From Bacteroidota bacterium (GTDB lineage Bacteria > Bacteroidota > Bacteroidia > Chitinophagales > UBA10324), in NCBI GenBank assembly GCA_014190575.1, contig BJGQ01000025.1, forward strand, positions 1 to 47,429: DNA of 47,429 bases. Reading direction: 5' to 3'. The stretch's first letter is position 1, and each line of letters opens with the position of its first letter. The position numbers and the translations under genes were made by a program. The notes under the pieces are model-generated. The model was not told where the DNA came from, searched no databases, and worked only from the letters and a program-made list of their open reading frames with translations. Of the stretch, positions 1 to 47,429 are shown piece by piece.

Positions 1-253
1 AATGCGATAATGTTGATTTTAAAATATTTAATTTTTGCGGATTCTGTTGCTTCAGGTATTCATCATTTACCTTTTCAATTTTATCAATTTGGTTTGTGTC
101 CGGTGAATAATGAACCTCAACAAAAAAACCGGTTACTGAATACAGGCAGACACGATGATTGTAATACTCACGAACCGCGACAAATTCTCCTTTGTCAAAA
201 ACGAATATTCCTTTTTCATGAATATCTAAATTGTCGAAGTTGAGTGAATCCAT
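1..253 (-). CDS. Small protein of unknown function, C-terminus beyond the left edge
   Basis: An open frame starts at ATG 253 and stays open to base 1, giving 84 residues before the window cuts it. The product begins MDSLNFDNLDIHEKG and continues with alternating hydrophobic and charged residues (GIFVFDKGEFVAV, then FFVEVHYSP), which suggests a small beta-rich cytoplasmic protein with a helical tail (DEYLKQQNPQKL). It has no signal peptide and no cysteine cluster. Its start lies 3 bases after the stop of the DUF4468 gene on the same strand, so the two are probably co-transcribed. I do not recognise the family. A plus-strand frame over the same bases has no promoter or family-like sequence and is taken as a shadow. 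Confidence 0.6.
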   Translation of the reverse strand, partial: MDSLNFDNLDIHEKGIFVFDKGEFVAVREYYNHRVCLYSVTGFFVEVHYSPDTNQIDKIEKVNDEYLKQQNPQKLNILKSTLSH

Positions 254-256
254 ACT

Positions 257-832
257 TTACCAATCAGATTTTTGAACACCAGATGGAGTATTCATCCCAA
301 TTTTTAAAGATTCAATCATTTGTTTTGCCTGAGAATCGCTTTGAGTTTTAATATCATTCCACACCCTATTTCTCCAATTTGGTATAGTCATTTTAAACTC
401 AACCGGACAAATAACCTGATTAGTTATTATTCCAAAATCAAATTGATATTGAGTTGAATAGTTAGTACACTTATGAGAAAAATTTTTAATCTCATATTTG
501 AATTTTCCATCTTTAACTATAACATTTATTTCAAATGATACCAATCCTTCAGTAGTTGCCCAACCACTTGTAAAAGATTGTTTGTATTTAAAATTTGTAT
601 TTCCGGATAACATTCCATTTGGTTGGTCTTGAATTTGTAAAACAGCAGATGAAGAATTGAAATTTGTTTTAAACCAATTGCGTGCGCGTAAATACAATTC
701 ATCTTTATTTACTGAATCAACTTTTACAACCTCAGAATATGAAATTGCTGATGTTGAATCAATAACATTAGTTTGAGCAAATGATACCAGAGCGGATAAA
801 AAAAGTATTGTTGTAAAAAATATTTTTTTCAT
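257..832 (-). CDS. Secreted DUF4468-type protein
   Basis: 191 residues with a clear signal peptide (MKKIFFTTILFLSALVSFAQ, cleavage after AQ), so the protein is exported. The mature part has the DUF4468 / TBP-like-fold pattern common in Bacteroidota: a stretch near residues 45-110 (ELYLRARNWFKTNF, then VLQIQDQPNGMLSGNT and a FEINVIVKDGKFKYEI strand pair), followed by a tail with several Trp/Arg residues. The biochemical role of this family is not known. A TACATTTC element at 859-866, one base off the Bacteroidota -7 consensus, lies 26 bases upstream of the start. The small gene cut by the window edge follows after 3 bases. The family call rests on remembered sequence pattern. Confidence 0.75.
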   Translation of the reverse strand: MKKIFFTTILFLSALVSFAQTNVIDSTSAISYSEVVKVDSVNKDELYLRARNWFKTNFNSSSAVLQIQDQPNGMLSGNTNFKYKQSFTSGWATTEGLVSFEINVIVKDGKFKYEIKNFSHKCTNYSTQYQFDFGIITNQVICPVEFKMTIPNWRNRVWNDIKTQSDSQAKQMIESLKIGMNTPSGVQKSDW

Positions 833-858
833 GTTGTAAGTTTTGGTTGCGTGAATCC

Positions 859-866
859 GAAATGTA
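859..866 (-). promoter_or_regulatory. Candidate -7 element for the DUF4468 gene
   Basis: TACATTTC on the minus strand differs by one base from TAnnTTTG and sits 26 bases before ATG 832. Two palindromes lie further upstream: 879-899 (TAGAACT, 7-base spacer, AGTTCTA) and 912-925 (ATTCAATATTGAAT). They could be operators, but nothing ties them to a regulator. Confidence 0.4.
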
Positions 867-965
867 ATAAAATAAGTATAGAACTATAAGTAAGTTCTAA
901 TCGATTTATACATTCAATATTGAATGATTCTGAAATTCTCGTTACCTGGTTGTTACTATCAAAAA

Positions 966-1007
966 ATAAAAATCGTGCAAAGCGTTGATATTAAAGCATT
1001 TGCACGA
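966..1007 (-). terminator. Intrinsic terminator of tRNA-Leu
   Basis: On the minus strand, TCGTGCAAA (999-1007) pairs perfectly with TTTGCACGA (973-981) around a 17-base loop, followed by ATTTTTATTTTTT. It begins 10 bases after the tRNA 3' end, as expected for a single-tRNA transcript. Confidence 0.8.
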
Positions 1008-1016
1008 CTTAATAAG

Positions 1017-1100
1017 TACCCGGGAAGGGAATCGAACCCCCACTATGTTGCCATAACCAGATTTTGAGTCTAGCGCGTCTACCAATTCCGCCACCCGGGC
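1017..1100 (-). tRNA. tRNA-Leu, anticodon CAA
   Basis: The minus strand reads GCCCGGGTGGCGGAATTGG and onward, an 84-base type II tRNA. The acceptor stem GCCCGGG pairs with CCCGGGT (one G-U at position 1-72), discriminator A73. The D-loop carries the usual GG. The anticodon loop is CTCAAAA, so the anticodon is CAA and it reads UUG leucine codons. A long variable arm (GGTTATGGCAACATAG region) is followed by a T arm with GTTCGATTC. CCA is not encoded and must be added by nucleotidyltransferase. A terminator follows directly and a promoter-like pair lies upstream. Confidence 0.95.
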
Positions 1101-1113
1101 TTAATTGGGGGCG

Positions 1114-1143
1114 CTAAAATAGTTGGTAAATTTTCTCATGCAA
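1114..1143 (-). promoter_or_regulatory. Candidate promoter of tRNA-Leu
   Basis: Minus-strand TTG (1141-1143), 19 bases, then TATTTTAG (1114-1121), one base from TAnnTTTG. The element ends 13 bases before the tRNA 5' end, a fitting distance for a short 5' leader. Confidence 0.5.
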
Positions 1144-1273
1144 GTGATTATGAATAGTTCAAGGCACAACTCAAATTATTTCTTCAATAAATTTTTTGCT
1201 GCAAAACTTTTCGTATTCATTAATCAAAATTTAGCCTAACAATTAACTTGTTATTAATATTTCTTCTACAGTC

Positions 1274-1302
1274 TTGAAACAAGAAAGTAAAACCTATCTT
1301 CG
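1274..1302 (+). promoter_or_regulatory. Candidate promoter of typA
   Basis: TTG (1274-1276), 18 bases, TATCTTCG (1295-1302). This matches the Bacteroidota TTG / TAnnTTTG layout with the TTCG variant that recurs in this window. The start codon follows 43 bases later. Confidence 0.6.
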
Positions 1303-1345
1303 CGGTCCGAAAAAATAAATGTCCCCGGACTACATACTTTAACGA

Positions 1346-3166
1346 ATGACTGAAATCAGAAACATTGCCATTATTGCCCATGTCGATCATGGGAAAACAA
1401 CGCTCGTCGACAAGATATTGCATCAGTGCAAACTGTTCCGCGAAAACCAGGAAACAGGTGAGCTGATTCTTGATAACAATGACCTTGAACGCGAACGCGG
1501 AATTACCATTCTTGCAAAAAATGTTTCTGTTCATTATAAAGATGTAAAAATTAATATCATAGACACTCCAGGTCACGCCGATTTTGGTGGTGAAGTGGAG
1601 CGTGTGCTTAACATGGCCGATGGGGTGTTGATTTTAGTAGATGCTTTTGAAGGCCCCATGCCTCAAACACGATTTGTATTGTCTAAAGCAATTGAATTAG
1701 GCAAAAAAGCAATTGCGGTGGTTAATAAGGTCGACAAACCAAATTGCCGTCCTGATGAAACTCACGAATTATTATTCGACCTGTTTTGCAAGTTAAATGC
1801 AAGCGAAGATCAGTTGAACTTCCCTACATTGTATGGTTCATCAAAACAAGGATGGATGAGTTTGGATTGGCAACAACCAACAACTGATTTAACTCCGTTG
1901 TTAGAAACAATTGTCAATACAATTCCTCCGGCCATTCATGTTGAAGGAACTCCGCAAATGCAAATCACTTCTATTGATTACAGTTCTTATACTGGTCGAA
2001 TTGCAGTTGGACGATTATTGCGTGGAACATTGAATGTTGGAATGTTTGTTAGTTTGGTTAAACGCGACGGACAAATTCTTAAATCAAAAATCAAGGAACT
2101 TTATTTATTCGAAGGGCTTGGAAAAATGAAAGTGGAAAGTGTTCGCTCCGGTGAGATATGCGCCATTTTCGGAATAGAAAATTTCGACATTGGTGATACT
2201 GTTGCAGATGCAGAAAATCCGGAAGGACTTCCGCCTATCAGCATTGAAGAACCAACAATGAGTATGCTTTTCACCATTAACAACTCACCGTTTTTTGGTA
2301 AGGAAGGAAAATTTGTTACGAGCCGTCACTTGCGTGATCGTTTGAATAAAGAGTTGGAAAAAAATCTGGCGCTTCGATTGGAAGACACTGAATCACCTGA
2401 TCAGATATTGGTTTTCGGAAGAGGAATTCTTCACCTCGCTATCCTGATTGAAACCATGCGTCGCGAAGGTTTTGAATTGCAGGTTGGTCAGCCAAAAGTT
2501 ATTATCAAAGAAATTGATGGTAAAAAATGTGAGCCGATAGAAATGCTGAGTGTAGATGTTCCGAAAGAATCAGCAGGAAAAGTGATTGAGTTGGTTACTG
2601 CGCGTAAAGGAGAATTATTAGTGATGGAAACGAAAGGTGATTTACAACACTTAGAATTTCAAATTCCATCTCGTGGTATTGTTGGTTTAAGAAATAACAT
2701 GTTGACAGCAACAGCAGGTGAAGCAATCATCGCGCATCGTTTTGTTGCTTACGAACCTTGGCGCGGAAATATTCCCGGCAGAAACATGGGTGTGTTAGTG
2801 TCGATGGAAAAAGGAATGTCAACCGGTTTTGCAATTGATCGTTTAGCTGATAGAGGAACTTACTTTATTGATCCGGGAGAAGATGTTTATGGCGGACAAA
2901 TAATTGGTGAACACATTCGCCCGAGTGATTTAATTATCAATGTCACAAAAGCAAAACACTTGACCAACATGCGTGCAAGTGGTACTGATGCGGCATTAAA
3001 AATTGTTCCGAAAATCCAATTTTCATTGGAAGAAGCAATGGAATACATTCAAGACGATGAGTATGTTGAATTAACTCCAAAGAGTATCCGCATGCGCAAA
3101 ATCATTCTCGACGAAAACGAACGAACAAGAGCACGCAAGCAAGTAGAAGCAATGCAGGAGAGTTAG
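1346..3166 (+). CDS. typA: Ribosome-associated GTPase TypA/BipA
   Basis: 606 residues, the usual length for TypA/BipA, a translational GTPase related to EF-G that acts in late 50S assembly and in growth under cold or stress. GTP-binding motifs are intact: G1 AHVDHGKTT (11-19), G2 around RERGITI (49-55), G3 DTPGHAD (73-79), G4 NKVD (127-130), and a G5-like SSKQG loop near 165. These are followed by the beta-barrel domain II, EF-G-like domains III and V and the BipA-specific C-terminal domain, whose GYE-type loop region reads GVLVSMEKGMSTGFA. It starts at ATG 1346 next to the family N-terminus MTEIRNIAIIAHVDHGKTT. The gene is monocistronic in appearance: a promoter precedes it and an inverted repeat follows before mrp. 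Confidence 0.97.
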   Translation: MTEIRNIAIIAHVDHGKTTLVDKILHQCKLFRENQETGELILDNNDLERERGITILAKNVSVHYKDVKINIIDTPGHADFGGEVERVLNMADGVLILVDAFEGPMPQTRFVLSKAIELGKKAIAVVNKVDKPNCRPDETHELLFDLFCKLNASEDQLNFPTLYGSSKQGWMSLDWQQPTTDLTPLLETIVNTIPPAIHVEGTPQMQITSIDYSSYTGRIAVGRLLRGTLNVGMFVSLVKRDGQILKSKIKELYLFEGLGKMKVESVRSGEICAIFGIENFDIGDTVADAENPEGLPPISIEEPTMSMLFTINNSPFFGKEGKFVTSRHLRDRLNKELEKNLALRLEDTESPDQILVFGRGILHLAILIETMRREGFELQVGQPKVIIKEIDGKKCEPIEMLSVDVPKESAGKVIELVTARKGELLVMETKGDLQHLEFQIPSRGIVGLRNNMLTATAGEAIIAHRFVAYEPWRGNIPGRNMGVLVSMEKGMSTGFAIDRLADRGTYFIDPGEDVYGGQIIGEHIRPSDLIINVTKAKHLTNMRASGTDAALKIVPKIQFSLEEAMEYIQDDEYVELTPKSIRMRKIILDENERTRARKQVEAMQES

Positions 3167-3170
3167 TCAT

Positions 3171-3240
3171 CAGTAGGCAGTAAGCAGATGACAGAAAATA
3201 CAGTCAAACACTGCATACTGCCTACTGTCAACTGCCTACT
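3171..3240. repeat. Inverted plus direct intergenic repeat between typA and mrp
   Basis: CAGTAGGCAGTAAGCAG (3171-3187) is matched in reverse complement by CTGCATACTGCCTACTG (3211-3227) with one mismatch in 17, and ACTGCCTACT occurs again at 3231-3240, ending 9 bases before ATG 3250. The hairpin could end the typA transcript, but there is no T-tract. A related word, GGCAGTAAACAG, occurs at 18585-18596. Confidence 0.7.
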
Positions 3241-3249
3241 AACAATAAC

Positions 3250-4344
3250 ATGAATATCACTAAAGAAGAAATACTAAAAGCACTTTCAACAGTTGAAGAT
3301 CCTGATCTGAAACAGGATTTGGTTTCACTTGGAATGATAAGCAACATCACGGTTGATGAAAATAAAATTTCATTCATTGTTACACTCACTACACCTGCTT
3401 GTCCGCTCAAAGAATTAATTAAGAAAAATTGCATTGATGCCATTCACGCTTTAGTCTCTCACCAGGCCGAAGTAAATATTGTGATGGATGCAAAAGTCAC
3501 TACACTGCGGGATCGTGATAATATTCTTGCAGGAGTAAAAAACATTATTGCAGTTGCATCAGGCAAAGGCGGAGTTGGCAAATCAACAGTTGCAGTAAAC
3601 CTTGCTCTCGGTTTAGCAAAAAAAGGTTCGAAGGTCGGAATCATTGATGCTGATATTTACGGTCCAAGTATTCCAATCATGCTCAACATTAAAGGAGAGC
3701 GACCACGAGTAAGGGAAGAAAACGGAAAGCACTTAATGCAGCCGATTGAAACTTACGGAATCAAAGCACTTTCAATCGGATTATTAATTGATGAAGAACA
3801 AGCAGTCGTATGGCGTGGTCCAATGGTTTCATCCGCACTCCGTCAGTTCATGACCGATGCCGAGTGGGGCGATTTGGATTACCTGGTTATTGATCTTCCT
3901 CCCGGCACAGGCGATATACAATTAACATTAGTTCAACTGGTTCCGCTTACAGGAGTAATAATCGTCACTACTCCACAAGATGTTGCGCTCGCTGATGCCC
4001 GCAAAGCTATCGGCATGTTTAGCATATTACCAATCAATGTTCCTGTTCTAGGTGTAGTTGAGAATATGGCTTACTTCACTCCAGTTGAATTACCTGAAAA
4101 TAAATATTACATCTTTGGAAAAGGCGGCGGACACAAACTTGCTCATCAATACAATGTTCCGTTTCTTGGTGAAGTTCCCATTGTTCAAAGCATTCGCGAA
4201 GGAGGAGATTCTGGAGTACCTGCGGTCTTAGATCAAAATTCCATCGTCGGAAATATTTTCTCCGACCTATCAGATCAGGTTGCACGACAAGTTGCAATCC
4301 GCAACGCAAATATTCCGGTTACCGAAGTTGTGAAAATGAATTAA
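3250..4344 (+). CDS. Mrp/NBP35-type Fe-S cluster carrier ATPase with MIP18 domain
   Basis: 364 residues. Residues 1-85 form a MIP18 (DUF59) domain with its typical TTPACPLKE segment (48-56). The rest is a ParA/MinD-like P-loop ATPase: deviant Walker A GKGGVGKST (105-113), switch DADIYGPSIPIM, and DLPPGTGD. Mrp/ApbC proteins bind and deliver Fe-S clusters to target apoproteins. The CxxC pair that bridges the cluster in ApbC/Nbp35 is not seen: the corresponding stretch reads ENMAYFTPVELPENKYYIF, a form I know from other Bacteroidota Mrp proteins. It leads a likely operon with the NifU-like scaffold (32-base gap) and pyrF. The usual symbols (mrp, apbC) are not applied because of this difference. 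Confidence 0.93.
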   Translation: MNITKEEILKALSTVEDPDLKQDLVSLGMISNITVDENKISFIVTLTTPACPLKELIKKNCIDAIHALVSHQAEVNIVMDAKVTTLRDRDNILAGVKNIIAVASGKGGVGKSTVAVNLALGLAKKGSKVGIIDADIYGPSIPIMLNIKGERPRVREENGKHLMQPIETYGIKALSIGLLIDEEQAVVWRGPMVSSALRQFMTDAEWGDLDYLVIDLPPGTGDIQLTLVQLVPLTGVIIVTTPQDVALADARKAIGMFSILPINVPVLGVVENMAYFTPVELPENKYYIFGKGGGHKLAHQYNVPFLGEVPIVQSIREGGDSGVPAVLDQNSIVGNIFSDLSDQVARQVAIRNANIPVTEVVKMN

Positions 4345-4376
4345 GTTTTCAGAAACTATTGCACACCTTTGCATCA

Positions 4377-4619
4377 ATGATTATCCAAACCATTTCTTTA
4401 TTCGACCGAGTCGAAGCTTCCTTAGAAAGCATTCGTCCCTATCTTGCTGTTGATGGTGGTGACATTCGGTTGATTGAAGTAACTGCTGATAATGTGGTGC
4501 GCATAAAACTGCTCGGCAATTGCAGCGATTGCAACATGAGCGAAATGACCATGAAAGCCGGTGTGGAAGAAACCATTTTAAAATCAGTTCCTGAAATAAC
4601 AAAAGTCGAAGCAGTCTGA
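4377..4619 (+). CDS. NifU C-terminal domain (Nfu-type) Fe-S scaffold
   Basis: 80 residues that are essentially one Nfu domain: [16 protein letters not shown] followed by the cluster-binding GNCSDC (C49-x2-C52) and [11 protein letters not shown]. Two such domains hold one [4Fe-4S] cluster between their CxxC pairs and pass it to client proteins. ATG 4377 is chosen over TTG 4359, which would add six residues with no family counterpart. Just upstream lies CACCTTTG (4364-4371), one base from the -7 consensus and 5 bases from ATG, so a leaderless internal transcript is possible. Its TGA overlaps the pyrF ATG in TGATG, which implies translational coupling. Placement beside a Mrp-type ATPase supports a joint job in Fe-S delivery. 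Confidence 0.92.
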
Positions 4620-5434
4620 TGAACTACAACGAACTGGTTGAAAATATCAGAACAAAAAAATCCTTCCTCTGTATTGGTTTGGATACCGACATAAAAAAAA
4701 TTCCGCAACACCTCCTCTCCTTTCCCGATCCTGTTTTCGAATTCAACAAACAAATTATTGATGCCACTCATCAATACTGTGTTGCCTACAAACCCAACAT
4801 CGCATTTTACGAATCACATGGAGCAAGCGGCTGGCTGAGTTTACAAAAGACACTTGAATACATTCCAAAAAATATTTTCACAATAGCTGATGCCAAACGC
4901 GGTGATATCGGTAACACAAGCGGATTATATGCGAGAGCATTCTTCGACAAATCATCCAGCGGACTGTATTTCGATAGTGTAACAGTTGCGCCCTACATGG
5001 GTAAGGATTCTGTTACACCTTTTCTTGAATTCAAAAACAAGTGGGTGATTCTGCTTGCGCTCACATCCAATTCCGGCAGCAGCGATTTTCAATTGATGCA
5101 GGAAGGTAATGAGAAATTATACGAGCGTGTTATTCGCACTTCACAAACATGGGCAACTCACGAGCAAATGATGTATGTAGTAGGTGCCACTCACGCAGAA
5201 GAACTCGCCATCATACGCAAACTCGCACCCAAACATTTTTTCTTAGTGCCTGGTGTTGGCGCACAAGGAGGAAGTTTACAAGAAGTAGCAAAGTATGGAA
5301 TGAATGAAAACTGTGGGCTTTTAGTAAACAGTTCGCGAAATATTATTTACGCTTCAACCGAAAAAGATTTTGCTGAAGCCGCAGCTATTGAAGCGAAGAA
5401 TATTAAGGAAGAGATGGAGAAAATATTACAATAG
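4619..5434 (+). CDS. pyrF: Orotidine 5'-phosphate decarboxylase, subfamily 2
   Basis: 271 residues, the length of the longer subfamily 2 enzymes. It converts OMP to UMP in the last step of pyrimidine synthesis. The (beta/alpha)8 barrel shows the substrate-binding Asp in CIGLDTD (18-24), the Lys in YKPN (57-60) and the catalytic DAKRGDIG (91-98), plus the phosphate-binding end [11 protein letters not shown] and [12 protein letters not shown] 4619 shares its A with the TGA of the preceding Nfu gene. The stop is 7 bases from the stop of the convergent TonB-domain gene, with no clear terminator between them. Why a pyrimidine gene travels with Fe-S carriers is not evident. Confidence 0.96.
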
Positions 5435-5441
5435 TATTTTT

Positions 5442-5852
5442 TTATTTCTTCACTGGTTCCTTGTCATCCAGGTAAAAAGAAACAGGCAAATTATAATAGA
5501 CAGCAACTGTTCTTCCGTCTTGTTTTCCTGCATTCCATTTCGGCATCAGTTTTATAACTCTCAAAACTTCATCGCCGCATCCACCTCCAATATCATAAAG
5601 TATTGTTGCATCCGAAACATTTCCATTCGTGTTCACAATAAATTTTGCTATAACTTTTCCCTCTAGTAAATCCGTTTTTGCTTTTTCCGGATACTGAATA
5701 TTTCGAGCAAGAAAACTTATTAATGAATCTTGTCCACCTGGAAATTCCGGCATCTGTTCAGCATATAACGATGCATTTTTAGTTTCAATACTTTGCGCTG
5801 AAACAAAACTGCTTAAGAGAATACAAACTAAAATTGTGCTTATTATTTTCAT
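5442..5852 (-). CDS. Exported single-domain TonB C-terminal protein
   Basis: 136 residues from ATG 5852: a signal peptide (MKIISTILVCILLSSFVSAQ) and then a TonB C-terminal domain of about 90 residues, FPGGQDSLISFLARNIQYP leading into KVIAKFIVNTNGNVSDATI and LMPKWNAGKQDGRTVAVYY. In Bacteroidota such domains occur in TonB proper and in stand-alone periplasmic proteins. This one has no membrane anchor and no proline-rich spanning region, so it cannot be a complete energy transducer. It may bind outer-membrane receptors or peptidoglycan, which is inference. An upstream GTG extension (to 5885) was dropped because it would bury the signal peptide. Confidence 0.85.
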   Translation of the reverse strand: MKIISTILVCILLSSFVSAQSIETKNASLYAEQMPEFPGGQDSLISFLARNIQYPEKAKTDLLEGKVIAKFIVNTNGNVSDATILYDIGGGCGDEVLRVIKLMPKWNAGKQDGRTVAVYYNLPVSFYLDDKEPVKK

Positions 5853-5953
5853 TTTAATAATTTTATCATTCCATAAAGGAACCACAAATTATCTTTTATG
5901 CAATAACTTTTATACCAACGACACTATTAAATATTAACATCAGCCAACAAACA

Positions 5954-7225
5954 ATGACCGAATCATTCTTGCATTATTTATGGAAAATGAAATTGTTCGA
6001 TGCACAACAGTTGCAAACTACAGAAGGTGAAATTATTTCTGTTTTAAAAACAGGAGAGCATAATTCAGATGCAGGTCCTGATTTTTTAAATGCGAAAATC
6101 AAAATCGGCAATACAATCTGGGCTGGCAATATTGAAATTCATGTTCAATCAAATGAATGGAATAAACACAAACATCAATACGATGCAACTTATGAAAATG
6201 TAATTCTTCATGTGGTATTTGAAAACAATGGTGAAGTAAAAACTAAGAAAGGAACCGTGCTGCCTGCAATGGAGGTAAAAGGATTGTTTGATAAAAATTT
6301 ATTTCAGCGCTTTGAAAGTTTGCAATTGTCATCGCAACCTATTCCTTGTTCCAATCTTATTTCATCTGTGAAAGCTGTTACAATCACCAGTTGGCTAGAA
6401 CGGGTTTTAGTTGAACGGTTGGAAGAGAAAACAAAATTCGCTTCGGCATTGCTTGACAAAAACAAGGGTGACTGGGAATTAACTTTTTATCATTTGCTGG
6501 CCCGTGCATTCGGTACAAGATTGAATTCAGATGCATTTCAATTCACTGCTGAAGTTTTGCCATTACAGGTTTTAGCAAAAAATAAAAAGAACAATTTAAT
6601 CCTTGAATCTCTTTTTTTAGGTTGTGCCGGTTGGCTGAATAATTCCTTTGAAGATGAATACATGCAACAATTACAAAAGGAGTTTTCGTACCAGCAAAAA
6701 AAACATCAAATTACTTCAATTGAAAAACAGCATTGGAAATTATTAAGAATCAGACCGGCATCATTTCCAACTCTCCGCTTGGTTCAGTTAGCTGGATTGG
6801 TTTTTCAGTCATCACACTTGTTTAGTAAAATTTTAGAATCAACAAAAATTTCTGACCTTAAAAAATTATTCAAAGCAGATTGCAATGATTATTGGAACAC
6901 GCATTATCTTCCTGATAAAAAAGTAACACCGCATGAAACATCTTTGAGTCAGAATTTTATTGACTTGCTTTTAATTAACACCGTTATACCAATCGTGTTT
7001 TTATACGGGAAACAAAAAGGTGATGAACTCATTCAGTCGAAAGCACTCAACTGGCTGGAAGAAATTCCGGCTGAAACTAATTTCATTACAAAAGACTGGA
7101 AGCAAGCTGGAATAAAAACAAACTCAGCGTTCGATTCGCAAGCATTAATTCAACTTCGGAAATACTATTGCGATAAAAAATTGTGTTTGAATTGCGCAAT
7201 TGGTCATTCGATACTCAAACAATAG
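5954..7225 (+). CDS. DUF2851 family protein
   Basis: 423 residues, full length for DUF2851, a family restricted largely to Bacteroidota and of unknown function. Its N-terminus is highly typical: SFLHYLWKMKLFD, then LKTGEHNSDAGPDFLNAKI and GNIEIHVQSNEWNKHKH, resembling a nuclease-like beta core with conserved Glu/His/Asp residues. The C-terminus ends with a CxxxxxxC pair (KKLCLNCAIGHSIL), also a feature of the family. There is no signal peptide, so it is cytoplasmic. TATCTTTT (5890-5897) and TAACTTTT (5904-5911) are weak promoter candidates upstream. PspC and OsmC genes follow on the same strand. Confidence 0.9.
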   Translation: MTESFLHYLWKMKLFDAQQLQTTEGEIISVLKTGEHNSDAGPDFLNAKIKIGNTIWAGNIEIHVQSNEWNKHKHQYDATYENVILHVVFENNGEVKTKKGTVLPAMEVKGLFDKNLFQRFESLQLSSQPIPCSNLISSVKAVTITSWLERVLVERLEEKTKFASALLDKNKGDWELTFYHLLARAFGTRLNSDAFQFTAEVLPLQVLAKNKKNNLILESLFLGCAGWLNNSFEDEYMQQLQKEFSYQQKKHQITSIEKQHWKLLRIRPASFPTLRLVQLAGLVFQSSHLFSKILESTKISDLKKLFKADCNDYWNTHYLPDKKVTPHETSLSQNFIDLLLINTVIPIVFLYGKQKGDELIQSKALNWLEEIPAETNFITKDWKQAGIKTNSAFDSQALIQLRKYYCDKKLCLNCAIGHSILKQ

Positions 7226-7243
7226 CAAGTGGTGAACAGTGGA

Positions 7244-7276
7244 TTTGCTGTTTAAATTTTCTAATCCTTACTTTTG
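7244..7276 (+). promoter_or_regulatory. Promoter of the PspC/OsmC pair, probably leaderless
   Basis: TTTG (7244-7247), 21 bases, TACTTTTG (7269-7276). ATG 7281 begins only 5 bases after the element, so transcription should start at or within the start codon. Confidence 0.65.
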
Positions 7277-7280
7277 AAAC

Positions 7281-7496
7281 ATGAAAAGAATTAAACTATT
7301 AATTGAACAAAAAACATTCGGAGTTTGCTCCTTCATTGGGGAACACATAGGAATTGCGCCTTCAACTGTTCGGTTATATTTTATTTACACCACTTTCATC
7401 AGTGTATCAAGTCCGCTTATTATTTATCTGGTAATGGCTTTCTGGCTAAACATGAAAAAATATATTTCATCACACCGAAATCCTACATGGGAATAA
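7281..7496 (+). CDS. PspC domain membrane protein
   Basis: 71 residues consisting of a PspC domain: a short basic N-terminus (MKRIKLLIEQKTFGVCSFI), an IGIAPSTVRLYFIY motif and a membrane segment (PLIIYLVMAFWL) with a cytoplasmic basic tail. In Proteobacteria PspC senses envelope stress together with PspA/B. In Bacteroidota such small PspC proteins occur alone, as here, so the exact role is not known. It starts at ATG 7281 directly behind a -7 element. The OsmC gene follows after 6 bases and is likely co-transcribed. Both suit a stress-related unit. Confidence 0.88.
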   Translation: MKRIKLLIEQKTFGVCSFIGEHIGIAPSTVRLYFIYTTFISVSSPLIIYLVMAFWLNMKKYISSHRNPTWE

Positions 7497-7502
7497 TTAC
7501 CA

Positions 7503-7979
7503 ATGAAAACTCATCATTATAAAATTTCTGTTAATTGGACCGGTAACATTGGAACCGGAACTTCAGGGTACACCGCTTATAATCGAAATCATTTATTATC
7601 TGCTGAAAATAAAACTGAGAACATAAAACTTTCTTCCGATCCGGCTTTTAGAGGTGATGCCAAACTTTTTAATCCTGAAGAATTATTGGTTGCTTCAATT
7701 TCATCATGCCATATGCTTTGGTACCTTCACTTGTGTGCCGATGCTGGAATTCTTGTTGTTGATTATAAAGATTCACCTGAAGGATTTATGGAAGAAGGTG
7801 GAACTTCTCCCGGAAGATTTGTAAAAGCTATTCTTCATCCTTCCGTAATTATTAAACAAGGAGGTGATTTACAAAAAGCAATTGAACTGCACCATCAGGC
7901 AAATGCAAAATGTTTTATTTCCAATTCCTGCAATTTTCCGATTGAACATCAGCCTGAAATAATTTTTGAAGCACAATAA
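7503..7979 (+). CDS. OsmC family peroxidase-like protein
   Basis: 158 residues with the OsmC/Ohr fold. The two redox cysteines expected for the family are present: C69 in LLVASISSCHMLWYLH and one in NAKCFISNSCNFP (C137 or C143); the conserved Arg/Glu pair lies nearby (R50, E60). OsmC and Ohr reduce organic hydroperoxides. This lineage, with SPGRFVKAILHP, looks closer to the OsmC/YhfA-like group than to Ohr, and its substrate is not known. It sits 6 bases downstream of the PspC gene and probably shares its transcript. Confidence 0.9.
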   Translation: MKTHHYKISVNWTGNIGTGTSGYTAYNRNHLLSAENKTENIKLSSDPAFRGDAKLFNPEELLVASISSCHMLWYLHLCADAGILVVDYKDSPEGFMEEGGTSPGRFVKAILHPSVIIKQGGDLQKAIELHHQANAKCFISNSCNFPIEHQPEIIFEAQ

Positions 7980-8075
7980 AATTTGTATTCAATAAAAAAC
8001 TCTAAACATCATAAATTTTTATTTACTCCGTTCTATCTTTTATAAAATAAAATAACAGGAAGTTAAATTCACCCA

Positions 8076-9989
8076 ATGTTAATTCCCCGCAGCTACATTG
8101 TTTTTGGATTTTTTATAATAGTTGTGGTTGTATTTTCTTATTGCGGGCAACTTCATAAAAAAGAAAACAAAGAATTTTATTGGCGCAATCACAGTGACTC
8201 TGCACACTATGTTGGAATGAGTACTTGTAAACAATGCCACGCACCCATTCACTCCACTTTTATGCATACCGGTATGGGCGAAAGCTGGGGTTACGCAACC
8301 ATGCAAAAATCAAAAGCATTATTTGATAAACACGCTATTGTTTATGACAAAATCAAAAACTTTTATTACAAACCATATTGGAAAGATTCATCCTTATACA
8401 TTTTAGAATTTCGACTGAACGGAAACGATACTGTTTATAAGCGATCAGAAAAAATAGATTTCATTGTTGGAAGCGGGCAACACACCAATTCGCACATTTG
8501 GAATTCGAATGGATATTTATATCAGGCACCATTAACTTTTTATACTCAAAACGGAATTTGGGATTTGCCTCCAGGTTTTGAAGATGGCGAGAACAGCAGG
8601 TGGAACAGAACAATATCCTCTGAGTGCATGAGTTGTCACAACATGTACCCTGATTTTAATTCCACTGCTGAAAACAAATTTGCTTCAGTTAAAACAGGAA
8701 TTGAATGCGAACGCTGTCATGGTCCGGGCTCTATACACGCCGCTGAAAAACTCACAGGAATATTAATTGATACATCAAAAGAAGCCGATCGTTCCATTGT
8801 GAATCCACGAAGACTCTCAGTGGAATTACAAACTGAATTGTGCGAGCGATGTCATTTGCAAGGCATCAGTGTTTTGAACGAAGGGAAATCTTTTTTTGAT
8901 TTTAAACCCGGCATGTTTTTAAATACCGTTGAAAATGTTTTCATGCCTCGTTATGCAGGTGGCAATGAAACTTTCATCATGGCATCGCATGCTGATAGAA
9001 TGAAGCAGAGTAAATGTTTTATTGAATCAAAAACCATGAGTTGCCTCACTTGTCATAATCCGCACATCAGCGTTAAGGTAACAGCGCTGGAACGATTTAA
9101 TGATAATTGCAAAAATTGTCATAGCAATTCCGGAAAAACATGCACTGAAGATTTATCAAAACGAATGAAGCAAAGTGATAATTGTGTTTTCTGTCACATG
9201 CCTGTTTCATCTACCATGGATATTCCGCATGTAACAGTTCACGACCATCGCATTCAAATTCCTATTGAGAAAACCGAAGTGGAAAGCATAAAACGGTTTG
9301 TTGGATTGGAGTGCATGACTACCAAAAATCCATCAGCATTATTAATGGTCCAGGGATATTTAGCAATGTACGAATCATATTCTTCAAAATCTTTTTTATT
9401 GGATTCAGCATTTTATTTTCTTCAAAAGCAAACCGACAAAAACTCTTTGTTGTATAAGAAAACCATTGTTCAATATTATTTTTTGAAGAAAGATTTCCCT
9501 ATAGAAATTTCATGGGCACTAAAGTTTTCTTCTGCAGATTCATTGGATGCCTGGACCAACTATAGGATTGGCGAAGCATACTTCTATAAGCAGCAAAGCA
9601 AAACCGCAGAAGAATATTTTGCAAAAGCTGTAAAACAAAAACCGGAAGAATTACAATTCATAAACAAGTTAGGAGCTGCACAACTCACCAATGGAAAACA
9701 GGATGACGCAAAATCTTCATTCGAAAAAATAATTTCGTTACAACCAAAGTATGCTCCCGCCCTTTCCAACCTTGCGTACATATATATGCTTCGAAACGAC
9801 TGGACTTACTCTATGAAATTAGTAAACGATGCTCTTGCACTCGACCCAGATTATGTTGAAGCGCTTATGAATAAAGCAGCTATACTTATTTCAACCAATA
9901 AAAAACAGGAAGCAAAAAAAATAATACAACAGGTTTTAATTCTTGAACCTGAAAATGAAAAAGCAAAAGTGGCATTGAAGAGTATTTAA
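8076..9989 (+). CDS. Seven-heme c-type cytochrome with C-terminal TPR repeats
   Basis: 637 residues. An N-terminal hydrophobic segment (FGFFIIVVVVFSYCGQ) exports it; the Cys may be lipid-modified, though Tyr at -1 is unusual for a lipobox. Seven CxxCH heme sites follow at residues 51, 184, 211, 256, 323, 345 and 370, in a layout like the cytochrome c554/multiheme family. Residues from about 480 are at least four TPR units (WTNYRIGEAYFYKQQ, ELQFINKLGAAQLTNG, APALSNLAYIYMLRND, VEALMNKAAILISTNK). An electron-transfer or substrate-reducing domain joined to a protein-interaction tail on the cell surface or in the periplasm is the likely design; donor and substrate are not known. A weak TATCTTTT (8034-8041) lies upstream. 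The neighbours are not respiratory genes. Confidence 0.9.
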   Translation: MLIPRSYIVFGFFIIVVVVFSYCGQLHKKENKEFYWRNHSDSAHYVGMSTCKQCHAPIHSTFMHTGMGESWGYATMQKSKALFDKHAIVYDKIKNFYYKPYWKDSSLYILEFRLNGNDTVYKRSEKIDFIVGSGQHTNSHIWNSNGYLYQAPLTFYTQNGIWDLPPGFEDGENSRWNRTISSECMSCHNMYPDFNSTAENKFASVKTGIECERCHGPGSIHAAEKLTGILIDTSKEADRSIVNPRRLSVELQTELCERCHLQGISVLNEGKSFFDFKPGMFLNTVENVFMPRYAGGNETFIMASHADRMKQSKCFIESKTMSCLTCHNPHISVKVTALERFNDNCKNCHSNSGKTCTEDLSKRMKQSDNCVFCHMPVSSTMDIPHVTVHDHRIQIPIEKTEVESIKRFVGLECMTTKNPSALLMVQGYLAMYESYSSKSFLLDSAFYFLQKQTDKNSLLYKKTIVQYYFLKKDFPIEISWALKFSSADSLDAWTNYRIGEAYFYKQQSKTAEEYFAKAVKQKPEELQFINKLGAAQLTNGKQDDAKSSFEKIISLQPKYAPALSNLAYIYMLRNDWTYSMKLVNDALALDPDYVEALMNKAAILISTNKKQEAKKIIQQVLILEPENEKAKVALKSI

Positions 9990-10008
9990 TAAATCTCGAT
10001 GTTGTTTT

Positions 10009-10016
10009 TATCTTCA
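10009..10016 (+). promoter_or_regulatory. Candidate -7 element of the APC permease
   Basis: TATCTTCA, two bases from TAnnTTTG, lies 4 bases before ATG 10021. If used, the mRNA is leaderless. Confidence 0.4.
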
Positions 10017-10020
10017 TCAA

Positions 10021-11355
10021 ATGATAAAACCACGATTAGGATTTTTTGATTTATCCATGCTTATTATTTCAATGGTCATTGGCATTGGCATTTTCCGTAC
10101 TCCACAAATAGTTGCACAAAAATCAGGAACAATTGAATTGTTTTTTGCAGCATGGATTATCGGTGCAGTCATAAGTGTGTTTGGTGCATTAACATTTGCT
10201 GAGATTGGCGCTCGATATCCTATTGCAGGTGGATTTTATAAAGTGTTTTCATTCTGTTATCATCCTGCATTTGCATTTATGCTGAACTGGTCGCTCGTAA
10301 TAATCAATGCATCGAGTGCCGCGAGTGTTGCATTAATAGGCGCTGAATATTTATCGCCTTTACTTTTCCCTTCACCTGTTTCACATATGAATATTCAATT
10401 TTTAGTAGTTGGAATTGTTTTGCTTTTGTATGGTGTAAATATGTTGGGTATCCGTTCGGGTGCAGGAGTTCAAAATGTTTTAAGCGGATTAAAAATTGTG
10501 TTAATTTTATTTTTCTCTTCTGCTATATTTTTTGCTGTTCAATTGAGTGCACCAGAAATTAATTTATCATCAAGTCTGGAAACAAGTTCATCAACTAATT
10601 TATTTTTTGCATTTGGCGCCGGATTAATTTCTGTATTCTTTACTTATGGCGGTTACCAAAACACCATTAACTTCGGAGAAGACATTAAAGAACCACAGCG
10701 AAATATTCCGAGAGCTATTTTTTTATCAATGGCAATCATACTTATTCTTTACATCAGCATAAACATAAGCTATGTTTTAGTTCTTGGTTTTGAGAATGTA
10801 AAATCATCGCCGCTTGTTGCCGCTGCACTGGCAAAACAAATGATGGGAAAAACAGGAGCAGCTTTTACATCTGTTGCAATTTTTATTTCGGTACTTGGAT
10901 TTTTGAATTCAGCATTGATGTACAATCCACGAATATGGTATGCAATGGCTGATGATAAAATTCTGCCGAAAATTTTCGGGCAAATAAATGCAAAAAGGCA
11001 AGTGCAGGAATTCTCACTCACACTTTTCACTATTCTTATTCTCATCATGTTTTTCACACTTGGAACATTTGAAAAACTATTAAGTTATGTCATGTTCACC
11101 GATACCATTTCATTGGCAACAGCAGCCTATTGTATTTTTATTCTAAGAAATAAACAAAAAACAAATTACACCGGATTCAAAGTAAGAAGTTCAATTATTC
11201 CAATTGTATTTATTATCACTATTTGCTTTGTTACCATGAGTGTAATTAGTGATGATCCATTGCGTTCACTTTATGGTTTATTAGTGTTTGCTTTCGGATT
11301 TGTACTGTATAAACTTTTCAGTTTCTTATTGAAGGTTAAAGAAACTGGCAATTGA
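10021..11355 (+). CDS. APC superfamily amino acid permease
   Basis: 444 residues with about 12 hydrophobic membrane segments. TM1 carries the unwound substrate-binding motif IGIGIFRTP, the hallmark of APC transporters (GxGIF), and the TM2 region has AWIIGAVISVFGALTFAEIGARYP, matching the conserved amino acid permease signature. A cytoplasmic loop with GEDIKEPQRNIPRAIFLS is also standard. The protein imports an amino acid or related amine by proton or exchange coupling; the substrate cannot be read from sequence. It begins 31 bases after the cytochrome stop, but a weak promoter lies between them. Confidence 0.93.
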   Translation: MIKPRLGFFDLSMLIISMVIGIGIFRTPQIVAQKSGTIELFFAAWIIGAVISVFGALTFAEIGARYPIAGGFYKVFSFCYHPAFAFMLNWSLVIINASSAASVALIGAEYLSPLLFPSPVSHMNIQFLVVGIVLLLYGVNMLGIRSGAGVQNVLSGLKIVLILFFSSAIFFAVQLSAPEINLSSSLETSSSTNLFFAFGAGLISVFFTYGGYQNTINFGEDIKEPQRNIPRAIFLSMAIILILYISINISYVLVLGFENVKSSPLVAAALAKQMMGKTGAAFTSVAIFISVLGFLNSALMYNPRIWYAMADDKILPKIFGQINAKRQVQEFSLTLFTILILIMFFTLGTFEKLLSYVMFTDTISLATAAYCIFILRNKQKTNYTGFKVRSSIIPIVFIITICFVTMSVISDDPLRSLYGLLVFAFGFVLYKLFSFLLKVKETGN

Positions 11356-11389
11356 TTTTTCCTTTTACAAAATGTGTAAAACTTACTGC

Positions 11390-11419
11390 TTGTGACTTAC
11401 AGGTGGAATTATATTTTTG
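11390..11419 (+). promoter_or_regulatory. Promoter of the exported alpha/beta-hydrolase-like gene
   Basis: TTG (11390-11392), 19 bases, TATTTTTG (11412-11419): a full match to the Bacteroidota consensus, 24 bases before ATG 11444. Confidence 0.7.
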
Positions 11420-11443
11420 GCGCTCTCATAAACTAAAACTCAA

Positions 11444-12268
11444 ATGAAGAAAATTTTAACGCTGGTACTCGCTATTGCTTTAACAACAAAGGTTTTTGCA
11501 CTGAATCCATCGCGCGAATACACTGTTTTGCCAAGTGAATACGGAATGGATTACAAAGAAGTAATGATTCCGGCTACTGATGATGTGAAACTTGCTGCTT
11601 GGATTTTTAAGCCTGCAGGTGAATCAAAAAAATTCATCATCATCAGCGATGATGGAAACGGAAACATGGATGATAACATTGAATTAGTAGCACAATTTCT
11701 ATCCATTGGTTACAATGTAATTACCTACGATTACCGTGGCTTCGGAAAGAGTGATGATTTTCCGATTAATAAAAGTTTTTACATCTATCCGCAATTTACT
11801 AAAGATTTAATTGGCGTGGTTGAATACACGCGCAAATATTATACAACTGTGATGGACATGTACGGAATCGGAATTGGTGCTGGACTTTCTTTGTCTATCG
11901 GCGCAAACAGAATTGAAGTGAAGCGTGTGATTGCTGATGGTACTTATTCATCCTTTGAAGAAACAAAAGCACGCTACAGCGACCGCGATAACATTGATTA
12001 CCTAATGCCATTAGTTTATGATAAAATGTTTATGGAGCCCAAGTATGCATTAGTTACAAAAGGAACACAGTTTTACGGAATACTTTACATCGTTGGAGAA
12101 AAAGATGTGGTGTTCGGACCTGAAGATGCAAAGGCCTTGCAAAAAATTCACCCGAAGAATGCTGAAATTTATATTGTTCCAGGAGTAGAGAACTCAGAAA
12201 ATTTCTCCACGAATAAAAATGTTTACTTCGACCATATCAAGAAATTTATTGATGCACACGGAGCATAA
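11444..12268 (+). CDS. Exported alpha/beta-hydrolase fold protein, probably catalytically inactive
   Basis: 274 residues with a signal peptide (MKKILTLVLAIALTTKVFA). The fold is clear from GYNVITYDYRGFGKS (89-103), helix and strand spacing, and the late YIVGEKDVVFGPEDA acid loop. The nucleophile elbow, normally GxSxG, reads YGIGIGAG (140-147), with Gly143 where Ser should be. The oxyanion segment usually H-G reads IISDDGNG, and no His is found where the catalytic base belongs (GVENSENFSTNKN). It therefore looks like a pseudoenzyme, perhaps a binding protein; a hydrolase using other residues cannot be excluded. A full-consensus promoter precedes it and a strong terminator follows, so it is a single-gene unit. 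Confidence 0.85.
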   Translation: MKKILTLVLAIALTTKVFALNPSREYTVLPSEYGMDYKEVMIPATDDVKLAAWIFKPAGESKKFIIISDDGNGNMDDNIELVAQFLSIGYNVITYDYRGFGKSDDFPINKSFYIYPQFTKDLIGVVEYTRKYYTTVMDMYGIGIGAGLSLSIGANRIEVKRVIADGTYSSFEETKARYSDRDNIDYLMPLVYDKMFMEPKYALVTKGTQFYGILYIVGEKDVVFGPEDAKALQKIHPKNAEIYIVPGVENSENFSTNKNVYFDHIKKFIDAHGA

Positions 12269-12315
12269 ATCTGATTTAATGAATTGAAAAATTTAATTTG
12301 CGATTAATAAAAATG

Positions 12316-12350
12316 AAAAGCGATTTCAGAAATCTGAAGTCGCTTTTTTT
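12316..12350. terminator. Bidirectional intrinsic terminator
   Basis: AAAAGCGATTTCAGA (12316-12330) pairs with TCTGAAGTCGCTTTT (12333-12347), 15 bases with one G-U, followed by TTT and preceded by A-rich sequence. It serves the hydrolase-like gene on the plus strand and the S4 gene on the minus strand. Confidence 0.85.
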
Positions 12351-12359
12351 ATTTAAGTT

Positions 12360-12761
12360 TTATATCCCTTCTTCTGTTATTCCATCGAGCATTCTTCTGT
12401 TTTTTTTCGTTGGTCGGCCTGATTTATCATCATACTTATTTCCGGGATTATAAAATGAAGATGATTTCATTTTCATTCTTTCCAATTCTTCATCTGGTGT
12501 AATATCTTTAAAGAAAGGAGCAACATCAATTGCTTTCATTCGCTTCTCCAAAACATCAATCACTTTTATCTGCCATTTTTTTTCTTTTGTGTTAATTGAA
12601 TATTCTTCTTCTCTTTTTACAATGTGAGAAGCTTTCAATGAATTACCATTCATTTTTACTTTTCCTGAATCAATGGCATTGCCTGCCTGCGATCTGGTTT
12701 TATAAATCCTGATTGCCCATAAAAATTTATCAAGCCTGACTTTTAAATCTTCATTCACCAT
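12360..12761 (-). CDS. S4-domain RNA-binding protein (Hsp15-like)
   Basis: 133 residues from ATG 12761. The N-terminal S4 domain shows RLDKFLWAIRIYKTRSQAGNAI, the consensus of heat shock protein 15 and related small S4 proteins that bind 50S subunits carrying stalled nascent chains, and continues with GKVKMNGNSLKASHIV. A basic C-terminal tail (SGRPTKKNRRMLDG) is like that of Hsp15. The tool-preferred TTG one codon upstream was rejected in favour of ATG. Function as a ribosome-rescue helper is inferred from the family; it is probably single-gene, with a shared terminator downstream. Confidence 0.88.
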   Translation of the reverse strand: MVNEDLKVRLDKFLWAIRIYKTRSQAGNAIDSGKVKMNGNSLKASHIVKREEEYSINTKEKKWQIKVIDVLEKRMKAIDVAPFFKDITPDEELERMKMKSSSFYNPGNKYDDKSGRPTKKNRRMLDGITEEGI

Positions 12762-12904
12762 CAAACCATTTTTGGCAAGGTAAATTTTATTTTCATTTTA
12801 CTTCAAATCATTAACACTAATATCAAAATATTTTTGATTCACGAGATAACAGGGATTTGAATAGGTTTCTTTTTTTCATTCCTTTCATATTGCTTTAAAT
12901 AAAA

Positions 12905-12932
12905 AAACCACCCTCATTTATGAAAGTGGTTT
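12905..12932 (-). terminator. Terminator of the T9SS cargo gene
   Basis: Minus-strand AAACCAC (12926-12932) and GTGGTTT (12905-12911) pair, with an inner TCAT/ATGA extension, followed by TTTTATTT. It lies 25 bases after the stop of the gene at 12957. A T-rich run on the plus-strand side would let it work both ways. Confidence 0.75.
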
Positions 12933-12956
12933 AGATTTTTTTAGGTTAAAATATTT

Positions 12957-14597
12957 TTATTTTGAAATCACAAATTTTTCGCGCTTAAAAACTTTTCCTC
13001 CGGCAATAACCTGATACAAATAAATGCCGCTTGGTAAATCAGCATAATGCAGTGAAACCGAACGATTGTAAGAAGGCAGTTCAATGGCTGAAAGTTTTTT
13101 TCCACCCAAATCATACAACTCTAACCAGCCACTTCCTTCATAAGGAAAAAAGTAATTTATATTAAAATTCCCATCACTCGGATTAGGGAACAAACTTATT
13201 TGCGATGATTCATCTGCTGGAACTGGTTGTTGTTCTAGTCCTGTTGGATTTACAGAAGAACAAGTATGTGGAGCCCCAATAAAAATATTTGAGGTTGAAG
13301 CAACTGCATCTGTTACATCAAACATATTGGAAGCAATTGGGGTGTATGAAGCACTAATAGTTTGCGCTGTAACTGATGTAACAGTCAACGAAACCGGAGA
13401 TTCATGACAGAAGCCATTTCCGTTTTCATCAATCGTACAGATGTAAGCCCAGTAAGCCATGCCCGTTACAGCGTAAGTGTGTTCAGTGATGTGGCAGATG
13501 TCATATGCATCATCGTAACCCGCACCGTTGAATTCAGAATTACCGGCAGACTTTTGCCAAACCAATGCGCCACTTGCATCTACTTTAAATAAAAGTGCAT
13601 TCACATTTTCATCCTGATTCAGATAAATATTTCCGGTTACAATTGCTCCTCCATCTGAAGTTGCAGCCATGTCGTTGATTGATTCAATTCCGTTTGTGCC
13701 GTATCGTTTGAACCACAAAAGATTTCCACTCAAATCTGTTTTCAATAAGAATGGATTGTTTCCACCAATATAAGTTCCACCAATAATCAAGCAGTTGTCT
13801 GAAGTTTTGATAAAGGTTTTTATAACGGCTTGTTGCTGATCTAAAAACTTTTTCCCCCAAAAAATACTTCCGCCCGCATCAGTCTTGAAAAGCGAAATAT
13901 AATTTGAACCGCTTTCAGTCAGTCTCCCGGCAACCAATAAACTTCCATCTGAATTTACAATAATTTTATTTGCAGAACCCGTTGCTCCTGCTATTGAAAA
14001 ATCTTTCATCCATAATAAATTTCCTTCTGCATCAGCTTTCAGAATTAAATGATTAGTAGAACAACCACCTCCTGTCATTACAACTCCATTTTCATTGTCG
14101 GCAGAAATTCCATAAATAAAATCCGAACCTTGCTTGTGTAACATCTTCAACCATTTCAACGAACCATCAACATTCAATCTGATTAAAGCAATTTGCGCAT
14201 TTCCACCTGTCGTATCTGTTGACTGACACGAAGCAACAATATCCCCGTTTGTGGTTTCGCACAATCCTGCAATAATTAAATTAGTAGTTTGCGTTACGCC
14301 AGTTGCCCAGATAATATTTCCTACTGAATCTGATTTTATAAAATTCTTTCCATCAGAAACTAAAATATTTCCATCCTGAGTTCTTAAGATTTTTTGAAAG
14401 TTCAAACCCTGATACGAACGAAAAGTTACTTGATTGCCCGAAGCTATTGTATTCGGTGATTCGGAAAAATGAAATATAAAAGCTACAATTCCTCCGATAA
14501 AAGCGAGGCAAAAGGTACCAACCATTAATGCACGCATGGTTCTTACTCGAAGCGATTGGCGGGTTTTAATCAAAAACAAAAGTCGAATTCTTCTCAT
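12957..14597 (-). CDS. T9SS type A cargo with beta-propeller-like repeats
   Basis: 546 residues. The N-terminus is basic with one hydrophobic stretch (MRALMVGTFCLAFIGGIVAFI), acting as a signal or anchor. The body has about eight units of some 45-55 residues built on phrases such as ADAEGNLLWMKDFS, TDLSGNLLWFKRYG and VDASGALVWQKSAG, a pattern of propeller-type surface proteins. The last 80 residues are a type A sorting domain: SLFPNPSDGNFNINYFF, then ELYDLGGKKL and LPSGIYLYQVIAGGKVF ending in KREKFVISK. The protein should cross the outer membrane by T9SS and stay on the surface or be released. Ligand or enzyme activity is not evident. Confidence 0.88.
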   Translation of the reverse strand: MRRIRLLFLIKTRQSLRVRTMRALMVGTFCLAFIGGIVAFIFHFSESPNTIASGNQVTFRSYQGLNFQKILRTQDGNILVSDGKNFIKSDSVGNIIWATGVTQTTNLIIAGLCETTNGDIVASCQSTDTTGGNAQIALIRLNVDGSLKWLKMLHKQGSDFIYGISADNENGVVMTGGGCSTNHLILKADAEGNLLWMKDFSIAGATGSANKIIVNSDGSLLVAGRLTESGSNYISLFKTDAGGSIFWGKKFLDQQQAVIKTFIKTSDNCLIIGGTYIGGNNPFLLKTDLSGNLLWFKRYGTNGIESINDMAATSDGGAIVTGNIYLNQDENVNALLFKVDASGALVWQKSAGNSEFNGAGYDDAYDICHITEHTYAVTGMAYWAYICTIDENGNGFCHESPVSLTVTSVTAQTISASYTPIASNMFDVTDAVASTSNIFIGAPHTCSSVNPTGLEQQPVPADESSQISLFPNPSDGNFNINYFFPYEGSGWLELYDLGGKKLSAIELPSYNRSVSLHYADLPSGIYLYQVIAGGKVFKREKFVISK

Positions 14598-14704
14598 AAG
14601 CAGGTGTTTAAAAATTCTGAATCAAGGTGGTGTTACGATTCAAATTTTTAAAAGTTCGAAAAGATTTACCATCGAAATAAACGGTCGTCTATACCTTAAA
14701 AAAT

Positions 14705-15268
14705 TCAGGCATTTGTCTTAAATAATTTCACAGCAAGTGCTAGCAATATAACTCCGAATACTTTTCTTAAAATAGAAATTCCGCTTGGACCGAGAATTTT
14801 TTCTAATCGATATACATTTCGAAGCACTACATAAACAAAAAATAAATTGATAAGAATAGCAATGATAATATTCTCAACATGCTTGTATTCGGCTCGAAGT
14901 GAAAGCAAAGTTGTTAGTGTTCCGGCTCCGGCAATCAACGGAAAAGCAATAGGGACAATTGAAGCTGTTTTAGGAGAATCATCTTTACTGAATTTCCATC
15001 CTAAAATCATTTCAAACGCTAGAATAAACAGTATAAATGAACCTGCAATGGCGAATGATTCAATATCAATTCCGATTAAATCCAAAATGGAATTTCCTAA
15101 AAACAAAAACACAATCATAATTGAACCCGAAACCAAAGTGATTCGAAGCGGGTGAATTTCTCCAACCTTGCTTCTTAAATCAACAATAATGGGAAGGGAA
15201 CCAACGACATCAATAACTGCAAACAATATCATGGTGATGGTTGCGATGGCTCTATAATCAAAGTGCAT
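14705..15268 (-). CDS. MarC family membrane protein
   Basis: 187 residues from ATG 15268, with about six membrane segments. Family sequence includes FAVIDVVGSLPIIVDL near the start, PIAFPLIAGAGTLTTLLSL in the middle and a closing membrane helix. MarC/UPF0056 proteins were named for the multiple-antibiotic-resistance locus but later work gave no firm role; a transport function has been suggested for the superfamily. The longer frame to 15337 was rejected: a TATCTTTG promoter element lies inside it, 14 bases upstream of ATG 15268. The 49-residue lipoprotein gene lies upstream on the same strand, beyond a hairpin. Confidence 0.9.
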   Translation of the reverse strand: MHFDYRAIATITMILFAVIDVVGSLPIIVDLRSKVGEIHPLRITLVSGSIMIVFLFLGNSILDLIGIDIESFAIAGSFILFILAFEMILGWKFSKDDSPKTASIVPIAFPLIAGAGTLTTLLSLRAEYKHVENIIIAILINLFFVYVVLRNVYRLEKILGPSGISILRKVFGVILLALAVKLFKTNA

Positions 15269-15282
15269 AAAAGTATTTTTTA

Positions 15283-15290
15283 CAAAGATA
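15283..15290 (-). promoter_or_regulatory. -7 element of the MarC gene
   Basis: Minus-strand TATCTTTG is an exact TAnnTTTG match, 14 bases before ATG 15268. It settles the start codon, since the longer frame begins upstream of it. Confidence 0.65.
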
Positions 15291-15313
15291 ATTTTTGAAA
15301 TAGGATTAAATGA

Positions 15314-15349
15314 AGAAGTCCCGATTTGATACAACAAACCGAGACTTCT
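15314..15349 (-). terminator. Long hairpin between the small lipoprotein gene and marC
   Basis: AGAAGTCTCGGTTTG pairs with CAAATCGGGACTTCT (15 pairs, two of them G-U) around a 6-base loop. It lies 34 bases after the lipoprotein stop. No T-tract follows on the minus strand, so it is a weak terminator, a processing site or an RNA-stabilising element. Confidence 0.45.
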
Positions 15350-15383
15350 GAAAAGTCATTATGTATTGAAACTGATTAAAAAA

Positions 15384-15533
15384 TCAGGAACTAACTGTCT
15401 TTTCTATTGGCGGTGCTTTTGAAATCATTCCGGGGCAACCACTTCGACGGCCACAAGATGATAATGCCAACATTCCAACGGTTAAAACAACTAACATGAT
15501 AATCGCTTTAACTTTTAAGATTTGATGCTTCAT
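15384..15533 (-). CDS. Small lipoprotein of 49 residues
   Basis: ATG 15533 to TGA 15384, too short for usual length cut-offs. The product starts MKHQILKVKAIIMLVVLTVG and has a textbook lipobox, LSSC, with Cys27 as the lipidated residue. The mature part is only 23 residues: CGRRSGCPGMISKAPPIEKT, ending VSS. Basic residues precede the hydrophobic core as in real signal peptides. Tiny lipoproteins with a mature GCPG segment are, to my memory, found in other Bacteroidota, but I know no function. It lies between mpl (divergent, 60 bases away) and marC. Codon use resembles the neighbours. Confidence 0.72.
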   Translation of the reverse strand: MKHQILKVKAIIMLVVLTVGMLALSSCGRRSGCPGMISKAPPIEKTVSS

Positions 15534-15593
15534 AACAATTGGTGTTTTTCTGATTCTTCTTTCTACGCTTAAATTTCTTTAAAGGTTCAACGA

Positions 15594-16961
15594 ATGTACA
15601 TACATTTTATTGCAATGGGTGGTGCAGTAATGCACAATTTAGCATTGGCACTTCACACACAAGGACATAAAGTAACCGGTTCCGATGACGAAGTATTCGA
15701 CCCTGCACTCTCAAGATTAAAAAAAGCTGGAATTCTTCCCGATAATTTCGGATGGTTTCCGGAGAAAATAAATGCTGAATTGGATGCCGTTATTTTAGGT
15801 ATGCACGCACATGCTGATAATCCCGAATTGGCAAAAGCAAAATCTTTGGGATTGAAAATTTATTCTTTTCCAGAATATATCTACGAACAAAGCAAGAATA
15901 AAAAGCGCCTGGTGATTGGTGGCAGTCATGGAAAAACTACTATAACTTCCATGATTATGCATGTATTGAAAGCAACCGGAAAAGATTTTGATTACATGGT
16001 GGGTTCGAAACTCGAAGGATTTGAGTTGATGGTGAAACTGACCGACTCCGCTCCTGTTATTATTTTAGAAGGAGATGAATATCCTGATTCCGCGTTGAAC
16101 AAAACTCCGAAATTTTTATTGTACAAACCGGATATTGCATTTATCAGCGGCATTGCATGGGACCATATTAATGTGTTCCCGACTTTTGAAAATTACTGCG
16201 AGCAGTTTCAATTTTTTTTAGATATGGTTCCTGCGGATGGAAAAATTATTTACAATATTGAAGATGCAAAAGTGAAAAAAGTTGCTGATAAAACTTCAGC
16301 TACTTCTGAAAAAATTCCTTACCAAACTCCGGAATATGTAATTGAAAATGGAACAACTTATTATCTACACAATGGAAATAAAACATCGCTACAGGTTTTT
16401 GGTAAACACAATTTATCGAACATGGCTGGTGCTTATGAAGTTTGCAAACAGTTAGGTATAACAGAAACAGAATTTTTTTCTGCCATTAAAACTTTCAAAG
16501 GAGCTGCAAATCGTTTGGAAAAAATTGCGAGTAATAATCAGGTTACAGTTTTTAAAGATTTTGCCCACTCTCCTTCTAAGTTGAAAGCAACTATTTCGGC
16601 AGTGAAGGAACAATTTGACGGGAGAAAAATTATTGCCTGCATGGAGCTGCATACTTACAGCAGTTTGAATAAGGAGTTTATTGCTGAATATAAAAACTGC
16701 ATGGATGGCGCTGATGTGAAAGTTGTTTTTTTTAATCCGCACACTATTGAATTAAAACGGTTGGAAAAAATTACCAATGAAGAAGTGAAGAAATTATTTG
16801 CTCACGATGATTTGGTTGTGCTGAATATAAAGGATGAGATAGAAAATTTTCTGCATCAACAGAATTTTACAAATTCAGTTTTATTGCTCATGAGCAGCGG
16901 AACTTTTGATGGAATGAATCTGCCTGATATGATTCAGTTTGTGTTAAAAAAGACTGCGTAA
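15594..16961 (+). CDS. mpl: UDP-MurNAc tripeptide ligase Mpl (murein recycling)
   Basis: 455 residues, typical of Mpl, which joins recycled L-Ala-D-Glu-meso-DAP to UDP-N-acetylmuramate so that cell-wall peptides re-enter peptidoglycan synthesis. The N-terminal domain reads IHFIAMGGAVMHNLALAL, the family's near-invariant start. The ATP-binding loop is GGSHGKTTITSM (about 108-119), followed by EGDEYPDSALN, the Mur ligase metal/substrate stretch, and HNLSNMAGA. The C-terminal domain carries DFAHSPSKLKATISAV. It begins at ATG 15594 after AAAGG. It faces away from the small lipoprotein gene; an exonuclease gene with its own promoter follows. Confidence 0.95.
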   Translation: MYIHFIAMGGAVMHNLALALHTQGHKVTGSDDEVFDPALSRLKKAGILPDNFGWFPEKINAELDAVILGMHAHADNPELAKAKSLGLKIYSFPEYIYEQSKNKKRLVIGGSHGKTTITSMIMHVLKATGKDFDYMVGSKLEGFELMVKLTDSAPVIILEGDEYPDSALNKTPKFLLYKPDIAFISGIAWDHINVFPTFENYCEQFQFFLDMVPADGKIIYNIEDAKVKKVADKTSATSEKIPYQTPEYVIENGTTYYLHNGNKTSLQVFGKHNLSNMAGAYEVCKQLGITETEFFSAIKTFKGAANRLEKIASNNQVTVFKDFAHSPSKLKATISAVKEQFDGRKIIACMELHTYSSLNKEFIAEYKNCMDGADVKVVFFNPHTIELKRLEKITNEEVKKLFAHDDLVVLNIKDEIENFLHQQNFTNSVLLLMSSGTFDGMNLPDMIQFVLKKTA

Positions 16962-17023
16962 TTTTTCTTTCAACATTCTATTACTAAAAATATTTTACTG
17001 TTCAGCTATAAAGCAAATTCGTT

Positions 17024-17031
17024 TAGGTTTG
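17024..17031 (+). promoter_or_regulatory. -7 element of the exonuclease gene
   Basis: TAGGTTTG, an exact TAnnTTTG match, 16 bases before ATG 17048. Confidence 0.6.
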
Positions 17032-17047
17032 CGTTCGCAAAAAAATT

Positions 17048-17806
17048 ATGAATTTAAATTTAACAAAGCCCCTCGCGTTTATTGATTTGGAAACTACCGG
17101 AATGGATTTTTCAAAAGACCGTATTGTTGAAATTGCTGTTGTGAAAGTGATGCCTTCGGGTGAAGTGCTCGAATATTGCGAACGCATTAATCCACTGATT
17201 CCAATTCCTGCTGAAGTGGTAGCCATTCATGGAATCACAAACGATGCAGTGAAAGATTGCCCTTCGTTTCCGCAGGTTGCTCAGAAATATTTCGACATTA
17301 TTAATGACAGCGACTGGAGTGGATACAACAGCAGTCGGTTTGATTTTCCATTTATGACTGAAGAGTTTGGTCGCGCCGGATTTTTGTTTGATAATACAGG
17401 CCGCAGAATGGTGGATGTGCAACGGATTTTTCACTTGATGGAGCCACGGAATCTTTCAGCAGCATACAAATATTATTGCGAGAAAAATTTAGATAACGCA
17501 CACAGTGCATTGGCTGACACCCGCGCAACTTTTCAAATACTTGAATCGCAACTTGACCGTTACAGTGATAAAATAAAAAACGATATTGACTTCTTACACA
17601 AGTTCACCAAGGATGGCGACTTCGTTGACATGGGACGAAAAATGTATTTCAACAAGGGCATCGAGACTTTCAATTTCGGAAAACATAAAGGTGTGCCGGT
17701 AAAAGATGTTTTTAAAAAGGAACCCAATTACTATGATTGGATAATGAAGAGCGATTTCCCACTCGACTTCAAAGAAAAAATTAAAGCAATAAAAGAGCGT
17801 ATTTAA
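17048..17806 (+). CDS. DnaQ-like 3'-5' exonuclease
   Basis: 252 residues. The DEDDh exonuclease motifs are complete: ExoI AFIDLETTGMD (with the D-x-E pair), ExoII YNSSRFDFPFM and ExoIII HSALADTRAT (His and Asp). Residues from about 195 form a C-terminal module, FNFGKHKGVPVKDVF and YYDWIMKSDFP, seen in exonuclease X-type proteins of Bacteroidota. It probably trims 3' ends of DNA in repair; no polymerase gene is nearby to suggest a proofreading subunit. The next gene starts 37 bases downstream at a TTG codon. Confidence 0.92.
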   Translation: MNLNLTKPLAFIDLETTGMDFSKDRIVEIAVVKVMPSGEVLEYCERINPLIPIPAEVVAIHGITNDAVKDCPSFPQVAQKYFDIINDSDWSGYNSSRFDFPFMTEEFGRAGFLFDNTGRRMVDVQRIFHLMEPRNLSAAYKYYCEKNLDNAHSALADTRATFQILESQLDRYSDKIKNDIDFLHKFTKDGDFVDMGRKMYFNKGIETFNFGKHKGVPVKDVFKKEPNYYDWIMKSDFPLDFKEKIKAIKERI

Positions 17807-17843
17807 ATTCACCCGCGAAAAGGAAATTAAAAAACAGTTTCAG

Positions 17844-18581
17844 TTGAAAGACAGTCTCGTCATTATTCCTACTTACAACGAGAAAGAAAATATCACTCGA
17901 ATGGTGAGCGAAGTATTTTCTCTTTCACCGGATGTTCATTTATTAATTATTGATGATGGCTCACCCGATGGAACTGCTGCGATTGTTAAAAATTTACAAA
18001 CACAATTCCCCAACAGGTTATTCTTAGTGGAGCGCACAGGAAAATCAGGATTGGGCACTGCATACATTCTTGGTTTTAAATGGGCTCTCGAAAAAAATTA
18101 TCAATTCATTTTTGAAATGGATTGTGATTTCTCCCATCCACCAAAAGATTTATTGCGCTTGCATGAAGAAGCATTAAAAGGAACTGCTGTTGTTATTGGT
18201 TCAAGATATTGTAAGGGGGGAAAAGTAAAGAACTGGCCAATTGGCAGAATTCTGATGTCGTATTTCGCAAGTGTGTATGTTCGCATTATTACATGGATGC
18301 CTGTAACAGATACTACTGCAGGATTTGTTTGCTACAAGAAGGAATTTTTAGAGAAACTCGATTTCAATAAAATTACTTTCATCGGATATGCATTTCAGAT
18401 TGAAATGAAATTTGCAGCATGGCGACTTGGTTTTAAGATGAAGGAAATTCCTATCACTTTTACTGACCGTGTGGAAGGTGCTTCTAAAATGAGCAAAGGA
18501 ATTTTCAAAGAAGCCATTCTCGGTGTATTGAAAATGAAATGGAAAAGTTTATCAAGCAGAAATGCTTACAGGAAAGAATAA
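17844..18581 (+). CDS. Polyprenol-phosphate mannose synthase-like glycosyltransferase (GT2)
   Basis: 245 residues. The GT2 Rossmann half is plain: LVIIPTYNEKENI, LIIDDGSPDGTA, then GKSGLGTAYILGFKWAL and the metal-binding EMDCDFSHPP (DxD-like), GSRYCKGGKV and a DRVEGASKMSKGI end. This matches dolichyl/polyprenyl-phosphate mannosyltransferases, which charge a lipid carrier for later sugar transfer across the membrane. It has no C-terminal membrane helices, so it is a soluble DPM1-type. The only sensible start is TTG 17844, since no ATG precedes the first beta strand; AAAGGAAATTAAA lies upstream. A second gene of this kind sits at 42936. Confidence 0.92.
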   Translation: MKDSLVIIPTYNEKENITRMVSEVFSLSPDVHLLIIDDGSPDGTAAIVKNLQTQFPNRLFLVERTGKSGLGTAYILGFKWALEKNYQFIFEMDCDFSHPPKDLLRLHEEALKGTAVVIGSRYCKGGKVKNWPIGRILMSYFASVYVRIITWMPVTDTTAGFVCYKKEFLEKLDFNKITFIGYAFQIEMKFAAWRLGFKMKEIPITFTDRVEGASKMSKGIFKEAILGVLKMKWKSLSSRNAYRKE

Positions 18582-18584
18582 GCA

Positions 18585-18596
18585 GGCAGTAAACAG
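18585..18596. repeat. Copy of the typA-mrp intergenic word
   Basis: GGCAGTAAACAG, in the non-coding gap right after the glycosyltransferase stop, resembles GGCAGTAAGCAG at 3176-3187. Short and imperfect, but located in the same kind of position. Confidence 0.35.
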
Positions 18597-18679
18597 TCCC
18601 GACTTTAGGTCCGGAAGCTTTGATAAGCAATTTACTGAATTTGCAATTGATATTTTCTTAACAAACTATTTTTTCTTCA

Positions 18680-19213
18680 ATGAATATTCGCGACGAAATA
18701 TTAAAAGAACATTCAAAAAAACAATCAGAAAAAATTGCCGCTTATATTGGTTCAGATGAAAAGCGATTTATTGAACTGATGAATTTATTTTTAGGAGATA
18801 TTTATCGCGTTACCCAACGAGCCGCTATGATTGTCAGTATTTGTGCTGAAAGAAATCCAAAACTCATTGAGCCGTTTCTTTCAAAGATGGTAAATAATCT
18901 GAATGAAAGAGTTCACGATGCTGTGAAACGAAATACACTTCGCATATTTCAATTTATCGAATTACCAAAAAAGTTATGGGGTAAAACTGCTGGTATATGT
19001 TTTCGTTTTTTAATGGATGCTAACGAACCAATTGCAGTCAAAGTTTTTGCAATGTCCGTTTTAAGCAACATTTGTAAATACGAACCTGAATTAAAAAACG
19101 AATTAAAATTGGTTCTGGAAGACCAGCTCGAAAATGCAAGTGCCGGTTTTAAAGCGAGAGCACAAAAAGTTTTAAACGGAAATAATATTAGCTATAAATT
19201 CATTTCAAAATAA
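18680..19213 (+). CDS. HEAT-like helical repeat protein of unknown role
   Basis: 177 residues, nearly all alpha-helical, with repeating pairs of amphipathic helices of HEAT/ARM style: YRVTQRAAMIVSICAERN, NERVHDAVKRNTLRIFQFI and IAVKVFAMSVLSNICKYEP. There is no signal peptide, so it is cytoplasmic and probably binds a protein or nucleic acid. I know similar small proteins in Bacteroidota but no assigned function. TATTTTTT (18667-18674) lies 5 bases before the ATG with TTG 17 bases further up, a weak leaderless promoter. It converges with the cysteine peptidase gene, 21 bases between stops. Confidence 0.72.
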   Translation: MNIRDEILKEHSKKQSEKIAAYIGSDEKRFIELMNLFLGDIYRVTQRAAMIVSICAERNPKLIEPFLSKMVNNLNERVHDAVKRNTLRIFQFIELPKKLWGKTAGICFRFLMDANEPIAVKVFAMSVLSNICKYEPELKNELKLVLEDQLENASAGFKARAQKVLNGNNISYKFISK

Positions 19214-19234
19214 AATTTTAAACACAAAAACTAC

Positions 19235-20500
19235 TTATCCTCTATGTGTCGGAAACTGATTCCAGAGATTTTTAATTACATCTTTATGAATGGTGATGTC
19301 AACCATTTTCAATTTAACATAATCTTCATCGAAATAATAGTAACCGAAACTTTCATTGCCTTCGCCAACATTGCGAGAACCCGAACCTGAATCTTTTATC
19401 AGGTACCAATCCTTTCCATTCTTTTGTAGGTAACCAACCAGGTGCAAACCATGATCATCGGTTGTTGTTCCGTTATTGAAACGGAATTGACGAGCATTTT
19501 CATCAATAAATTCTGACGGACAATCGAATGATGGAATCATGCACACATTGTTCATATTATAACCGGGTTCGCTCACATCTCCACCAACAGTTATGCTGTA
19601 ACCGGCGCGAATTCCCCTCTTGATAATTGCCATGAAAGTATCGAGTGGAACATTGTAGTAAGTACTGTCGTGCCACCAATTATCAGCCACTTTGTATTCC
19701 ATTTGGGTGTAGTATGGTTTTTCCATCAGCGAAATCACATCAACATAATCATCCATGTTCAGCTTACATACTTGCGATAGAAATTCTTTTGGTGTGTAAA
19801 CTTTTTTCTGCCATGTAACACTTGTTGGCGGGGTGCCGATGTAGTGATTCAAAATAGATTTAATGGTTGCTATTATTTCATCTTCATTCCATGCGTTTGA
19901 TTCTTTCACACTTTTCAAATAGGTTTTCATTTCGGTCATCATTGTTGTGTGATTATAAATTTTCACATCGCCGGTGTATCCCGGAAAATCTTCGTAAGGC
20001 ACACAACCATATTCTTTATATACTCTTTTTACCGCATTAGCTTCACTTCCTTCATCGAAATTGCTTTCGCCGCGTGTGTCAATAAATCCTTTTGCCTTCT
20101 GCACATATTCCCAGTACACTGTGAACAATTGTGAGAGTGAAATATTTTGCTTGGTCAGGCGATTGATTTCAGTTTCGTAATAAGAGGTGGTAGAAAAACT
20201 CCAGCAGGTTCCGGTGTTTCCCTGAGATATTGGTGTGTTGCGAAACACAGAAGTGAATTGCGAAGGAGATGTAGGAACATCTAAACCGGTGGGGTCCATT
20301 TTAAAATACTTCTGCATTTTGGGTGGAGCTTTTTTCTCCGACTCATCTGTGATGCCTCGCATAATTGTATTTTGGTAATAGCCGGCTTTGTATTCTTTGT
20401 AGGTTGCTTTGTCATGGCGGTTTTGCGCCAAAGAGTTGCTTGTGAATAGTGAATTGTGAATTGTGAAAATGGAGAGTACGGTGAAAAGAAATTTATTCAT
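19235..20500 (-). CDS. Exported C1 family cysteine peptidase (bleomycin hydrolase-like)
   Basis: 421 residues. A signal peptide (MNKFLFTVLS, then hydrophobic, cleavage near SLAQ) sends it out of the cytoplasm, unlike classical PepC/bleomycin hydrolase. The papain-type active site shows the oxyanion Gln and nucleophile in Q93GNTGTC99WSFSTTSYYETE. A likely catalytic His is H350 in DDHGLHLVGYL, and the third residue, usually Asn in N-S-W-G, appears as Asp370 in LIKDSGSG. Part of the signal peptide, IHNSLFT, is encoded by a repeat word (20442-20468) seen in non-coding gaps of such genomes. The substrate is not known; aminopeptidase activity is the family expectation. Confidence 0.87.
   Translation of the reverse strand: MNKFLFTVLSIFTIHNSLFTSNSLAQNRHDKATYKEYKAGYYQNTIMRGITDESEKKAPPKMQKYFKMDPTGLDVPTSPSQFTSVFRNTPISQGNTGTCWSFSTTSYYETEINRLTKQNISLSQLFTVYWEYVQKAKGFIDTRGESNFDEGSEANAVKRVYKEYGCVPYEDFPGYTGDVKIYNHTTMMTEMKTYLKSVKESNAWNEDEIIATIKSILNHYIGTPPTSVTWQKKVYTPKEFLSQVCKLNMDDYVDVISLMEKPYYTQMEYKVADNWWHDSTYYNVPLDTFMAIIKRGIRAGYSITVGGDVSEPGYNMNNVCMIPSFDCPSEFIDENARQFRFNNGTTTDDHGLHLVGYLQKNGKDWYLIKDSGSGSRNVGEGNESFGYYYFDEDYVKLKMVDITIHKDVIKNLWNQFPTHRG
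20442..20468. repeat. Tandem GTGAAT(A/T)GTGAA word inside a signal-peptide region
   Basis: GTGAATAGT, GAATTGTGAA and TTGTGAA form three imperfect tandem copies of a 9-10-base word. On the coding (minus) strand they give the residues FTIHNSLFTS of the peptidase signal peptide. The same word style occurs in intergenic repeats at 32329-32481. Confidence 0.6.
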
Positions 20501-20519
20501 GTGTGATTTTTAAGTGGAG

Positions 20520-20527
20520 CGAATGTA
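20520..20527 (-). promoter_or_regulatory. -7 element of the cysteine peptidase gene
   Basis: Minus-strand TACATTCG, the TTCG variant, 19 bases before ATG 20500. Confidence 0.5.
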
Positions 20528-20639
20528 TGGTAAAATGAATATTAGAGAAATATGATTCTTATGAAAGTAATTATCTGCTGGAAAACTTACTAAGTCTTTT
20601 AGTATTAGAAAGTTTATTGAGAAATAGAAGTTGAATAAA

Positions 20640-21875
20640 TTATTCAACACTTTGCTTCACTATACTTTTTGCTGCAACAAATCCACTCGTCCAAGCGTGC
20701 TGAAAATTATAGCCACCTGTAATACCATCAACATCTAAAATTTCTCCGCCAAAATATAGTCCCGAATATTTTTTACTCATCATGGTGTTTGCATCAATTT
20801 CACTTAATGCAATTCCACCTGCGCTTACAAACTCTTCTTTGAAAGTTGTTTTTCCCTCGGCGTGCATTTCATAAGCACAACAATTTTTCGCGAGTTTATT
20901 AATTGCTGCGCTTGTTAAATCGCTCCATCTTTTCGTATCATCTATTCCGGATTCTGATAACATGAACTCCCATAATCGAGAAGCAAGTCCGGTGAAATTT
21001 CCGTTCGCAGGTTTCTTAGCAGGAAATAATTTTCGTTGTTCGTGAATCTGTTTTACAAATGTTGGCTCATTGAATTCTGAACACCAGTTTATAATAACTG
21101 AAAATTTATAATTCAATTTTTCCAAATCTCTTGCTGCAAAAGCTGACAATCGCAATACAGCCGGACCACTCAATCCCCAATGAGTAATGAGTATTGGTCC
21201 TTCAGATGAAAGTTTTGTTCCGGCAATTTTTACAGATGCATTTGGAGCAGCTATGCCCATCAGATTATTTAACGGATGCTTTGGAAAATTGAAAGTAAAT
21301 AAGGAAGGAACCGGAGTTTCTATTTTCAAATTCAGATTCTTTAACCAATCAAACTGATTTAATTTTTGAAAACCTCCGCAGGCAATTAGCAAAAAATCTG
21401 AATGAATAATTTCTCTATTCTTAAAACTTATATCGAAACCATTTTCAAGCGACTCAATTTTTTCAACTGAATGATAAAGTTGCAATACAACTTTATAATC
21501 ATTCATCTCTTTGATTAAACAATCAATAATTGTTTGCGAGCTGTTTGATTGCGGAAACATTCTTCCATCGTCTTCGGTTTTTAAAGCCACTCCCCTGCTT
21601 TCAAACCACTCAATCGTATCGGTTGTAAAAAACTGATGAAAAGACTTCCGCACAAATCGCTCACCACGCGGATAACATTTTGCCATTTCATCAATATCAA
21701 AACACGCACGCGTGACATTGCATCGGCCGCCTCCGCTCACTTTTACTTTTTGCAAAACACTTCCACCCTTCTCTGCAATAATTACTTTCAATAAAGGATT
21801 CATTCGCGCAGCATTTACCGCACAAAAAAATCCTGCTGCACCTCCGCCGATCACAATTAGTTTTTTAGCAATCAT
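20640..21875 (-). CDS. HI0933/YhiN-type FAD-dependent oxidoreductase
   Basis: 411 residues from ATG 21875. The FAD-binding dinucleotide motif is IVIGGGAAGFFCAV at the N-terminus, followed by the family signature KVSGGGRCNVT. The middle carries SSEGPILITHWGLSGPAVLRLS, and the end GLYFGGEILDVDGITGGYNFQHAWTSG, both diagnostic of this family. Members are widespread flavoproteins of unconfirmed activity. The longer TTG start at 21893 is excluded because that TTG is itself the end of a TACATTTG promoter element. It is preceded by its own promoter and followed by the peptidase on the same strand after a 139-base gap. Confidence 0.93.
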   Translation of the reverse strand: MIAKKLIVIGGGAAGFFCAVNAARMNPLLKVIIAEKGGSVLQKVKVSGGGRCNVTRACFDIDEMAKCYPRGERFVRKSFHQFFTTDTIEWFESRGVALKTEDDGRMFPQSNSSQTIIDCLIKEMNDYKVVLQLYHSVEKIESLENGFDISFKNREIIHSDFLLIACGGFQKLNQFDWLKNLNLKIETPVPSLFTFNFPKHPLNNLMGIAAPNASVKIAGTKLSSEGPILITHWGLSGPAVLRLSAFAARDLEKLNYKFSVIINWCSEFNEPTFVKQIHEQRKLFPAKKPANGNFTGLASRLWEFMLSESGIDDTKRWSDLTSAAINKLAKNCCAYEMHAEGKTTFKEEFVSAGGIALSEIDANTMMSKKYSGLYFGGEILDVDGITGGYNFQHAWTSGFVAAKSIVKQSVE

Positions 21876-21890
21876 TTCTTTCAATTCCGA

Positions 21891-21898
21891 CAAATGTA
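21891..21898 (-). promoter_or_regulatory. -7 element of the flavoprotein gene
   Basis: Minus-strand TACATTTG, exact consensus, 15 bases before ATG 21875. It overlaps and so rules out the alternative TTG start. Confidence 0.65.
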
Positions 21899-21969
21899 AA
21901 ATTGTGTGATAAGTGTTTTAACTATTTCTGTTTATCATTCTTTTACTTTGCTGAATAACATTGATACTG

Positions 21970-22564
21970 ATGCCAAAAAATTTTCTGATTATTTATGCGC
22001 ATCCGAATCCTGAGAGTTTTAATTCAGCAGTTAAAGACAAAGTAGTTTCAACTTTAACTTCTGGAAATATTTCTTATCAGTTAATTGATTTGTACAAGGA
22101 GAATTACAATCCGGTTTTTTCCTCGAGGAACTAAAAGGAAAACTGACTGATGAAATAAAAAAACATCAGCAATTAATTACCGATGCAACACATATCATTT
22201 GCATTTTTCCGGTTTGGTGGTTTCGCGCTCCAGCAATATTGGAAGGGTTTATTGATAAAACATTTGTTCCGGGTTTTGCTTATCGCTTCAAACAAATTAT
22301 CGGTAAGTATGGAATTCCGGTTCTGCTATTAAAAGAAAAAAAGTGTTGGCAATTATTACTCATGGTGCTCCGGCATTGCCTGTAAAGATTTTGTATGTGA
22401 ATGCAGTAAAGTATCGGTTTCTATTGGGTTTTCTTAGTTTTTGTTTCAATCTTTTCAAGTGTAAAATTGTTCAGTTGTGATCGGTTCCATTCATAAATAT
22501 TCGGCAACGGAATAGATATTTAGCACGGGTAGAAAAATTAATTCACAACAGAATCAAGAATTGA
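21970..22564 (+). pseudogene. NAD(P)H-dependent oxidoreductase (flavodoxin-fold, NQO/YwrO-like), decayed
   Basis: ATG 21970 opens a reading frame (MPKNFLIIYAHPNPESFNSA) that ends early at TAA after NPVFSSRN. The family sequence resumes in another frame at 22125 (EELKGKLTDEIKK, then HIICIFPVWWFRAPAILEGF and GFAYRF), and shifts again at about 22341 in a run of seven A to give VLAIITHGAPALPVKILY. An in-frame TGA (22478-22480) then interrupts QL-SVPFINIRQRNRYLARVE, which runs to TGA 22564. Both shifts fit the loss of one base. The intact ancestor would be a soluble FMN flavoprotein of about 195 residues that reduces quinones. With three lesions it is very unlikely to be only a sequencing artefact. 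Confidence 0.87.
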
Positions 22565-22731
22565 TATCAGAATTTTTTCTATTGTATTTTGTAGTAGAAT
22601 CGTAATGCAAAGCAATAGATTCAAAAGCTTTAAATATTTAAATATTTTTTTATGCGCAAGCAGACCTTAAAAAATAAATAGCTTCAGTTTTTTTAAAAAT
22701 TACCTCATACATTTTTATTTATTATTACAGC
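22565..22731. other. Non-coding AT-rich gap
   Basis: 167 bases between the pseudogene and the phosphatase gene with no open frame of note. It contains the 16-base palindrome AAATATTTAAATATTT (22632-22647) and a weak TACATTTT element (22708-22715), 16 bases before ATG 22732. Confidence 0.4.
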
Positions 22732-24939
22732 ATGCAATCAGCAAAAAAATATTGCCTAATGTTTCTGCTGCTAATTTCAGTAAATGAAATATATGCGCAA
22801 AAACAAACAGAGTTAGCTGACTCAGCAATTTTCTATTCTCAGATAAATGCAATTCAGAATTTAAATGACAGTATCCCTTTTAATGAAAATTCAGCTATTA
22901 AATCATTAGCTGAATCCATAAATAAATTAACTGATCCACGAAAAAAAATTTACAGCTTTCGCTTGATTGCAAAAATATTTGCTGAAAAAGGATATAAAAA
23001 TTTATCGGCAGAAGCTTTCAAAAAGGCTCTTTCAAATACAAAACCCGGAGTCGATTCTGAACTCAGGGCGGAAATTAAACTCGAAAAGGCAAGAGCATTA
23101 TTTGATTTTGTTTCGAAAGATGAAATCATAATAATCCTGAATGAAGCGCTTAAAGAATATCCGAAATACGGAGGAAAAACGGAATCAAGTATATACATGT
23201 ACAGAGGCAGAGCATGGTATGAAACAGGAAATTATAAAAATGCCATGGCTGATTATTTAAAATCGGAACTGTATTTTGAAAACAATAAAATTGCAGACAA
23301 TGAATACGGACATTTATTGCACTTTATTGGCTCAATATTTAAGCGACAGAATGATAACCAGCAAGCATTAAAATATTATTCACGGATTATTGATTTAGGA
23401 AAATTAATCCATGACAGGCAACTTGAAGCAGAGGGGCTGTATCTATGTGCAGATATTTATTATCAACTTGGAGATTCAGCTAAAGACCTTGATATGAGTA
23501 TGCGCTCACTCGAAATTTTCAGTGAATTACAAAATTATCCGATGGAAGGAATGATGTTGATGAATATTGCGCATCATTATTTGGCCGGACATAATTTTAA
23601 GAAAGCAAAGGAATATCTTGATAAATCAGTAGAAGTGAATAAACTTCATAACTACAATAAAAATCTAGCGACCATATACAGATATTATGGAAAATATTAT
23701 TCAAAAACCGGTAATTATAAACTGGCTCAGGAGTATCTTGCAAAATCGTTTGAAGAAGCGGAGAAGAGTAATACCAACCGATTATTATTGCTTTCAGATT
23801 TATACAGGACTCAGGCTTCGATTCACTATGACAATAATAATTTTAAAGCAGCCTTCGAAAGCCTGGAGGACTATCAATACTACTATGATTCATTGGTGAA
23901 TGAAGAAAACAGTAATGCAATTCATGATCTTGAAGCCCGCTATCAGAACGATAAAAAGGAAAAAGAAATTACGCTGCTTAATAAAGACAAAGCCTTAGGT
24001 AATTTAAAATTGAATAGTGCGAGGCAAAAAAATATTTTCCTGATTGTTGCACTCATTATGGTCGTTTCATTTTTTCTGTTTTTTTTCAGCAGATACCGGT
24101 TAATAAATCAGCAGAAAATAATTATTCAGAAAAAAGCCGAAGAATTAGAAAAGCAAAAAAGTATAGTGGTTGATCAGAAAAATGAAATACTTGAATCAAT
24201 TGAATATGCAAAAAGAATACAGGCAACTATTTTACCTCCGCCACGGGTTGTAAAAAAATATCTGGAAGACAGTTTTATACTTTACTTGCCAAAAGACATT
24301 GTTGCCGGAGATTTTTATTGGATGGAAAGTCCTGTTATTGATAATGGTCTTGTTTTGTTTGCCGCCTGTGATTGCACAGGTCATGGAGTTCCGGGTGCAT
24401 TGGTTAGTGTAGTTTGCAGCAACGCATTAAACAGAACTGTAAAGGAATTTAATGTTATTCAGCCCGCACTTATCCTTGATAAAGTAGCTGAATTAATTGT
24501 AAAGGATTTCAGTAAAGACGAAAATGAAAATGTTCAGGATGGAATGGATATTTCGCTTTGTGCATTAAACATTGAAACCGGTGAGATGCAATGGTCAGGC
24601 GCAAATAATCCAATCTGGATCTTAAGAGATAATAATTTAATTGAAATCAAGGGGGATAAACAACCTGTTGGAAAATATGACACCATGCATCCGTTTACTA
24701 ACCACAAGGTACCTATTCAAAAAGGCGATACTTTGTATTTATTTTCTGATGGATATGCCGATCAATTCGGAGGACAGAATAATAAGAAACTTACAAAGGC
24801 TAAGTTCAAAGAACTGTTATTAGAAATTCAGAATTTGAACATGTTGAATCAACGCAACTATTTATACGAATTTCATAATAAATACAAAGGCAGTAACGAA
24901 CAAGTTGATGATATATTAATTATGGGAGTGAAGATTTAA
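22732..24939 (+). CDS. TPR sensor with SpoIIE-type PP2C phosphatase domain
   Basis: 735 residues: a signal peptide (LMFLLLISVNEIYAQ), about 400 periplasmic residues with six or more TPR units (for example YMYRGRAWYETGNYKNAMAD, KYYSRIIDLGKL, IYRYYGKYYSKTGNYKLAQE), one membrane helix near 433-455 (IVALIMVVSFFLFFF), a coiled-coil linker rich in Glu/Lys, and a cytoplasmic SpoIIE/RsbU phosphatase. Catalytic motifs are intact: VAGDFYW (524-530), CDCTGHGVPGALVS and LFSDGYADQFGG. Such proteins remove phosphate from anti-anti-sigma-type regulators. No partner STAS or kinase gene lies nearby, so the target is elsewhere. This architecture is common in Bacteroidota. Confidence 0.93.
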   Translation: MQSAKKYCLMFLLLISVNEIYAQKQTELADSAIFYSQINAIQNLNDSIPFNENSAIKSLAESINKLTDPRKKIYSFRLIAKIFAEKGYKNLSAEAFKKALSNTKPGVDSELRAEIKLEKARALFDFVSKDEIIIILNEALKEYPKYGGKTESSIYMYRGRAWYETGNYKNAMADYLKSELYFENNKIADNEYGHLLHFIGSIFKRQNDNQQALKYYSRIIDLGKLIHDRQLEAEGLYLCADIYYQLGDSAKDLDMSMRSLEIFSELQNYPMEGMMLMNIAHHYLAGHNFKKAKEYLDKSVEVNKLHNYNKNLATIYRYYGKYYSKTGNYKLAQEYLAKSFEEAEKSNTNRLLLLSDLYRTQASIHYDNNNFKAAFESLEDYQYYYDSLVNEENSNAIHDLEARYQNDKKEKEITLLNKDKALGNLKLNSARQKNIFLIVALIMVVSFFLFFFSRYRLINQQKIIIQKKAEELEKQKSIVVDQKNEILESIEYAKRIQATILPPPRVVKKYLEDSFILYLPKDIVAGDFYWMESPVIDNGLVLFAACDCTGHGVPGALVSVVCSNALNRTVKEFNVIQPALILDKVAELIVKDFSKDENENVQDGMDISLCALNIETGEMQWSGANNPIWILRDNNLIEIKGDKQPVGKYDTMHPFTNHKVPIQKGDTLYLFSDGYADQFGGQNNKKLTKAKFKELLLEIQNLNMLNQRNYLYEFHNKYKGSNEQVDDILIMGVKI

Positions 24940-25047
24940 GGTATCTGCACATAGAGAATTTGAATAATTCTACATCATTTTCAACCTTATAAATTTCTTT
25001 TAATAGTGGAGATGAGTTCTCATTCATCTCATTAAATCACAACTGCT

Positions 25048-25055
25048 TACTTTCG
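25048..25055 (+). promoter_or_regulatory. -7 element of the RNA methyltransferase, leaderless
   Basis: TACTTTCG, a TTCG variant, ends 6 bases before ATG 25062, so the transcript should begin at about the start codon. A GAGATGA/TCATCTC hairpin (25009-25030) lies just upstream. Confidence 0.55.
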
Positions 25056-25061
25056 CCGCAC

Positions 25062-26237
25062 ATGCAACAACCTTCCATCATACTTATCAATTGTCCGCTT
25101 TATGTAACTCCGTATTTAAAAGCCGAAGTAGAGGCGCTCGGATACACCATTACATGGGAGCATCCAAATGGAGTAGAGATAAAAGGAACGATGAATGATT
25201 GCATCCGGCTCAACTATTTTTTGCGCAGCGCGAGTAAAGTTTTGTGGATGATTAAAAAAGTAAAAGCTGCTGATGCCAATGAATTGTTCAATAAAGTATC
25301 AGAAGTTCCATGGGAAAATTATTTGCGCAAGGATGAACAATTTGCAGTAACCTCATTCACACGCAATGGAACAATCAATACTACTCTTTACACTAATCTG
25401 AAATGCAAGGATGCAATTGTTGACCGTTTCCGTCGCAAGTTTGGCTATCGTCCTGATAGTGGAAGCGAACGCACCGGTGCAGTTGTGTTTGTGTTCTGGG
25501 ATAACAATGATGTATCACTTTACTTGGATACTTCTGGCGTTTCGTTGAACAAAAGAGGTTATCGAAAATATCCGTTCGCTGCACCGATGCAAGAAAACTT
25601 AGCCGCGGGAGTTATTATGGCAACTGAATGGGACATGAATTCAACTTTTGTAAACCCTATGTGTGGCAGTGGAACATTTGCCATTGAAGCGGCACTAATG
25701 GCGTTGAATCGTTACCCAGGATATTTAAGAAAAGAATTTTCGTTCCAGCATTTTAAAGATTACAATGAAGAAGAATTTTATCGCGAGTTGGATAATGAAA
25801 ACACATTAAATTCAAAAAGCCACATTGATTTTAAAATCATTGCAAGTGATATTCATCCCGATGCTATTCGTGATGCAAAGTTGAATGCTGAGACCGCAGG
25901 TGTAAGTGAGTTTATAGATTTTGTTGAATGTGCAGTTGAAGACACTCCTGTTCCTGACGAAAAAGGAATTGTAATAATGAATCCTCCTTATGGCGATAGA
26001 ATGGGTGGAGGCGATGATGAACTGATTGAGTTGTATAAAACCATTGGCAATTTTATGAAACGAAAATGCAGTGGTTACAAAGGATTTGTTTTCACTGGAA
26101 ATTTAGAAGCCGCAAAATTCATAGGACTAAAACCAAAACGCAAAATCAGATTTATGAATGCGCAGATTGATTGCAAATTGTTCGGTTATGATTTGTATGC
26201 CGGGAAAAAATATCAGGAAGTTAGTGAGCAAAAATGA
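25062..26237 (+). CDS. THUMP-domain class I SAM-dependent RNA methyltransferase (RlmL N-terminal-like)
   Basis: 391 residues. An N-terminal THUMP region (about 40-160) includes GVEIKGTMNDCIRLNYFLRS and DAIVDRFRRKFGYRPDSGSE. It is followed by a Rossmann methyltransferase with NPMCGSGTFAIEAALMALNR as motif I region, DIHPDAIRDAKLNAETAG, and the catalytic motif IVIMNPPYGDRMGG (N-P-P-Y) that points to methylation of an exocyclic amino group. The family includes RlmL/YcbY, which modifies G2445 of 23S rRNA. This protein lacks the second RlmK domain, as is usual in Bacteroidota. Initiation is probably on a leaderless mRNA. Confidence 0.92.
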   Translation: MQQPSIILINCPLYVTPYLKAEVEALGYTITWEHPNGVEIKGTMNDCIRLNYFLRSASKVLWMIKKVKAADANELFNKVSEVPWENYLRKDEQFAVTSFTRNGTINTTLYTNLKCKDAIVDRFRRKFGYRPDSGSERTGAVVFVFWDNNDVSLYLDTSGVSLNKRGYRKYPFAAPMQENLAAGVIMATEWDMNSTFVNPMCGSGTFAIEAALMALNRYPGYLRKEFSFQHFKDYNEEEFYRELDNENTLNSKSHIDFKIIASDIHPDAIRDAKLNAETAGVSEFIDFVECAVEDTPVPDEKGIVIMNPPYGDRMGGGDDELIELYKTIGNFMKRKCSGYKGFVFTGNLEAAKFIGLKPKRKIRFMNAQIDCKLFGYDLYAGKKYQEVSEQK

Positions 26238-26279
26238 TTCAAAGTAGCAATAATGAATTGAAAATTAAATTATAATCAA

Positions 26280-26735
26280 ATGGCTGAACCACTAATCATA
26301 AAAAACACAATCACCATCAATACACCTGTAACAAAAGTGTGGGAGGCCTTAACAAATCCTGAACAAACAAAAAAATACATGTTCGGTTGCGAAACTGTTT
26401 CGGATTGGAAAGTCGGGAGCACTTTATTATGGCAAGCAGAATACGAAGGGAAGAATATGATTTTTGTTAAAGGGAACATTTTGAAAATTGAATCAGGAAA
26501 ACATTTGTCATATTCAGTATTTGACCCAAACAATACTTCAATAGAAGATATTCCTGAAAATTATTTAACAGTAACTTATGAATTAACTGAACAAAACGGG
26601 CAATCAATTTTAAATGTTACTCAGGGTGATTACAACACTGTTGCCGATGGCGAACGCAGATACAAGGAATCATATAACAATGGCAAAGGTTGGAATCCAA
26701 TTTTGGTTCGGATAAAAGAGTTGGTTGAAGCTTAG
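26280..26735 (+). CDS. SRPBCC (AHSA1-like) domain protein
   Basis: 151 residues of one START/Bet v1-like (SRPBCC) domain: ITINTPVTKVWEALTNPEQTK at the start, VGSTLLWQAEYEG, YELTEQNGQSILNVTQGDY, and a closing helix GWNPILVRIKELVEA. Members form a hydrophobic cavity; some act as Hsp90 co-chaperone relatives (AHA1), others bind small ligands. Which applies is not known. There is no export signal. It starts 42 bases after the methyltransferase stop, with no strong promoter between, so co-transcription is plausible. Confidence 0.88.
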   Translation: MAEPLIIKNTITINTPVTKVWEALTNPEQTKKYMFGCETVSDWKVGSTLLWQAEYEGKNMIFVKGNILKIESGKHLSYSVFDPNNTSIEDIPENYLTVTYELTEQNGQSILNVTQGDYNTVADGERRYKESYNNGKGWNPILVRIKELVEA

Positions 26736-26756
26736 CAGAAAGAAATTAATTCCCGT

Positions 26757-26764
26757 TACATTTG
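26757..26764 (+). promoter_or_regulatory. -7 element of the choice-of-anchor L gene
   Basis: TACATTTG, exact consensus, 4 bases before ATG 26769 and 19 before ATG 26784. The later ATG is preferred because a start site just past the element would leave a short leader there. Confidence 0.6.
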
Positions 26765-26783
26765 TAAAATGAAAATTTATACG

Positions 26784-27787
26784 ATGAAACAAAACTCACA
26801 CTTCTTATTTCATTTCTTCTGTGTTTCGAATTTTCAAATGCACAATTAACCATTCAAACAGGATTGAGTGATACTGCAATGACAACATTATTAGAAGGTT
26901 TAGTGGTAAGTATCTCAAACCTGACAATCAATTGCAACAGTCAGGCATATGGGCATTTCAATGGTTCGTCAGAATTGTCAATTACTAATGGGGTAGTTAT
27001 AAGTACCGGAAATGCAAATGCTTTGGCCGATTCAAGCACGGCTTTTTTAGCAACTGCAAATAATACTCCCGGTGATTCTGATTTATCAGCACTTTGTGGA
27101 ACCGTAACCTATGATGCATGTGTTTTAGAATTCGATTGCGTACCAACAGGTGATACACTTGAATTTAATTTTGCATTTGGCTCTGAGGAATATCCTGAAT
27201 TTGTCGGAACACCTTTTAACGATGTCTTTGCAATACTTCTTTCAGGCCCCGGAATTTCAGGGGTACAGAATGTTGCGGCAATTCCCGGTGGCATACCTGT
27301 TGCGATTAACAATGTAAATGCAACAAACAACTCAGCTTATTTTTATGATAATGAAAACCCACCTGGAGTTTATATTGTACTGGATGGATTCACACTTAAC
27401 CTGACTGCATTTGCTGTTGTGATTCCGGGTTCTTCGTATCATTTTAAAATTGCTATTGCGGATGCGAGCGATTTTGTTTTTGATAGTGGCGTTTTTCTTG
27501 AAGCATTTAGTTTCAGAAGTAACGGAGGAAGTGCAAATGCAGTAAAAGCAATTGACAATACTTCATTCAAAGTTTTCCCGAACCCTGCATCCGATCGTTT
27601 TACCATTACTTCTTTACAACCCTTGAATCAGGTTCGCATAATTAATTTGACCGGTGATTTAGTTCACGAATATTCTACAACAGAAAAATATCTTCAGGTT
27701 TCAACTGATGAGTTTTCATCAGGAGTTTACATTGTTGAATCTGTTTCTGCAGAAAATTATTCTGTCAGTAAATTGATTGTTCAGTAA
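26784..27787 (+). CDS. T9SS type A cargo with choice-of-anchor L domain, frameshifted at the start
   Basis: The ATG at 26784 continues in a frame that stops after about 20 codons (TAA near 26847). In the next frame, without an ATG, the bases encode KLTLLISFLLCFEFSNAQ, a perfect signal peptide, then LTIQTGLSDTAMTTLLEGLV and the choice-of-anchor L domain (STAFLATANNTPGDSD, GDTLEFNFAFGSEEYPEFVG, VAAIPGGIPVAINN). Inserting one A into ATGAAACAAAAC (26784-26795) joins the two, giving MKTKLTLLIS. The C-terminus is a type A sorting domain (FKVFPNPASDRFTITSLQP to VSKLIVQ). Repaired length is about 334 residues. It may be a pseudogene, a phase-variable gene or a sequence error. Confidence 0.82.
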
Positions 27788-27915
27788 TTAAATTTTTCCT
27801 TCAAATCATTTTAAATACTATTTATTCCGAACTGAAATTCTCAATGTAGTTAAAGTTTGATTTACTAATTATTTGTATTATATAACTTCAAATTTTTATA
27901 GTACCAAAATGAGGG

Positions 27916-27945
27916 TTGATAAAGCAAGATTTGATTTTACATTTA
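27916..27945 (+). promoter_or_regulatory. Candidate promoter of the PNGase F-like gene
   Basis: TTG (27916-27918), 19 bases, TACATTTA (27938-27945), one base off consensus, 23 bases before ATG 27969. Confidence 0.5.
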
Positions 27946-27968
27946 CCAACACAACAAAAATTTACGGA

Positions 27969-30900
27969 ATGAAAAAAAATTTCACACTACTATCTATTCT
28001 CTTTTCGCTTATAGCGATGAATTATGCGAAAGCACAAACAGCATCCGAAGATACAACTGTGGTACAGTGCTTCACCTATCAATCACCACAAAATGCGTGG
28101 TTTAATTTCCCATCAGATACAAATCATTACCGAAAGATTCTGATGCAGTACAAATTGCATTGTCCGGATCCAGTACAATGTGGCGAATGGGATTATCTGA
28201 CTTACACTTATTTGTATCAGAACACAGGAATGATGGACAGCACACTTTTTAATCATCCCAGTTTTATGGTTGATAATAATTCACCTGATTCGGTTTCGTA
28301 CATGAATTCGCCAACTTATTCATATCAATCAACACAACAATATTCGGTGGTAATTGACAGTACCATTTCATCTTCCACTGTTTCAATCGGAGTAGGAACA
28401 TCATCTTCCTTTCATCCGTTTAATACTAATACAGATGTGCGTGCCCGTACTGTTTATTTATGGAAATCTTCAGAATTAACAGCCGGACTTCTTACCTCAA
28501 ACATTACTTCAATTTCGCTCAACGCAATATTCGCATGGGGAACTGAACTGAATCACCTGAAAATAAGATTGGCATCAACAACCATTGATTCATTGGAAGA
28601 TGATCAACTTTCTGCATCGTGGACACAAGTATTTGATCATAACACATACCTTATTACAGGGAATAACACACTGCAATTCACTCAACCATTTGCATGGAAC
28701 GACACAATGAATGTGCTTGTAGAAATTAGTTACGACAATGATGAAACCGGCTGGGATAACCTACTTGCAACTACTCCTGAAACATGGAGCGCAGGAATAA
28801 CTTCCAGCGGAAACGACAGAGATATCAATTTCAATGCTGATGAATTTGTACAGGTGCCAAAAGAGGCATTCACCACGCTTGATTCGTTTGTAACTATTTC
28901 TTATTGGTCTTATGGTAATCCGGCATCACAACCAAATAGCGGAACTTCATTTGAAGGAGTTGACAGTAGTGGCCACCGCATACTTAATGCACACTGTCCT
29001 TGGAGCGACAGCAATGTTTACTGGGATGCAGGAAGTGATGGAACCAATTATGATCGCATTAATCATTTAGCAACTGTTAATCAGATTGAAGGAAAATGGA
29101 ACTACTGGACATTCACCAAGAATTGTGTTACGGGGAAAATGAAAATATATGTGAATGGAATTCTATTCCACACCGGAACAGGATTGACAAAATTGATGAA
29201 TGGCATTGAATACTTTCGAATTGGAAAAGGTAACTGGGGTGGTGCAGAATCGTATCGCGGGCAGGTAGATGAGTTTGCAGTTTGGAATGTTGAACTTGAT
29301 ACTACAACCATTCGTGCATACATGTATAAAGACATTGATGCTTCACATCCTTTTTATTCAAACCTGGTTTGTTACTATCAGTTCAATGATCACAACGGAT
29401 CAACTTTTATAGATGGTTCATTGGGAAATCATACTGCAAGTAGTATGGGTTCATTGGATAATAATTTTATTCCAGCACAAACATTATTCAGAAATTACAC
29501 TAAGTTGTACGAGCGACCTAATATTATTTTTAATGAAGACACATTCACTTCTCACATTGATACAGCGGTTGAGATTGACACAATAGAAAATTCTTCATAC
29601 ACCATTGTAATTTATGGTGATACACTTACACCAACTATTCCTACTGATACATTATGGGTTTATCCGAACATTTCATATACATACAATATTAATGGAACAA
29701 TTAACACATCCATTCTTACTCCTGATAATACCTTGCATAAACAATTGTGGTACTGGTATGGTATGCCGTTTGAAGTTGTAAATAAATTCGAACTTTCACG
29801 ATTCATAACTTTGTATGGAAATCCTCCAACTACACTTGGCCCTACTGGAAGAACATGGGTTTACGATTTAACAAACCTTGCTCCGCTCCTTCATGATTCA
29901 GTACATCTTTCATCAGGTAACTGGCAAGAATGGCTGGATATGAAATTTCTAATGATAAAAGGAAAGCCTGCACGAGATCCTATTAGTGTACAAAATCTTT
30001 GGAATGGAGACTATGGTCATAACAGCATGATGGAAACATACCTTCATCCATTAAGGATTAAAATAGATCCTCAAGCCAAGAACACAATGTGGCGCACAAT
30101 TACTACCGGGCATGGACAAAATGGTCCATACGCTTGTGATGAGTTTTGCCAAAACAATCAATACGGAAAAGTTAATGGAACCCAACATTTTCAGCAATTA
30201 ATCTGGCGAGATGATTGTGGACGCAATCCGCTTTTTCCTCAGAATGGTACATGGGTTTATCAACGGGCTAACTGGTGCCCCGGTGCTGAAGTGCGAGAAT
30301 ATGATTGGGAATTAACACCATTTGTTACACCAGGAGACTCTGAAACAATTGATTTAGATCTCGATCCTCCTGGAGCATACAACGGAAATTATGTTATATC
30401 TTCTCAGCTAATCAGTTTCAAATTACCGAACTTTTCAGTTGATGGAGAGATGTATGATATTCTCGCACCAAATGATCACAATGAATGGAGCCGAATCAAC
30501 CCTATTTGTTCTGAACCTGTTGTAAGAATACGAAATGGTGGAACGACTACCTTGACTTCCGCAACTATTACTTATGGTTTAGATGGTGGCGCAGTATATA
30601 CTTATAATTGGACAGGAAGTCTCGCCTTTCTTCAAACTGCTGATATTACTTTACCATCAATGTGGTGGGTTGGAAATGGTTCGAATAAATTTTATGCATC
30701 TATCAGTAGTCCAAACGGAGGTGTTGATGAAAATGCAAATAACAATTCCGAACAAACACATTTCAACGCTCCAGCTTGGTATAATCTCTCGGGATCTACA
30801 ACTCAAAAATTTATTATTGAAGTTAAGACAAACAATTTTGGTTTTGAAACTTCCTATCAATTGCGTGGCACAGGTGGGGTTGTATTGTTAGATAAAAATA

Positions 30901-31412
30901 ATTTAAACGACAATACGATTTACCGTGACACCATCAGCTTTAATGCTGATGAATGTTATTCATTTGAAATATGGGATGCCGGAGAAGATGGTTTAAATTT
31001 CTGGGCGAACCCAGATCAGGGAAGTGGTTATGCAAAAATCAGAAAAGCAGAGTTGACAACCACGCTCAAACTAGTTCCTGCAGATTTTGGTGCCGAGTTC
31101 ATACATAATTTCAAAATCAATTTTCCGCTAGATGTTAATGAAATTCCAAAGATGGAATCATCAATGTTTTTATTTCCAAATCCTGCTGTCGATTTGATTG
31201 ATGTAACTGCGCAGTTTGTTGAACCATCAGATAAAGTGGTAGCAACATTATTGGATCTTTCAGGAAAAGTTATGAAAAAGCAAACACAATCGTATGCGCA
31301 GGCAACTGAATTTTATTTTGATGTTAGTGATCTTGCACAAGGATTATACTTTGTAAAAGTTAAATCAGGCAACAAAGAATTTGTTCAGAAATTTTTGAAG
31401 ATAAATGATTGA
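27969..31412 (+). CDS. Large T9SS type A cargo: PNGase F-like domains with LamG-like insert
   Basis: 1147 residues from ATG 27969, where a signal peptide begins (MKKNFTLLSILFSLIAMNYA, then KAQ). The N-terminal part has MQYKLHCPDPVQCGEWDYLT, like the first domain of peptide:N-glycosidase F. Residues about 290-500 resemble a LamG/concanavalin jelly roll (SFVTISYWSYG, GKMKIYVNGILFH, RIGKGNWGGAESYRGQVDEF). The part around 690-800 (TTGHGQNGPYACDEFC, LIWRDDCGRNPLFPQNGTW, RANWCPGAEVREYDW) matches the C-terminal PNGase F domain. It closes with a type A sorting domain (SSMFLFPNPAVDLIDV to KFLKIND). If active, it would strip N-glycans from glycoproteins outside the cell. The residues needed for catalysis cannot be assigned by eye. 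The longer TTG frame to 27873 was rejected. Confidence 0.87.
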   Translation: MKKNFTLLSILFSLIAMNYAKAQTASEDTTVVQCFTYQSPQNAWFNFPSDTNHYRKILMQYKLHCPDPVQCGEWDYLTYTYLYQNTGMMDSTLFNHPSFMVDNNSPDSVSYMNSPTYSYQSTQQYSVVIDSTISSSTVSIGVGTSSSFHPFNTNTDVRARTVYLWKSSELTAGLLTSNITSISLNAIFAWGTELNHLKIRLASTTIDSLEDDQLSASWTQVFDHNTYLITGNNTLQFTQPFAWNDTMNVLVEISYDNDETGWDNLLATTPETWSAGITSSGNDRDINFNADEFVQVPKEAFTTLDSFVTISYWSYGNPASQPNSGTSFEGVDSSGHRILNAHCPWSDSNVYWDAGSDGTNYDRINHLATVNQIEGKWNYWTFTKNCVTGKMKIYVNGILFHTGTGLTKLMNGIEYFRIGKGNWGGAESYRGQVDEFAVWNVELDTTTIRAYMYKDIDASHPFYSNLVCYYQFNDHNGSTFIDGSLGNHTASSMGSLDNNFIPAQTLFRNYTKLYERPNIIFNEDTFTSHIDTAVEIDTIENSSYTIVIYGDTLTPTIPTDTLWVYPNISYTYNINGTINTSILTPDNTLHKQLWYWYGMPFEVVNKFELSRFITLYGNPPTTLGPTGRTWVYDLTNLAPLLHDSVHLSSGNWQEWLDMKFLMIKGKPARDPISVQNLWNGDYGHNSMMETYLHPLRIKIDPQAKNTMWRTITTGHGQNGPYACDEFCQNNQYGKVNGTQHFQQLIWRDDCGRNPLFPQNGTWVYQRANWCPGAEVREYDWELTPFVTPGDSETIDLDLDPPGAYNGNYVISSQLISFKLPNFSVDGEMYDILAPNDHNEWSRINPICSEPVVRIRNGGTTTLTSATITYGLDGGAVYTYNWTGSLAFLQTADITLPSMWWVGNGSNKFYASISSPNGGVDENANNNSEQTHFNAPAWYNLSGSTTQKFIIEVKTNNFGFETSYQLRGTGGVVLLDKNNLNDNTIYRDTISFNADECYSFEIWDAGEDGLNFWANPDQGSGYAKIRKAELTTTLKLVPADFGAEFIHNFKINFPLDVNEIPKMESSMFLFPNPAVDLIDVTAQFVEPSDKVVATLLDLSGKVMKKQTQSYAQATEFYFDVSDLAQGLYFVKVKSGNKEFVQKFLKIND

Positions 31413-31469
31413 GAATAGAAGTTATAGGTGATGAGCGATGATTTATAAGTTATTTGAGAATTAACACCT

Positions 31470-32330
31470 ATGCAGGCATTCTGGTTTTATCTTGCTTATC
31501 CATTTCTTTATTTGATTTCGCTGCTGCCATTTTGGATGTTGTATGGTTTGTCTGATTTCTTTTATGTGGTACTGAAATTATCGGGGTACAGAAAGAAAGT
31601 AGTTCTTACTAATCTTCGAAATTCTTTTCCTGAGAAAACTGAACAGGAGATATGGCTCATCTGCAATAACTATTATCGCTACCTGTGTGATTTAATTCTG
31701 GAAATTATTAAAACGATGACTATGAGTGAAGCACAAACGCAAAAGCGATGTGTGTTTCATAATCCGCAATGGTTAAGTAATATTTATGCTGAGGGGAAAA
31801 GTATTATCGTGTTGATGGGTCACTATGGAAACTGGGAATGGGCGGGACCAGCATTTTCATTGACTACTAAATTTCAGTTGGTAGTTATTTATCGTCCGCT
31901 ATCAAATCTATATTTTGAAAAGATGACCGTGAAGATGCGAACACGACATGGAACAAAAATTACTGCGGTGAACAGTACCCTTCGTGATATGGTTGCGAAC
32001 AGAAAAAATATTACAGCCACTGCATTTGTCGCCGATCAGACTGCCACGCCAGAAAATGCATTCTGGACAACTTTTCTTCATCAGGATACAGCAGTATTCA
32101 CCGGCCCCGAAAAACTCGCAAAAAAGTTTGACTACCCGGTTGTGTACATGAATGTGAAACGAATAAAACGCGGTTACTACGAAGTGTTTCCTGAATTACT
32201 TTTTATGAATCCAAAAGAAACTGCTGACAACGAAATATTAGAAACATTCACGAAGCGGTTGGAGAAAGAAATAAATATTGACCCGACAATATGGTTGTGG
32301 AGCCATAGACGGTGGAAACATAAGCGATAG
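31470..32330 (+). CDS. LpxL/LpxM-type lipid A acyltransferase family protein
   Basis: 286 residues with an N-terminal membrane segment (FYLAYPFLYLISLLPFWMLY). The family's catalytic HX4E pair is present in MGHYGNWEW (H118, E123), followed by VVIYRPLSNLYFEK, the acyl-acceptor binding part, and FVADQTATPENAFWTTFL. The C-terminus has the INIDPTIWLWSHRRWK end typical of late acyltransferases, which add a secondary acyl chain to lipid A or a related lipid such as an N-acyl amino acid. Start is ATG 31470. A 150-base repeat region and the desaturase gene follow, so acyl-chain modification may be a shared theme. Confidence 0.92.
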   Translation: MQAFWFYLAYPFLYLISLLPFWMLYGLSDFFYVVLKLSGYRKKVVLTNLRNSFPEKTEQEIWLICNNYYRYLCDLILEIIKTMTMSEAQTQKRCVFHNPQWLSNIYAEGKSIIVLMGHYGNWEWAGPAFSLTTKFQLVVIYRPLSNLYFEKMTVKMRTRHGTKITAVNSTLRDMVANRKNITATAFVADQTATPENAFWTTFLHQDTAVFTGPEKLAKKFDYPVVYMNVKRIKRGYYEVFPELLFMNPKETADNEILETFTKRLEKEINIDPTIWLWSHRRWKHKR

Positions 32331-32481
32331 TGAAGAGTGAAAAACTAAAAGTGAAGAGTGAATAGTGAGTAGTGAATACAGAGGCGATGAATAATATTCT
32401 TAGTTCTTCACTTTTAGTTCTTCACTTTTAGTTCTTCACTAATTTTAAGCTCTTAATTCTTCACTCATTAAAAGTTCTTCG
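32329..32481. repeat. Inverted intergenic repeat of GTGAAGAGTGAA / GTTCTTCACTTTTA words
   Basis: The left half repeats AGTGAAGAGTGAA (from 32329 and again near 32350), followed by AATAGTGAGTAGTGAA. The right half has GTTCTTCACTTTTA at 32403-32416 and 32417-32430 and a shortened copy at 32431-32442, then TTCTTCACTC. AACTAAAAGTGAAGAG on the left pairs with TTCTTCACTTTTAGTT on the right, so a large hairpin can form between the acyltransferase and desaturase genes. No T-tract follows it closely. Confidence 0.75.
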
Positions 32482-32491
32482 TTATAAAAAT

Positions 32492-32499
32492 TATCTTTG
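32492..32499 (+). promoter_or_regulatory. -7 element of the desaturase gene
   Basis: TATCTTTG, exact consensus, 15 bases before ATG 32515, placed right after the intergenic repeat. Confidence 0.65.
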
Positions 32500-32514
32500 C
32501 ATTAATCCCCACAG

Positions 32515-33489
32515 ATGCGCACCGGTAAGGAATTGATTTTGGCTACCAAGCCTTTTACTATTGAAAACAGATTGCGTAGCTGGTACGAAACAATTCTTAC
32601 ACTTACTTTATTAATTGTTTCACTTGGTGCTACTTTTATACAATTGCCGTTGGCATTTAGGTTGTTTTTTAGTTTGACTACTGCGCTTTTGTATGTGCGG
32701 ATGTTTGTGATATATCATGATTACCAGCATCATGCTATTTTACAAAAATCAAAAACCGCATCGAGGTTGATGAAGGCTTTTGGTATTTATATTCTTGCTC
32801 CTCAAACAATATGGAAGCGCTCGCACGATTTTCATCATAATCATAATTCGAAGCTCACCATTAATGGAATTGGCTCCTATCCTACTATCAGTAAAAAAAG
32901 ATTTTTATGTTTAACAAAGACTGAACGAAAAATTTATTTGCTGAACAGGCATCCGCTGGTTATTATTTTCGGATACTTCACTTTGTTTTTTTACTGGCTT
33001 AATATTCGTTCATTTATTCAAAGCCCGAGGAAGCACATTGATTCATTGGTGGCGATAGTGTTGCATGTGAGTATTTCGGTTTTGATTATTTATTACTTGG
33101 GTGTTGTTACTTTTTTTATCAGTTGGTTTTCACCGTTCTTTATTTCGTTTGCGCTGGGTTCTTACTTGTTTTATTGTCAGCATAATTTTCCGGCGGCACA
33201 ATTTCGCGAGAATCCGGATTGGAAGTATGATTCGGCTGCTATGTATTCCACCAGTTTTATGAGCATGCCGCGATGGATGCATTGGTTCACTGGACAAATT
33301 GGTTATCATCATGTGCATCACATGAATTCACGAATACCGTTTTACAGTTTGCGGAAAACAATGGCGAGTATGCCGGAGTTACAATCGGTAGTGAAGACAT
33401 CGTGGAACCCGATTGAAATCTGGCGTTGCTTTCAATTGAAATTGTGGGATGATGAACGGAAGAGGATGATAAGGTTGAGTGAATTATAG
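32515..33489 (+). CDS. Membrane fatty acid desaturase
   Basis: 324 residues, four or more membrane segments, and the three histidine boxes of the diiron desaturase family: HDYQHH (68-73), HDFHH (104-108, followed by NHN) and HHVHH (265-269). The layout and CQHNFPAAQFRENPDW resemble acyl-lipid or omega-6-type desaturases of Bacteroidota. It would introduce a double bond in a membrane lipid acyl chain using O2 and electrons from ferredoxin or a similar donor. The exact position of the double bond cannot be read from sequence. Start is ATG 32515 after TATCTTTG. It lies between an acyltransferase and the S1 gene but has its own promoter. Confidence 0.92.
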   Translation: MRTGKELILATKPFTIENRLRSWYETILTLTLLIVSLGATFIQLPLAFRLFFSLTTALLYVRMFVIYHDYQHHAILQKSKTASRLMKAFGIYILAPQTIWKRSHDFHHNHNSKLTINGIGSYPTISKKRFLCLTKTERKIYLLNRHPLVIIFGYFTLFFYWLNIRSFIQSPRKHIDSLVAIVLHVSISVLIIYYLGVVTFFISWFSPFFISFALGSYLFYCQHNFPAAQFRENPDWKYDSAAMYSTSFMSMPRWMHWFTGQIGYHHVHHMNSRIPFYSLRKTMASMPELQSVVKTSWNPIEIWRCFQLKLWDDERKRMIRLSEL

Positions 33490-33593
33490 TTTCAGTTTTC
33501 GGTTTTATTGTTTCGGGTATATTGTTTTGGGTTTATTGAATCTGAGAAAATTCTCCAGCCCCAATACTTATTAGTTTTTTTCACTTAGAATAT

Positions 33594-33601
33594 TACATTT
33601 G
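33594..33601 (+). promoter_or_regulatory. -7 element of rpsA
   Basis: TACATTTG, exact consensus. It overlaps and so excludes the TTG frame start at 33599; the leader to the GTG start is about 30 bases. Confidence 0.65.
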
Positions 33602-33637
33602 CAACCCTTAAAAAACAAAACAAAAAGGAACCACAAA

Positions 33638-35611
33638 GTGGAAGAAAACCAAATTGAAAACCAAACAGCCGATACTACGGCAAACCCTGAAGTGGCACAT
33701 GTTGCCGCTCCGGTAAAAGTTTCCATGCACGACGATTTCGATTGGGAAACAAGTAAAAAAAATGTACGCACTTATTCAAATGATGAGCGCGAGAAGTATG
33801 AGAAAATTTACGACACCACTTTTAAAACCATTCAGAACAACGACATCGTTCAAGGTGCCGTTGTATCAATCACCAGCAACGATGTGGTGTTGAATGTTGG
33901 TTTTAAATCAGATGGATTGGTTCCGCTATCGGAATTCCGCGACCTAACTGATTTGAAAGTAGGTGACAATGTGGAAGTGTTGGTAGTAGATAAAGAAAGC
34001 CCGAAAGGTCAATTGATTTTATCGCGCAAGAGTGCGAAAATGGTTAGAGCATGGCAGCAAATTGTTGATGCGTACAAGGATGGCACTATCGTGATGGGTA
34101 ACATCACCAGCAAAACAAAGGGTGGATTGATTGTAGAAATTTTCGGTAAAGAAACTTTCTTACCGGGTTCACAAATTGATGTGAAACCAATTACTGATTA
34201 TGATGTGTATGTTGGTCAAACCATGGAATTTAAAGTGGTTAAGATTAACGAGATTATTAAGAATGCAGTGGTATCGCACAAGGCGTTGATCGAAAGTGAT
34301 ATTGAACAACAGCGCGCCATTATCATTGGCAAATTAGAAAAAGGTCAGGTATTGGAAGGAACCATTAAAAACATTACCGACTTCGGTGCATTCATTGATT
34401 TGGGTGGTGTTGATGGATTGCTTTACATCACTGATATTTCATGGGGACGAATCAATCATCCGAATGAAGTATTAAAAATTAATCAGAAATTAAATGTGGT
34501 GGTGTTGGATTATGATGATGAGAAGAAGCGTATTTCTCTCGGATTAAAACAATTAACTCCGCAGCCTTGGGATACTCTTGATACCACCATTGATGTTGGT
34601 AGCAAAGTGAAGGGTAAGATTGTAAACATTGAAGACTACGGTGCTTTCTTGGAAATTATTCCGGGTGTTGAAGGTTTGATTCATGTGAGTGAAATTTCAT
34701 GGAGCAATACTCCAATCAACTCTAAAGAATTCTTTAAACAAAACGATGAGTACGAAGCAATGGTGGTAACACTTGATCGTGCTGAGCGCAAAATGAGTTT
34801 GAGTTTAAAACAAATGACTCAAGACCCTTGGAGTGATGTTGCAGGTAAATTCCCTGTTGGCAGTCGCCAAAAAGGTATTGTTCGCAACATAAGTGCTTAT
34901 GGTTTGTTCGTTGAGTTGGAAGCTGGTATCACAGGGTTTGTTCATGTGAGTGACTTATCGTGGCTGAAGCGCATTCATCATCCGAATGAGTTTACTAAGA
35001 TCGGAAATGAGTTGGAAGTTGTTGTTCTTGAAATAGATAAGGAGAACCGCAAACTATCACTTGGACACAAGCAAGTTGAAGAAGATCCTTGGGATACTTT
35101 CGAAACTACTTTCCCTGTTGGAAGCATTCATCAGGCAACTGTTATTAAGAAAGACGATAAAGGCGGAGTGGTTTTATTCCCTTACGGATTGGAAGCATTT
35201 GCACCAACCAAGCACTTGAAAAAAGAGAATGGTAAATCAGCTGAGGTTGATGAAACATTAGACTTTAAAGTGTTGGAATTTGATCGTGGCAATAAGAAAA
35301 TGATTGTATCGCATGCACGGATATGGGAAGAGAAAAAAGATGAAGTGAAGAAAGAAGAAGGTGCTGCAAAAGATAAAGAGCGCAAGGATACCCGTTCATC
35401 AGTGCAGAACATCAATCGCAAAGTTGAGAAATCTACATTAGGTGAGTTAGGTGGTTTGGCTGATTTGAAAAAGAAGTTTGAAAAGTCAGAAGGACCAAAG
35501 GATGAAACTCCGGAAGTTACTGCTGATGAAACACCTTCTGCTCCGGAAGCAACCGCTACTCCAGAAACTCCTGCTGCTGAAACAACAGAAGAACCAAAGA
35601 CTGAAGAGTAG
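33638..35611 (+). CDS. rpsA: 30S ribosomal protein S1
   Basis: 657 residues from GTG 33638, preceded by AAAAAGGAACC. No in-frame ATG occurs before residue 30, and the TTG at 33599 lies inside the promoter. Six S1 (OB-fold) domains can be traced: GAVVSITSNDVVLNVGFKSD, GNITSKTKGGLIVEIFGK, GTIKNITDFGAFIDLGG, GKIVNIEDYGAFLEIIPG, GIVRNISAYGLFVELEAG and a divergent last one, ATVIKKDDKGGVVLFPYG. A charged low-complexity tail follows (Glu/Lys/Pro/Thr-rich, from about residue 580). S1 binds mRNA leaders and helps initiation on the 30S subunit. The tail is longer than in E. coli. The bidirectional terminator at 35681-35704 closes it. Confidence 0.95.
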   Translation: MEENQIENQTADTTANPEVAHVAAPVKVSMHDDFDWETSKKNVRTYSNDEREKYEKIYDTTFKTIQNNDIVQGAVVSITSNDVVLNVGFKSDGLVPLSEFRDLTDLKVGDNVEVLVVDKESPKGQLILSRKSAKMVRAWQQIVDAYKDGTIVMGNITSKTKGGLIVEIFGKETFLPGSQIDVKPITDYDVYVGQTMEFKVVKINEIIKNAVVSHKALIESDIEQQRAIIIGKLEKGQVLEGTIKNITDFGAFIDLGGVDGLLYITDISWGRINHPNEVLKINQKLNVVVLDYDDEKKRISLGLKQLTPQPWDTLDTTIDVGSKVKGKIVNIEDYGAFLEIIPGVEGLIHVSEISWSNTPINSKEFFKQNDEYEAMVVTLDRAERKMSLSLKQMTQDPWSDVAGKFPVGSRQKGIVRNISAYGLFVELEAGITGFVHVSDLSWLKRIHHPNEFTKIGNELEVVVLEIDKENRKLSLGHKQVEEDPWDTFETTFPVGSIHQATVIKKDDKGGVVLFPYGLEAFAPTKHLKKENGKSAEVDETLDFKVLEFDRGNKKMIVSHARIWEEKKDEVKKEEGAAKDKERKDTRSSVQNINRKVEKSTLGELGGLADLKKKFEKSEGPKDETPEVTADETPSAPEATATPETPAAETTEEPKTEE

Positions 35612-35675
35612 TTTTTAATGAAGAATTAAAAACTTAAAGTGAAGAATAAATAATTTTTCATCTATTCAAGCTAAG

Positions 35676-35711
35676 AAAAAAACCGCTCCGAACTATCGGA
35701 GCGGTTTTTTT
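35676..35711. terminator. Bidirectional terminator between rpsA and the DUF885 gene
   Basis: CCGCTCCGA (35683-35691) pairs with TCGGAGCGG (35696-35704) around ACTA, with an A-tract before it and a T-tract after it. It suits both convergent genes. Confidence 0.92.
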
Positions 35712-35751
35712 ATTTTGAATTTATAGTTGAATGAAAAGCCTTCAATTAAAA

Positions 35752-37527
35752 TTAATTCTTCTCGCCTGATTTCATCATCTCCCAAATATATTTTACGGGT
35801 ACACTTCCATAACTAAGAAATTTTTCATTAAAATTCTTCAGTGAAAAATCTGCACCCAATTGTTTTTTCTGGTCTTCGCGTAGAGCATATATTTCTGTAT
35901 ATCCTGTAAAGTAGCAGCATAATTGTGTTTGAGTAAGTGTTGCTCTTCGCCATTTTCCTTCAGCTTCTGATGCGGTTTGAAAACCTTCTTGTGTCAAAAG
36001 TTTAACGGCATCTTCTTTACTCATATTCAAACATTGAATACTGTAATCAAGTATTGTATTGAGTGTGGAGCGTAAATGCCATTTGTAATACATGAGCCAC
36101 ATTTCCGGTTCGTTGTTTCCGTATCCTTCTTCCAGCATCATACGCTCGCCATACACAGCCCAACCTTCAATCATTCCATTATTCTGAAAAACAGATTTAA
36201 TTATGTCATCCACTTTGTTTGAGTATACCAACTGCGCATAATGTCCAGGCAATGCTTCGTGAATATTTAATATCTGCAAAATCCAGTTGTTGTATTCTCG
36301 CAAATAGCTTTCCGCTTCATCAGGCGTGTATCCATCAAGAGGAGTTACATTGTAAAATGTTTTTGCATTTTTATCATATGGGCCCGGTGCGTTAATACTT
36401 GCTCCTGCGCCACCACCGCGCATGTACATTGGTGTTTCACGAACTTCTAAAGGTTTGCTATCGTCAAGAGTTATTAAATTTTTTTGCTTAATGAATGCTT
36501 CCAATTGAGGAATTTGTTTTTTAATGGTTGCAATAAATGAATCAGGTGCGCAATGTTGGTGACTCAATGTATCGATCATCATTTTCACAGCTGTTAAGCC
36601 TTCAGGCATTGAGGCAGAACCAAAATATTTTGGCCATAATTTTTTTGTTATGGCATTCATTTCAGTATGTATTTCAGTTTTATGATCCTTAGCTTTCTGA
36701 AAAATTTCATCCACTGAAAAACAGCTCTGCATTTCAAAACGGAATTTCTTTTCGTACAAAACTTTACCTAAGCGGAATGAACTGGTTGCAGTTGAATCTT
36801 TATTAATTGTTTTCTGAACTTCAGTTAAATACTGAATGTATTCCTTCATACTCGAAAGAGCTTGTGCCAAATGCCCTTTCAATTCAGTTTTTTCTTCATT
36901 GCTTAGCTTACTTGCGTTCAAGCTATCCGGAATATTTTTTTCAAATATTTCAAGCGAACCTTTGTTCTGCAAAATTCCCAATTCAGTATGTTCCTTGGTT
37001 GGCTTATGCATGTTTGCTTTAGCTACTATGTAATATTCAGGAACATATTTTAACCGTTCGCTAATAACCAATAATCTTTTTTCCAATGAAACTTTTGAAT
37101 TTCCCAGAATCAAATCAAAGCCCTCTCCCACATTGTATTCAGCAGGATTCCACTCAAAACTTTTTAATTCATAGCAACTCCAATTGTATTCTTCCAGATA
37201 ATTCATCATGATTCGTGCATCAATTGAATTTTCAGGAGTAATTTTTTTCCAGTCATATTTTTTTAAACTATCTGAAAGCGATTTATAAACATCTAACTTC
37301 CGTATCCTGTTTTCTTTCGAAGGAATTTCTAAGCGCTCATCGTATTCGTGATTACCAAGTGCTAAAGCCCAATCAGGATTATTTTTCCAAATAGATTCGG
37401 TAAACAATTTTTTAAATTGTTCAAACGATTCATTCTGAGCATATGCATTTTTTGTTCGGTTGCACGAAAAAAAGAAAAGAGATACTATCATTAAAACAAG
37501 AGCTGTAAAATGTAAATTTTTTTGCAT
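35752..37527 (-). CDS. DUF885 family lipoprotein (putative zinc metallopeptidase)
   Basis: 591 residues. The N-terminus is a lipoprotein signal, hydrophobic core then SLFFFSCNRTKN with the lipidated Cys. The family's motif H423EALPGH429Y is seen in LQILNIHEALPGHYAQLVY, and a downstream GWAVYGERMMLEEGYG, as in DUF885 proteins which resemble gluzincin peptidases. Also typical are YMRGGGAGASINAPGPYD and the closing FSLKNFNEKFLSYGSVPV. It should be a membrane-anchored peptidase in the periplasm or on the outer surface; substrates are not known. Its start is ATG 37527, with no strong promoter in sight. It converges on rpsA. Confidence 0.9.
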   Translation of the reverse strand: MQKNLHFTALVLMIVSLFFFSCNRTKNAYAQNESFEQFKKLFTESIWKNNPDWALALGNHEYDERLEIPSKENRIRKLDVYKSLSDSLKKYDWKKITPENSIDARIMMNYLEEYNWSCYELKSFEWNPAEYNVGEGFDLILGNSKVSLEKRLLVISERLKYVPEYYIVAKANMHKPTKEHTELGILQNKGSLEIFEKNIPDSLNASKLSNEEKTELKGHLAQALSSMKEYIQYLTEVQKTINKDSTATSSFRLGKVLYEKKFRFEMQSCFSVDEIFQKAKDHKTEIHTEMNAITKKLWPKYFGSASMPEGLTAVKMMIDTLSHQHCAPDSFIATIKKQIPQLEAFIKQKNLITLDDSKPLEVRETPMYMRGGGAGASINAPGPYDKNAKTFYNVTPLDGYTPDEAESYLREYNNWILQILNIHEALPGHYAQLVYSNKVDDIIKSVFQNNGMIEGWAVYGERMMLEEGYGNNEPEMWLMYYKWHLRSTLNTILDYSIQCLNMSKEDAVKLLTQEGFQTASEAEGKWRRATLTQTQLCCYFTGYTEIYALREDQKKQLGADFSLKNFNEKFLSYGSVPVKYIWEMMKSGEKN

Positions 37528-37614
37528 GCATTAATTATTTATGAAAACCACGGAAATAAGTCAAGGGTAAATCAACACGACCTTTTTGGTGAATAAGAAA
37601 CTTTTTTTACACCA

Positions 37615-37643
37615 TTGATTGTTGAATTACATAATTATTTTTA
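37615..37643 (+). promoter_or_regulatory. Candidate promoter of the 37661 gene
   Basis: TTG (37615-37617), 18 bases, TATTTTTA (37636-37643), one base from consensus, 17 bases before ATG 37661. Both lie upstream of the signal peptide start, which rules out the TTG frame start at 37619. Confidence 0.5.
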
Positions 37644-37660
37644 GCGCTGCAATAATTTCA

Positions 37661-38443
37661 ATGAAATTAAAATTTCTTATTTTTTTTATTTTACTTACAA
37701 TTTCGCTAACAACTATTGGTCAAAATATTTATTTGAGCAATGGAATTATTGAAAATGGAAAATATAAAGACAACAATAATCATTTAATCAATATTGAAAA
37801 TTATTCCGGGTACAACAAAGTTATTTTCAGTTCAAATTCAGCAACCATTCAAAATCCTGTTTTAGTTGTTTCAAAAAAAAGTGATTCATTATTTATTCCT
37901 ATAAAATGGTTGAAATTTGACAAGAAAGCTTCAGGCGTTGACTATCATTCCGATATAATTTGGGATAATGACGGCGATTATAAGCTTTCAGTTATTGATG
38001 GTAAGAGAGAATTAATCAGTGATTATTATACAGTAAATGTCAATGAAGATGATGAGTTCTCAATTTCAAATTCTTCCGATGATGATCAAAAATATAATGA
38101 TCCGAACAACACTTTTTATTACATTGATTCCAAGGTTGAATTTTATGAATCACTGAGTGAAAAGAACGAACCGGTTAATATAAGTTCTGAGTTTCCAACA
38201 GGCAAAGTGACCATATATGTATCAAACACAAAACCTATAATTACAACGGAATTAAAAGTTTCAATATATAAATTAAAAGGAAAAAGTAATCAAGATTTAA
38301 TTGAAGAAAAATATTTTCCTATCAATTCGGGTGATATGAATGTATCTTTTAATTATTATTTCGGTACTAAAGGTTCTTTTCTGGTAAGTGTGTATGCAAA
38401 CGAAGATGTTTGGGTAAACGATGGAAACATAAAAATTAAATAA
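37661..38443 (+). CDS. Secreted protein with one copy of an unclassified repeat module
   Basis: 260 residues from ATG 37661: signal peptide MKLKFLIFFILLTISLTTIG (cleavage after GQ), about 120 residues of beta-rich sequence, then a C-terminal module (from about 139) beginning DPNNTFYYIDSKVEFYESLS and ending EDVWVNDGNIKIK. The same module occurs twice in the next gene. The earlier part (GDYKLSVIDGKRELISDYYT, after a VIFSSNSATIQ strand) could be a worn copy of it. No catalytic motif or sorting domain is visible. The next gene begins 34 bases downstream on the same strand, so they are likely co-expressed. I do not recognise the module. Confidence 0.78.
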   Translation: MKLKFLIFFILLTISLTTIGQNIYLSNGIIENGKYKDNNNHLINIENYSGYNKVIFSSNSATIQNPVLVVSKKSDSLFIPIKWLKFDKKASGVDYHSDIIWDNDGDYKLSVIDGKRELISDYYTVNVNEDDEFSISNSSDDDQKYNDPNNTFYYIDSKVEFYESLSEKNEPVNISSEFPTGKVTIYVSNTKPIITTELKVSIYKLKGKSNQDLIEEKYFPINSGDMNVSFNYYFGTKGSFLVSVYANEDVWVNDGNIKIK

Positions 38444-38477
38444 CTAATTAATTAATCATAAAACAATTTTTACCCGA

Positions 38478-39941
38478 ATGAAACGCTCCCTACTACTCCT
38501 TTTGGTGCTTTTTTCCGGCTTAAATTCATTTGCCCAACTTGACCTTACAACACTAATTGACAAATGTTCGCCGGCCATTTTTAAAATAACCACTTATGAT
38601 GCATCAGGTAATGAATATGCCGTAGGTACGGGATTTTTTATAAGTGCATCCGGAACCGGACTTTCAAATTATCATGTCTTTCAAGGCGCTTCAAAAGCAA
38701 AAATTAAAACTTCAGATAACAAAACATATTTAGTTGAAAATGTTTTGGGCTGGAGTAAGGAAAGCGATTTATTCAAATTCACAGTTAAAAATGAGTTAAA
38801 CGAAACTTTTCCATATTTAAAAATGAACGCAGTTTCACCCAAACAAGGAGAAAAGATATTTATAATCGGAAACCCTCTTGGCTTGGAAAAGTCAGTTGCT
38901 GATGGAATTGTTTCTTCTGTTCGTGCAGATGATAAAATGGGTGAAACCATTCAAATCACCGCACCGATTTCTCATGGTAATAGCGGAAGTCCTTTAATGA
39001 ATATGAATGGCGAAGCGCTCGGTGTAGTCACCTATTATTTAGAAAACGGGCAGAACCTGAATTTTGCAGTTAGTGTAAAGAACCTGAATATACTTGACCC
39101 TATTAATGCCTATAAATTCCCTGTTGAAGATGGGCAGGAAAATGTTGTTTCATATAATAATTCAAACAACAACTCAAATACAACAACTACTACTACTTCA
39201 TCTGATATTTATTCTGGTTCAAAAGTTACCTTCTGCGAAAGTGTTGATGATGCCGGCAATCCGGTAACCGTTGCTTCAGTTTTTAATATTGAAAGTGGTG
39301 GTGGAAATGTTACGGTATATGTCGACAATGGAAGCACACAAATGCAAACAACCGGATTAATAGTTGACATTTATAAAAAAGGGAGTTCAGACAAGTATGA
39401 TCAGTTTATTGAAACTAAAAATTTCACCATTAAATCAACATTGGTGGCTACCTATTTTGATTACTTTTTTGCCAGCGCCGGAGACTATGTTGTTCATGTT
39501 TACAATAGCGAAGAAAAATGGATTAACGATGGATATATAACCATCAAAAACAAGAGTGGCTTAAATATAGATTACAATGATCCGAGTAGTACCTTTTATT
39601 ACATTGATGCAAAAGTGAATTTTTGTACTGAATTAGATAACTTAAACAGTTGCTCAAATTCAGGAGATGAATTCAATATCAGTAAAAGCGGAAGCTATGT
39701 ATATGTTAGGGTTGGTCAGGATAAAGCTTTGAAAACAAGTGGAATTACACTCGACATTTATAAAAAGAAAGGTGGTGATTATGATGATTTTGTAGAAACA
39801 AAAACATATACCATTAATCCCGACAAGAGTGCTTTTTATATTGAATACACTTTTTATAATGCGGGAGATTATAAGTTTAAATTTTATTCTGATAGCAGTG
39901 TTTGGATTCAGGATGGCACAGTTACTATTAAATACAAATAG
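38478..39941 (+). CDS. Secreted trypsin-like serine protease with two C-terminal repeat modules
   Basis: 487 residues: signal peptide MKRSLLLLLVLFSGLNSFAQ, then an HtrA-like S1 protease domain (about 24-205) with catalytic His66 (SNYHVF), Asp97 (KESDLFKF) and Ser169 (SHGNSGSPL). A linker of Ser/Asn/Thr (SYNNSNNNSNTTTTTT) follows, then two modules: about 243-355 (SKVTFCESVDDAGNPV to WINDGYITIK) and about 363-487 (DPSSTFYYIDAKVNFC to WIQDGTVTIKYK). The second opens like the module in the preceding gene. No PDZ domain is seen. It is probably a periplasmic or surface protease whose modules bind a partner; the preceding gene's product is the obvious candidate, which is inference. Confidence 0.88.
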   Translation: MKRSLLLLLVLFSGLNSFAQLDLTTLIDKCSPAIFKITTYDASGNEYAVGTGFFISASGTGLSNYHVFQGASKAKIKTSDNKTYLVENVLGWSKESDLFKFTVKNELNETFPYLKMNAVSPKQGEKIFIIGNPLGLEKSVADGIVSSVRADDKMGETIQITAPISHGNSGSPLMNMNGEALGVVTYYLENGQNLNFAVSVKNLNILDPINAYKFPVEDGQENVVSYNNSNNNSNTTTTTTSSDIYSGSKVTFCESVDDAGNPVTVASVFNIESGGGNVTVYVDNGSTQMQTTGLIVDIYKKGSSDKYDQFIETKNFTIKSTLVATYFDYFFASAGDYVVHVYNSEEKWINDGYITIKNKSGLNIDYNDPSSTFYYIDAKVNFCTELDNLNSCSNSGDEFNISKSGSYVYVRVGQDKALKTSGITLDIYKKKGGDYDDFVETKTYTINPDKSAFYIEYTFYNAGDYKFKFYSDSSVWIQDGTVTIKYK

Positions 39942-39958
39942 ATTGTATTGTTGAATTT

Positions 39959-40447
39959 ATGCTTGCTGAATATCAAAAGGTAATTGATTCTGCAATACTG
40001 AAAAAAGCAGAAACAAAAAAACTTTTTGAAAGACTAAAAAAACAAAAACCTAAAGACCTTGATCGTGTAACAAACGAGTTGCACGATCAGGCATTTGTAC
40101 ATATTGATTGTTTGCAATGTGGAAATTGTTGCCGCACTACCGGGCCATTATTAAAGAATAAAGATATTGAACGGCTGGCCTCTCACTTTAAATTAAAACC
40201 TTCCATTTTCACCGAGAAATATTTGCGTATTGATGAGGATGGTGACTTTGTTTTTAAAGAAATGCCTTGCCCGTTTTTAGGGTCAGATAATTATTGTTCG
40301 GTGTATGAATCAAAACCAAACGCATGCGCAAACTATCCGCATACACAACAGCGCGATCAACTTAAGAAATTAAAAATTACCTATCATAACAGCATGATTT
40401 GTCCAGCAGTTGCTGAAGTGGTAAAAGGGTTAAAAAAAATTTATTAG
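39959..40447 (+). CDS. YkgJ family cysteine-cluster protein
   Basis: 162 residues. The N-terminal half has a helix rich in Lys, then the cluster CLQCGNCCRTTGPLL (C51, C54, C57, C58), followed by CPFLGSDNYCSVYESKP and NACANYPHT, ending with MICPAV. These are the YkgJ/CxxCxxCC pattern cysteines that are thought to bind zinc or an Fe-S cluster. The family's role is uncertain; it is often annotated as a putative zinc- or iron-chelating protein. There is no signal peptide. It begins 17 bases after the protease stop, so it may be the third gene of that unit or only nearby. Confidence 0.9.
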   Translation: MLAEYQKVIDSAILKKAETKKLFERLKKQKPKDLDRVTNELHDQAFVHIDCLQCGNCCRTTGPLLKNKDIERLASHFKLKPSIFTEKYLRIDEDGDFVFKEMPCPFLGSDNYCSVYESKPNACANYPHTQQRDQLKKLKITYHNSMICPAVAEVVKGLKKIY

Positions 40448-40477
40448 GCTAAAAATTTAATTTCCTAACCCATATCC

Positions 40478-40502
40478 AAGTGCAATAAAATAAATTGCAC
40501 TT
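40478..40502 (+). terminator. Hairpin after the YkgJ gene
   Basis: AAGTGCAAT (40478-40486) and ATTGCACTT (40494-40502) pair perfectly around a 7-base loop. Only ATATATTG follows, with no T-tract, so termination is likely but not strong. Confidence 0.5.
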
Positions 40503-40648
40503 ATATATTGAAGTTACATGCTTTAGAATGTAAAAAGTCAAGTCTGGTAAAATATCTCACTATTAAACAACAGCCTCTTGTTAGGTTGTATAGAAATGAT
40601 TTAAGACAATTATCAATTCGTTGTTGATTCAACTGTAAATGAAAATCG

Positions 40649-40676
40649 TTGTAGTTATTACTCCATTTTACATTTG
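40649..40676 (+). promoter_or_regulatory. Promoter of the 82-residue orphan gene
   Basis: TTG (40649-40651), 17 bases, TACATTTG (40669-40676): a full consensus pair, 17 bases before ATG 40694. It is the best argument that the short gene is real. Confidence 0.65.
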
Positions 40677-40693
40677 AAAAAAAGTATTGGTCG

Positions 40694-40942
40694 ATGAAAC
40701 AGTTGCTTGCCGATAACGCAAAAGGGAAAGATATTATCATCAGAAAAAATATTCTCATTGAACCTACTATTGATTCACTCAAGCAACAAAGAAATTATCA
40801 CATTACTCAAATAGAGCTTCATCAATGCGAGCTAACGATGCTTGAAGCAAAAATAAGAAAGTACAAACAAGGATTGGAGGGTGAAACAATTGCTGATATT
40901 GCCAATTCAATGTTGAAATTGAATAATGGGTACGGAATATAA
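40694..40942 (+). CDS. Small helical protein of unknown function
   Basis: 82 residues, mostly helical and charged: RKNILIEPTIDSLKQQRNYH, then QIELHQCELTMLEAKIRKYKQ, a probable coiled-coil or helical hairpin, then ETIADIANSMLKL. No signal peptide or known motif. It has its own consensus promoter and stands alone in a 690-base span between the YkgJ and helicase genes. A minus-strand frame over 40501-40782 overlaps it and is taken as a shadow. A small regulator or adaptor is possible; I assign no function. Confidence 0.65.
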   Translation: MKQLLADNAKGKDIIIRKNILIEPTIDSLKQQRNYHITQIELHQCELTMLEAKIRKYKQGLEGETIADIANSMLKLNNGYGI

Positions 40943-41116
40943 CTAGTGTTTTTATGTAAATTGAAAACCAAGTTAAAACAATCTGAATACTAACCTTTCA
41001 ATTTTTATACAGAAAAATCTCGTTTAATAAATCTTTTTACTCAAGGAACATTATAATATTCCCAACTTTACTTTATCTAATCTGAACTTTGAACTTTAAA
41101 GCCATAAACAATAGCT

Positions 41117-41124
41117 TACTTTCG
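41117..41124 (+). promoter_or_regulatory. -7 element of the helicase gene
   Basis: TACTTTCG, a TTCG variant, 14 bases before ATG 41139. Confidence 0.55.
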
Positions 41125-41138
41125 CAAAAAATTTAGTA

Positions 41139-42845
41139 ATGTCATCGTTTAAAGATTTAGGATTAAACGCTCAGCTTTTACAAGCAATTGAAGCGCTCGG
41201 ATTTACAGAACCTACACCCATTCAGGAAAAAGCAATACCTGTACTTGTGGCGGGTACAAAAGATTTTTTAGGACTTGCACAAACAGGAACAGGAAAAACC
41301 GCAGCATTCGGTTTTCCTCTTTTACAATTAATTGATCATGACAAAAAAACTCCACAGGCTTTGGTAGTTTGTCCTACCCGTGAGTTGTGCATGCAGATTG
41401 TAAAAGACATTCAGAGTTATAAAAAATTCAGTGCTCAGGTATTTGTTCAAGCTGTATATGGCGGCGCAAGTATTGTTGATCAGATAAAAAGTATTAAAAA
41501 AGGGGTTCAAATTGTGGTCGCTACTCCTGGTCGTCTCATTGATTTGATTGAACGCAAAGCCATAAACCTTCAACAAATAAAATATGTAGTGTTGGATGAA
41601 GCTGATGAAATGCTCAATATGGGTTTTGAAGAAGACATTGAATTTGTTTGTAAGCAGACCATTAATCGTGATAGCATGTGGATGTTTAGTGCAACCATGC
41701 CACCTGAAATCCGGAAAGTGAGCAACAAATACATGAAAAGCCCGGTGGAAATTTCTGTTGGAAAAGTAAACAGCGGAAATAAAAATATTGATCACCAGTA
41801 TTATTTAACAGCCAACCAAAACCGCTACGAAACTTTAAAAAGAATAATTGATTTTCATCCAGGCATTTATGGTTTGATTTTTACCCGAACAAAAATTGAT
41901 GCGCAAAATATTTCTGAAAAATTAACCCGTGAAGGTTACAACATTGATGCATTACATGGTGATCTATCACAGGGGCAGCGTGATAAAGTAATGGGAGCAT
42001 TTCGCAGCAAGTCATTACAATTGCTAATTGCTACCGATGTAGCAGCACGAGGAATTGATGTAAAGGATATAACACATGTAATTAATTTTGAATTGCCTGA
42101 CGAATCAGAAGTTTATACTCACCGTAGTGGACGAACAGGTCGTGCAGGTAAAACCGGAATTTGTTTAAGCATAATAACCAAGCGCGATTTATATAAACTA
42201 AAAACGATTGAAAAATTAGCTCAATCCCCTTTTCATAAATTGGAAATTCCATCCGGTAAAGATGTTTGTCGCAAACAATTTTTTTACGGAATGGAAAAAT
42301 TATTGAACACCGATATTTCTCATGGTGACTATGAAAATTATTTGCCAATGCTGCAGGAAAAATTTGCTGATATGAGTAAGGAGGAAGTACTTACTCGTGT
42401 AGCTGCATTGGAGTTTGACAGGTTCCTGAAATATTATGAGCACGCCGAAGATCTAAACCTTCGTGAAATGGAGCGTAGCACTTCAAGAGAAAGATTCAGC
42501 ACACGAGATGGCGATAGAGGAAGAGAAAGCGACCGGTCAAGAGACACAGGCAGAACAAGAGATCGCGATGATCGTGATGGTGGCAGAAGAAAAGAATATA
42601 ATCCGGATGGTGATTACGCAAAACTCTTTGTCAATATTGGCACCAAGGATGGATTTTATAAAGCAAGTTTTCTTCAGTTCATTTTAGATATGAGTGATTT
42701 GAAAAAAGAAGTTTTAGGAAAAATTGATTTGAAAGATGCTAACTCATTTGTAGAAATAGATAAAGCATCGGTCAACAAAATGATAAAGGCCATTGATGGA
42801 AAAAGTTTCAAGGGAAGAAAAATTCGTATGAATGAAATGAAATAA
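41139..42845 (+). CDS. DEAD-box RNA helicase with DbpA-type RNA-binding domain
   Basis: 568 residues. All helicase motifs are present in order: Q motif PTPIQEKAIP, I AQTGTGKTAAF, Ia PTRELCMQI, Ib TPGRLID, II VLDEADEML, III SAT, IV GLIFTRTK, V ATDVAARGIDV and VI HRSGRTGRAGKTG. An Arg/Asp/Ser-rich linker (RSTSRERFSTRDGDRGRE and further) leads to an RRM-like C-terminal domain (YAKLFVNIGTKDGFYKASFL to GRKIRMNEMK) of the DbpA/CsdA type. It remodels structured RNA, probably in ribosome assembly or cold adaptation. The Arg-rich linker resembles RGG-type low-complexity tails that add non-specific RNA binding. Confidence 0.95.
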   Translation: MSSFKDLGLNAQLLQAIEALGFTEPTPIQEKAIPVLVAGTKDFLGLAQTGTGKTAAFGFPLLQLIDHDKKTPQALVVCPTRELCMQIVKDIQSYKKFSAQVFVQAVYGGASIVDQIKSIKKGVQIVVATPGRLIDLIERKAINLQQIKYVVLDEADEMLNMGFEEDIEFVCKQTINRDSMWMFSATMPPEIRKVSNKYMKSPVEISVGKVNSGNKNIDHQYYLTANQNRYETLKRIIDFHPGIYGLIFTRTKIDAQNISEKLTREGYNIDALHGDLSQGQRDKVMGAFRSKSLQLLIATDVAARGIDVKDITHVINFELPDESEVYTHRSGRTGRAGKTGICLSIITKRDLYKLKTIEKLAQSPFHKLEIPSGKDVCRKQFFYGMEKLLNTDISHGDYENYLPMLQEKFADMSKEEVLTRVAALEFDRFLKYYEHAEDLNLREMERSTSRERFSTRDGDRGRESDRSRDTGRTRDRDDRDGGRRKEYNPDGDYAKLFVNIGTKDGFYKASFLQFILDMSDLKKEVLGKIDLKDANSFVEIDKASVNKMIKAIDGKSFKGRKIRMNEMK

Positions 42846-42935
42846 ATGTGATTGGAATTTTTTTTAGCGAAATATTTTTTGGTGACCCTAATTATTTGCA
42901 AATTAAATTTTTCAACTAATTAAAATCAGACGCAA

Positions 42936-43679
42936 TTGAAATTAAGTATAGTAATGCCTGCCTATAATGAAGAAGGAAGTATTACTGAAACACTTACTAA
43001 ATTATATGAGACATTAATCAAGTATAAAATTGATCATGAAATAGTAGTGGTGAATGATAATTCAAAAGACCACACTGAACAATTATTAACCGGTCTTCTA
43101 AAACATATTCCCTCGCTCATATTTTATACCAACACCGGACCTAATGGATTTGGATATGCGGTTCGATACGGATTGGAAAGATTTACCGGAGATTGTGTTG
43201 CTATAATGATGGCTGACATGTCCGACGACCCCGAAGATTTAATTCGATTCTACAATAAAATGCAGGAAGGTTTTGATTGTGTTTTCGGAAGCCGATGGAT
43301 TAAAGGTGGTAAAGTGACTGATTATCCGTTATTGAAAAAAATCATCAATCGTGTTGCTAATAATATTGTAAGAATATTTATGGGAATCAGATACAATGAT
43401 TCAACAAACGCATTTAAACTATATCGGAAAGATGTAATCGCAGGACTTAAACCGTTTCTCTCTCCTCATTTTAATTTAACTCTTGAACTTCCTTTAAAAG
43501 CGATTATAAGAGGATATTCTTATACAGTTATTCCAAACAGCTGGACTAACAGAAAATACGGAGAATCTAAATTGAAAATAAAAGAATTTGGAAGCAGGTA
43601 TTTTTTTATCTTGTTATATTGCTGGATTGAAAAACAATTTTCAAGAGGTGATTTTAAAAAAAACAACCTTCAGAAATAA
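42936..43679 (+). CDS. GT2 family glycosyltransferase (polyprenyl-phosphate sugar transferase-like)
   Basis: 247 residues. The GT2 fold opens KLSIVMPAYNEEGSITETL, then HEIVVVNDNSKDHTEQLL, FGYAVRYGLERFTGDCVAIM, the DxD-type MADMSDDPEDL and FGSRWIKGGKVTDYP. It ends TVIPNSWTNRKYGESKLKI, as in enzymes that attach mannose or a related sugar to polyprenyl phosphate. The start must be TTG 42936, because an in-frame TAA lies 15 bases upstream and the next ATG would cut off the first beta strand. Its stop directly abuts the stop of the convergent SprB gene. It may supply surface glycosylation, possibly of T9SS cargo; that is inference. Confidence 0.9.
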   Translation: MKLSIVMPAYNEEGSITETLTKLYETLIKYKIDHEIVVVNDNSKDHTEQLLTGLLKHIPSLIFYTNTGPNGFGYAVRYGLERFTGDCVAIMMADMSDDPEDLIRFYNKMQEGFDCVFGSRWIKGGKVTDYPLLKKIINRVANNIVRIFMGIRYNDSTNAFKLYRKDVIAGLKPFLSPHFNLTLELPLKAIIRGYSYTVIPNSWTNRKYGESKLKIKEFGSRYFFILLYCWIEKQFSRGDFKKNNLQK

Positions 43680-46600
43680 TTACCTGATTAGTGTTACATC
43701 TCCCTTCTTTATATTAATTGTTCCATCATATCGGGTTATTTCAATTTCATAAACATAGACTCCAATATTCAAATTCACATTGTGATAAATGCCATTCCAT
43801 TCTGGTGAAACAGAATTCTCCTCATATAATTTTTCACCCCAGCGATCAAATATCCGCATGTGAATGGATGTAATTCCGGTTCCATAAACTTTAAATACAT
43901 CGTTCTTATCATCATCATTCGGTGTAAAAGAGTTTGGAATAAATACATCACCATCAGCTAACAAAATAAATGGCCCATAAGAAATCGTATCTGCACAGCC
44001 GTTATTATTGAAAGCAAAAAGTGTTACATAAAAATCCCCTTCAGTTGTATAAGTGTAAACAGGATTTATTTCATTAGAATGATTTCCATCGCCAAAACTC
44101 CATAAATAAGTGGAAGCAAAAACAGATTGATTGGTGAATTGAAATTGAGCGAGAGAAAGCAAAGTAGTTTCATTTATCCAAGGAGCTGAAGTAAAATCAG
44201 CAACCGGTGTTTCAAAAATTGAAACTGTATCAATAGCTAAAGTATCAGTACAACCGGTTGCACTTGTTGCAATTAAAACTACTGGAAACTCTCCAACTTG
44301 ATTGTACTGATGCGTTGGCGAAGTTGAATTAGATGTTGAGCCATCACCAAAAAACCAATTGTATGTTGCTCCATTTGTACTTGTGTTTGTAAATAAAACC
44401 GACAATGGAATACATCCCTTTTTCCCAGAAATATTTGCGCTCATTACCGGATAGGTGGATGCTATGACATCAGTATTTATAGAAACAGAACATCCAATGG
44501 CATCTGTCACTGTAACACTATAATTTCCACCCGCGAGTAATGCCACATCTTCAGTAAGCGAGCCATTGCTCCATAAATAATTATATTGAGCCGTTCCGCC
44601 ATTCACTGTCAGGTCAATAACGCCATCATTATTTCCACATGAAGTTGCAGTTGGATTTATTGCTAATTGCGGTCCTGCTATATTATTCACCAAAATATTT
44701 AATGCTGTAGTACATGTAACATTATCAGTAACAGTAACAGAATAATTACCTGATAAAATATTTGTTAAATCTTCACTTACAGAATTATTACTCCACAAAT
44801 AAGTATAAGGTGAAAGACCACCTGAAGCGGTGATATCAATTCCGCCATTTGCATTTCCACAGGTAGTTGAAGTAAGTGAATCACTTAGCTGCGGTGCCGA
44901 ACTTCCATTAATTATTATTCCTGAAAGAGCTGCCGTACATCCTCCCGCGTCAGTAGTTGTTACACTAAAAGTATTTGCTGCAAGGTTTTGTAAATCTTGA
45001 GTGAAGGCATTATTACTCCAGATATAACTCAATGGAGCAGCCCCGCCAATTACAGTTAAGTCAATGCTTCCGTTATTCAAACCACATGAGGTGGAAAAAT
45101 GTGATTCATTCAACTGTGGTCCTGTTATGTTATTTAATAAAATATTTTGAGAAGCACTACAACCATTTGCATCGGTAACTGTTACTGAATAATTTCCGGC
45201 AGAAAGGTTTGATAAATCTTCGGTGATAGCAACATTGCTCCAATTAAAATTATAAGGCTGCATCCCATTGCTGATTGTTAGATCAATGCTTCCGTTCGCC
45301 TGATTGCAATTTTCATCGGAGTGAATTTGATTGATAACAGGTCCTGAAGTATTCAATATTTGCACAGATAATGTAACAGAACAATTATTTATATCGGTAA
45401 CAGTAACTATATAATTGCCGGAAGAAACTGAAGCTAAATCCTGTGTGATACCATTGTTATTCCACAAATAAGAAATTGGTGCGGCACCGCCACTAACCGA
45501 CAAATTAACTGACCCGTTTGCATTGCTACATGTTTCATCAATATGCGTTTCAGAAAGTTGTGGTGATGGATGATTATTAATTACAACTGATGCTACTGCC
45601 GAACATCCACCTGCATCAGTAACTGTTACATCATAAGTTGCAGCGGTCAATAAAAAAATATCTTCAGTGATTGCTGCATTACTCCAGTTAAAAATATATG
45701 GTGCCATTCCGGCATTCACACTTAAATCAATACTTCCATTTGCACTACCACATGTTTCATCAACAGATGTAAAAGTTAAAGGAAGAGTTCCTCCGCCATT
45801 AATAATGCTGATTGAAATGGTTGCTGAGCAATTATTAATGTCGGTAACTGTTACATCATAAATTCCAACTCCAAGTGAAGATAAATCCTGAGTGATTGCT
45901 GCATTGTTCCAACTATAATTGTAAGGGAATGTTCCACCACTGACAGTTAAATCAATTGTTCCATTTGAATTTCCGCATGAAGCATCAACATGAGTTTCAC
46001 TTATTTGAATTGCACTTGGTTGAGTAACACTTGCATTTCCTGTTAAAGTACAATTGTTTGCATCTGTAACCGTAACAGAATAATTTCCAACTGAAAGATT
46101 ATTAATATCTTGAGTAATGGCCGCATTGCTCCATAAATAAGTGTAAGGTTGAGTTCCGCCTGTTACAGTTAAATCAATTGCGCCGTTTGTGTTTCCATTG
46201 CATAAAATATTAGTTGTTGCAAATTGTGTTGTTGCTCCTGAAGTGCCAATGACTACAATATTTAATAAGGCAGTACACGAATTAAAATCAGAAACTGTAA
46301 CAGAATAATTTCCAGAAGAAATTCCAGATAAATTTTGCGTCAAAGCATTATTACTCCATAAAAAAGTATATGGAACATATCCGCCCACAACTGTTAAACT
46401 AATGCTTCCATTTGATTGCCCGCAGGTTTCGTTAACATGTGTCTGACTTAGTGTTAACTGTGCATGCTCCGTAACATTAACGGTTACACCAGCAGTACAA
46501 CCAGTAAAGTCAGTGACAGTTACAAAATAATTACCACCACCTATGCCTGACAAATCTTGAGTATTAGCATTATTATTCCAATGATAAATGTATGGAGCAG

Positions 46601-47429
46601 TTCCTCCATTAACAGTTAAATCAATTGCACCATCATTAAATCCGAAGCATGAGACATCTGTTATTATAGTTTGTAATACAACTGCACTTCCATTGGTAAT
46701 ATTTACTGACAGTGTGCTGGAGCAATTATTTAAATCAGTTACAGTAACTGAATAACTCCCTCCGGTTAAAAACACCAAATCCTGAAAAGTTGAAGCATTA
46801 CTCCAGATATATGTATATGGATTTTGCCCACCAACAACTGTAAGATTTATAGAGCCATTTGAATTACCGCAAGTGGAATTCACATGAGATTCACTCAAAA
46901 TTGGTCCATTTCCATTTTGAATATTTATTGTTAATTCATTTGTGCAATTATTAAAATCAGTAACTGTTACTGTGTATGCTCCAGCCGAAATATTTGTAAT
47001 GTCTTCTGATATTGCTGCATTGCTCCAAACAAATGTGTAAGGTGATGTTCCACCAACCACTGAAAGATTTATACTTCCATTAGCTGTTCCGCAACTTGCA
47101 TCAACATGTGTTTCACTTAACGCAATTGCTGTTGGTTCAGTAATAGTTATTGAAAGTGTTGATTGGCAATTGTTGAAGTCAGTTACGGTCACTGTATAAT
47201 TTCCTGCAATCAGATTTTGCGGGTCTTGTATAATGGAAGCATTATTCCAGATGTAATTATATGGTGATGTTCCTCCTACAACTGTGAGATTTATACTTCC
47301 GGTGTTATTTCCAAAACATAAAACATCAACATGTGTCGATGATAATATTGGTCCGCTTGTATTGCTGATGTTTACCGGTAATGTGCTTGTACAATTATTA
47401 AAATCAGTAACTGTTACTGTGTATGCTCC
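43680..47429 (-). CDS. Giant SprB-repeat adhesin-like protein with T9SS type B sorting domain (N-terminus beyond the edge)
   Basis: The frame is open from TAA 43680 to the right edge, 1249 residues, and runs on past the window. The body is a tandem of about 13 SprB repeats of some 75 residues, for example CGNSNGTIDLTVSGGTFPYN then YSWNNAAITQDLSSLGVG and YDVTVTDINNCSATISISI. They are followed by two PKD domains (YNWFFGDGSTSNSTSPTHQY; LWSFGDGNHSNEINPVYTY). The C-terminus is a type B sorting domain (VFIPNSFTPNDDDKNDVF, IFDRWGEKLYEE, GVYVYEIEI). SprB-like proteins act as surface adhesins, often for gliding. The GTG at 47192 is an internal codon, not the start. Confidence 0.94.
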   Translation of the reverse strand, partial: GAYTVTVTDFNNCTSTLPVNISNTSGPILSSTHVDVLCFGNNTGSINLTVVGGTSPYNYIWNNASIIQDPQNLIAGNYTVTVTDFNNCQSTLSITITEPTAIALSETHVDASCGTANGSINLSVVGGTSPYTFVWSNAAISEDITNISAGAYTVTVTDFNNCTNELTINIQNGNGPILSESHVNSTCGNSNGSINLTVVGGQNPYTYIWSNASTFQDLVFLTGGSYSVTVTDLNNCSSTLSVNITNGSAVVLQTIITDVSCFGFNDGAIDLTVNGGTAPYIYHWNNNANTQDLSGIGGGNYFVTVTDFTGCTAGVTVNVTEHAQLTLSQTHVNETCGQSNGSISLTVVGGYVPYTFLWSNNALTQNLSGISSGNYSVTVSDFNSCTALLNIVVIGTSGATTQFATTNILCNGNTNGAIDLTVTGGTQPYTYLWSNAAITQDINNLSVGNYSVTVTDANNCTLTGNASVTQPSAIQISETHVDASCGNSNGTIDLTVSGGTFPYNYSWNNAAITQDLSSLGVGIYDVTVTDINNCSATISISIINGGGTLPLTFTSVDETCGSANGSIDLSVNAGMAPYIFNWSNAAITEDIFLLTAATYDVTVTDAGGCSAVASVVINNHPSPQLSETHIDETCSNANGSVNLSVSGGAAPISYLWNNNGITQDLASVSSGNYIVTVTDINNCSVTLSVQILNTSGPVINQIHSDENCNQANGSIDLTISNGMQPYNFNWSNVAITEDLSNLSAGNYSVTVTDANGCSASQNILLNNITGPQLNESHFSTSCGLNNGSIDLTVIGGAAPLSYIWSNNAFTQDLQNLAANTFSVTTTDAGGCTAALSGIIINGSSAPQLSDSLTSTTCGNANGGIDITASGGLSPYTYLWSNNSVSEDLTNILSGNYSVTVTDNVTCTTALNILVNNIAGPQLAINPTATSCGNNDGVIDLTVNGGTAQYNYLWSNGSLTEDVALLAGGNYSVTVTDAIGCSVSINTDVIASTYPVMSANISGKKGCIPLSVLFTNTSTNGATYNWFFGDGSTSNSTSPTHQYNQVGEFPVVLIATSATGCTDTLAIDTVSIFETPVADFTSAPWINETTLLSLAQFQFTNQSVFASTYLWSFGDGNHSNEINPVYTYTTEGDFYVTLFAFNNNGCADTISYGPFILLADGDVFIPNSFTPNDDDKNDVFKVYGTGITSIHMRIFDRWGEKLYEENSVSPEWNGIYHNVNLNIGVYVYEIEITRYDGTINIKKGDVTLIR
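44450..47429 (-). repeat. Tandem array of SprB-repeat units, about 225-240 bp each
   Basis: Thirteen complete units plus the start of another lie in this span, each encoding a CG.(S/A)NGSIDLTV-type start, a YLWSN-type centre and a YSVTVTD.N.C end. DNA copies have diverged, so they are recognisable mainly in protein. Runs like this may be collapsed or mis-joined in short-read assemblies, and the left boundary is set by the last unit before the PKD domains. Confidence 0.85.

Follow-up and report, generated by a model that had tools for sequence, protein, structure and literature searches.

A module of secreted and envelope proteins in Bacteroidota, found free and as the C-terminal tail of unlike enzymes, with a tentative docking role

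Two neighbouring genes of a Bacteroidota bacterium, one for a trypsin-fold protease (P2) and the other for a protein with no enzyme domain (P1), carry copies of the same repeat module, which raises the question of what this module is and whether the two proteins work as a pair. Both genes lie on contig BJGQ01000025.1 of assembly GCA_014190575.1, of which we analysed one whole stretch of 47,429 nucleotides, referred to here as the window. The host genome is 3.2 Mb and 98% complete, and those of its relatives that bear names are Chitinophagaceae bacteria.

P1 and P2 share the plus strand, with 34 bases between them (Table 1). The start of P1 was placed at the ATG at 37661, its open frame extending upstream as far as a TTG at 37619; orthologues were present in four other loci (L034, L035, L036 and L045). 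The N-termini of both proteins, judged by eye, possess a hydrophobic signal-like stretch ending in AQ or GQ, and both are presumably exported. Pfam and NCBIfam scans returned no match to P1, whilst in P2 a catalytic triad of H66, D97 and S169 was assigned by motif, and an alignment showed the H/D/S motifs to be kept in all eight family genomes that have the protein. The sequence TAnnTTTG is part of the bacteroidete promoter, it does not occur on the plus strand of 37001-39999. The CxxCxxCC-domain gene, 17 bases downstream of P2, is found beside it in six of six genomes of the window's genus and is absent from the stretches read in two other genera, we regard it as a genus-conserved neighbour and as a candidate member of the system only.

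Table 1. Features of the P1/P2 locus, given in positions of the window.
Feature	Position	Strand	Description
P1	37661..38443	+	260 aa, presumably secreted, two modules, enzyme domain absent
P1 N-type module (fourth, worn copy)	37709..38050	+	weak in the window, clear in L045
P1 C-type module	38093..38440	+	profile E 1.1e-56
P2	38478..39941	+	487 aa: signal-like stretch, trypsin-fold protease, Asn/Thr/Ser-rich linker, two C-type modules
P2 Trypsin_2 domain	38625..39026	+	residues 50-183, PF13365 E 8.1e-22
P2 tail, first module	39198..39554	+	E 1.1e-55; modelled, pLDDT about 80
P2 tail, second module	39573..39938	+	E 4.5e-62; modelled, pLDDT about 80-90
CxxCxxCC-domain protein	39959..40447	+	PF03692

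The initial annotation of the locus had proposed three copies of an unnamed module in the two adjacent genes, together with a possible fourth, worn copy in P1. The module is approximately 120 residues in length, with three clear copies in P1 and P2, and the worn copy at the N-terminus of P1. The P1 C-module and both P2 modules align over their full length with 23 invariant columns, and each pair among the three scored 25-27 standard deviations above 1000 shuffles, no shuffle scoring as high, so that the three copies are borne out by alignment and shuffle scores alike. The strings from which they had been recognised (DPxxTFYYIDxKV, IYK and WxxDG) are present in the alignment, except that the middle copy is without the DPxxTF start. 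The fourth copy is doubtful from the window alone, where profile searches gave E-values of 0.083, 0.26 and, in a smaller search, 0.026, and where it stood out from shuffles in one of three comparisons, yet it becomes clear through the L045 orthologue from another genus (E 6.9e-8) and through the grouping of N-modules in the tree described below.

As had also been suspected, the module appears to be undescribed in the libraries that we searched. Scans of 30 module members against Pfam gave scattered weak matches, including YDG and Ig, with no family present in more than three members at E-values up to 1; the best was Crystall_2 (E 0.00029, two members), and PKD reached E 0.0079 in three. Comparison with the Pfam gathering cut-offs rests on those members with bit scores, namely the first of the 30 and then 10 of the 30 that were rescanned, and in these 10 no match was at cut-off (Crystall_2 21.0 vs. 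25 bits, DUF2914 17.4 vs. 23.6 bits). The module parts were without a match in NCBIfam, and sequence searches of the PDB produced no significant chain (best E-values 0.12 and 0.093), a known domain is thereby ruled out as far as these three resources reach. Nothing on the module or its enzyme fusions was found in those parts of the open-access literature that were available to us.

To the module we assign a predicted Ig-like beta-sandwich fold, from AlphaFold2 models of P1 and P2 that were built on shallow alignments (9 and 11 rows). In the P2 tail, pLDDT was mostly 80-90 with a weaker joint between the modules, and in the P1 N-module it was about 80, whilst the P1 C-module was less well modelled and the protease part of P2, with its 11 alignment rows, poorly so. 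Those modules that were well modelled are all-beta, with about nine strands, and resemble Ig-like sandwiches. Many Ig-like chains match these predicted models at Z 8-11. In Foldseek the first ranks went to RbmA, NCX1 and antibody chains, all with low TM-scores, a general Ig-like resemblance. Such scores would indicate the class of fold, neither kinship nor function.

Two of the fold matches deserve comparison. The top match of the P1 N-module was 6oe6, a one-domain uncharacterised protein of Leptospira (Z 10.9, rmsd 2.6, 104 aligned, 12% identity), which also tied with others for first place against the P2 tail (Z 10.0, rmsd 2.6, 105 aligned). The sequence profile of the module did not find 6oe6, and the accessible parts of the open-access literature yielded no paper joining this structure with Leptospira. 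The predicted fold may also be like that of the MG2-like domains of alpha-2-macroglobulins, TEPs and complement, for example the P1 N-module matched 4lnv_A with Z 9.4 and rmsd 2.2 over 87 aligned residues. When the two-module tail of P2 was compared with two domains of 4lnv_A (Z 10.0, rmsd 9.5, 187 aligned), or, more generally, with macroglobulin and complement domain pairs (Z 8.4-10.2, rmsd about 9-14 over two domains), only single domains matched. Unlike the macroglobulins, to which they have no sequence match, the module proteins are far shorter.

Conservation was assessed in 216 distinct copies (E < 1e-5, >80 model positions), reduced to 130 non-redundant copies at 70% identity. One Gly is invariant (130/130), a Tyr or Phe follows two positions after it in every copy, and the Cys of an FCE motif near the start of the module is present in 95 of the 130. 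Part of this conservation may reflect the fold. As P1 of the window contains no Cys, the FCE Cys must be dispensable for some roles of the module. In families f55 and f67 some free modules (for example L128:7174-7566 and L121:7559-8005) possess two further Cys beyond that of the FCE motif, perhaps forming a disulfide.

The module is a domain of secreted and envelope proteins that is widespread in the phylum, occurring either on its own or at the C-terminal end of enzymes. A three-row profile matched 22 of 60 genomes, and a 30-row profile matched 70 of 396 genomes from the order, 44 of 395 from the class, 37 of 395 from the phylum and all 16 from the family, in samples which overlap and counts which include the window's own genome. 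In another order of the phylum, searched with a profile suited to it, the module was present in 44 of 44 genomes. Most matches are free proteins in which a signal-like stretch is followed by a single module, at about 130-190 aa in total, or by two, at about 250-350 aa, and among the matches listed, most free-module genes come from genomes in which no enzyme bears the module. A single family, f37, provided 21 of the 37 phylum matches, in frames of 251-292 aa with the module occurring twice in 20 of the 21, and a named relative of the two-module type was found in Melioribacteraceae (L039). A pattern scan of named genomes gave six loci, all near copies but one, and in a plasmid protein search the best 10 of 703 records showed matches confined to the protease part.

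Several minor occurrences accompany this distribution. The window's own genome encodes one more free, single-module secreted gene of 135 aa (G000:C2:178937-179269, equivalent to L040:8932-9339, minus strand), and single-module genes with frames of 137-168 aa are present in G001 to G005 and in G010. The only copy in another genome of the family is broken by five stops (G011:C12:86876-87211), and a single stop lies inside the matched stretch in G130:C4:260825-261196 and G456:C6:65300-65641, among others. Weak matches in long frames probably reflect chance resemblance of the Ig-like kind and were not counted, namely those in G273 (1164 aa, E 0.00071), G696, G042, G1063 and G946 and in a 1754-residue frame of G922.

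Three enzyme fusions were detected, and the module is C-terminal in every one. The P2-type, S1C-like protease with two modules is present in 8 of the 16 family genomes, across three genera, in frames of 485-527 aa. A different Trypsin_2 protease of 590-596 aa, also with two modules, occurs in two families other than the window's (G850, G922 and G974, with a fourth in G883 that is cut by the contig start). The two fused proteases are barely alike, their best local match extending over 28 residues (E 0.003), and placing all 11 fused protease rows in a single clade costs 48.6 log-likelihood units in a 19-row tree, so that one clade for both kinds was rejected (AU p 0.00012); L177 and L183 have long branches in this tree, from which L178 was dropped for an internal stop and L196 for truncation at the contig start. 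The third enzyme is a Ser/Thr kinase in which a hydrophobic stretch is followed by one module, found in at least 3 of the 44 genomes of its order, those among the matches listed (G233, G806 and G807) all belonging to one genus. In related bacteria, two kinds of protease and a kinase have each acquired the module on their own. Profile searches showed that fusion to S1 proteases recurs across several genera, whereas the idea of a module tied to proteases has to be abandoned, given that most matches are free proteins and one of the enzymes is a kinase.

Beside or near the second type of fused protease we observed paralogues with a quite different C-terminal half (L193:4122-5816 and L194:2780-4564), which by eye give the impression of an outer-membrane beta-barrel; these tails had no match in Pfam or NCBIfam, and that of L193 none in the PDB. 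Tails in this line of proteases seem to be exchangeable.

The enzymes themselves are of known kinds; what appears to be new is the module, as far as the libraries searched can tell, and the way in which it substitutes for PDZ or PASTA. HtrA and DegP proteases form trimers or higher oligomers with regulated activity, and the PDZ domains of HtrA, like the PASTA repeats of Stk kinases, serve in allosteric regulation of the enzyme. P2 is like HtrA and DegP in its trypsin-fold domain with H/D/S motifs, placed after a signal-like stretch and with further modules behind, but differs in having two Ig-like modules and no PDZ, for which Pfam gave no match in P2 at E-values up to 1. Eleven NCBIfam models matched P2, none at cut-off (TIGR02037, 94.6 vs. 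416.2 bits). A relationship with the anti-phage RT-Protease_XI models of PADLOC was rejected, as P2 covers only their protease end (337-501 of 506 and 339-505 of 510). PASTA repeats are the usual C-terminal part of Ser/Thr kinases such as Stk1 and PknB, with which the fused kinases share an N-terminal Ser/Thr kinase, a hydrophobic stretch and a C-terminal part beyond it, although in G233, G806 and G807 that part is one copy of the module instead of PASTA, which was not detected at E-values up to 0.001 in G233 and up to 0.01 in G806 and G807. Against NF033483, the G233 kinase scored 314 bits (cut-off 450).

The initial annotation had further suggested that the protease and its neighbour form a matched pair. 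P1 precedes P2, with a gap of 31-34 bases, in five of the eight genomes with P2 (G000, G002, G003, G004 and G010), and is absent beside the protease in the other three (G001, G005 and G007), it is therefore not obligatory. A 45-residue P1-like stretch before the protease in G001 (E 0.009, 47% identity) is a probable remnant of a lost P1, and in G004, on a short contig, the N-terminal part of P1 is missing from the listed frame. In the window's genus the pair is flanked by DUF885 and CxxCxxCC genes, neither of which was found in the stretch read in G010, where the pair is kept. The proposed pairing thus recurs in a second genus with other flanks, but P1 is absent beside the protease in three of the eight genomes. 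Pairwise dN was lower than dS for both genes wherever dS was computable, and the dN of P1 was three to five times that of P2 (0.253 vs. 0.059 between the window and L034, where the dS of P1 was 1.3; dS is near saturation).

The history of the two proteins was addressed with a tree of 58 module copies, taken from the window and 25 of 204 loci, in which P1 N-modules come from the window and L045 only. The P1 N-module groups with seven of the eight N-modules of free two-module proteins (support 97/87), the eighth (L047) falling among the C-modules. The P1 C-modules fall in a single clade (99/94). Its union with the second modules of P2 is supported at 94/86, slightly under the strict threshold, and the grouping that includes the two modules of G007 at 93/83. 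The first modules of P2 also fall inside the C-type clade (96/92), P2 thus has C-type copies only. The two modules of G007 are closest to one another (98/92), which may be a sign of repeated copying. Since P1 groups with plain two-module proteins in this tree, it apparently never had a protease; it seems to be an ordinary two-module protein. It had been left open whether one member of the pair had lost its protease domain or never had it: the second alternative fits the tree, and a partner that lost its protease was rejected, the N- and C-modules of P1 both being of the ordinary free two-module type.

For each of the three enzyme fusions, at least one genome has a free-module gene beside or near the enzyme gene. 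In G883 a one-module gene lies 27 bases downstream of the second type of fused protease, no free-module neighbour being present in the stretches read in G850, G922 and G974. In three of three genomes the kinase shares its cluster with one or two module genes, at a distance of about 3.7-4.2 kb, and this cluster also contains nadC, a polysaccharide-flippase-family protein, NamZ and PGA_cap. Across 13 loci of the kinase order (10 chosen from places with module matches plus the 3 kinase loci, among 44 genomes), module genes adjoin the polysaccharide-flippase-family gene in all 13, with nadC on the opposite side in 12, the thirteenth locus meeting a contig end on that side. The order seen in L119, L200, L201 and L205-L214 is nadC, one to three module genes and the polysaccharide flippase, followed in some by NamZ and PGA_cap. 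The two-module gene of f37 (L122-L127) is adjacent to trkA- and trkH-like genes in six of six loci, on the same strand in five, and to an rmlA-like gene in four of six; these names derive from a scan of one locus and from the similarity of the others to it. In L039 the module gene directly precedes a gene that by eye resembles a nucleotidyltransferase. Seven loci of the window's class, also read by eye, had mixed neighbours and no envelope theme.

We tentatively favour, at somewhat less than even confidence, a docking or adaptor role, in which the module is an envelope module that places or switches an enzyme, and the free protein is an adaptor or competitor. The strongest argument for docking or sensing is that unlike enzymes have separately taken up the same C-terminal tail. 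The module would bind a target in the envelope, which could be a glycan or a protein of the surface or periplasm. P2 would be an exported HtrA-like protease whose two modules replace PDZ, either guiding it to its target or activating it. P1, probably co-transcribed with P2, would offer the same C-type module and a different N-type module without an enzyme, and would most likely bridge to, or compete for, the target of the P2 tail, setting the site or extent of proteolysis; direct contact between P1 and P2 modules would be one possible route among others. The adjacency of P1, the grouping of its C-module with those of P2, the low dN relative to dS and the envelope-type neighbours in one order all argue for docking, whilst the mixed neighbours in the window's class, fold matches that name no ligand and the many purposes of Ig-like folds argue against it. 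The weak point of this reading is P1, which three of the eight genomes lack beside the protease and whose contact with P2 is hypothetical. That free module proteins pair with module-bearing enzymes, by contact or through a shared ligand, and aim or switch them as ligands or adaptors within a common signalling or targeting scheme of the envelope, is in itself unlikely; if it were true, the N-type module of P1 would supply the type missing from the two C-type modules of P2. Having been taken up by unlike proteases and a kinase, the module likely binds something general in the envelope, and it provides a handle on a large set of nameless secreted proteins in Bacteroidota and relatives. The identity of its target would account for many nameless proteins of 130-290 residues, and for the aiming of a protease without PDZ.

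The alternatives to docking draw on much of the same evidence. The modules may be passive Ig-like spacers or surface-exposure domains, and the pair the product of local copying, reflecting history rather than joint work; the loss of P1 from genomes that keep the protease, and the many free modules that have no conserved enzyme partner among the matches listed, are both in line with this, yet residues are conserved across the family (though part of this may be fold), unlike enzymes have captured the module repeatedly, and the pair has outlived a change of flanks between two genera, and we consider passive spacers somewhat unlikely. Rather doubtful is the idea of P1 as a pseudo-substrate or inhibitor, in effect a detached P2 tail that keeps the protease blocked and is removed on a signal. 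The tight gene order, with its gap of 31-34 bases in five genomes, the faster evolution of P1 and the grouping of its C-module with the P2 modules would all suit an inhibitor, however, free two-module proteins are widespread in genomes with no fused protease listed, and the protease persists with no adjacent P1 in G001, G005 and G007.

The module could also be a ligand-sensing domain exerting allosteric control over the enzyme, with P1 as a periplasmic carrier of the same ligand. It occupies the usual place of PDZ in the protease and of PASTA in the kinase, and the presence of NamZ and PGA_cap near the kinase is a hint of sugars from the wall or capsule; the linker of P2, however, is long and of low complexity, fitting tethering better than tight coupling, and we hold such sensing to be improbable. 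Least credible of all, and very improbable, is that the last module is a sorting signal for type IX secretion, as its C-terminal position, its predicted beta-sandwich and the presence of a type B sorting-domain protein in the window might suggest: neither TIGR04183 nor TIGR04131 matched P1 or P2 at E-values up to 1, although the same library found TIGR04131 in the window's 43680 protein as a positive control, and the module is also present on a kinase whose catalytic part precedes the hydrophobic stretch. The control protein (43680-47429, minus strand) is long and built of repeats, carries the type B sorting domain of type IX secretion and runs off the end of the window.
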